42,702 nucleotides of DNA, taken from NCBI GenBank assembly GCA_903870315.1, contig CAIQCJ010000001.1, positions 1 to 42,702 of the forward strand. Direction: 5' to 3'. Numbering within the stretch: the first letter of the stretch is position 1; every line of letters begins with the position of its first letter. A model generated the notes under the pieces. The model had not been told where the DNA came from, did not search any database, and saw only the letters and a list, made by a program, of their open reading frames with translations. This stretch comes from an uncultured bacterium. GTDB taxonomy: Bacteria > Patescibacteriota > Minisyncoccia > Phycocordibacterales > PALSA-1337. Position numbers and translations under genes: made by a program. Positions 1-42,702 of the stretch are shown one piece after another.

Positions 1-2
1 AC

Positions 3-125
3 ACGACCAATTCATTGGACGGTTATTGGAGTCGCCTCAAGAATCTTTTAGGCGCGCATCGCGGAAAAAGCAAAGAAAGAATCAGGAAGATTGCTACTGA
101 AATACTACGCAAACAGACTGCTTAA
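3..125 (+). mobile_element. C-terminal fragment of a DDE transposase, truncated by the window edge
   Basis: Open frame from the first bases reads TTNSLDGYWSRLKNLLGAHRGKSKERIRKIATEILRKQTA*, a typical transposase C-terminal pattern; IS family not certain. Confidence 0.7.
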
Positions 126-156
126 ATTACCATTAGACCCTTTTTTGACTATATAA

Positions 157-1449
157 CTAGTGACTTCTCACTAAATCTAGTGACCACAGAGATAGGTCGT
201 TTTTGTTCATGAAGAAGAGGAAGTTGTCTTTATCGTCTATCCCGAGATTGAACATGTCTATAACCCTATCAGCCTGTCCTATAATAGGGGCCACAAGCTT
301 TGTTTCTCCTGTTACTGAGTTTACTTGCCAAACCTTATCAATAGTTGAAACTGTACCTCTATACCAATCATCCGGATATGTTCCAGGGAAGTTTTGGAAT
401 GGAACAGCACAGTAGACAACATCTTTATAGAAGTTTCCCCAGACACACTTCTCTGCCAAAGTTCTTAGAACCACATCCATCATGGTGCTACTAGCTACAT
501 TGTATATACCAGAAACAATGTCGCTATTATTTCCAGAGGCCGAGAAGAATACTTTCTTACCATCAACACTTACCTTTGCACTAAGACCATTCATTGGCCC
601 TATAACTTTCTTCCAGACACCAGTCTTAGGATCTACGAAATATAAGTAACTAGCGCGATCAGCCGTCCCTTTATTTATAAGAGTGATGATATTTGTGGAT
701 GGCCAATCAACATTGAACTGTGTGAGAGGTGTTGTAAATATCTGGGCCGTTTTTGTCCCATCAAAGTTTGAGACATAACCAACAGAACCATTTGTATCCT
801 GTACTAGAGTAAACAGCTTATCTTTTTGTGGTGAAACCGCATATCCAATAGTATTGCTTGGCAAACTTCTTCCTTTAAGAGAAAAAGGTGTAAGCGTTTG
901 TATGCTTCTAGTAGAGGTAGCCGCAGGAGCTATGGCTTGGTTATTGAGCTCGGCGTATATATATGTAGGAGTCTCGCTGTCACCTTGGATGGTTGGTCCG
1001 ATAAAAGCTGTTATAGCTTTATTCCAGATGCTATTATAGACCTTTGGCAGCAAAGTGTTTGAAAGGGTTGCTATGGCCAAAGTGTTCCCTTTTGCTTCAT
1101 ATATATTACCCCTTCCCCTATCAATCCAGCGTACCAGAGTTGTTGAAGCTGTTGTGCTGGCACCATAACCACCAACAGGAGTATCACTTAAGAGACGTAG
1201 AACAGGAATAGGGTTTGTTTGTTGAGCCACACCGCCATTGTTTGTTGTCTTGTAATTACTTGTAGAAGAGCTTGTCTGTCCACTTATACCACTGCGACTG
1301 AGTGGGGCAAAACCACCAGAACCATTGGTTGGGCTAGTTGGTAATGCCGCAGGGTGTGTTTTCAACATATACAACCAATACCCCACACCCAAGATAGCAG
1401 CGATCAGTACGAGGAAGATTATTAGTTTTACGGTTGATTTTGATGACAT
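157..1449 (-). CDS. Membrane-anchored extracytoplasmic protein (TolB/beta-propeller-like), T4SS-locus associated
   Basis: N-terminal TM (VKLIIFLVLIAAILGVGYWLYML), Ser/Thr-rich linker, long extracytoplasmic domain; co-directional with T4SS genes. Confidence 0.6.
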   Translation of the reverse strand: MSSKSTVKLIIFLVLIAAILGVGYWLYMLKTHPAALPTSPTNGSGGFAPLSRSGISGQTSSSTSNYKTTNNGGVAQQTNPIPVLRLLSDTPVGGYGASTTASTTLVRWIDRGRGNIYEAKGNTLAIATLSNTLLPKVYNSIWNKAITAFIGPTIQGDSETPTYIYAELNNQAIAPAATSTRSIQTLTPFSLKGRSLPSNTIGYAVSPQKDKLFTLVQDTNGSVGYVSNFDGTKTAQIFTTPLTQFNVDWPSTNIITLINKGTADRASYLYFVDPKTGVWKKVIGPMNGLSAKVSVDGKKVFFSASGNNSDIVSGIYNVASSTMMDVVLRTLAEKCVWGNFYKDVVYCAVPFQNFPGTYPDDWYRGTVSTIDKVWQVNSVTGETKLVAPIIGQADRVIDMFNLGIDDKDNFLFFMNKNDLSLWSLDLVRSH

Positions 1450-1522
1450 GGTGGTTGGTTGAAGATCTGTTTATATTATAATTAATACTTGCTACTTTGT
1501 CTTATACTAAAATTAACACTAT

Positions 1523-2896
1523 TTACTTAAATTTACTTAACTGTACCGCTGTTTGTACGACAGACCCAATCAAACCAGGAGATTTCCAATTAGTATATGT
1601 GTTTATTTCAGACTCTAGTTTAGTGATTTGGTTAGCCAAATCAGTTTTTTGTGTTCCATCAGGCAAAGAATTTAAAGCAGCAACAAGCTCCGGTTTTCTG
1701 TTACTGTTGTAATCGCTTTGTACATATCCTTGGGGGCCAAGGTGTGCAGAATCATCTGCCATCACCTGCTCTATAGAAGCAATTATGCCTAAAGATGTAG
1801 TATAAGTCCCGGCATTTTTAACAGTATTAGCGGCGTCTATTTGACCATCTGCAACCAAGATTTTCTGAAAGTCTTGACTAACAGCATCAATCTTTTGGTT
1901 ATTTAATTCAATGCTTGCAGAGTTTTTGTCAGCCACGCCCGCAGCCAAGAATTTATTGAATTCTAAACTTGCACTTTGGGCTACAGCAACACCACCAGAA
2001 GCCTTACTTTTTTCTGTTAAGGAAGCTATTTGTACATTAATAGTATTTCGTTCTGCTGTAGTTAGGTTTGGGTTTAGTAATTGATTTTGTAGCACCATAA
2101 TAGCGGCATTTTTTTGGTTTGCGTCTGCTTGGGCCGCTTGTAATATCGCTGTTGCGGCGTTGTTGTTACTGTCAATTTTATTTTGTAATGTTTGTGCTTG
2201 GTTGAGCATATTATCAAAAAAAGTATTATTTAACATACTTGAGGGTATGTTGATGGGATCTACTATATTACTTGGAATATCCACAAACTGTGGATTTATA
2301 GAACGCAATATTAAATATGAACAAACAACCATTAGCAGACCTTTTATTGCGTTACCTATCTTCTCTTTTCCGTCACTCTTTCCTTGTATGGCATCAGAAG
2401 TCATATACTCAAAACCACCCAAAACAATCATAAAAACAGCGGCTACAGCGGCAATAGCTATAAAAAGATTGAACATATATTGCAGATAACCACTTATGGA
2501 AGGGTTAGTTAGCTGATTTCCGTTACATGTTATATTTGTTCCTTGCGTCAAACCAGGAGAACAAGGTAGTGGTTCCAAAAGAGTATAAGAGCCGCCAGAT
2601 CCTGGTGGGGTAAGGTTTGTCACACTGCCGGGTTGTGCGTATTGAAGTTGTTGATCTAATGTCTCAAGAGATTTTGGTGTGGTTGATGGCAAAGCAGACG
2701 ATTGTCCTGGTGGTAATATTTTGTATGAATCCAAAGGTGGAGGAATGTATTCTTTTGAGATAGTTCCAGATATTGTTGTTGGAACATTGTTTTCTTGAGC
2801 TAGTACTATTCCAGTGTTTTGGATTAATCCTGCTACCAAAAAAACAACCATCACCACACAGTATTTACTTATAGGTTTATTGATATTTGATTTCAT
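1523..2896 (-). CDS. VirB2/TrbC-like pilin domain protein with extended coiled-coil C-terminus
   Basis: Signal peptide after MKSNINKPIS; hydrophobic pair YMFNLFIAIAAVAAVFMIVLGGFEYMTSDA...KIGNAIKGLLMVVCSYLILRSINP typical of VirB2/TrbC; start reassigned to aa 20 of the ORF. Confidence 0.7.
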   Translation of the reverse strand: MKSNINKPISKYCVVMVVFLVAGLIQNTGIVLAQENNVPTTISGTISKEYIPPPLDSYKILPPGQSSALPSTTPKSLETLDQQLQYAQPGSVTNLTPPGSGGSYTLLEPLPCSPGLTQGTNITCNGNQLTNPSISGYLQYMFNLFIAIAAVAAVFMIVLGGFEYMTSDAIQGKSDGKEKIGNAIKGLLMVVCSYLILRSINPQFVDIPSNIVDPINIPSSMLNNTFFDNMLNQAQTLQNKIDSNNNAATAILQAAQADANQKNAAIMVLQNQLLNPNLTTAERNTINVQIASLTEKSKASGGVAVAQSASLEFNKFLAAGVADKNSASIELNNQKIDAVSQDFQKILVADGQIDAANTVKNAGTYTTSLGIIASIEQVMADDSAHLGPQGYVQSDYNSNRKPELVAALNSLPDGTQKTDLANQITKLESEINTYTNWKSPGLIGSVVQTAVQLSKFK

Positions 2897-2897
2897 T

Positions 2898-3932
2898 TTA
2901 GTTATTTGTTGAAGTACCACCTCCGAAGTTCGATGTGAAATCACCACTTGCACTTTGTAAGATCTCTCCGTTGTTGCTTATATTTAATGAAACATCAGAT
3001 GTTCCAGAAGAACCGTCTGGCGATCTCAAAACAACAGTGTTACTAGTGCTTAGTTCAGCGTATTGGGTACCGTTGATATACCAATCCAAGGCCAGATTTC
3101 CCAAACTATTTAGAGCTTTTTCGAAGCCGAATGGTACAGCTAGGACGGAGACTTCCTTTTGTGTGCCTATATTTACAACACTTACAGACCTGTTGTACAA
3201 AGGTCCATACAAAGGATCATTTATATAAAATCCAAGGCCTGGCTTATGTGGTATTACAGAAACTGTTCCTACAACATTGCTAGTGCCATCTTTTGTCGTC
3301 ACTGTGACTGTCAAAGAATAAGGCCTAGGCACCATATCCCCTTTCAAGTCCACAAAGCTTTTCCCATAGCCAGACTGATCTTCCAAAACTGTTCCACTGT
3401 CCTTTTCCCATTTGTATATCAATGTGGAAGGTAAATATTCAACACCAGAAGAGTTGGCAATATGTGGCACAGCTACTATCCTTACGGTATTCTGATACAC
3501 CAAAGGCACTCGACCCAAAAACAAAGGAGGAACATAACCACTAGACTCTGTTATGAAGTCTATAGAACCAGATTTTATAGAGAAAGATTCATTGTATTGC
3601 TGACCAGCCACTGTATTGGCGCTTACCTTTATAGTCATCGTCTTTCCAAGTGCTGGTGCGGTTGTAGTAAATGTCACCAAGCCAATAGCTGTCTTCTTTG
3701 CCACGCCATTTACAGACCAAGTTATCGTTGCTCCATTGATATTGAAAGCATAACTTTTTGCTGTTATGGTCACGTTCTCCCCAGGTATAGGACTCTCCGG
3801 ATCAGAAGACAACTGCAACCCACTTATAGAAACAGGTATTGTTTGTGCTTGTGCTTTATTTACAGATAAAAATGCACCAGAGAACGTTAGAGTCAATATA
3901 GATATAAGTACTAGAGGATATCTGATCTTCAT
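2898..3932 (-). CDS. Secreted Ig/PKD-like repeat protein
   Basis: Signal peptide MKIRYPLVLISILTLTFSGAFLSVNKAQAQ; beta-rich (PGENVTITAKSY...ITWSVNG); start reassigned to aa 22. Confidence 0.6.
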   Translation of the reverse strand: MKIRYPLVLISILTLTFSGAFLSVNKAQAQTIPVSISGLQLSSDPESPIPGENVTITAKSYAFNINGATITWSVNGVAKKTAIGLVTFTTTAPALGKTMTIKVSANTVAGQQYNESFSIKSGSIDFITESSGYVPPLFLGRVPLVYQNTVRIVAVPHIANSSGVEYLPSTLIYKWEKDSGTVLEDQSGYGKSFVDLKGDMVPRPYSLTVTVTTKDGTSNVVGTVSVIPHKPGLGFYINDPLYGPLYNRSVSVVNIGTQKEVSVLAVPFGFEKALNSLGNLALDWYINGTQYAELSTSNTVVLRSPDGSSGTSDVSLNISNNGEILQSASGDFTSNFGGGTSTNN

Positions 3933-3975
3933 TACATTACATTTTATCAAGTAATTCAGAAAAATGCGATAGTGG

Positions 3976-4497
3976 TTATACATGTTTTTTACCACTAGGC
4001 ATTCTGACTTGTCCTACATTGAGTGGCGGTGTCGACCGTTTATTTATAGGACCACCCTCTTCGCTTGTAGCAATGTTTGGCATATGAGTCGGTACACCAT
4101 CTGCGTTCATTTGGATCGCCGGCTTTTCCCATTCAGGTGTCCAATTCTTTAACATTTCTTGTTGTTCTGATTCAGCATCTTCTTTTTTCGCATCGCTGTG
4201 TATATACCAGACATCCAAGACCCACAACTGAGCTATACCACCAGTTAGAGCAGCTGCGGCTTCTGTGCCAACCAAGGAGATAAGTCTTTGTGGGCGTTGT
4301 ATCAAAGAAACCTTTTTTATAAACTGTATCCAAATAACCAAAATTCCACCCACAATAAGGTCCAAGACTTCGTTTATAGCGACCCCAATACCAAACCAAC
4401 CCAAAACTAACTCTATAATAAAGAGTTGTATAAAATCCATAACACCAGCAAAGATGTACATCCACAACCACCCATTTGATTTCTTCTTGTAAGCCAT
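3976..4497 (-). CDS. Small multi-pass membrane protein of the T4SS locus
   Basis: Hydrophobic N-terminal segments; 5 bp from the virB4-like gene. Confidence 0.55.
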   Translation of the reverse strand: MAYKKKSNGWLWMYIFAGVMDFIQLFIIELVLGWFGIGVAINEVLDLIVGGILVIWIQFIKKVSLIQRPQRLISLVGTEAAAALTGGIAQLWVLDVWYIHSDAKKEDAESEQQEMLKNWTPEWEKPAIQMNADGVPTHMPNIATSEEGGPINKRSTPPLNVGQVRMPSGKKHV

Positions 4498-4502
4498 GTT
4501 GT

Positions 4503-6320
4503 TTATTGTCCAGATTGCTCTAACTCTTTCTTGGCGCGCTGGATCTGTTGTACTTGTTCTGGGTTTGTGGTGATGATCTGATCTTCTGTATAAGAAGCCA
4601 CAACCTTCAAAGCCACGTGTTTCAAACCTACGAAGAACATACCCTCTCCAACATCTGACTCTAGAAGCAAGTACTTCTCTTCATCTGTAAGGTTAAATGT
4701 TTGTTGTATGTGGTCTATGACGGTTGGAGACTGTTTCAGGAGTACCTGCATAGAAGAGTTTGTAAGTATCGGCATACCGTAAGGAGACTTCAAGAAGTCG
4801 TCCACGTCTTGGGTTATTGTGGCCAAACCAAGCCAGTATTTACGACAACGCTTGGCTATACCAAACAAGAACGAAGCCGTATCTTCAGATTTCATCATCC
4901 ACCAAGCCTCATCAACCACTAGTAAACGCTTTTTCTTAGTTCTGCGTATCATATTCCAGATATAGTGAGTGACTATATACATAGCAACTGGTTTAAGTTC
5001 ATCTTCCATATCACGCAAAGAGAATACGGCAAATTTGCTATTGATATCGACGCTTGAGGGTCTATTTATGAAACCAGCCCATGTTCCCTTCGTGTACTTA
5101 GTCAGACGTTCTACTAAAGAGGCTGAACCTTCCATACCAGCCAAAACCAGCTCGAAATCAGATAGAAGTGGCGGTTCGACATTTCTGAAGTCTGATTCGG
5201 CAGTTATATCCTTCAGGGCGTAGGTTTCAGTGATGGCGCGATCTACGATAGCGTCTTCTTCTTGAGTTAGTCCGCCAAACATTATACGGAAAAGACCTAC
5301 CAAGTTAATAATATTTGAGCGTAGGACATCAGAGGTAGACTCGTCTTCTGCTGGTACTGGCAGGTCGAAAGGGTTTATATGATGTTCCGAGTTTAGTGAG
5401 ATGTTGAAATATTTTCCACCAGTAGCTTCAGCCATATATTCATATTCTTTTTCTGGGTCAATAACCAAGACGTCTGTATCAAACATCAAAGTTCTCAAAA
5501 TCTCCAGTTTTGTGCAGTAAGATTTACCAGCACCAGCCACAGCGAAAGTGACGGAGTTGTAGTTCTCTAGAGAATACCTATCAAACAAAACTAGAGAAGA
5601 GTTGTGGCGGTTTATTCCATACAAGATGCCTTTGTTCTCTGTAAGATCGAAAGATACGAAAGGAAAGATGCTTGAAAGTGGAGAAGAGTTGAGTTTGGAA
5701 TGAACAGAGAGTTGGTCATCCGCTATAGGCAACATACTCTTAAAACCTTGTTCTTGTTGGAAAAGTGCTGGTTTGACATATATAAGCTTGGATTCCAACA
5801 TAGACTTTATCTCAGACTCTAGTTTATCTAGCTCATTGTCGTTATCAGCAAAGATGGTGATATATATACCCACATCAAAGAGGTGTTCCTGGGCTTGCAT
5901 AAGCTGGTCACGTAAGGTCTCTAGGTCTTGGTAGGCGGTGTCGAGTGACGGGTCACGAACCAACCCCTTCTCTTCTCTTATAGAGATTTGGCTTTGCACC
6001 TCAGCGACTTTCTTTTGGAAGTGGTGCAGTATTTTTGCTGTGTCAACTGGGTGTATAAATATGGATACATTGAATACTTTATCTAGGTTGATGATAGGAG
6101 CGAACCAGCTTTCTTCTAGAAAACGTGGATATGATATGACAAACAATGTCCTAGCGACCTTTTCTCCAAGATTTAATTCCTTCGGGGTTATCTTGAGCGC
6201 TGAAGGGGCGATGACGTCTTTTAACTCCAAAACCCCAGACTGATATATTTCTTGTGGAAGAATAGAAACTATCGGTGCTTGTTCATCCTTTTTTCCAAAT
6301 AATTTGTTCAAAAATGACAT
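4503..6320 (-). CDS. VirB4-family conjugation/secretion ATPase
   Basis: Walker A AVAGAGKSY; VIDPEKEYEYM; HHINPFDLP; Walker B RLLVVDEAWWMM; ATITQDVDDFL...ILTNSSMQVLLKQ. Confidence 0.93.
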   Translation of the reverse strand: MSFLNKLFGKKDEQAPIVSILPQEIYQSGVLELKDVIAPSALKITPKELNLGEKVARTLFVISYPRFLEESWFAPIINLDKVFNVSIFIHPVDTAKILHHFQKKVAEVQSQISIREEKGLVRDPSLDTAYQDLETLRDQLMQAQEHLFDVGIYITIFADNDNELDKLESEIKSMLESKLIYVKPALFQQEQGFKSMLPIADDQLSVHSKLNSSPLSSIFPFVSFDLTENKGILYGINRHNSSLVLFDRYSLENYNSVTFAVAGAGKSYCTKLEILRTLMFDTDVLVIDPEKEYEYMAEATGGKYFNISLNSEHHINPFDLPVPAEDESTSDVLRSNIINLVGLFRIMFGGLTQEEDAIVDRAITETYALKDITAESDFRNVEPPLLSDFELVLAGMEGSASLVERLTKYTKGTWAGFINRPSSVDINSKFAVFSLRDMEDELKPVAMYIVTHYIWNMIRRTKKKRLLVVDEAWWMMKSEDTASFLFGIAKRCRKYWLGLATITQDVDDFLKSPYGMPILTNSSMQVLLKQSPTVIDHIQQTFNLTDEEKYLLLESDVGEGMFFVGLKHVALKVVASYTEDQIITTNPEQVQQIQRAKKELEQSGQ

Positions 6321-6333
6321 AGTCTTTGTTTAG

Positions 6334-6978
6334 CTATATTTGTATAGGCTTTTCCGTCTCGCCAGGGTTGAAAAGCTTATAGAAGAGTTCGACGATCTCC
6401 CCTGTCCCCAACTCAGCCGCACGTACACCGCAACGGACCAAGCCTTGTTCTACAACAGCGACTCTCTGTTCAAGCTGGCTCCTATAAGTCTCGAAACTCG
6501 CTTGTTTCTCAGATGTTTCCATAGACTTTTTATTCGGATTATTTCTTCCCAAGAAGCTTGTGAGAGGATTCTTGCTGGCGCTTATCATAGGAGGATCATA
6601 AGGAACAATCACGAAGAAGCTTTTTGTCATAATATCAGTGCTTTCTACGAAAGCTTTTATAAATCCGACATATTCTTGCACCTGAATCTTCATCAGGTCA
6701 GTGTTTTGTTCTTTGTATCTATCCTCCAACAAGGCGATATACGGTCTTATGTCTAGTTTCTTTGACTGGATGAATATTTGGACTGAGAAATCCAGAGAGT
6801 TCAAGAAATTTTGGAATTGCATAAGTATAGAGGTTTGCTCATCTGAGGACTTCAAAGCGAAGTTGAGTGATGAAGCCAATATCACAGCGCGCATACCGCC
6901 GTCCTTGAGTATAGCAATACCATCACGTATTTCTTGTATTGGTACGAAGTCTTGTGTTGTTTTTGTGTCTTGAGCCAT
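6334..6978 (-). CDS. TraC-like N-terminal domain protein (separate VirB4 N-domain)
   Basis: VPIQEIRDGIAILKDGGMRAVILASSLNFALKSSDEQ...FQNFLNSLDFSVQIFIQSKKLDI resembles the N-terminal domain of VirB4/TraC; no P-loop; start reassigned to MAQDTK. Confidence 0.75.
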   Translation of the reverse strand: MAQDTKTTQDFVPIQEIRDGIAILKDGGMRAVILASSLNFALKSSDEQTSILMQFQNFLNSLDFSVQIFIQSKKLDIRPYIALLEDRYKEQNTDLMKIQVQEYVGFIKAFVESTDIMTKSFFVIVPYDPPMISASKNPLTSFLGRNNPNKKSMETSEKQASFETYRSQLEQRVAVVEQGLVRCGVRAAELGTGEIVELFYKLFNPGETEKPIQI

Positions 6979-6979
6979 T

Positions 6980-7411
6980 TTATTTCTTTTTTTTTGCGTA
7001 TAGACTCTCTTGTACATCTAGACTCCAAGTCAGATCTTTCAGTTTGCTATCTGACATCTTTGGCACAGTCAGAGAGGCGTAACTACTTGCGTCTCGGACG
7101 GCTTCTGCAGTTGTTGTTGGTTGGGGTTTCTCAGTCTTTCTCCAAATATACAACTTACTCCCCAAATAATATTTGTAAGCATACTCAAGTATGTTAATGA
7201 GGGGCTTGTTATTTATCCTGAAGAAAGCCAACAACCCTGAGATGCCCATAATGATGACTATAGGTAGGGCTGATAACAATAAATTGTTGAAGAACACGTA
7301 AACCATAAACGACAAACCACCCCCTCCGGCCAAATAGATAAACTGCTTCAGCGTTAATTGGCCAAATATCTTATCCTCCACCTCTATGAATTGAGGAACT
7401 TGAAAGCGCAT
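6980..7411 (-). CDS. PrgI-family membrane protein
   Basis: MRFQVPQFIEVEDKIFGQLTLKQFIYLAGG..., characteristic PrgI N-terminus and two TMs. Confidence 0.9.
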   Translation of the reverse strand: MRFQVPQFIEVEDKIFGQLTLKQFIYLAGGGGLSFMVYVFFNNLLLSALPIVIIMGISGLLAFFRINNKPLINILEYAYKYYLGSKLYIWRKTEKPQPTTTAEAVRDASSYASLTVPKMSDSKLKDLTWSLDVQESLYAKKKK

Positions 7412-7459
7412 TAGACTAATTATATCACAACAATAGAATCTATTATCCCCTATCTGGTG

Positions 7460-8068
7460 TTAATTGAGAGATTCTTTATAAGGGTCTAGTTTCTGTGGCT
7501 GGTTTATTTGCTGGGGCGGTATGGTGATAGGGGTGGTGAGCAGGTGATCTGTAAGTGGCTCTATCCTAGGTCTAGTAGGCATCTTTATTGAATCGGGATC
7601 TTCTATGCCACTTAGTATCTCTGAGCGCCTCTCTGTGGGTACACCACCATTACCGTTCACATCACCTATAGGAGATTTGTCATTATTGGCCGTCTGAGTA
7701 TGATCTATAGTGAAATCACCAAGACGTTCTAGGTCGGAGGGGCTTGAGGTTGTCTCAACACTCATAAGGTGTTTTCTTATAAGACTAAATACATCCTTGT
7801 TTATGTCTGCGGTTATGTTATCCGCAATTTTTCTGTCTATAGATAATCTGTCACACAAGTCACTAACAAAGAGTGATGATTTTTGGAGGCCCAACATTAC
7901 CAAACCAACCTCATCAACAAGTTCACCCAATTGATCTATATGCAAGTTATATTTTTTCCCTATAGATTCTACTTTTTCATTTACATCAGAAGATGTGATC
8001 GCTTCTTGGACTTCTGTGGGTAGCTTTTCGAATATGGCTTGTATTTCTTCTGAAGTAAATTGTTTCAT
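7460..8068 (-). CDS. Hypothetical protein in T4SS locus
   Basis: Full ORF, co-directional; helical N-terminal half, Pro-rich C-terminus. Confidence 0.7.
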   Translation of the reverse strand: MKQFTSEEIQAIFEKLPTEVQEAITSSDVNEKVESIGKKYNLHIDQLGELVDEVGLVMLGLQKSSLFVSDLCDRLSIDRKIADNITADINKDVFSLIRKHLMSVETTSSPSDLERLGDFTIDHTQTANNDKSPIGDVNGNGGVPTERRSEILSGIEDPDSIKMPTRPRIEPLTDHLLTTPITIPPQQINQPQKLDPYKESLN

Positions 8069-8081
8069 GTTTGTTTATTAT

Positions 8082-10055
8082 TTAAGTTTTTGGTTTTTGT
8101 TCAGGTCCCAGGGCTTCTTTTTTAGGTATAAGATTTTGTATGTCTAGAGCCAATGCCGCCCTTGCCACATCTTGATCTTTCTTTTTTATCCTACGCATCT
8201 TTTCATCGAGCTCAATTTTCTGTTTTTCAAGAGTAACAATGTTATCTTTTATAGATTCTAGGTTTTTAGTCTTTAGCAAAGATTCTACCTCAGCCCGTTT
8301 CTTTTCTGCTTCCTCGATTTGCTTATTAAGTTCAGCTTCTTTTTCACTATCATTTGATACGGTTAATAATCTAGACCTTAGGCTCTGCTCATTCTCTTTC
8401 ATCTTTTCCAAAATAGCAGGATCAGCAGCTGCATTATGAATTTCGAGTTGTTTTTTTGTTTCCTCATGTTCCTCAACTATTTTTTCCTTGTTTACTTCTG
8501 TATCAAGTTTGTATTTTACCTTACGGCGTGCAGGACTATTTACAAAAGCAGTAAATATAGATGGACGATCTAGACCTTCCAAATAAGTAGATTGCGCCTT
8601 CTTTGCGGCCTTTTCTGCATCAGTTGCCGCTGCTTCCGATGGGTAGTTACTTCTATCAATGGTTCCTATTTGTTTGACGGTGTCTTCGTGTTCTTTTATT
8701 TTTCGTGCTTGGTTTTTATCATACCTACTACCCGCTTTTGCAAGATTGTTATTTACTATTCTTGCAGCCTCTGGACTCCATTTTGATACAGTACTCAAAA
8801 CGGCTGGATTTGTGCGGAGCTTGCTTGCAGCAAGACTTCCTCCATATGTTATACCCCTTCCAGCAAAGCTAGCGGTCTTACTCTTCATTGTAGAGAAAGC
8901 CTTTGTTATCCACGTATTTGATAGGCCGGAGATCTTAGCGGCGCCTATAAGAGGAATATTTACTATGATTACTACGAAAGCCGCATTTATAAATACGGAT
9001 ATTGCCGTTGTCACAATCGTCGCTTCAGGAGCGGTTGGGTCAACCGACACATTTCCACCAAGCTTCATAGATATAAGTATTTGTAGGGCTGTATACAGAA
9101 GGAACATATATGCAGGCATGAAGATTAACTGACTCTTCAGATGAGTTGTAAACTCATCAGACAAAGACTTCATCCCTGGAAATATCCAGGAAGCAAACCA
9201 TATAGGAGAACAAGCTAAAATAAAGATAAGTAGAACGAGCCTTACTACAAAGGCAGCTGCTGCCACGATAAAACTCATTCCTAAGATAATCATTATTATT
9301 ATACCGACCACTTGCAAAAATATTATCTTGAAGGAGTTAGTTACGTCATTGTTTTTAGTGTCTGAATTTAGCCAACCACTGGCAAATATATTAGTGAAGT
9401 TTGTACTACCCATTACAATTGCAGAAAGACCTCCTTGGTATGGCTTACCGCTAATATTCAACATCTGAGCAGAAGAGCAGTTGTTAAAATCACTACCACC
9501 AACAGCACAACTATTAGATTGAGCCGATGGGTCTATACCACTGTATATCGACAAAGAGACCATGTTTGATGCATCTATCATTAATCCTACAAGGAAGAAA
9601 CTGAAGTTTATGAGTATACCAGCTATGATAATATCTTTTATAAGTTTTCCCATACCCTGATCTAGACCAAGTATCATCCTGAATGATGTATATAGAAGTG
9701 CAAAGATAATGAACATACCAGAAACGTCTCTTATTGTCTGCCAGACAACATAGACGCCAGTGGTATTTTGTATATAATCTTTTATGTGTAAAGTGAGATT
9801 GAGAGATATGTTCAAAAGCCCAGCAGCTAATGTTAGTAGAAAACCTACTACATGAAATATAGCCAGTAAAACAGTTGATATCAAGAACATACAAAAGTTC
9901 AGCACACTATCTATTCCAAAGAGGCTTGTTATAACACCACCCCCAGCATCATTACCACTCGTTGCTGCCACAACAAAATGTGTCGGCACGATCAAACCAA
10001 TAGCAACAACCACTAGTGCTAGCCATATGAATTTATTTTTGTGTCTATTGAACAT
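8082..10055 (-). CDS. VirB6/TrbL-like polytopic membrane protein with charged coiled-coil tail
   Basis: Multiple TM segments (e.g. IIMIILGMSFIVAAAAFVVRLVLLIFILACSPIWFASWIFPG) and a long Lys/Glu-rich C-terminal helix. Confidence 0.75.
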   Translation of the reverse strand: MFNRHKNKFIWLALVVVAIGLIVPTHFVVAATSGNDAGGGVITSLFGIDSVLNFCMFLISTVLLAIFHVVGFLLTLAAGLLNISLNLTLHIKDYIQNTTGVYVVWQTIRDVSGMFIIFALLYTSFRMILGLDQGMGKLIKDIIIAGILINFSFFLVGLMIDASNMVSLSIYSGIDPSAQSNSCAVGGSDFNNCSSAQMLNISGKPYQGGLSAIVMGSTNFTNIFASGWLNSDTKNNDVTNSFKIIFLQVVGIIIMIILGMSFIVAAAAFVVRLVLLIFILACSPIWFASWIFPGMKSLSDEFTTHLKSQLIFMPAYMFLLYTALQILISMKLGGNVSVDPTAPEATIVTTAISVFINAAFVVIIVNIPLIGAAKISGLSNTWITKAFSTMKSKTASFAGRGITYGGSLAASKLRTNPAVLSTVSKWSPEAARIVNNNLAKAGSRYDKNQARKIKEHEDTVKQIGTIDRSNYPSEAAATDAEKAAKKAQSTYLEGLDRPSIFTAFVNSPARRKVKYKLDTEVNKEKIVEEHEETKKQLEIHNAAADPAILEKMKENEQSLRSRLLTVSNDSEKEAELNKQIEEAEKKRAEVESLLKTKNLESIKDNIVTLEKQKIELDEKMRRIKKKDQDVARAALALDIQNLIPKKEALGPEQKPKT

Positions 10056-10060
10056 ATTTT

Positions 10061-11668
10061 TTAGTATGTAGTAGGTATAACAACACCATTACAGTATGTG
10101 CTGTAGTTATTTGCTGTCGAGTTGACACCGCTTGCTGTACTTTGGGCATTTTGTAGATCTTGTTTTGATTGGTCTAATCCCCCACCAGATTGTAGTTCTG
10201 TAGCTACGGTTGCAGCTGCTGTGGCGCTCGACACACCAGCAGATGAATTTGAAGTAAGTTGCATATTTACACTTTGCGCTTGAGCGAGTTTAGCGTAACC
10301 ATCTGCGGCTTTCTGGTTCAGATAACTAAGCAAGGATTGTATCTGGTTCTGCAGAGTGCTATCTATGGATGTTAGATCAGATTGGATAGTCGACATTGGT
10401 TGGGCTACATTTTGTCGGTATATTACGCCAGTGTTTGGTGGTATAGCAGCAAGCGCATTGTATTTGGTTGTTAGGCAAGTTTTTGCTGAATTGAGATTTG
10501 TCTGACTACCTTCTATTATAGAAACAGAGCTATCATAGTTCGATTTGTATTCTTGTATGACACCTATCATGTCACCACTTTGGCTGTATATAGAAGATGC
10601 TGAGTTTGTACTACTTGCTAGGGTTGAGTTATATATCTGGCTTGTATAAGAAGGGCTACCACCGCTACCGCTACTCATAGAGCGAAGACCACCACCCAAT
10701 ACTTGCATGACCATCTGTGACACAAGAGCGTCTATAATAGCGTTTATGTTGTTTGCAAGGTTTAGTTTATCTATTGGCATTCCAAGGGTTTTACTCAAAC
10801 TACTAGATATGGCCGATCCAGGAGTCTCAGTAGTACAGTTCTGTGGAGGAGGAGCTGGCGGTCCAACCAGGTTTTTTGGAGCTGGATTGTTGACTGTTTT
10901 TGCACCAGATGCGTCTATATATGTGCCACCTACGGGAACTGGTGTACACTTTTGCCAAGACATAAGTCCACTTCCAAGAGAAAGGTCGAAGTTCACAGAG
11001 CTCTTTTTCATAGCTATGCTTGCTTGTACATCGGACACAGCGGAGTGGTATGAGAAGAATGGGTCGTTTTGAGGGTCTGTCATGACGGAGTTGAATGCTG
11101 GCCAGCCACCTTGACTGAAGTTACCATTCATAAAGCCTTTTATGTTTTGACCATTGACGTTTATGTTGTTTGGTATATTCTTGGCATTGTTTACGACGGT
11201 CCTTATTGTACATATATATTTTCCTTGTGTTGTACCGGCCGCACCCAGAGCCAAGTTAGCGCGTAGGTTGATACTGAAAGGAGAACAAAGTTGTGACAAT
11301 ATACCAGTCTCAGCGATAAATTGACCAGTGACTTGGTCAGCTGCGTCCATAAAGAAGCCACTTGGGTTCGTCAAGAACGAAGGACTACCTTTGAAACCAG
11401 TATTTATCCAGTTTATGACACTAGCTGTTAGTTGGTTCAAGATAGCGTTTGCTATGGCTGTTGCAAGACGATCCAAGACGAAGTTTTTCAGCTTCTCCAA
11501 GAGATGGTTTACAGAGTTCATGATACCGGTTGGACTGGTATCAGCGACTACTGTGACGGGCCATGCAGCTGAAGCTTTTTCTGGAACCAAGACTTGCACA
11601 TAAGCAAATACAATTGTGAAAAGTAGTACAGAGCAGATTATTTTTTTGTATTGTTCTTTTATTGTCAT
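10061..11668 (-). CDS. Secreted T4SS-locus protein, Ser/Gln/Asn-rich
   Basis: Signal peptide (IICSVLLFTIVFAYVQVLVPEKASA); long helical and low-complexity regions. Confidence 0.65.
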   Translation of the reverse strand: MTIKEQYKKIICSVLLFTIVFAYVQVLVPEKASAAWPVTVVADTSPTGIMNSVNHLLEKLKNFVLDRLATAIANAILNQLTASVINWINTGFKGSPSFLTNPSGFFMDAADQVTGQFIAETGILSQLCSPFSINLRANLALGAAGTTQGKYICTIRTVVNNAKNIPNNINVNGQNIKGFMNGNFSQGGWPAFNSVMTDPQNDPFFSYHSAVSDVQASIAMKKSSVNFDLSLGSGLMSWQKCTPVPVGGTYIDASGAKTVNNPAPKNLVGPPAPPPQNCTTETPGSAISSSLSKTLGMPIDKLNLANNINAIIDALVSQMVMQVLGGGLRSMSSGSGGSPSYTSQIYNSTLASSTNSASSIYSQSGDMIGVIQEYKSNYDSSVSIIEGSQTNLNSAKTCLTTKYNALAAIPPNTGVIYRQNVAQPMSTIQSDLTSIDSTLQNQIQSLLSYLNQKAADGYAKLAQAQSVNMQLTSNSSAGVSSATAAATVATELQSGGGLDQSKQDLQNAQSTASGVNSTANNYSTYCNGVVIPTTY

Positions 11669-11677
11669 ATGCTTATA

Positions 11678-12541
11678 TTATTGACTAGGGATAGGCACTG
11701 ATATGGTTATATTGTTTGTATTGAAATACCCCTGTAAATTCAGAAGGTTTGTGTTTATCCTTTGTAACGCAGGAATTTCTTGGCTTATAGCTGCGAGACC
11801 AGTAACAGGATCGCTGTCTACATGGCGTAATGATTGTGCATTGAATAACTCCATACCCAAACCATTTATAAGTTCGAGGTGGTATTGGCTGGCGGATTTT
11901 GGTACAGGAGTTTCGAGCAGCGAGCTTATTGCTTTTTTATACCCATCTATGATCGGGTCTATCTTCTTCAGAATAGTCATATCTGCTTTATCGAAAGCAT
12001 TTTGAGCTATTACAGCTTCATTTTCTGGTGGTATCGCTAAGGCCAATATTTGACCTAAAGACTGAGCATAAGCACCAGCTGATGTTGGGGAGTCACTTAC
12101 TGTCTTGATGTCTTCTGTGTAATAAACCTTTGGGGTACCGACGTTGGAAAGACTATTTGAGGCTAGCTTGCTTGCTACGGTGTTTATGGTCGATGAATCA
12201 CTATCAACACCCGCCTGATACATCTGTGCGTAAGTTACCAAGAAGTTCCTACCTAGAATGTCAGTATTTGTCAGAACTTCAGGCGACGAGCTTGAGTTCG
12301 AAGAGGAGGCCATATCAGTATTATAGTATTTTGTAGAAGAACCAGCTACCTCATAAAAGGACTTCTGCCAGTCAGTGCTTGTCGATACGTCTTGTTGTGT
12401 TGTAGTTATGTTGGCAGATAAGTCTTTGGTCTCCGATCCATTATTTGGAAATCCATAGACGAATACAAGAGTAACTATCACGACCAAAAAGCATATCACA
12501 GATATCACAACAGTCTGCCTATTCCTGGGTATGATTGGCAT
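11678..12541 (-). CDS. Single-pass membrane protein with extracytoplasmic helical domain
   Basis: Likely start MPIIPRNRQTVVISVICFLVVIVTLVFVYGF; the ORF-track start overlaps the neighbouring gene. Confidence 0.6.
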   Translation of the reverse strand: MPIIPRNRQTVVISVICFLVVIVTLVFVYGFPNNGSETKDLSANITTTQQDVSTSTDWQKSFYEVAGSSTKYYNTDMASSSNSSSSPEVLTNTDILGRNFLVTYAQMYQAGVDSDSSTINTVASKLASNSLSNVGTPKVYYTEDIKTVSDSPTSAGAYAQSLGQILALAIPPENEAVIAQNAFDKADMTILKKIDPIIDGYKKAISSLLETPVPKSASQYHLELINGLGMELFNAQSLRHVDSDPVTGLAAISQEIPALQRINTNLLNLQGYFNTNNITISVPIPSQ

Positions 12542-12606
12542 AATACTCAAAGTATTATACCAGATAATATAATATCCAGCCCTAAAGTTATTAACAGAAG
12601 TGCATA

Positions 12607-14232
12607 TCAGGACACCCTCAAGATTAACAAGAGCAATAAGATAGCAGAAAAATATAAAATAAATAGTGGATATTCTTTGTAAGGTCTTTTTGTACAGAAG
12701 AAATATGTAGCTAACCCCCAAGTTATAGATAGTGGATACAAAATAGGTTTCTGTAACAAGATTGCGACTATGACATAAGTCAATCCACTGGCGATACCTA
12801 CTATTCGTGGACCCCATACAGCACCAAACATGACGGGTATGGTCCTAATACCAGTTTTCGAATCACCTTCTAAGTCCTTCAAATCCCTTATATGTGACCA
12901 CAAGAAAGTGATTAGTGTCACAGAAAATACAATCTGTATTGGTAATGTAGAGAAAAGCTTAGAGTTTGAAAATGTGAAGAAACCAGCTATGAACATGGCT
13001 ACACAGTTGAGACTTATTATAAGAGATGACAACACAGGGACTTTTTTCAAGCGTGTTGGTGGCATAGAGTATGTGTAATAAAAGGCCAGAAAAGCAATTA
13101 TGCAAAAGAAAGCATAATATCCAGATGTATAGGCACTCAGAAGAGATATTATCAAGAACATAATACCGGCTTCCCGGAGGGTTTTTTTATTTACAGAACC
13201 ACTTGTTAGCGGTCTATCTGGGCAATTTATCAGATCGGTGTCTATGTCGGCGATGTCGTTTGTGCACACAGAGAACATCCATGCTGAGTATATGGACAAC
13301 AACAGACACATAAACACAACAAGGTCATTCCAAGAAAATATAGACCAAGGAGATAGTTGCCAGGCCAGATACATACCAGCCCCAGCCATAAGCCAGTAGT
13401 GTAGTACCCGTTCAGGTCTAGAGTTTTTGATAATTGATAATAATATATCTTTTTCGTTCAACAAGAACCATAAAGAGCCAAGTATGAATATAAGAATTAT
13501 GTATATGCGCGCCATCATAAAATCAAAACCGGTGTCTATCATAGCTGTTTCTGACTCATATTGTAGATTTCCACTTATATTGTTTGTCAGTGTAGATGAA
13601 TGTGTGACAGATTCTATTATCGGAGTGGCAGGACTACCTACGCTTGTATTTAATATGAACAAAAAGCTCGGCGCCGAAAACATAACAAAAATAAGAGTAT
13701 ATAATCCAAATGTCATTATCAATGATTTCCATAGATACTTCTTTGTGGCATAGAGTATGATCACTGATATCAACAAGACTATGGCTATTTCTATACGTAT
13801 ACCGATGGTCGCTCCAGGTCCTTGGTTACCGAAGAATGTAAGAAATGAATGTGTGAGTTGTGTACTATTTTGGAATAGATATGTCATTCTGAATCCTTTA
13901 CCAACACTTAATACAAGGTCTAATATAGGAGCAATCCATGTGGCCAAGAAAGCAAACAATATACCTACAGGCAAAGATTTTCTCCATTCCGGAAGTATGG
14001 TCCAGAAATATATCATTAGTATGATAGACAAAGACAGGAACCAGAGAGAAAGGTGTATCAAAGATATATTCTCTGTCGCCATGATTCCATTTGGGGTCGG
14101 ATTTGATATTGATTCGAGGAATATTCTACCCAAGATAAGGGTGCTAAAAGATATTATCCATTGAATAGGACTTATTTCTATCTTCTCTAAAAATATTTTT
14201 ATTCTACCCAGAATGTCCTGTATTTTTTTCAT
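12607..14232 (-). CDS. UbiA-family prenyltransferase with additional N-terminal membrane domain
   Basis: Two Asp motifs NDIADIDTD...DRPLTSG and RDLKDLEGDSKTGIRTIP; many TMs; ~270 aa N-terminal TM extension. Confidence 0.8.
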   Translation of the reverse strand: MKKIQDILGRIKIFLEKIEISPIQWIISFSTLILGRIFLESISNPTPNGIMATENISLIHLSLWFLSLSIILMIYFWTILPEWRKSLPVGILFAFLATWIAPILDLVLSVGKGFRMTYLFQNSTQLTHSFLTFFGNQGPGATIGIRIEIAIVLLISVIILYATKKYLWKSLIMTFGLYTLIFVMFSAPSFLFILNTSVGSPATPIIESVTHSSTLTNNISGNLQYESETAMIDTGFDFMMARIYIILIFILGSLWFLLNEKDILLSIIKNSRPERVLHYWLMAGAGMYLAWQLSPWSIFSWNDLVVFMCLLLSIYSAWMFSVCTNDIADIDTDLINCPDRPLTSGSVNKKTLREAGIMFLIISLLSAYTSGYYAFFCIIAFLAFYYTYSMPPTRLKKVPVLSSLIISLNCVAMFIAGFFTFSNSKLFSTLPIQIVFSVTLITFLWSHIRDLKDLEGDSKTGIRTIPVMFGAVWGPRIVGIASGLTYVIVAILLQKPILYPLSITWGLATYFFCTKRPYKEYPLFILYFSAILLLLLILRVS

Positions 14233-14246
14233 AGTAAGATATAAAT

Positions 14247-15098
14247 CTATTTAATCCCTTTTGTAATATTTATCCAGTCTTCCATAACCATATCTTCTGA
14301 ACGAATTTTTCCATCCAAAGATAGATTTTTCCATATAGTATCAAGTTTCAGATGATCACACACTCTCTCCAGGTTTCTTCTAGCGTATTTTCTCTTATGC
14401 GCGAAACCAGCGTGGACAATATCAAAAAAACGTTTTATCTCATCTTCTGCTGGTTGTTTACTAGACATACCAGAGAATCTGTTTACAGATATGTCTTCTA
14501 TTGCCAATACAGCAGAGTCTACATTTGGTGCTGGTACGAAAGCTCCTCTTGGTACTATGGTTACAACATAAGGTGTTCCGAAAGCCTTTATGGATATAGA
14601 CAGGATGCTCTCTTTCTTGTCTCTTGCCACTATACGTTCAGCAACCTCCTTCTGTACTAGAAGGATCATTCTGTTTGGACGTGGAGAGTATTCTAGGAAC
14701 TTTTCTAATATAGCTCCAGTTATATAGTAAGGTATATTGGCGACTATCACATAATTACCGTCAACTATCTTATGTCCGACATCATTAGCGGTTACCATCT
14801 CCCCCTCTAAGACATCACCCACCTTCAAGATAAGACGCTTTTCAGATATTTCAGATGAAAATCTTCCCGTAAGAACATCACAAGCACGTGCATCTTTCTC
14901 TATAGCTATCACTTTTACTCCGGTTTTCAATAGAGCTTCAGTTAATATGCCAGTCCCAGGGCCAATCTCAAGGACGACTTCGTCTGCTGAGAGTTTGGCA
15001 GCAGCTATTATTTTTTTTAAAGCTGATGGCGAATTTAGAAAATGTTGACCAAGGGATTTTTTTGCTCGCAGACCAGGGTTTGGTTTATGTTCAGTCAT
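14247..15098 (-). CDS. rsmA: 16S rRNA (adenine1518/1519-N6)-dimethyltransferase
   Basis: KSLGQHFLN, VLEIGPGTGILTEAL, VIVANIPYYITGAILEKFL; start reassigned to MTEHKPN. Confidence 0.93.
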   Translation of the reverse strand: MTEHKPNPGLRAKKSLGQHFLNSPSALKKIIAAAKLSADEVVLEIGPGTGILTEALLKTGVKVIAIEKDARACDVLTGRFSSEISEKRLILKVGDVLEGEMVTANDVGHKIVDGNYVIVANIPYYITGAILEKFLEYSPRPNRMILLVQKEVAERIVARDKKESILSISIKAFGTPYVVTIVPRGAFVPAPNVDSAVLAIEDISVNRFSGMSSKQPAEDEIKRFFDIVHAGFAHKRKYARRNLERVCDHLKLDTIWKNLSLDGKIRSEDMVMEDWINITKGIK

Positions 15099-15157
15099 AG
15101 CAACATCATACACAAACTGAAGTGAAATTACTAAATACACACGAGAGTTTTTTGTGT

Positions 15158-17191
15158 CTAAAAATCTATAAATATTGCTTTTGCACCACTTGGTTTTTCT
15201 GGAATAGCTTCCTCTATCAACCCTTTTTCTATATCGGCGATGAATTCCGATGGTGTACTTACTCTCTGTGCTCCATAGACAGTGCGGATGATTGCATTAC
15301 TCAAGAAAAGTTTCTTTTTCGCTCTAGTCAACGCTACGTAGAACAATCTACGTTCCTCTTCCTCACCGGCTTTGTCTATCTCAGCGTCATTCATATGTTT
15401 AAATGGGAACAAGTCTTGTTCTAAGCCGGCGATGAACACATATTCAAACTCCAATCCTTTTGCAGCGTGTACGGTCATAAGTTTTACGGCGTCAGTCTCT
15501 TTTTTCAGCTCATCTTGGTCGGTTGCAAGCGCAGCATTTTCTAAAAAGGCTTCGATAGCTCGATTTGGCTCTTGTGGGTTGTTATTTTCACCTTGCATCT
15601 TTTCCTTTACGCTTTCTGTTTGATTATATTGCGCGGCTACGGTTACAAGCTCGCGGACGTTGAGTAAACGTTCTTCATCATCCCCCACCCCTTCGCGGTA
15701 TAGACGCTCTATACCGGTTTCTTGAATAACGAATTTTACGGCTTCACTTGGCTTTTTTTCGGCTATTTCTGTGCGTATATCATCAAGGAGTTTCCAAAAT
15801 CCAGTAAGTTTGGTACGTACAGCTGGTGGCAATGCAGAACCCATATTTCCGTTACCGGGAGTATTGTTTCCAGCGCCGGCTTCACTCAGGATCTTCGCCA
15901 AAGTTACCTTCCCTATTCCGCGTGGCGGAACGTTTATAATACGAGCAATATCACCCCAGCTGTCTCTGTTTAAAGCTGCACGAATATAAGAGATGACATC
16001 CTTCACCTCTTTTCTCTCGAAGAATTTCACACCAAGAAGCTGATATGGTATCTGTTTATTGATAAACGACTCCTCCAATACGCGCGATTGGAAATTTGCA
16101 CGATACAGAACAGCAATTTCGCTTGGTGAAGTTCCGTTGGCGATAAGTTCACGCGCTTTGTCGGCGATAGATCGCGCCTCCTCAGTTTCGCTGTATGAGA
16201 TGATAAGGGCGATTTTCTCTCCGTGATCATTGTCTGTGTAGAGGTTTTTTTCACGACGCATGCTGTTTTTCTCTATAACAGAATTTGCAGCTGAAAGTAT
16301 GGTCTTAGTTGACCTATAGTTTTTTTCGAGTGTTACAACAGTCGCTTCAGGATAGTCTTTCTCGAAATTTAGGATATTTTCTATGGTTGCACCTCTCCAG
16401 GAATAGATATTTTGGTCGACATCACCGACGACGCATATATTTCGACCCATTTCAGCAAGAGCACGTGCGATCTTATATTGGACGCGGTTGGTATCTTGAT
16501 ATTCGTCAATATGAATGTATTTCCAAACATGATTATAATGATTTCTTACATCAGGATTTCCAAGAAGTTGGGCTGTTTTTAGAAGGAGATCATCGAAGTC
16601 TAAAGATTTTTCGCGAGACAGAATATTTTCATATTTTTCCCAGATATTTGCTACCATTTCCTCGATAAAACCTTTTGCATTGTCAAGATATTCTAAGCGA
16701 TTCATACCATCACCTTTGGCGCGAGAAATCATATTCAAAATAGTTCCAGGATCGTGAGTCTTGGGATCTACTGAACATTGTTCCATCGATTCTTTTATAG
16801 CTCGTCGTGAATCACCACGATCATATATAGTGAAATGTCTTGTCAGCCCAAGAAGCCGAGCATTTTCGCGGATGATATGTACACCAAGAGCATGAAAAGT
16901 GCTTATGAAAGGCCTTTCTTGCATGGAAATAGGCCTATTTATAGACTTGTCTTCATATAGAAGTGTGCTTACACGACCTTTCATTTCGTTTGCGGCTTTG
17001 TTGGTGAAGGTTATAGCTAAAATCTCCTGTGGTGCCACACCTTTCTTGATAAGGTTCAAAATACGGTGCGTGATTACCTTTGTCTTTCCAGATCCAGCCC
17101 CGGCGATGATGAGAAGTGGCCCGTCAGTAGTCTCTACAGCTTTTTGTTGTTCGGGGTTTAGTTTCCCTGAGTTTTTTGAGTAATTTTCCAT
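15158..17191 (-). CDS. pcrA: UvrD/PcrA-type superfamily 1 DNA helicase
   Basis: LNPEQQKAVETTDGPLLIIAGAGSGKTKVITHRI; HIDEYQDTN; VGDVDQNIYSWRGA; TVHAAKGLEFEYVFIAGLEQDLFP; YVALTRAKKKLFLS. Confidence 0.95.
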   Translation of the reverse strand: MENYSKNSGKLNPEQQKAVETTDGPLLIIAGAGSGKTKVITHRILNLIKKGVAPQEILAITFTNKAANEMKGRVSTLLYEDKSINRPISMQERPFISTFHALGVHIIRENARLLGLTRHFTIYDRGDSRRAIKESMEQCSVDPKTHDPGTILNMISRAKGDGMNRLEYLDNAKGFIEEMVANIWEKYENILSREKSLDFDDLLLKTAQLLGNPDVRNHYNHVWKYIHIDEYQDTNRVQYKIARALAEMGRNICVVGDVDQNIYSWRGATIENILNFEKDYPEATVVTLEKNYRSTKTILSAANSVIEKNSMRREKNLYTDNDHGEKIALIISYSETEEARSIADKARELIANGTSPSEIAVLYRANFQSRVLEESFINKQIPYQLLGVKFFERKEVKDVISYIRAALNRDSWGDIARIINVPPRGIGKVTLAKILSEAGAGNNTPGNGNMGSALPPAVRTKLTGFWKLLDDIRTEIAEKKPSEAVKFVIQETGIERLYREGVGDDEERLLNVRELVTVAAQYNQTESVKEKMQGENNNPQEPNRAIEAFLENAALATDQDELKKETDAVKLMTVHAAKGLEFEYVFIAGLEQDLFPFKHMNDAEIDKAGEEEERRLFYVALTRAKKKLFLSNAIIRTVYGAQRVSTPSEFIADIEKGLIEEAIPEKPSGAKAIFIDF

Positions 17192-17239
17192 AGATATGGG
17201 AGTATATTAGCACGGCATCCATGTGTATGTTGTTTTTGT

Positions 17240-17276
17240 AACAATAAACATTGACTATATGTCAATGTTTATTGTT
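17240..17276. repeat. Perfect 16-bp inverted repeat, 5-nt spacer, in a divergent intergenic region
   Basis: AACAATAAACATTGAC-TATAT-GTCAATGTTTATTGTT. Confidence 0.9.
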
Positions 17277-17453
17277 GTTAACATGTTGTACACATTGCTC
17301 ATTGACAATCAGTTCACCTCTGCTAATCTGTTAAGGTTACCTTTAGTCTTATACCATATATTTGGCTCAGTTAGGGCTTTTTATACTAGAAGTAACATTC
17401 ACAGTACTGACGTAATGAAATCATAGCTATCTTGCAGAAAGAAAAAATATGTT

Positions 17454-18536
17454 ATGAAATATACAGATAAAAATCTTAAACTGAATAAGCGTATAACAAC
17501 AGGTCCAAATAAGCGTCTTGTGTTTTGGTTTGTTGCTATCACTATAGTCATAGTTTTACCTGGATTTCTATTTGAAAAGACTGCCAACGCCAGTCTTTTT
17601 TCTTTTTTCGCTTCTTTTTGGGATCAACCAGTTTCAGCTAGTGTTGGTGTATCTACATCGACAGCCAATTCTCAAACCATTGCTCTTCCACAATATGCTA
17701 CTAATATAAACCCTATAAATAACTCTGGAGAGGTAGCCCCGATCGGATCTGGGGATACCTTGGTCGCCGATATAGCCATGGCCAATGATACAAGTGCAGA
17801 CGCCCCCGTAAATACACAGATCAGCGTCTATACAGTTCAGAGTGGAGACAACATATCAAGCGTTGCAAAGATGTTTGGCGTGTCAGTGAATACTGTTCTT
17901 TGGTCAAATAATCTAAATAGTAGGTCTAGTCTACACGTGGGTGATACTTTGGTGATATTGCCAATATCTGGCATCACCTACACAGTCAAAAGAGGAGACT
18001 CTGTTCAGAGTATAGTTAGTAAATACAAAGCCGATCTTGGTGACGTGCTTGCTTATAACGACATATCAGCATCCTCTACTCTAAATATTGGTGATACTAT
18101 TATCATCCCCAACGTAGAAGTAAAAGTTTCTATTCCGACTCGTATAGTTTTCAAAAATAATCCAGCACACGACACGGATGGTCCGTATTATCCAGGTTAC
18201 TATATACGTCCTATCGATGGTGGTCGTAAGACACAAGGCCTTCATGGTTACAACGCTGTTGACCTTGCTGATCGAGTTGGCACTCCTATACATGCCTCTG
18301 CAGCAGGTACGGTCATAGTCGCCAGAACCGGTGGTTGGAATGGTGGTTATGGTAATTTTGTCATTATTTCACATGACAATGGAACACAGACACTTTATGC
18401 CCACGCTTCGAAAGTTCTTGTTAAGCCAGGTCAATATGTAGACCAAGGTCAGACGATAGCTCTTCTAGGTTCTACTGGAGAATCAACAGGACCACATGTG
18501 CACTTCGAGATTCGTGGAGCGAAGAATCCTTTCTAG
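17454..18536 (+). CDS. LysM-domain M23-family metallopeptidase
   Basis: Two LysM motifs (YTVQSGDNISSVAKMFGVSVNTVLWSNNL; YTVKRGDSVQSIVSKYKADLGDVLAYND); M23 motifs HGYNAVDLADRVGTPIHASAAGTV, YAHASKVLVKPGQYVDQGQTIALLGSTGESTGPHVHFEI. Confidence 0.93.
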   Translation: MKYTDKNLKLNKRITTGPNKRLVFWFVAITIVIVLPGFLFEKTANASLFSFFASFWDQPVSASVGVSTSTANSQTIALPQYATNINPINNSGEVAPIGSGDTLVADIAMANDTSADAPVNTQISVYTVQSGDNISSVAKMFGVSVNTVLWSNNLNSRSSLHVGDTLVILPISGITYTVKRGDSVQSIVSKYKADLGDVLAYNDISASSTLNIGDTIIIPNVEVKVSIPTRIVFKNNPAHDTDGPYYPGYYIRPIDGGRKTQGLHGYNAVDLADRVGTPIHASAAGTVIVARTGGWNGGYGNFVIISHDNGTQTLYAHASKVLVKPGQYVDQGQTIALLGSTGESTGPHVHFEIRGAKNPF

Positions 18537-18585
18537 TTTGTCACGGATTAGTGATTTATAGCTAGTTGTCTAAAAGACTAAAATC

Positions 18586-20178
18586 TTATCGTTTTCTAAA
18601 TTGTAAAGCCTCATATATTTGTTTCTTGGTTATAGTCTCTACCCCATCCAGATCTGCTATAGTCCTAGCAACCTTTATGATCCTATGGAAAGCTCTTCCT
18701 GATAGCTCAAGTTTTCTGACTGATGTCTCCAGGGCCAGTCGAGCGGCCTCATCTATGCATATGACCTTTTCTATATCACTGGCGTTCATTTCGCTATTGA
18801 AATATATTGATCTCCCTATAGAACGAAAACGTTTCAATTGTACTTCTCGAGCTATTTGTACCCGTCTGGCCATCTCCCCAGATTGCCATCGGTTGTCGCG
18901 ACCTCCTCTTCCCGGTGCCAGTTTTTCATATTCTACAGCATCTATATGTACCCAGATGTCTATGCGGTCTCTTATGGGTCCAGATAATTTGCGCCAGTAA
19001 TTGTTTATCATAGTCTCAGAACAGAGACACCCTTTCTTTCTCGGTTTGCCACAAGGACAGGAATTCATAGACGCCAAAAGGATTGTTTGTGCTGGGAAAG
19101 TTATGCTACCCTTTGCGCGCGATATAGTTATCACCCTTTCTTCCAATGGTTGACGTAATGCTTCTATGGTCTGGCGTTCGAATTCTGGGAACTCATCTAG
19201 AAACAAAACCCCGCGATGTGCCAAGGTTATCTCTCCTGGTCTCGGTATGGCACCGCCACCAACTATAGATATATGTGATGCTGTATGATGTGGTGCCCTA
19301 AACGGTGGTCGTGTTATTAGCTTGGAAGATAAAACACGAGCTGCAGAATGTATGGAAGTGACTTCTATGGCTTGCTCATATTCTAGTGCCGGCAGTATAG
19401 AGGGAAAGCTTTGTGCCAGCATAGTCTTTCCAGTTCCAGGTAGACCGTAAAGTAGTGTGTTGTGTGCTCCTGCTGCAGCGATCTCTAGTCCCCTCTTTGC
19501 TATCTCATTGCCACGAACAAGACCCATATCTATACCAGAGAGAGCGTCTCCTTTATATACTTCTTGTTGAGAGTCACAATCTAGACATATACGGAGTTTT
19601 TCAAGGGTTTTTGTGCCAGTGATATGGTCGACGACTTCTCTTAGTGTAGATACTGTATATATATCTATACCTTTGGCCAGCGAGGCCTCGTCAACATTTT
19701 CCTTGGGTATGAAGGCAGACTTGAAGCCACTCCTTTCAGCACAAAATAGCATAGGTAATAGACCACTTATTTTTCGGATATTTCCTTCGAGCGATAATTC
19801 TCCAAAAAATATGTTGTCTTTAGGATTGTATCCATCTGTTTCCTCATTCATTTTCGGATTTGGTGGTATATCAGCGTAAGATATCTCGCCTGAAGCCAAG
19901 AGGTATCCTATAGCTATAGACAGATCAAAAGCAGGACCCTCTTTTCTCATATCAGCCGGCGCAAGTGAGACGACAACCTTCTGATTTTTCTGTTTAGGAG
20001 ATATATAACCGGTATTTTTTATCGCGGCCGAGACACGGTCTTTGGATTCCTCAACAGATTTATCTCCAAGACCGATAACAGAAAAACTATGTAGGCCGTT
20101 TGATATGTCTACTTCTATATTTATGATCTCCGCCTCAAGGCCTACGAGTTGTGCGCTATATGATCTTGCTGGACTCAT
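18586..20178 (-). CDS. comM: YifB/ComM family Mg-chelatase-like AAA+ ATPase
   Basis: VEVDISNGLHSFSVIGLGDKSVEESKDRV; YGLPGTGKTMLAQSFPSILP; FLDEFPEF; MNSCPCG. Confidence 0.92.
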   Translation of the reverse strand: MSPARSYSAQLVGLEAEIINIEVDISNGLHSFSVIGLGDKSVEESKDRVSAAIKNTGYISPKQKNQKVVVSLAPADMRKEGPAFDLSIAIGYLLASGEISYADIPPNPKMNEETDGYNPKDNIFFGELSLEGNIRKISGLLPMLFCAERSGFKSAFIPKENVDEASLAKGIDIYTVSTLREVVDHITGTKTLEKLRICLDCDSQQEVYKGDALSGIDMGLVRGNEIAKRGLEIAAAGAHNTLLYGLPGTGKTMLAQSFPSILPALEYEQAIEVTSIHSAARVLSSKLITRPPFRAPHHTASHISIVGGGAIPRPGEITLAHRGVLFLDEFPEFERQTIEALRQPLEERVITISRAKGSITFPAQTILLASMNSCPCGKPRKKGCLCSETMINNYWRKLSGPIRDRIDIWVHIDAVEYEKLAPGRGGRDNRWQSGEMARRVQIAREVQLKRFRSIGRSIYFNSEMNASDIEKVICIDEAARLALETSVRKLELSGRAFHRIIKVARTIADLDGVETITKKQIYEALQFRKR

Positions 20179-20222
20179 ATATCAAGAATAATATGGCCAG
20201 ATAAAATCTCCATCAAAAAATC

Positions 20223-20252
20223 TTCAAGAAACGTTCAAGAAGTTCTCAAGAA
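20223..20252. repeat. Three 8-mers (TTCAAGAA, TTCAAGAA, CTCAAGAA) at 11-bp phasing
   Basis: TTCAAGAAACG TTCAAGAAGTT CTCAAGAAGCT; a further TCAAGAA lies at 20182. Confidence 0.75.
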
Positions 20253-20285
20253 GCTATGAATAAAGTAACTATAGTAGGAGATCTA

Positions 20286-20648
20286 CTAGTGGTCGTGCTT
20301 TATAGAAATTCTAGCAGCTGGGTTAGCTTCTAGGCGCCCTTTTTCTATGGGTTTGCCACATTTCTCACATACCCCGAACTTTCCAGTCTTGATGCGATCT
20401 ATAGCAGCTTTGACTTCTACTAGCTGGTCCTCGAGCTGTTTGGCGATGATAGAGTTTTCTTCTATTTCTTCAAATTTGTCAGCAACTTCGTTCTCATCAG
20501 CAGAATCAACTTCCATATTTCCAGCCGTAGCTTCCCATCCACTTGCAGTACGTGTGTCAGTTTTGGCTATTTCCCCAAGTTCTTCCTCGAGCTCTACCTT
20601 TTCTGCCAATAGTTTCTCCTCAAAATATTTTAGGTCTTTTGTATTCAT
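20286..20648 (-). CDS. TraR/DksA-family protein with degenerate zinc finger
   Basis: FGVCEKCGKPIEKGRLEANPAARISIKHDH. Confidence 0.85.
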   Translation of the reverse strand: MNTKDLKYFEEKLLAEKVELEEELGEIAKTDTRTASGWEATAGNMEVDSADENEVADKFEEIEENSIIAKQLEDQLVEVKAAIDRIKTGKFGVCEKCGKPIEKGRLEANPAARISIKHDH

Positions 20649-20660
20649 GATGCCACCAGT

Positions 20661-21650
20661 CTAGCGCAAATAAGACTGTCTTTCAAGGCGCGACGTCACC
20701 TCTCCTATCAGATTCTCATCTGATGTGAATATAAGGCGGTTGTTGTCTAGGAATGAATATAGAAACGCCACACCACCATTGTCAGTTACAAATTCGCGGA
20801 TATCCTTGTTACTTATATTTTTATCTATAAATCTGCCATGTATTGCTAGATAGTTTGGATTATATCCGGTTGTTGTTTTGCCGCCAGTTGATGAAAAATC
20901 AGTCACAGGAGCTGTTGTCGGAGGTACTATGTATTTTTTGATATCATCAGCCATCACACTCTCCCACTGCAGCATTCCTGCAAAAGCATTTTGATAGAAA
21001 TTATCGCTCACCATAACGAATATGCTTTTTTGTCCTTGATTATTAGCGTATTCTCCTATCATCCACTCATTATTCAAGGATCTGAAAAGAATATCAGGCA
21101 TATTTATGCCAAGATTTATTATAAGGGTCTGGGCGGGTATATTTCCTGTCTGTACGGTTTGATTTTTGTCTGTAGAGGTTGATGTGGTCGTAAGTAGGAT
21201 TTCTTTTATTGTTCCAGGTTTCTGGTCTTTTGCCAGCTCAGCCATGATCTGTGTTTGTGTATTTAGAGGATCATTTATGTTGATGGGTATGTTTACTTTC
21301 AAATCAGTCGGTATCAGGACATTTTTCTGAGCAGTATTTGCTATTGGTATGGATGTTGGGGCAGAATTTATACTATAAATGTAATACAATCCAAAGATAC
21401 CACCGACTATAAAGATAAGACTTGATATTACAATCAGTGATTTTTTCCAAGAATTTGACCCACCTTCATCTGGGAGATTTGAGATAACTGACTGACCGTT
21501 TTTCTTATTACTCTCAGCCAGAGCAATTGTAAACGCTGATGTATTTCTTTTGGCCAATATTTCAGCCACGTCTCCTTCATAAGTACGTAGAGATTTGGCG
21601 GAAGGGTTTTTACTATCTGTTTTTTGAGGTTGAAGCTGATTTTCTTCCAT
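20661..21650 (-). CDS. Hypothetical single-pass membrane protein
   Basis: Cytoplasmic ~70 aa, TM (SLIVISSLIFIVGGIFGLYYIYSI), extracytoplasmic domain. Confidence 0.65.
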   Translation of the reverse strand: MEENQLQPQKTDSKNPSAKSLRTYEGDVAEILAKRNTSAFTIALAESNKKNGQSVISNLPDEGGSNSWKKSLIVISSLIFIVGGIFGLYYIYSINSAPTSIPIANTAQKNVLIPTDLKVNIPININDPLNTQTQIMAELAKDQKPGTIKEILLTTTSTSTDKNQTVQTGNIPAQTLIINLGINMPDILFRSLNNEWMIGEYANNQGQKSIFVMVSDNFYQNAFAGMLQWESVMADDIKKYIVPPTTAPVTDFSSTGGKTTTGYNPNYLAIHGRFIDKNISNKDIREFVTDNGGVAFLYSFLDNNRLIFTSDENLIGEVTSRLERQSYLR

Positions 21651-21712
21651 ACTTTATATTATAGCCGTATTTCATAAAAATTGTAATATTTGTTTTGATA
21701 CATATATCTTTT

Positions 21713-21754
21713 TTTAAAAAAAATACATCGTCATCTCTACTAGACGATGTATTT
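21713..21754 (-). terminator. Intrinsic terminator
   Basis: 12-bp stem AAATACATCGTC/GACGATGTATTT followed on the minus strand by a T-run. Confidence 0.8.
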
Positions 21755-21809
21755 CTACCTAGCATGTTTTGGTAAACACGCCAGGCTATTCAGTTGTAAT
21801 AATTGGTTC

Positions 21810-21980
21810 TCAGATAGTCTTACAGTGTCTCCTTGATCGTTTGTTGTTAATCTTAACAACACCACGAACGAGCATATCATTCACGAAGATGGTCGTTTTG
21901 GCGCTATCGTGATGAGTGAGTTTATCTATTCTCGCTACTAGATCGCCTAGTGTTAGCGAGCGTCCTTTTCTCCTTGGCAT
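21810..21980 (-). CDS. 56-aa basic small protein
   Basis: MPRRKGRSLTLGDLVARIDKLTHHDSAKTTIFVNDMLVRGVVKINNKRSRRHCKTI*; AGGGGG SD-like sequence upstream, strong terminator downstream; below the ORF-track size cutoff. Confidence 0.55.
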   Translation of the reverse strand: MPRRKGRSLTLGDLVARIDKLTHHDSAKTTIFVNDMLVRGVVKINNKRSRRHCKTI

Positions 21981-22096
21981 AACTACCCCCTTTTACTTTG
22001 CTTGTGTTCTAAGACCAAGTACAAGTCTTACACATCGAAATTTTACAGTCAACACCTGATCTGTGTCCCCCGGCTTAGTCTTTATATGGTCTCCTA

Positions 22097-24277
22097 TTAT
22101 CTCTTCTTAAAATCAATACGAGGCGGTCTTGGTGGAGCTGGCAGCTCATCTTTCTTTGTGAAGAAGGTTGGATTGGCGGCTTTAATAGAAAGGTTTATTC
22201 TTCCTTTGTCGTCTACTTCTTTTACTATAACAGGCACTTTCATCCCCTCTTGTATGTAAGTAGTGACTCGCTCGACACGGAATGGTGCAATCTCGGATAC
22301 ATGGACAAGCCCTTCGGCGTTCGGCCCAATCTTCACGAAGGCACCGAAGTCCATAAGACGAGTGACTTCGCCGTCAAACTTTTCGCCAGGCATGTATTCA
22401 CGAGTCATACTGAATATGATTTCTTTGGCTTTTTCTGCAGAACCGGCTTTTCCTGTTATAAATATAGAACCATCATCTTCTATGGTTATATCTTCGACAT
22501 GGGTGACATCACGTATCTCATTAATAGTTTTACCTCCAGAACCAATGACTAGGCCGATTTGGTCAGGCCTGACTTTCATAACCAATATTTCTGGTGCGCT
22601 TGGAGATATCTTTGCACGTGGCACAGAGATCTCTTTTTCTATTATATCGATTATCTGGTAACGAGCCTTTTTGGCTTTTTCAAAAGCCTCGGCGAGTATT
22701 TTGAGTGGAATACCCCCGACTTTCACATCCATCTGCACGGCTGTAATACCTTCACGAGTACCAGCAACCTTGAAATCCATATCACCATGATGGTCTTCTG
22801 GGCCCTGGATGTCTGTTAAAAGCTTGTATTCATAGTTTTCGGCCGAACCATTATTTTTCGTGCCAGTTTTTGTGCGCATCATAAGTCCTGAAGCTATACC
22901 TGCGACAGGGGCTTTTATAGGAACACCTCCATCCATGAGTGCGAGAGTAGAACCACAAACCGATCCCATAGAGGTTGATCCATTTGAAGCGAGAGCTTCA
23001 GAGACAAGGCGGATAGTATAAGGGAATTTATCCTTTTCTGGTATGACTGGGAACAGCGCTTTCTCAGCAAGAGCACCATGACCAATCATGCGACGATTTG
23101 TGCCACCAACCTTACCTGTTTCACCACTGGAGAATGGTGGAAAATTGTAATGATGTATGAAACGCTTATTTTCAGCTACTGTTACACCTTCTATAACCAG
23201 AGCATCACCAGGTGAACCAAGAGTGAGTGTAGACATAACATGTGTACCTCCACGATAGAAGATCCCGGAGCCATGCAATACAGGCGATATGCCGCCAGCT
23301 TGGGCGAAGAGTGGTCTTACTGTATCAAAATCACGTCCATCTGCGCGTTTATTTTCATCTATAGCACCAGCATGCAATGCTTCATTGGTAGCTTCTTCGA
23401 ATATATCATCAGCCATAGCAGTATTTCCTTCTGGAAATTTTTCCGCGAACAGCTTCATCCATTTTTCATGGATTTCATTTATCTTTGCATGACCTGGCTC
23501 ATTACTAAAGATATATTTCTTGAGAGAAGGGGTAATTTCAGCATCGAAGAGTTCTTTTATACCAGGAGTTGGTTCTGGAAGCTCAATGACTTTTTTCTTT
23601 TTGCCAATCTCAGCGATTATTTGATTTTGCCAAGCTTGAACCTTCTCTATTTCAGCAGATGCGAGGGTGAGTCCTTCATTTACTAAAGTCTCACCAACTT
23701 CTTTGCTGGCTACCTCAATCATATTTATCATGCCATCTTTTCCGCAGGCGAAAAGGTCGAGTGAAATGCCGGCATCTTCCCTGGCTTTGAAATCTGGATT
23801 GACCAGCCACTCATTGTTTTTACATATTCTAGCTGCAGAAGCCGGACCATTCCAAGGAATATCGGAAGTTCCGAGCGCAAGTGAAGCTGCAATGACGGCA
23901 ACTACATCTGGATCGTCTTGGTCTATAGAAATAGTCGTAAGAATTACCTGAACCTCGTTACGTGTGCGCTGATTGAATAAAGGACGGATCGTGCGATCGA
24001 CGATGCGGCCAGAAAGAATAGCTTCCGTGGAAGGTCTCCCTTCTCGGCGGACGAATCTTGAACCCAAAATACGTCCCGTAGCATAGAAACGCTCCTCGTA
24101 GTCGACAGTCAGAGGAAAAAAGTCACCATCACGAAGACCTCCCATGACGGCGGTAGCTAGTATGACAGTGTTGCCATAACGCAACATTACAGCGCCATTG
24201 GTCTGATCTGCTAAGTCGTTGAATTCGGCCGTAAGTTTCTTACCGCCGATTTCGATCGAGTATTCTTTTTTTGTCAT
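22097..24277 (-). CDS. pnp: Polyribonucleotide nucleotidyltransferase
   Basis: YSIEIGGKKLTAEFNDLADQTNGAVMLRYGNTVILATAV; FYATGRILGSRFVRREGRPST; KH and S1 domains at C-terminus; start reassigned to MTKKEYS. Confidence 0.96.
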   Translation of the reverse strand: MTKKEYSIEIGGKKLTAEFNDLADQTNGAVMLRYGNTVILATAVMGGLRDGDFFPLTVDYEERFYATGRILGSRFVRREGRPSTEAILSGRIVDRTIRPLFNQRTRNEVQVILTTISIDQDDPDVVAVIAASLALGTSDIPWNGPASAARICKNNEWLVNPDFKAREDAGISLDLFACGKDGMINMIEVASKEVGETLVNEGLTLASAEIEKVQAWQNQIIAEIGKKKKVIELPEPTPGIKELFDAEITPSLKKYIFSNEPGHAKINEIHEKWMKLFAEKFPEGNTAMADDIFEEATNEALHAGAIDENKRADGRDFDTVRPLFAQAGGISPVLHGSGIFYRGGTHVMSTLTLGSPGDALVIEGVTVAENKRFIHHYNFPPFSSGETGKVGGTNRRMIGHGALAEKALFPVIPEKDKFPYTIRLVSEALASNGSTSMGSVCGSTLALMDGGVPIKAPVAGIASGLMMRTKTGTKNNGSAENYEYKLLTDIQGPEDHHGDMDFKVAGTREGITAVQMDVKVGGIPLKILAEAFEKAKKARYQIIDIIEKEISVPRAKISPSAPEILVMKVRPDQIGLVIGSGGKTINEIRDVTHVEDITIEDDGSIFITGKAGSAEKAKEIIFSMTREYMPGEKFDGEVTRLMDFGAFVKIGPNAEGLVHVSEIAPFRVERVTTYIQEGMKVPVIVKEVDDKGRINLSIKAANPTFFTKKDELPAPPRPPRIDFKKR

Positions 24278-24520
24278 CTTGATTTGGTGACACCACTCGC
24301 CTATTTGGTTTGGTGGATAGTGTCGCATATCGCCTACAGATTTCAGCTTTGAATGAATCGCGTGGCCATCGACTATTAGTTCGTGGCTATTTTGCGTTTC
24401 AAACCTGCCTATCTTTAGGCGAAGTTAACTATTAATAAACTCAAAATACTGGGTAGCAATATGAATAATGTAGCATGGCGCCACAGGTTTTGCCAATGTT
24501 AAATAAAATAGTGATTTTTC

Positions 24521-25042
24521 TTACCTCCTCCCCCCAGATCTCAAGAGATATTTATTTGGTGAAGCATCCAGGTCCGTGAAATGATCCGCGACCTCGATAA
24601 GCTTTGCAGATGTTGATTTGCCAAATGAGACGACTTCAACCTGACAACCCTGGTTCATTTGTAGATACTCGACAAGCGGACAGAAGTCACCATCACCGGT
24701 GAGCAAGATAACTGAGTCGAGTTTTGGTGCAAGTTTCACGGCATCTATAGCCATACCAACATCCCAGTCGGCTTTCTTGGCTCCGGACCCGAAGATTTGT
24801 AGATCTTTGACCTTGGTTTCAATACCGGTCTTGGTAAGCGCATCGAAAAAGGCATTTTCATCACCTGATTCTGTGGCGATAACATATGCGACCGCACGAA
24901 CCAGTTTACGACCATCGACAGCGTCTTTGACTATGGCGCCGAAGTTAACTTTGGAGTGATAAAGATTTTTACCACTATGATATAGATTTTGCGTGTCGAT
25001 ATAAACGCCGACGCGCTGCTCTTTATGTTTTATTACTGACAT
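24521..25042 (-). CDS. NYN (LabA/DUF88-like) domain protein, putative RNase
   Basis: VGVYIDTQNLYHSG...KADWDVGMAIDAVKLAPKLDSVILLTGDGDFCPLVEYL. Confidence 0.88.
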   Translation of the reverse strand: MSVIKHKEQRVGVYIDTQNLYHSGKNLYHSKVNFGAIVKDAVDGRKLVRAVAYVIATESGDENAFFDALTKTGIETKVKDLQIFGSGAKKADWDVGMAIDAVKLAPKLDSVILLTGDGDFCPLVEYLQMNQGCQVEVVSFGKSTSAKLIEVADHFTDLDASPNKYLLRSGGRR

Positions 25043-25194
25043 TTTTATTTAAATTTTAGGTGAATACCTCTTAGATAAGCCCCTGATTATGCTTTAAAGA
25101 GCAAAAATAAATGGCTCTTTATCAATTATTAAAATGTGTACAACAATACTATTACGTATCACACTACTATTATACCCTATTATGGGAAATTAGA

Positions 25195-25464
25195 TTATTT
25201 AGCTCTAAGTTCCAACTTCTTTGTGATTGAAGAATAGCGGCGAGGATAGTTTTTCTTGAGATAAGTCAAATGAGTCTGACGATCAGCAACCATACCAAGC
25301 AAACCACGACGTGAGTGGTTATCTTTTTTGTGTTTCTTCAAGTGGTCGGTTAATTCTGTAATTCTCTTAGTCAAAATAGCGACCTGAACCTCTGGAGAAC
25401 CAGTGTCCTTGGCATGAATAGCTGTTTCCTTGATAACTTTCGTCTTTTGTCGTGTTGTTAACAT
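25195..25464 (-). CDS. rpsO: 30S ribosomal protein S15
   Basis: [55 protein letters not shown]. Confidence 0.96.
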
Positions 25465-25473
25465 TGTGGCAAT

Positions 25474-25483
25474 ATCATAGCAC
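25474..25483 (-). promoter_or_regulatory. Extended -10 element of rpsO
   Basis: Minus strand GTGCTATGAT, with TTGCAT 17 nt upstream; last T is 10 nt from the A of ATG. Confidence 0.5.
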
Positions 25484-25512
25484 GAATGAGGTTTTGATGC
25501 AAATTTGATATA

Positions 25513-25561
25513 GAAAAACCCCCCAACTGGTTATAGAGATTGTAAGTCTCCCAGTCAGGGG
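25513..25561 (-). terminator. Intrinsic terminator upstream of rpsO
   Basis: Minus strand CCCCTGACTGG...CCAGTTGGGGGGTTTTT with nested GAGA/TCTC. Confidence 0.65.
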
Positions 25562-25690
25562 TGCGGGTCGTTCCAGTATAGTTTTTGTTTTCTGTGAACG
25601 ATCTCAAAGGAGATTCGGATAGTAATCACTGGCCCGCTCAGCTAGTTCGGTTCTTTCATTGGTTGTCCTCCGGTTCTTTTGGTACGTTAT
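25513..25690 (-). ncRNA. Candidate structured small RNA or leader with terminator
   Basis: Minus strand: GGAGG-7 nt-ATGAAAGAACCGAACTAG; helix GCGGG-CCAGT...ACTGG-5 nt-CCCGC; hairpin ATCTC-AAAG-GAGAT (plus-strand orientation); ends CCCC...GGGGGGTTTTT; TTGACA upstream. Confidence 0.5.
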
Positions 25691-25748
25691 CACCATAATA
25701 TAATACTGTCAAGTATTCTTTATTCTTGTACTAACTTACAATATAGTT

Positions 25749-26771
25749 ATGTCGCACAATATTTCTCCAACCAGTTCCCCTATCTCAGATCTCAAACAGC
25801 AGTTTCTAGAATATGTAGAGATAGAAAAGGGGCGTAGTCTGAAGACTGTTGAGAACTATGATCGCTACTTGAGCCGTTTTCTGGAGCACACGAAGATAAA
25901 AAGTCCAAGCGATATCAATGATGGTGTTGTTCGTGAATATCGTCTATGGTTAAATCGTCAAGAAACCCGTAGTCAAAAAGGTTTGTCTCAGACGACACTA
26001 AAGAAAAAGACCCAGAACTACTACATGATCGCTCTGCGTGCATTTTTGAAATACATGGCACGTATGGATGTAAAATCTATGTCCCCAGACCGTATAGAGC
26101 TTGCCAAGATACCAGAACGCTCTTTAGATTTGATTTCAATAGATGAGCTTGGACGTCTCTTGAACGCACCAGATACAGACACTTTGCGTGGAGTGAGAGA
26201 CAGGACAATAATGGAGTTACTTTTTTCTACAGGCTTGCGTGTCTCTGAGCTCTGTTCTCTTCCTCGTGATATAAATCTTAATCTCGATGAGCTTTCTGTA
26301 CGTGGTAAAGGCGAAAAAGTCCGCGTAGTGTTTCTCTCTGAAGAGTCGAAAAAATGGCTCAAAATATACCTAGATAAGCGAGATGATATGGATGACGCGC
26401 TTTTTGTGCAGATTTTTGGTAAGGATAGTAATGGTAAAGGTACTAGTCAAACGGGGGTAGTAAAAAAAGTCTCGAATTTAGAGAAAAATTCTCCAAAACT
26501 TGCTATAAATAGAGATTCCCTACGCCTTACTTCTCGTTCTGTCGAACGTATCGTGAAGCAGTATGCTATTAAGGCTGGTATTTCAAAGAAAGTCACCCCT
26601 CACATCATCCGCCACTCATTTGCTACAGATCTTCTGCGCAACGGTGCTGACTTACGTTCTGTACAGATGTTGCTCGGTCATGCAAATATAGGCACAACAC
26701 AAATCTATACTCATGTGACAGACAGTGAACTTAGGCGTGTACACCAAAAGTTTCACAGTAAAGGTAAGTAA
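25749..26771 (+). CDS. xerC: XerC/XerD-like tyrosine recombinase
   Basis: LLFSTGLRVSELCSL; HIIRHSFATDLLRNGADLRSVQMLLGHANIGTTQIYTHV. Confidence 0.93.
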   Translation: MSHNISPTSSPISDLKQQFLEYVEIEKGRSLKTVENYDRYLSRFLEHTKIKSPSDINDGVVREYRLWLNRQETRSQKGLSQTTLKKKTQNYYMIALRAFLKYMARMDVKSMSPDRIELAKIPERSLDLISIDELGRLLNAPDTDTLRGVRDRTIMELLFSTGLRVSELCSLPRDINLNLDELSVRGKGEKVRVVFLSEESKKWLKIYLDKRDDMDDALFVQIFGKDSNGKGTSQTGVVKKVSNLEKNSPKLAINRDSLRLTSRSVERIVKQYAIKAGISKKVTPHIIRHSFATDLLRNGADLRSVQMLLGHANIGTTQIYTHVTDSELRRVHQKFHSKGK

Positions 26772-26836
26772 CTATTTGAATAGTTGATGTTACATATGAA
26801 ATGCTTGTAGATATAGGAATATGTTATGATTTCTAT

Positions 26837-27604
26837 ATGAGGATTATATCTTGGAATGTAAATGGTCTACGAGCAAACGTGAAGAAGGGCGGTTTTGATT
26901 GGTTCATTAACGAATCACCAGATATTTACTGTATTCAGGAGACAAAGGCACATCCTGACCAGCTTGATGATGGTGTTCGCAATCCGGCGGGGTATTTTTC
27001 ATATTTTGATCATTCGAAAGGTCGTAAAGGTTATAGCGGTGTAGCTGTATACTCGAAAGTTAAACCAGATAAGGTCGAATATGGCTTAGGTGTCCCAGAA
27101 TATGACCAAGAAGGTCGTCTCTTGGCATTGTTTTTTAAGGATTTTGTCCTTTTGAATAATTATTTTCCAAATGGTGGTGGTGGGCCAGAGCGTCTGTCTT
27201 TTAAACTTCGCTATTATGAGGAATTCTTGAAATATATAAACAAGCTCAAGAATCAGGGTTCTGAAATAATCTTTTGTGGAGATATCAACACAGCTCATAC
27301 GGAGATTGATCTTGCACGACCAAGAGAAAATATCAACAACACAGGTTTTCTACCAATAGAGCGTGGCTGGTTAGATAAAGTCGTTATTGCGGGTTATACG
27401 GATGTATTTCGACATCTTCATCAGGGTGAGGTTGGAAAATATACTTGGTGGGATATGAAAACTTTTGCTCGTGATCGTAATGTTGGTTGGAGGATAGACT
27501 ACTTTTTCGTTACCGAAGGTATCCTCAAAATGGTGACAAAGGCGAAAATACTTGATGAAATAATGGGTTCAGACCATTGCCCCATAGAGATATTTATTGG
27601 ATAA
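26837..27604 (+). CDS. xth: Exodeoxyribonuclease III
   Basis: MRIISWNVNGLRANVKKG; IYCIQETKA; YSGVAVYSK; FCGDINTAHTEIDLARP; WRIDYFFVTE; GSDHCPIEI; start reassigned to MRIIS. Confidence 0.95.
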   Translation: MRIISWNVNGLRANVKKGGFDWFINESPDIYCIQETKAHPDQLDDGVRNPAGYFSYFDHSKGRKGYSGVAVYSKVKPDKVEYGLGVPEYDQEGRLLALFFKDFVLLNNYFPNGGGGPERLSFKLRYYEEFLKYINKLKNQGSEIIFCGDINTAHTEIDLARPRENINNTGFLPIERGWLDKVVIAGYTDVFRHLHQGEVGKYTWWDMKTFARDRNVGWRIDYFFVTEGILKMVTKAKILDEIMGSDHCPIEIFIG

Positions 27605-27630
27605 TTATATGGCCTATATAAGCCATATAA
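27605..27630. repeat. 9-bp inverted repeat immediately after the xth stop
   Basis: TTATATGGC-CTATATAA-GCCATATAA; no T-tract. Confidence 0.7.
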
Positions 27631-27658
27631 AGTGAATATATAATATAAAATTAGTTGC

Positions 27659-27704
27659 AAAAAACCGTGTCAGTGACAATTCAGGAAGAATCATATGACA
27701 CGGT
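27659..27704 (-). terminator. Intrinsic terminator for a minus-strand transcript
   Basis: ACCGTGTCA...TGACACGGT followed on the minus strand by a T-run. Confidence 0.75.
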
Positions 27705-27887
27705 CTTGTGAAGTCTCGCAAAGATGACTAACCAAAGAACTAATGCTATCCAAACCAGTCCTAGATAAAATCTTTTCAAGGAGTTTATCGACGGTAAGTG
27801 GTGTGCAGTGTCTAAAGTAATGACTCTCCTGATAGGAGGCCTAGATGTAATTTGAGACAAATATACACCACCTTTAGTACCGAGCAC
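27681..27887 (-). CDS. Possible small single-TM protein
   Basis: GTG-start ORF with FYLGLVWIALVLWLVIFARL; stop lies within the terminator hairpin; no clear RBS. Confidence 0.3.
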   Translation of the reverse strand: MLGTKGGVYLSQITSRPPIRRVITLDTAHHLPSINSLKRFYLGLVWIALVLWLVIFARLHKTVSYDSS

Positions 27888-28120
27888 CGATCGGATGCAA
27901 ATTTTTTTAAAAAGTCTTTGCTTAACTTCAAACTTGGAGTGGAGTCATAACAACTCCCCTTGAGCCTACCCAGCTCTATTTGAGGTGGCGAAGTTCCAAC
28001 CTCTTTGAAAGAACATTTGTACATCTGTTGTTGTGCTGGCCACGAACGCTCAACGCAACTTTTTAATTTCTCGGACGATGTACTGATCTATAGGTATTTT
28101 ATATTTATTAAGGACAAGTG

Positions 28121-28153
28121 TAAAGGACATACTGTGGATAAGTATGTCCTTTA
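28121..28153. repeat. 13-bp perfect hairpin with a consensus DnaA box spanning its loop
   Basis: TAAAGGACATACT-GTGGATA-AGTATGTCCTTTA; TGTGGATAA = complement of TTATCCACA. Confidence 0.85.
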
Positions 28154-28184
28154 GTAGGATTCCTATTATTTACATAATAATTTT

Positions 28185-29696
28185 CTATGAGACAAAATGT
28201 TTTTTCCTAATATCTTGTTTTTTTTTCTCCACTTCTTCTTCCTTCCTTTCTTTTCCTGCCTCACCAAGGTCTTTCAGGGCTTTCTCGTCCATAGAGACAA
28301 GCCACAAAGCTCTTTTCTCTAGGTATTCAGTAGTATTTAGTTTCACATCCTCTATAACCTCTTCAAATAGGGCATGTAGCAACCAGCCGATCTTTGGTCC
28401 GGCTGGTATATGACAGACTTCCATAAGTCTTTTACCATCTATTTTTAGCATAGACACAGAAACCGGGCCAGAGAGAGCTTCTTCTATCATGGCCTTGTAT
28501 TTACGTAGTCTATACGGGTTTTCCTTAGGTCTGCCAGTTCCTATACGGTCGCATATGCGCACATTCATGAGATCCCAGATGTTTTCACGTCCCACATTAA
28601 CTATCATACGCCTGACAGCAGATAAGGATATCTGCTCAGTGTCAGAGAAGAACATATGCCAACGGCACAGCTTGTAGACTTTTTCTATTGTTACACGTGA
28701 AAACCTCATTCTTTCTAGTATTTGACGTGTTTCACGTGAACCAATCACTTCGTGGCCATAAAACGTATAAGTATTACTTTCACGTGAAAAGCCTCGACTT
28801 TTTGGCTTACCAACATCATGAAATAGGGCAGAAAGCCTTATCTCTATATCCCATTTCTTATCTGCGGCATGCTGGAGACTTCGAAGTAAATGTTCCCAGA
28901 CGTCATAAACATGAGTCCCTCTTTGTTCTATTCCAATACCTTTCTCTAGTTCTGGTATGAAATGGCTTAACAGAGCTGTTTCATGAAGCATCTCTAATCC
29001 AAGTTTAGGATTAGGAGACATTATTATCTTTGTAAATTCGTCGCGTATACGCTCTGTAGATACATCTTTTATAAGATTATTATGGCTCTGTATGGCCTTA
29101 TAAGTAGCTTTTTCTATAGTGAAACCAAGTTCCACAGCTAGTCTGATAGTACGCATCATCCTTAGCGCATCTTCATTAAAGCGATCCGTTGGATTCCCAA
29201 CGGTTCGTATAACTTTGTCTTTTATATCAGTAAAGCCACCATAAAGATCTATGATGTCCTTTATGGCACCATCTGACAACGAGATAGCTATAGCGTTTAT
29301 GGTGAGGTCACGTCTCTTAAGGTCGTCTTCTAGTTTATCGCTGAAAGACACTCTGTCCGGGTGTCTACGATCAGAATAACCAGTCTCTAGTCTGTACGGT
29401 GTTATTTCTATAGAGCATAAAGTTTCATCGATTGTTCCATCTTCAGTTTTTGTCTCAATATTTTCATTTATGACTGCCACGGTGCCAAATATATTTTCAT
29501 ATACGGTTTTTGGAAATATCTTTTGTATATCTTCAGGCTTTGCGTTTGTAGTAATGTCCCAGTCTTTTGGTTTTCGTCCAAGAAAAATATCACGGACACA
29601 CCCACCAACCAAGTAAGCTTCAAAGCCAGCTCTTTCTAGGTCTTTGACGGTGTTCGCTATCTCCACTGGAATAGGGCTATTTTGAGCCATTTTCAT
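28185..29696 (-). CDS. cca: CCA tRNA nucleotidyltransferase / poly(A) polymerase family with HD domain
   Basis: AYLVGGCVRDIFLGRKPKDWDITTNAKPEDIQKIF; DRFNEDALRMMRTIRLAVELGF; LFHDVGKP. Confidence 0.93.
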   Translation of the reverse strand: MKMAQNSPIPVEIANTVKDLERAGFEAYLVGGCVRDIFLGRKPKDWDITTNAKPEDIQKIFPKTVYENIFGTVAVINENIETKTEDGTIDETLCSIEITPYRLETGYSDRRHPDRVSFSDKLEDDLKRRDLTINAIAISLSDGAIKDIIDLYGGFTDIKDKVIRTVGNPTDRFNEDALRMMRTIRLAVELGFTIEKATYKAIQSHNNLIKDVSTERIRDEFTKIIMSPNPKLGLEMLHETALLSHFIPELEKGIGIEQRGTHVYDVWEHLLRSLQHAADKKWDIEIRLSALFHDVGKPKSRGFSRESNTYTFYGHEVIGSRETRQILERMRFSRVTIEKVYKLCRWHMFFSDTEQISLSAVRRMIVNVGRENIWDLMNVRICDRIGTGRPKENPYRLRKYKAMIEEALSGPVSVSMLKIDGKRLMEVCHIPAGPKIGWLLHALFEEVIEDVKLNTTEYLEKRALWLVSMDEKALKDLGEAGKERKEEEVEKKKQDIRKKHFVS

Positions 29697-29798
29697 AACT
29701 ATAATGTAGCATTATTTGGGGTTTTTGGCTATGTGCGCTACTATAACGATGCGTGTTCTGTGAGATGTTTGTAAATGTTATAGATATATAGCGCCAAT

Positions 29799-29870
29799 GC
29801 CCTCGTAGTGAAATGGATATCACACCAGTCTTCGGAACTGATGTTGGGGGTTCGAGTCCCTCCGAGGGCA
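29799..29870 (+). tRNA. tRNA-Arg (TCG)
   Basis: GCCCTCG...CTTCGGA anticodon loop...GGGGTTCGAGTCCCTCCGAGGGCA; no encoded CCA. Confidence 0.9.
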
Positions 29871-29945
29871 CAAGGATGTTTCAGAAAATTTTGTAAAAAA
29901 AGAAAATTGCGCTATACTAAGACACGCTCATTTTCAGAATATTTT

Positions 29946-30016
29946 GCGGGTATTGTTTAATGGTAGGACGCGTCCTTGCCAAGGACGAGGTGGGAGTTCG
30001 ATTCTCCCTACCCGCA
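29946..30016 (+). tRNA. tRNA-Gly (GCC)
   Basis: GCGGGTA...CGTCCTTGCCAAGGACG...GGGAGTTCGATTCTCCCTACCCGCA. Confidence 0.95.
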
Positions 30017-30148
30017 CATTTTGTAAGACTGCACACAGCTAGCATATTTGGGTTTTTTGTATTTGTAAGTCCCATATATTTAGTATCCAGTGTCCTTGTC
30101 CAAATTTCCTTAATAAATGGCTGTATTACTAAAGCTATACATATAAAC

Positions 30149-30169
30149 TGTGGATAAGTCTGTGGATGT
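30149..30169 (+). promoter_or_regulatory. Paired DnaA-box-like motifs
   Basis: TGTGGATAA (30149-30157) and TGTGGATGT (30161-30169), followed by AT-rich DNA with ACACAAAATA/TATTTTGTGT inverted repeat. Confidence 0.45.
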
Positions 30170-30290
30170 CGTTTATAAAAGACACAAAATATGGCTAACT
30201 ATCGTTATTTTGTGTATTTTATTTTGGCCTTTTGTTAAATGGCTAAACAAAGGCTTTTAACAGCAGGATGGTTTAAAAGTCACTTAAAAT

Positions 30291-30707
30291 GTGTTAGAAA
30301 ACAATTTAAAATTTACAGATACCAGATCGCTCGGAAATATAGGTGAAGATGTTGCTTGTAAATTTCTGGAGAGGAGAGATTTTGTTATTGTTATTAGGAA
30401 TTTTCGTAGAAAATGGGGAGAAATAGATATTGTCGCGCATAGGAAATCTAGCCGAGATCAGATATATAATACGCTGCATTTTTTCGAAGTTAAAAGTGTT
30501 ACAACATATAGGACAGATCACAGTCCAGAAGAAAATGTTCATTCATTTAAAGCAAGACAGATTAAGAGGATGATTCAGACATATATGGCCGATGTTGTTG
30601 GCGGTATGACAGGGGAGGCGGTGTTCGAGTTTCATGTTCTTTGTGTGTATTTGGACGTAAAGAGACGTCTTGCGCGTGTAAAGTGGTTGAATAATATCAT
30701 TATATAG
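30291..30707 (+). CDS. yraN: YraN/UPF0102 family endonuclease-like protein
   Basis: LGNIGEDVACKFLERRDFVIVIRNFRRKWGEIDIVAH...LHFFEVKSV; GTG start. Confidence 0.85.
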   Translation: MLENNLKFTDTRSLGNIGEDVACKFLERRDFVIVIRNFRRKWGEIDIVAHRKSSRDQIYNTLHFFEVKSVTTYRTDHSPEENVHSFKARQIKRMIQTYMADVVGGMTGEAVFEFHVLCVYLDVKRRLARVKWLNNIII

Positions 30708-30804
30708 CTATACTGTTCTCTTATAAGTTATTTTGTGCTACGATAGTGCAACGGAAAGTTTGTTATCATATAAGTATAGTTTCATTGTGTGAGATGTGTG
30801 TATC

Positions 30805-30876
30805 GGGGCGTGGTGTAACGGCTAACATGCCTCTTTTGGGAAGAGGTGACTCCGGGTTCGAATCCCGGCGCCCCGA
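30805..30876 (+). tRNA. tRNA-Pro (TGG)
   Basis: CGGGGCG...CCTCTTTTGGGAAGAGG...CCGGGTTCGAATCCCGGCGCCCCGA. Confidence 0.95.
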
Positions 30877-30881
30877 CAGAT

Positions 30882-31382
30882 ATGATAGAAATATATAAGA
30901 AAATATACAATTTTTTTGATAAGCTTGAAGATGTCGTAAGAGGTCATTTGAGTCAATATCCGATCGTCTATACAATAATCGGTGGTGTAGCAGTTGTATT
31001 ATTTTGGAGAGGGGTTTGGCATACCGCTGATATTCTCCAGTCTCAAGGTGGTTGGCTAGGCGCAATCTTCTATGAGCCAACAAATCTTATAATTGTTACA
31101 ATTGTCTTATTGATGATTGGATTATTTGTGTCATATTTCGTCGGCGACACCATTCTGATTAGTGGTATAAAGAAGCAGAAAAAAGTTACAGACAAGACAG
31201 AGAAAGAAGTTAAGGGAGAAGAACAAGAGTTGATAAAAATCCAGTCAACTATTAAAGAAATGAAGAAAGAAGTTGACGAAATGAAGGAGGAAGTTGACGA
31301 AGAGTACAAAATGCGTCATTCTTCTTCAGCTACAGGTGTTATGATAGGGAATGGGGCTGGTAAGGTTGTAGAGAAAAAGTAA
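30882..31382 (+). CDS. Two-TM membrane protein with charged C-terminal coiled coil, between two tRNAs
   Basis: MIEIYKKIYNFFDKLEDVV...YTIIGGVAVVLFWRGVWHTADI...LIIVTIVLLMIGLFVSYFVGDTILISG; ORF-track start overlaps tRNA-Pro, so reassigned to aa 13. Confidence 0.8.
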   Translation: MIEIYKKIYNFFDKLEDVVRGHLSQYPIVYTIIGGVAVVLFWRGVWHTADILQSQGGWLGAIFYEPTNLIIVTIVLLMIGLFVSYFVGDTILISGIKKQKKVTDKTEKEVKGEEQELIKIQSTIKEMKKEVDEMKEEVDEEYKMRHSSSATGVMIGNGAGKVVEKK

Positions 31383-31384
31383 AA

Positions 31385-31455
31385 GCGGGATTAGTTTAAT
31401 GGTAAAATAACAGTTTTCCAAACTGTGGTTGGGAGTTCGATTCTCCCATCCCGCA
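31385..31455 (+). tRNA. tRNA-Gly (TCC)
   Basis: GCGGGAT...ACAGTTTTCCAAACTGT...GGGAGTTCGATTCTCCCATCCCGCA. Confidence 0.95.
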
Positions 31456-31921
31456 CAAATAAGGGTGATGTTGATGTATGGCTTAATAGAGCCATTGTGT
31501 AGTTCGAGACACTGATGCGTCAAAAATTTTAGTGAGTATTTGAGCCGTATTTTTAGTTCGATTCTCTGCTCCCTTAAACATCGAAGTCGTTTTGTTGCAG
31601 TATATTTTTCCAGTTATTTTGTTTCTACTACGTTAGTTGATTTAGATAGCTCAAGTTTTTTGTCCTTAAGAATGATCTTACTTTTTATGCATGAGAGTAC
31701 TTCTCGCTTTTCAATCAGCAGTCCATTTTGAAGAAGGTATTTTGTAGCATCTCTTCAATGGCTTCCAATGCTTCGATATCCCCAGTTAAAGATCCGATGT
31801 GAGGAGACGGCTAGGCTGTCACGCAGATCGAAATTAGTTAAAGTAAAAGATGCTTCGCATGATATAGCTCATTCGAGCTATCAGGAAGCCCTAAGATTAG
31901 AACTTGGGAATATTTAATAAA

Positions 31922-31950
31922 CAAAAATCCCCCTTACGGGGGGTCTTTTG
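31922..31950. terminator. Bidirectional intrinsic terminator
   Basis: AAAAATCCCCCTTACGGGGGGTCTTTTG. Confidence 0.8.
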
Positions 31951-32031
31951 TTCGATAGTAGTAGAGACAAATGAGCTGTCGAAGGCTTATATGGCTTTAC
32001 TTTTGGCTTTTGGCCCAGACTAGATACAGAT

Positions 32032-32304
32032 TTATTTTACTGCGTCCTTAAGTGCCTTTGCGGCGCGGAACTTTGGAACCTTCATAGCAGGGACCTTTAT
32101 GGCTTCACCTGTGCGAGGGTTACGAGCCTCACGAGCTGCACGCTGCTTTACGGAGAAGATACCAAGACCAGCGATAGATACCTCATCACCCTTCTTAAGG
32201 GAGTCTATAACGCTATTAATAACTGTCTCGACTGCCTGCTCGGCTTGAACCTTTGTTCCGCCGAGGACTCCGTGAACCGCTTCTACAATGCTTGCTTTGT
32301 TCAT
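32032..32304 (-). CDS. hup: HU-family DNA-binding protein
   Basis: MNKASIVEAVHGVLGG...GDEVSIAGLGIFSVKQRAAREARNPRTGEAIKVPAMKVPKFRAAKALKDAV. Confidence 0.95.
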   Translation of the reverse strand: MNKASIVEAVHGVLGGTKVQAEQAVETVINSVIDSLKKGDEVSIAGLGIFSVKQRAAREARNPRTGEAIKVPAMKVPKFRAAKALKDAVK

Positions 32305-32453
32305 GTTTGTTCTATTATGGCTAATAATTTCTCGGTCCACTACAGGCGGATCGAGTCACTGACTATGCATATATTATATATTAAGCTGTATTTTAGGCAA
32401 TAGGCTGTAAAGTTGACCGTCGAGAGCGACTTGATGCCTTGTTAATAATGATT

Positions 32454-33983
32454 TTATCTAGCAAACTCGATGGTTCTTTGTTCACGTATGACTATGACTT
32501 TGATTTCACCAGGATATTTCATATCTTTTTCGATTTTCAAGGCTATCTCGCGTGCAATATTCTTGGATTCTACATCTCCCAACTCTTCTGGTCTGACAAA
32601 GACACGTATTTCACGACCAGCTTGGAGTGCATAGGCTTTTTCTATACCTTTGAATGAAGTAGCTATGGCTTCTAGATCGCCGAGACGCTTCAAGTAGTTT
32701 TCGACATTGTCGCGACGAGCTCCTGGGCGTGATCCGGATATAGCATCAGCAGTCTGGACTATACGGGATTCGATAGTCTCATAAGGGTATTCTTCATGAT
32801 GTGATTGCATAGCCTTGATAACTTCTTCCGGAGCCCCAAACTTTTGTAATATACGACGACCTATTTCGACATGAGTACCAGTGACTTCATGGTCAAGGGC
32901 CTTACCGATATCGTGGAGTAGTGCACCGGCTTTGGCTACTTGTACGTTTGCACCAAGTTCCTCGGCTATCATGCCGGCAATATGGGCCATTTGTACAGAG
33001 TGCATAAGAACATTTTGACCATAACTGGTACGGAAATGTAGACGACCAAGGATGAGCAATATGCGAGGATCGAGACCGATGACACCACATTCATAAGCGG
33101 CTTGCTCACCTTTTTCTTTGATGGTTTTGTTGATATCTTGCTTGGCTTTTTCGACAACCTGTTCGATGCGTGACGGCTGTATACGGCCATCTTTCAGGAG
33201 TTCTTCAAGTGCTAAACGAGCCACGTGGCGACGTACTGGGTCAAATGAAGAGATGGTGATGGCTCCTGGGGTATCATCGACTAGCACCTCAACTCCGGTG
33301 ATACGTTCGAATGATTTTATATTGCGACCTTCCTTACCAATAATCTTACCTTTGACATCATCACTCGGTATAGGAACGACCGTAGACATAACATCAGATG
33401 CTACAGAAGAGGCGAGGCGCTGTATTGAGACAGCTAATATGTCGCGGGCCTTATTTTCTAGTAGTTCTTCACCTTGAGTATCAAGCTTATTCATACGGAC
33501 CATGATATCTTCCTCATAATTTTTCTCGGCAGCCTTGATGACTTCATCTTTCGCTTGTTCTGTTGTTAGACGAGCCACCTTCTCTATAGCTATCTTGCGA
33601 TCTTGCTCTAGCTTGTCAGCTTGCTCGCGGATAGCCTTGATCTCAGCGACACGCTGTTTGACCAATTCAACCTCCTTATCTAGGTCTACTTGGCGTTTAT
33701 CTAGAAAATCCTCCTTTTTTATAAGGCGGTCTTCTACTTGGTGTATCTTTTCCTCCTTCTCTCTTATCTCAACCTTTGCGTCCTCTACGATCTTGGAATT
33801 CTTGGCTTCAGCTTCAGCAGTAATCTTCTTTGCATCTTCTTTGGCTGTCAGGAGCATTTCCTTGATTTCGAGTTCCATTGAACCCTTTTTCCCCAAGGAA
33901 ATGATCAGACGCAAATAGTAACCAACTGCTGCGCCAATGACCCCAGCGATGGAAAGAAATAGTGCGACTAGTTTTAATGACAT
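32454..33983 (-). CDS. rny: Ribonuclease Y
   Basis: N-terminal TM, coiled coil, KH (VKGKIIGKEGRNIKSFERITGVEVLVDDTPGAITIS), HD (LLHDIGKALDHEVTGTHVEIG), REIRVFVRPEE. Confidence 0.96.
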   Translation of the reverse strand: MSLKLVALFLSIAGVIGAAVGYYLRLIISLGKKGSMELEIKEMLLTAKEDAKKITAEAEAKNSKIVEDAKVEIREKEEKIHQVEDRLIKKEDFLDKRQVDLDKEVELVKQRVAEIKAIREQADKLEQDRKIAIEKVARLTTEQAKDEVIKAAEKNYEEDIMVRMNKLDTQGEELLENKARDILAVSIQRLASSVASDVMSTVVPIPSDDVKGKIIGKEGRNIKSFERITGVEVLVDDTPGAITISSFDPVRRHVARLALEELLKDGRIQPSRIEQVVEKAKQDINKTIKEKGEQAAYECGVIGLDPRILLILGRLHFRTSYGQNVLMHSVQMAHIAGMIAEELGANVQVAKAGALLHDIGKALDHEVTGTHVEIGRRILQKFGAPEEVIKAMQSHHEEYPYETIESRIVQTADAISGSRPGARRDNVENYLKRLGDLEAIATSFKGIEKAYALQAGREIRVFVRPEELGDVESKNIAREIALKIEKDMKYPGEIKVIVIREQRTIEFAR

Positions 33984-34268
33984 ATGCGAATGTGATTCGC
34001 TCCTTAGAGACTAAGGCGATAGGATTATTTTATGAGGCTTTGCAAGGGGGTTTGGGCTATCATGTCTAGAAAAGTTCATAATATTTTTTATCACTAAGGC
34101 TTAAAAAAGCGAAATCAAAAATTAAATTGGTAACATGGTCATAATACAATAGGTTAGTGCTTTGCGCAAATTAGATTTTTACTGATTTGCCACATTTTGA
34201 TTTTTGGGTTATAGTCATACAATAATAATTAATTGCGCATGCGCCTTGCGACTTGCGCCTTCATAAAT

Positions 34269-34856
34269 ATGTCATATCTTATACCAACAGTCATAGAGAA
34301 AAGCCCACAAGGTGAACGCGCTTATGATATCTATTCACGTCTTCTGAAAGAGGGGGTTATTTTCCTAGGTGGACCTATTGATGACAGTGTGGCAAATATA
34401 GTTATTGCTCAACTTCTTTTTCTGCAGTCAGAAGACCCAAAGAAAGAGATAAGTATGTATATCAATTCTCCTGGTGGATCAATATCTGCTGGAATGGCTA
34501 TTATAGACACAATGCAACATATCAAGAATGATGTTTCTACGGTCTGTGTCGGTATGGCGGCTTCTATGGGGGCGGTTATATTATCTTGTGGTACAAAAGG
34601 GAAAAGATTTGCATTACCAAATTCTGAGATTATGATTCATCAGCCACTCGGTGGAGTCGAAGGTCAGGCTTCAGATATTGAGATAAGTGCAAAAAGGATT
34701 TTAAAGAATCGTGCAGTCTTGAATAAGATGTTATCCAAGAATACTGGTCAAACATTGAGTAAGATCGAGAAGGATGTTGATCGTGATTTCTTTATGGATG
34801 CCGACGAGTCGAAGAAATACGGTATCATCGATACTATTTTGCCAAGCAAGAAATAA
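34269..34856 (+). CDS. clpP: ATP-dependent Clp protease proteolytic subunit
   Basis: [68 protein letters not shown]; start reassigned from the TTG upstream. Confidence 0.95.
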
Positions 34857-34897
34857 CAACCAGATAAACTCATACCACTCCGGACGACCATCAATCT

Positions 34898-35701
34898 ATG
34901 AGATTACAACGTTTTTATATTTCAAATAAGATGACCGGGCTTGTCGGTGATAAAATTGGGGCACAAAAGGAATTTTCTATCGATTCATCTGAACTTGTGA
35001 ATCAAATCCATCGAGTCTTCCGGTTGGAAGACGGAGACTCAGTAATATTATTTGATGGTTCCGGATATGATTATGAATGTAAGATTTTAGCTGGAGATAG
35101 TAAGTCTGAAAGAGCTAAAGACTCGAAAAAAACAATAGATAACAAAGACAGGATTACTTTTCAAGTGATCTCTTCTGTACGAAGTCGTTTTATGCCAATG
35201 AGGGATATTTATCTGTGTGCAGCTATTACAAAGAAGGACACTTTTGAATGGATTGTTGAGAAGGCCACAGAACTTGGAGTGAATCACATCGTCCCAGTCT
35301 TAGCTGAACGTAGTGAGAAGAAATCATTAAATAATAAGCGTCTTTATAAGATCGCCATCGAAGCTAGTGAACAAAGTGGACGTGGTAATGTGCCAGCCAT
35401 ATTACCTATAACGACACTTGAAGATGTTGTCGGTCTGGTGAAGAGTTTAGATAATACGAAAGCCATAGTCTTGCATACTGAAGGAGATCTTTTGGATAGA
35501 GGTGGTATCACTTTAAGTGATGGGATTTCTGGAGAAATACAACCTATATATGTTTTCATAGGCCCTGAGGGCGGTTGGTCTTTGGTGGAGATGAACTTGT
35601 TTCACGATAGTGAAATCCCTATAAAATGTCTTGGAAATCAAGTCCTTAGAGCTGAAACCGCTGTTGTTGCTGCCCTTTCTATGGTTGTATTTTCGAAATA
35701 A
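34898..35701 (+). CDS. rsmE: 16S rRNA (uracil1498-N3)-methyltransferase
   Basis: MRLQRFYISN; HIVPVLAERS; VFIGPEGGWSLVEMNLF; LGNQVLRAETAVVAAL. Confidence 0.9.
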   Translation: MRLQRFYISNKMTGLVGDKIGAQKEFSIDSSELVNQIHRVFRLEDGDSVILFDGSGYDYECKILAGDSKSERAKDSKKTIDNKDRITFQVISSVRSRFMPMRDIYLCAAITKKDTFEWIVEKATELGVNHIVPVLAERSEKKSLNNKRLYKIAIEASEQSGRGNVPAILPITTLEDVVGLVKSLDNTKAIVLHTEGDLLDRGGITLSDGISGEIQPIYVFIGPEGGWSLVEMNLFHDSEIPIKCLGNQVLRAETAVVAALSMVVFSK

Positions 35702-35791
35702 GTCCTTTCACACAATCTTGAATCAGTCTTCTATAGAGCTAGCTTTTTTGCTACTGATGTTATAGGCTATTCTTCGGAAAGGTAGGTGTAT

Positions 35792-36082
35792 ATGAAACAG
35801 AATGAAGTTTGCAAAAAAGCAAAAGGCGTCTGTTTGGTTAGACAGGGGCGGCTCAAAAGGTTGTTTGTGTGGGATCCAAAGAAGAGGTGCTGGGTCTCCG
35901 ACTCCAACAAAGAAGTTTCTGTGAGACGAATTGGTAAGTCTTCTTGGCGAGTGTTCGCGCCAACCATTAGCGCTGGGCAAGTCATCATCGTCTTGGGCCC
36001 AAAGGACAAAGACAACAGAGACTCCGCCTTTCGTTTGGCGGCTGTTCATTCGTGCAAGAAGGTCTTGCCGTCTGATACTTAG
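35792..36082 (+). CDS. Small basic orphan protein
   Basis: MKQNEVCKKAKGVCLVRQGRLKRLFVWDPKKRCWV...; purine-rich RBS-like GGAAAGGTAGG upstream; terminator immediately downstream. Confidence 0.55.
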   Translation: MKQNEVCKKAKGVCLVRQGRLKRLFVWDPKKRCWVSDSNKEVSVRRIGKSSWRVFAPTISAGQVIIVLGPKDKDNRDSAFRLAAVHSCKKVLPSDT

Positions 36083-36100
36083 TTGATAACCAAATGGATG

Positions 36101-36145
36101 AAAAAGCAGCGTCTTTCATAAAGATGCTGCTTTTCTCTTTTTATT
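36101..36145. terminator. Bidirectional intrinsic terminator
   Basis: AAAAGCAGCGTCTTT-CATA-AAGATGCTGCTTTT. Confidence 0.85.
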
Positions 36146-36154
36146 CCAGATGTA

Positions 36155-37252
36155 TTATTTGTCAGCTTTCTCTAGCCACTGAAAGACCTTTTCGTTAGTT
36201 AGGACTGTCTCCGCATAAGTATAGGCACTTTCACGGTCTGCATCTTTGTAATGTTCTATAATATGATTGACCTCCTCTTCTATCTCTTTCATCTCGGGCT
36301 TTATCTTTTCAGCCGAAGATATGGAGTTCAATATGAGTTGCAGTTTGGCTTTTTTCTCTGCATAAGGACGCCATTCTTTTCTCAAGTCCTCCAGTGTCTT
36401 CTTGGCGTGTTTCAAATAATCATCCAACTTGACACCCATCCTTTCTATATCAGCTGAAAATTGCGATTCTGTTCTGTGGAGCTCACTCTCTACCATGATA
36501 TCTGGAATTTCTACTTGGGTTTCTTCGGCTATCGCATCGGCTATGCGGATACGGCGCTTGTCTTTGGCCTCATTAACTTTCTGTTCAGAAAGCATTGAAG
36601 ATAGTTTATTTTTGAAATCCGGTACATCTGTAAAGTCACCAATCTTCTTTACAAAATCATCTGTCAGTTCTGGCATAGCGGCTTCTACAGCTTTCTCATG
36701 TTCTTCTGGCGACATCTTCTCATGGTCATGGCCTTCGTGAGGAGCACGTGATTTTCTGATACGCAAAATAGTATCATCAATATCTTTGTCAGTGACTTTT
36801 GTCTCATCGGCTGTAGATTTGGCCATCTCTTTTGTAGCTATCTTCTTGTAATCTGGCAATTTTATCTCTGGCATAACGGCTGTAGTTATCTTGAATTCCA
36901 ATGGATTATTTTCGGCCAGCTTAGTTATCTGCGTAGCCGGCTTTCCTATGGCATCGATTTTATTGTCTACAATGATGTCTATATAAGCTTTAGATAAAGC
37001 CAGTTCAGCCATCTCTTCAAGTATAGCCATTGGGCCTACTTTCGTGACTAGAATATTTTCTGGAACCAGACCTTTTCGGAAACCATCTATGGTGACAGAG
37101 TCGTTTATATTTTTTAAAGCTTTGGCACGATAAGAGTTTAGTACGGATTCTGATATGGAACCCATTATCTCGACCTGAGATTTTTTGGTCTTACTTATGG
37201 TGGCTGAAGCATAACTCTTCTGACTTTCTGTGTTTGTGGCTTTTGTTGTCAT
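36155..37252 (-). CDS. tig: Trigger factor
   Basis: SQVEIMGSISESVLNSYRAKALKNINDSVTIDGFRKGLVPENILVTKVG; C-terminal chaperone-domain helices. Confidence 0.88.
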   Translation of the reverse strand: MTTKATNTESQKSYASATISKTKKSQVEIMGSISESVLNSYRAKALKNINDSVTIDGFRKGLVPENILVTKVGPMAILEEMAELALSKAYIDIIVDNKIDAIGKPATQITKLAENNPLEFKITTAVMPEIKLPDYKKIATKEMAKSTADETKVTDKDIDDTILRIRKSRAPHEGHDHEKMSPEEHEKAVEAAMPELTDDFVKKIGDFTDVPDFKNKLSSMLSEQKVNEAKDKRRIRIADAIAEETQVEIPDIMVESELHRTESQFSADIERMGVKLDDYLKHAKKTLEDLRKEWRPYAEKKAKLQLILNSISSAEKIKPEMKEIEEEVNHIIEHYKDADRESAYTYAETVLTNEKVFQWLEKADK

Positions 37253-37343
37253 GACGATTTATTTTGACTTATCTTAAATAATAAATATTTTCTTTATGGC
37301 GTGAGTTTACACGGATAATAGATAAACTGCAAGAAAGCATAAT

Positions 37344-37375
37344 AAAAATCGGACACCTTCAGTTGTCCGATTTTT
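37344..37375. terminator. Intrinsic terminator
   Basis: AAAAATCGGACA...TGTCCGATTTTT. Confidence 0.85.
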
Positions 37376-37395
37376 GGCTAAATATTAAGTCTAGA

Positions 37396-37680
37396 TTAGA
37401 AATTCTGGCTATCCAATCCTTGTACTGATGTGTTCAGGTCGTTCTTGAGAGATTGCGTATCATCAGCGGTATTTGTCACTACCGGTACTTCTTGTGGTTG
37501 CACTATGGTAGTTGTGGCATTTGTATAGATATTTGAGTCTGATTTATCCTGCCGACCTATCTTAGAGGCGAATATATAAAGAGCGACGATGATCAGAACC
37601 AGAGCTATGACCAATGTCATGATTATAGGACCGATTTTTTTGTGTTCTGGTAGTATAGGGGCTTGATTATTGGTTTCCAT
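37396..37680 (-). CDS. Small single-TM protein
   Basis: KIGPIIMTLVIALVLIIVALYIFASKI. Confidence 0.6.
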   Translation of the reverse strand: METNNQAPILPEHKKIGPIIMTLVIALVLIIVALYIFASKIGRQDKSDSNIYTNATTTIVQPQEVPVVTNTADDTQSLKNDLNTSVQGLDSQNF

Positions 37681-37719
37681 GTTTTTATATTAGTTTGTAA
37701 GAGTTTGATTGCGAAGTGC

Positions 37720-38676
37720 TTATTGGTTAGTCGTAGTTCCAGTTCCAGGACATTTTGTAAATTCACAGCGTGGACCGGTGCGGCTCACATATGATCCGCC
37801 AGGACACAACATAGCTTCTTGGCTACATATCACGGGATTACCTTCAGGATTTTGTGGTGGAGTGCTTGTAGAACGGTTATCTGTATTTCCTTGGCCAATC
37901 TTTCCATTGGTTGCTCCTACGACTTGAGCCAAAGCTGTTACTACATTGTTCAAGGCATCTCGGGCATCTTTGATAGCGGCTATAGTAGATGAAGCCATCT
38001 GTCGTGGTACTTCGAGTTGTATACTTAATGTAGTAGTTGGAGCACCTGTAGATATGTTACTCATGATAGGTGTCCCCGTTGCTGGACTGAAAGCCGCGAA
38101 ACTATCTACGGAGCTTTTTGCTAGTGACAGCTTGTTATCAGCTATGACTAGTAAAGGCTTCACAGAAGTCATGTCTTTACCGCTTTGTGTGGCTTTGTCT
38201 ATACGGTTTTGTATCCTGTTTCTAACTTGGTTTAGATTTTCTAAAGAGCGTCTTAGTTGGTTTACGATCCTATTTTGTTGCAGTTTGAATATATCTAGGC
38301 GCAACTCCTTACGTTCATTGCGCTGTCCTGGTGGAATATTTTTTCCATCAGTACTTGAAGCCTGGTTGAGATCTTTGAGCTCATTGCGCTTTTGGTCTAT
38401 CTGTCTACGTATCTCAGCTTGTATGTCTCTCGGCGTGCTGGTTCCGGTCGAGGAAGCGAAGCCTAGCCTTCGGAAATCTGGGGTTGTAGAACCTGTATGG
38501 CCCATTGGCAATCGGCGACCTGTATTTTGCATGGGAGGTCTCTGTTCCGAAGATGATCCATTTTCAGAATTACCACGTCTATTATCTGCTGGTGGTGAAA
38601 CTTGTGCACTTGTTAGTAGAGGTATTATGACCAGTGATAACCCTATGGTTAGGCTTATTAATTGAGTTTTTTTCAT
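37720..38676 (-). CDS. Secreted helical protein with C-terminal Cys-rich motif
   Basis: Signal peptide; central coiled coil; C-terminal ICSQEAMLCPGGSYVSRTGPRCEFTKCPG. Confidence 0.65.
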   Translation of the reverse strand: MKKTQLISLTIGLSLVIIPLLTSAQVSPPADNRRGNSENGSSSEQRPPMQNTGRRLPMGHTGSTTPDFRRLGFASSTGTSTPRDIQAEIRRQIDQKRNELKDLNQASSTDGKNIPPGQRNERKELRLDIFKLQQNRIVNQLRRSLENLNQVRNRIQNRIDKATQSGKDMTSVKPLLVIADNKLSLAKSSVDSFAAFSPATGTPIMSNISTGAPTTTLSIQLEVPRQMASSTIAAIKDARDALNNVVTALAQVVGATNGKIGQGNTDNRSTSTPPQNPEGNPVICSQEAMLCPGGSYVSRTGPRCEFTKCPGTGTTTNQ

Positions 38677-38764
38677 GGTTAAGTTGATTAAAGTATCTAA
38701 TTAGTAACACCTATTGTGAACAATGTCGATATGATCACTATAGGTGACTCTGTTTATTATATCA

Positions 38765-38804
38765 CAATACAAAAACCGCCCGTTTGTGAGCGGCTATTGT
38801 ATTG
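38765..38804 (-). terminator. Probable terminator of the pyrophosphatase gene
   Basis: Minus strand CAATACAATAGCCGCTCACAAACGGGCGGTTTTTGTATTG. Confidence 0.6.
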
Positions 38805-38854
38805 CGTGTATCAACTCTTGTTAACCGATTGATTTTGCCAGTGTTTTATTGGTT

Positions 38855-40855
38855 TTATATCAAGAACGGAACTATCAAAAGAGCCACAATGTTCAAAATC
38901 TTGATCATTGGGTTGATAGCAGGACCAGCTGTGTCCTTGTAAGGATCTCCAACAGTATCACCTGTAACAGCTGCTTTGTGAGCATCTGAACCCTTACCTC
39001 CATGATTGCCTTTCTCAATAAGCTTTTTTGCATTGTCCCAAGCCCCACCACCAGATGTCATTGAGATAGCCACAAAGAGACCTGTGACTATAGAACCTAC
39101 AAGTAAACCTCCAAGTGCAACTGGACCGAGTAGGAAACCGACGATGATCGGAGCTAGAACAGGTATCAAAGCCGGGACAATCATTTCCTTGATAGCAGCT
39201 GAAGTGACGATGTCGACACAACGAGCATAGTCAGGCTTGGCTGTGCCTTGCATGATACCCTTGATCTCACGGAATTGTCTGCGGACCTCCTCAACAACTT
39301 TCCCTGCGGCTTTACCTACAGATTCCATACAGAGAGCGGCGAAATAGTATGGAAGAAGACCGCCAATGAAGAGACCGACTATGACTTTGGGATTACTGAG
39401 ATCAAACCTTAGAGCTGGGACGAGTTCTGTATATGAAGCAAAGAGGACAATAGCGGCCAGACCAGCAGAACCTATGGCGTAACCCTTTGTAACTGCCTTT
39501 GTAGTGTTACCGACAGCGTCTAGAGGATCTGTGATGTCACGGATCTCTTTTGGAAGTTCGGCCATCTCAGCGATACCACCAGCATTGTCGGTGATAGGAC
39601 CATAAGCGTCGATAGCGACTACGATACCAGCCATAGAAAGCATACTCATGGCGGCTACAGCGATACCGTAGAGTCCAGCGAAGTGGTAAGAGAAAAGTAT
39701 TCCAAGGACGATAGTTATAAGAGGCCATGCTGTTGACTTCATTGAAATAGCCAGACCTTGAATAACATTTGTTCCATGACCAGAAACCGATGCTTGAGCG
39801 ATGGACTTAACAGGATTGTATTTTGTAGAAGTGTAATATTCAGTGATGATCACGAGGGCGGCCGTAACCAGAAGACCGACTATGGTACAACCAAAGATAT
39901 TTAGTATGCTATAGACTCCATTTCCTCCCATGATGAGAGAAGTTGCAGGGAAGAATGCGGCAGCAGCGATAATACCAGCAACAGCGAGACCTTTGTACAT
40001 TGCACCCATTATATTTGGTGTCTCGCTAGCATCTTTAGTCTTAGATAGGCGCACGAACCATGTTCCGATGATAGAAGCGACTATGGCGATACCACCCAAA
40101 GCTAGAGGGAATGTAACGGCACCACCGAAACTCTTGAAAACATGAGAACCGAGCATGATGGCTGCTATGGTTGTGACGGCATAAGTCTCAAAGAGGTCAG
40201 CTGCCATACCAGCACAGTCACCAACGTTATCTCCAACGTTATCAGCGATAACACCTGGGTTGCGTGGATCATCTTCTGGAATACCAGCCTCAACTTTTCC
40301 AACTATGTCTGTACCAACATCAGCAGCTTTAGTGAAGATACCTCCACCAAGACGAGCGAAGATGGAAATTAGGCTGGCACCGAAGGCAAGACCGATAAGG
40401 GATCCGACATTCTGTGTTATGGAGTAGAATCCAGTAACACCAAGAAGGGCTAGACCGACAACCATAAGTCCGGTGACTGAGCCACCATTGAAAGCTAGAG
40501 AAAGGGCGCTTTGTAAACCTTGCTTGGCAGCTTCTGTTGTACGGATATTTGAGCGAACAGAGACATTCATACCAATATAGCCAGCCAATGCTGAGAGAAT
40601 AGCACCAACTAAGAAACCGACTGCCAATATGATGCCTAGCTTCCACCAAAGAATGAAGAATAAGATCACTGCTATGACAGCGATAGTTCTATATTGGCGG
40701 TTGAGATAAGCTTTTGCTCCGGCTTGGATAGCTGCAGCGATCTCACGCATACGGTCATTTCCTGTAGGCTTCTTCATTATAGAAGCAGCTAAGAAACCCC
40801 CGTAAGCTATAGCGATCACTGAACAAGTAAGTGCGAACCAGATGTATGATGACAT
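38855..40855 (-). CDS. hppA: Membrane-bound proton-translocating pyrophosphatase
   Basis: [79 protein letters not shown]; start reassigned to MSSYIWF. Confidence 0.96.
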
Positions 40856-41081
40856 GTGATTATATTTAGACCGTGAGGTCTTTGTTAATAAATGGCCAGA
40901 TGGCCTTGTTAATGTATAGAACGACAATATAGCAGAGAAATGTAATTATGTCATCGGTACCTCAATGTATCATGGCCTTCGCAACGCCTTAGTAGTTTTT
41001 GGTATTGAATATTTTTTAGCCATGGTTTGATAGCTGGGGATGTGCCTGACCTCAAGGTCTGGCTTTCAGAACTAGTTGAGT

Positions 41082-41119
41082 AAAAAAGAGTCCTCCCATA
41101 GCCAAGTCTTTGGAAGGAC
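41082..41119 (-). terminator. Intrinsic terminator of nusA
   Basis: Minus strand GTCCTTCCA...TGGGAGGAC followed by TCTTTTTTA. Confidence 0.75.
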
Positions 41120-41157
41120 CACTTCTTCTTTTCAATAAATAAATTTTGCTGTACAAA

Positions 41158-42384
41158 TTACTTCTCAATCTCCTTCGTCACCTTCTTTATTTCTTCTTTT
41201 ACTTCTTTTGTGTCTTCAATGGCCTCGTCTGCACCAACATTTGCCTCTGCTACCTCAGCTCCACCTGAAGACTTGATATCGATCTTCCAACCTGTGAGTT
41301 TGGCAGCAAGACGGACGTTCTGACCACCTTTGCCGATAGCGAGCGATTGCTCATCCTCTGTAACTGTGACAATAGCGCGATGTTCAGCCTCGTCGAGTTC
41401 TAGACTGATAACTTCCGCAGGAGACAAAGCCTCTTCTATGAAGAGAGCGGGATCTTCATTCCATTCGACTATGTCGATCTTTTCACCAGAAAGTTCACTG
41501 GTAACTGTTGAAACGCGAACACCACGTTGACCAACCATAGAACCTATAGGATCTATATGGGAATCGTGAGATATAACTGCGATCTTGGATCGAGAACCAG
41601 CTTCACGAGCTATAGCCTTGATTTCGACGACACCGTTTGCTATCTCAGGAGTTTCGGTTTCAAAAAGTTTTGCCAAGAATTTTGGATGTGAACGGGAGAG
41701 CTTCAAGACGATACCACGAGGAGTTTCCTCGACGGCATAGAGATATGCACGAATACGATCTCCGGTTTTCCAACGCTCGCTAGGTATTTGCTCTTCATAA
41801 GGTATGAGACCAACAGCACGACCCATATCTATGTGGACCATACCACGTTCGACGCGCTCGACAGTCCCGGCGACTATCTCGCCTTCTTTCTGGCCATATT
41901 CACTCATGACGGAGACCTTCTCTGCCTCACGGATCTTCTGGATGATAATCTGCTTGGCTGTCTGAGCGGCAATACGACCGAAATCAGCCTTTGCCTCGAG
42001 AGGGAATACTAACTCGTCACCAATAACGGCATCTTTCTTGATCCTGCGAGCATCTTCTATGAGCATGTGTTGCTCAGGATTGAAACGAATCTTGATATCC
42101 TCAACAGCTGCGTCTTTGATATCTTCATGTGTAGCATCTTCATCACCATCCATGATGACTTGGTTGCGATCGACGACGATCTTAACCTGCCAGAACTCGG
42201 TTGCTCCGGTATTTTGGTCAAATGAAGCGCGAACTATCTGGCCTTTTTTGCCATATTCTTTCTTGTAAGCAGTGGCCATAGCCATAGAGATAGCTTCCCA
42301 AGTTTTTTCCTTCGGAATACCACGCTCTTCTTCTAGTTGTGCTACGACGGCATTTATTACTTTCAGATCAAATATATTTTCCAT
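41158..42384 (-). CDS. nusA: Transcription termination/antitermination protein NusA
   Basis: ARRIKKDAVIGDELVFPLE; S1 domain; REAGSRSKIAVISHDSHIDPIGSMVGQRGVRVSTV; DEQSLAIGKGGQNVRLAAKLTGWKIDI. Confidence 0.96.
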   Translation of the reverse strand: MENIFDLKVINAVVAQLEEERGIPKEKTWEAISMAMATAYKKEYGKKGQIVRASFDQNTGATEFWQVKIVVDRNQVIMDGDEDATHEDIKDAAVEDIKIRFNPEQHMLIEDARRIKKDAVIGDELVFPLEAKADFGRIAAQTAKQIIIQKIREAEKVSVMSEYGQKEGEIVAGTVERVERGMVHIDMGRAVGLIPYEEQIPSERWKTGDRIRAYLYAVEETPRGIVLKLSRSHPKFLAKLFETETPEIANGVVEIKAIAREAGSRSKIAVISHDSHIDPIGSMVGQRGVRVSTVTSELSGEKIDIVEWNEDPALFIEEALSPAEVISLELDEAEHRAIVTVTEDEQSLAIGKGGQNVRLAAKLTGWKIDIKSSGGAEVAEANVGADEAIEDTKEVKEEIKKVTKEIEK

Positions 42385-42520
42385 ATATGTTTATTTAATT
42401 GTTATTCTGTTGTTATTAAGTTTTTGTACCGGGATCGATTACACTATTTATCTATAAAATGCCGTAACTGAGCCCTTCTAACAAACAAGTCCGCCTTGCG
42501 GGCGAACTGATTACAGAAAT

Positions 42521-42530
42521 AATGTAGCAC
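42521..42530 (-). promoter_or_regulatory. Extended -10-like element upstream of nusA
   Basis: Minus strand GTGCTACATT, shared pattern with other upstream regions in the window. Confidence 0.4.
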
Positions 42531-42586
42531 AGCTATACAATAAAGTAAAGAATTAGAGTGTACGTTTTCTAGTCAATAGCTTGGCA

Positions 42587-42702
42587 TCACTTTGTGATTA
42601 ATTGCATCGGCGGGCGAAGTGAAATTCCCATGTGAAGTCGTTCGTTGTTGTAGTACTCAAGGTAATTCTTGAGGGCTTTGTTTAATGCGTGAATGTTTCT
42701 TG
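42587..42702 (-). mobile_element. C-terminal fragment of an IS481/IS3-type integrase-core transposase, truncated by the window edge
   Basis: Minus-strand frame RNIHALNKALKNYLEYYNNERLHMGISLRPPMQLITK*. Confidence 0.8.

Follow-up and report, generated by a model that had tools for sequence, protein, structure and literature searches.

A putative small transcription unit with a five-codon reading frame between a Xer recombinase gene and rpsO in a Patescibacterium

What lies between the divergent genes for a Xer recombinase and ribosomal protein S15 (rpsO) in a Patescibacterium, and does it belong to rpsO or stand apart from it? The question arises in a genome of 656 kb, assembled in 41 contigs, whose nearest relatives with named records belong mostly to Candidatus Taylorbacteria and Nomurabacteria. 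The window referred to throughout is the whole stretch of this genome that was analysed, 42,702 nucleotides in length. A preliminary description of it had pointed to a structured RNA upstream of rpsO and offered three identities for it: a leader-peptide attenuator, an S15-autoregulatory leader, or a free-standing small RNA. The last of these fits, and is better put as a free-standing transcription unit with a mini-ORF, since the RNA appears to have its own promoter and its own terminator. The elements of the locus, in window positions, are listed here.

25749 to 26771, plus strand: divergent gene for a Xer-family tyrosine recombinase (PF00589; XerA-like by NF040815, above cutoff)
25684 to 25712, minus strand: predicted promoter of the small unit, TTGACA at 25712-25707, a 17-nt spacer, then TGA-TAACGT (−10 at 25689-25684)
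25667 to 25671, minus strand: Shine-Dalgarno sequence GGAGG, 7 nt ahead of the ATG
25642 to 25659, minus strand: mini-ORF of five codons, ATG AAA GAA CCG AAC TAG (MKEPN*)
25563 to 25640, minus strand: moderately structured body with a GCGGG/CCCGC closing helix and internal hairpins (−18.4 kcal/mol, z −2.3 when folded alone)
25514 to 25561, minus strand: predicted intrinsic terminator CCCCUGACUGG...CCAGUUGGGGGG-UUUUU (hairpin scan and fold)
25474 to 25502, minus strand: predicted rpsO promoter, TTGCAT at 25502-25497, 17 nt, then an extended −10, TGC-TATGAT, at 25479-25474
25195 to 25464, minus strand: rpsO, ribosomal protein S15, near-leaderless, with its ATG at 25464 (Pfam PF00312, TIGR00952)

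The TTGACA box, the GGAGG, its 7-nt spacing and the MKEPN* frame were all found on the minus strand where the preliminary description had placed them. The small unit that they open, with an RNA of ∼165 nt, sits between the divergent Xer gene and rpsO. We propose that RNA polymerase would start at the TTGACA promoter and make an RNA carrying a ribosome-binding site (RBS) and a tiny ORF, that transcription would stop at the strong intrinsic terminator just ahead of rpsO, and that rpsO would then be transcribed from a separate promoter. To this independent unit, ending before rpsO starts from its own promoter, we assign a probability of about three in four; it is most likely an unannotated, fast-evolving gene for a small peptide or an sRNA. 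The sequence and its comparison with relatives demonstrate two predicted promoters, a terminator, an RBS–ORF pair and an architecture that recurs in relatives; that the unit is actually transcribed and translated, and plays some role in the cell, we infer. Against this explanation, the −10 box of the unit, TAACGT, 17 nt past TTGACA, is poor, and the sequence of the unit is conserved in no other genome.

The promoter that falls between the terminator and rpsO was overlooked in the preliminary description. A distance of 9 nt separates its −10 box from the ATG, so that the rpsO mRNA is expected to have little or no leader. A promoter of this kind in the corresponding place was found in 73 of 81 rpsO loci (the window and 80 from the genome collection), compared with 0.4% of shuffled upstream regions. 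Across the 73 loci the distance from the end of the −10 box to the rpsO ATG is 6–12 nt, and it is exactly 9 nt in 41 of them. These data show an rpsO that, in this lineage, is predicted to have a promoter of its own and a nearly leaderless transcript. In many rpsO loci, furthermore, a structured leader would not fit, the Xer gene starting just 13–148 nt upstream. Given this near-leaderless promoter and gaps that are too short in many loci, the RNA is therefore not a leader of rpsO.

Folding supports the terminator more clearly than the body. The preliminary description had proposed a GC-rich hairpin with a run of five T about 50 nt before the rpsO start, and this is present and far stronger than chance: the hairpin occupies 25561-25519, followed by T5, and reaches −21.3 kcal/mol (z −3.7), with 1 of 200 shuffles equally good. 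The structural signal of the body, by comparison, vanishes once the 5′ region is folded too (z −0.2). A long-range helix enclosing a 5-bp hairpin had also been suggested. All of its segments are present (GCGGG 25637-25633, CCAGT 25632-25628, ACTGG 25577-25573, then 5 nt, and CCCGC 25567-25563), as is the enclosed hairpin, AUCUC-CUUU-GAGAU. In the minimum-energy fold of the 78 nt 25563-25640 alone, the GCGGG/CCCGC part of the helix forms, but CCAGT does not pair with ACTGG, and CGUUC.CAG/CUGGAACG pairs appear instead. No alignable homologue of this body was found among 53 family genomes.

Searches against known families returned nothing for the unit in Rfam, Pfam or NCBIfam. The Rfam search of the window gave no match at the gathering threshold, and allowing E up to 10 gave two irrelevant families only. 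The preliminary description had not matched the RNA by eye to 6S, SRP, RNase P or tmRNA. The described S15-leader covariance model did not match the region, and the corresponding slots of selected relatives contained no RNA family in Rfam. No useful DNA homologue of the region was found in its own genome, in the 53 family genomes or among plasmids, nor was a second copy of the unit found in its own genome; three matches in an 18-mer scan of viral contigs were judged to be chance, the collection being very large and each match 18 identical bases long. Like the unit, the housekeeping RNAs named above are free-standing structured RNAs, but none of their families has a match here. A divergent tmRNA was rejected, as the real tmRNA (RF00023) is located on another contig (C20:11564-11925). 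RNase P RNA probably lies at C34:6735-7087, with a score below the cut-off, and SRP (4.5S) RNA, RF00169, had no match in the whole genome at E up to 1; a regular expression for the SRP core motif found none in the genome, this region included. A divergent form of either was rejected accordingly. For 6S RNA, not detected anywhere in the genome or in the region, the variation in length between units and the absence of a match ruled it out.

To place the unit in its lineage, we looked at the slot between xer and rpsO in the 44 family genomes with an identified S15. Ten of them (G000, G004, G016, G021, G026, G031, G032, G038, G043 and G046) hold a unit of the same architecture: a TTGACA-16/17-TGNTA promoter, an RBS with a short early-proline ORF, a hairpin terminator and the rpsO promoter. 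The gap is 13–148 nt, too short for a unit, in 28 genomes, and the slot is different or incomplete in the remaining 6. The ten were chosen by eye as long unit-holding gaps, ahead of the promoter test, and in 10/10 TTGACA-16/17-TGNTA falls in the first 60 nt of the gap, compared with 0.00015 per gap in dinucleotide shuffles. In G026, for which the gap was measured from the preceding gene, two other genes stand between the unit and xer, and the unit still adjoins rpsO. Immediately ahead of the rpsO promoter, nine units have a hairpin of −18 to −34 kcal/mol with a T-rich tail; in the tenth (L106) the hairpin lacks a T-run. A proline occurs at codon 4–9 in the ORFs of all ten, which is suggestive only, the ORF of each unit having been picked by RBS and position from what were, in some units, several candidates. 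ORFs of relatives in the same place read MNDPPM*, MVKNKDPTTHGLAN*, MNSPPN... (27 aa), MKDPS... (38 aa), MNAPPN... (38 aa) and MQRNTSTSPPR... (41 aa), among others. Across units the ORF ranges from 5 to 41 codons, and its distance to the terminator extends up to several hundred nt.

Between the two promoters, units of different species are unalignable. The one exception is a pair from different genera (L127 and L132), whose DNA is similar across the 5′ UTR and ORF (body p 0.005). As far as these comparisons reach, the content of the unit is almost completely changed from species to species in this group of Patescibacteria. Four-fold degenerate sites in xer are 27–55% identical, and four-fold sites of the window and L104 are 42% identical. 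With such sites saturated, unalignable bodies are expected of weakly constrained sequence and no special exchange mechanism is needed; cassette exchange was rejected on this ground.

Whether the unit encodes a peptide is best judged from its longer versions. In three longer ORFs of relatives GC3 exceeds GC1+2 (32/40 against 37/80, p 0.0003; 29/37 against 34/74, p 0.0009; 26/37 against 35/74, p 0.018). The peptides of L132 and L124, from two genera, are similar (shuffle p 0.0005, or 0.003 with the first six residues fixed). The relatives' peptides matched nothing in Pfam or NCBIfam, and no convincing paralogues of three of them were found elsewhere in the 53 family genomes. Taken together, ORFs of 27–41 codons in some relatives, the GC3 bias and the cross-genus similarity make it probable that a small peptide was encoded in this lineage. 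Across the wider family, the unit would most likely encode a peptide 14–41 aa long, with a proline or Pro-Pro near its start; with the ORF down to five codons in the window genome, what remains there would be either a peptide gene close to degeneracy or, by now, chiefly an RNA. A recent nonsense mutation was considered and set aside, because the peptides of relatives find no counterpart in the window frame past the TAG (p 0.83).

Several other explanations share parts of this evidence. An attenuator, in which a ribosome stalling on the proline ORF would set terminator read-through and so add to the output of the rpsO promoter, draws on the order of RBS and mini-ORF followed by hairpins and terminator, on the early proline of the ten units, and on the G026 unit staying beside rpsO. 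Leader/attenuators of the trp and ermC types likewise combine an RBS, a tiny ORF, hairpins and a terminator. They differ from the present locus in that rpsO downstream is near-leaderless with its own conserved promoter and has no need of read-through, and in that no mutually exclusive hairpins were found. By eye, in the sequence and the folds, the sole competition is from the 5-nt CCAGU, which could pair with the terminator arm (ACUGG), and the minimum-energy fold includes the terminator. This is no convincing antiterminator. With an ORF that varies so widely in length and in distance from the terminator, and a unit absent in most relatives, the attenuator proposal is left unsupported and is improbable. 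Very doubtful, too, is a broader suggestion of a hypervariable unit found family-wide next to the Xer gene and rpsO, in which promoter, RBS, early-proline mini-ORF and terminator are fixed while the content would be exchanged between species, and which would act as a proline-stalling ribosome sensor that feeds read-through to rpsO, or as a locus that Xer turns over like a cassette. Least probable of all is an S15-autoregulatory leader, in which S15 would bind the structured RNA and control rpsO. Known S15 leaders (Rfam; PMC4137082, PMC7247131) are also structured RNAs upstream of rpsO, and they are structurally diverse (PMC7247131, PMC4137082). The unit, however, lies outside the rpsO 5′ UTR, split off from it by the terminator and the rpsO promoter; it has no family match, the Rfam S15-leader model included, and most family genomes lack it, the gap being the short one in 28 of them. 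Moreover, the S15 regulators figured in PMC4137082 take the rpsO RBS and start codon into their structure, whereas the RNA here excludes both. The earlier suggestion of such a leader is thus contradicted by the predicted rpsO promoter, which lies downstream and leaves hardly any 5′ UTR.

Two further readings differ from a peptide gene mainly in what they make of the ORF. That the unit is a noncoding regulatory sRNA, its mini-ORF incidental, is a possibility to be taken seriously but is not the one favoured: the ORF is just five codons long, the body alone shows some structure (z −2.3), the terminator is strong, and 6S RNA was not detected in the genome. On the other hand, the GC3 bias and cross-genus peptide similarity of relatives speak for coding, the units differ too much in size and shape for a single RNA family, and structural conservation was not measurable. 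A decaying remnant without present function, retained only to space xer from rpsO or to insulate them with a terminator, would account for the weak −10, the minimal ORF, a 5′ UTR shorter than in relatives and divergence that looks neutral (the 42% identity with L104). It is rather unlikely, as the strong terminator, TTGACA and GGAGG are all intact.

An independent small unit, which remains the preferred reading, resembles orphan small-protein or dual-function sRNA genes such as SgrS, which have a stand-alone promoter, a short ORF and a terminator. There is no sequence relationship to these, and the content of the unit is replaced almost entirely between species. No description of such a locus was found in the titles and abstracts searched. 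The result removes a tempting rpsO-leader reading, with the near-leaderless rpsO arguing against a conventional S15 leader, and points to an unannotated small-gene locus of Patescibacteria, missed by annotation pipelines, in which control signals would be kept while content turns over.

Some minor observations were made at the locus and elsewhere. The start of the Xer gene (window 25749-25760) overlaps ATTGTGCGACAT. The sole full second copy of this motif that was found is within TTATTGTGCGACATGATACATAA in the same genome (C30:12674-12696; L152, L214); it has an inverted repeat of 8 bp, AGCTTTAT/ATAAAGCT, on either side and resembles a dif half-site. Allowing as many as 3 mismatches, a search of other family genomes for the C30 site gave no match. 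Near the xer start of some distant relatives (L043, L049, L083, L089) the motif occurs in inverted orientation. It may possibly be a dif site or a Xer autoregulatory site. Elsewhere in the window, an orphan-looking unit on the minus strand at 21650-22096 has a promoter-like TTGACT, an RBS, a strong terminator and a basic ORF of ∼60 aa that begins MPRRKGRSLTLGDLVARIDK, to which no named gene was assigned. A LOOT RNA, a described family (RF03000), scores 70.9 bits on contig C39 of the same genome (L191, 8815-8928), where it stands upstream of a small membrane-protein ORF. In the G026 assembly, the rpsO region is present twice (L105, L136), and the edge of the L105 contig carries what looks by eye to be the end of an IS30-type transposase upstream of rpsO, which suggests strain variation or an IS insertion at the slot.
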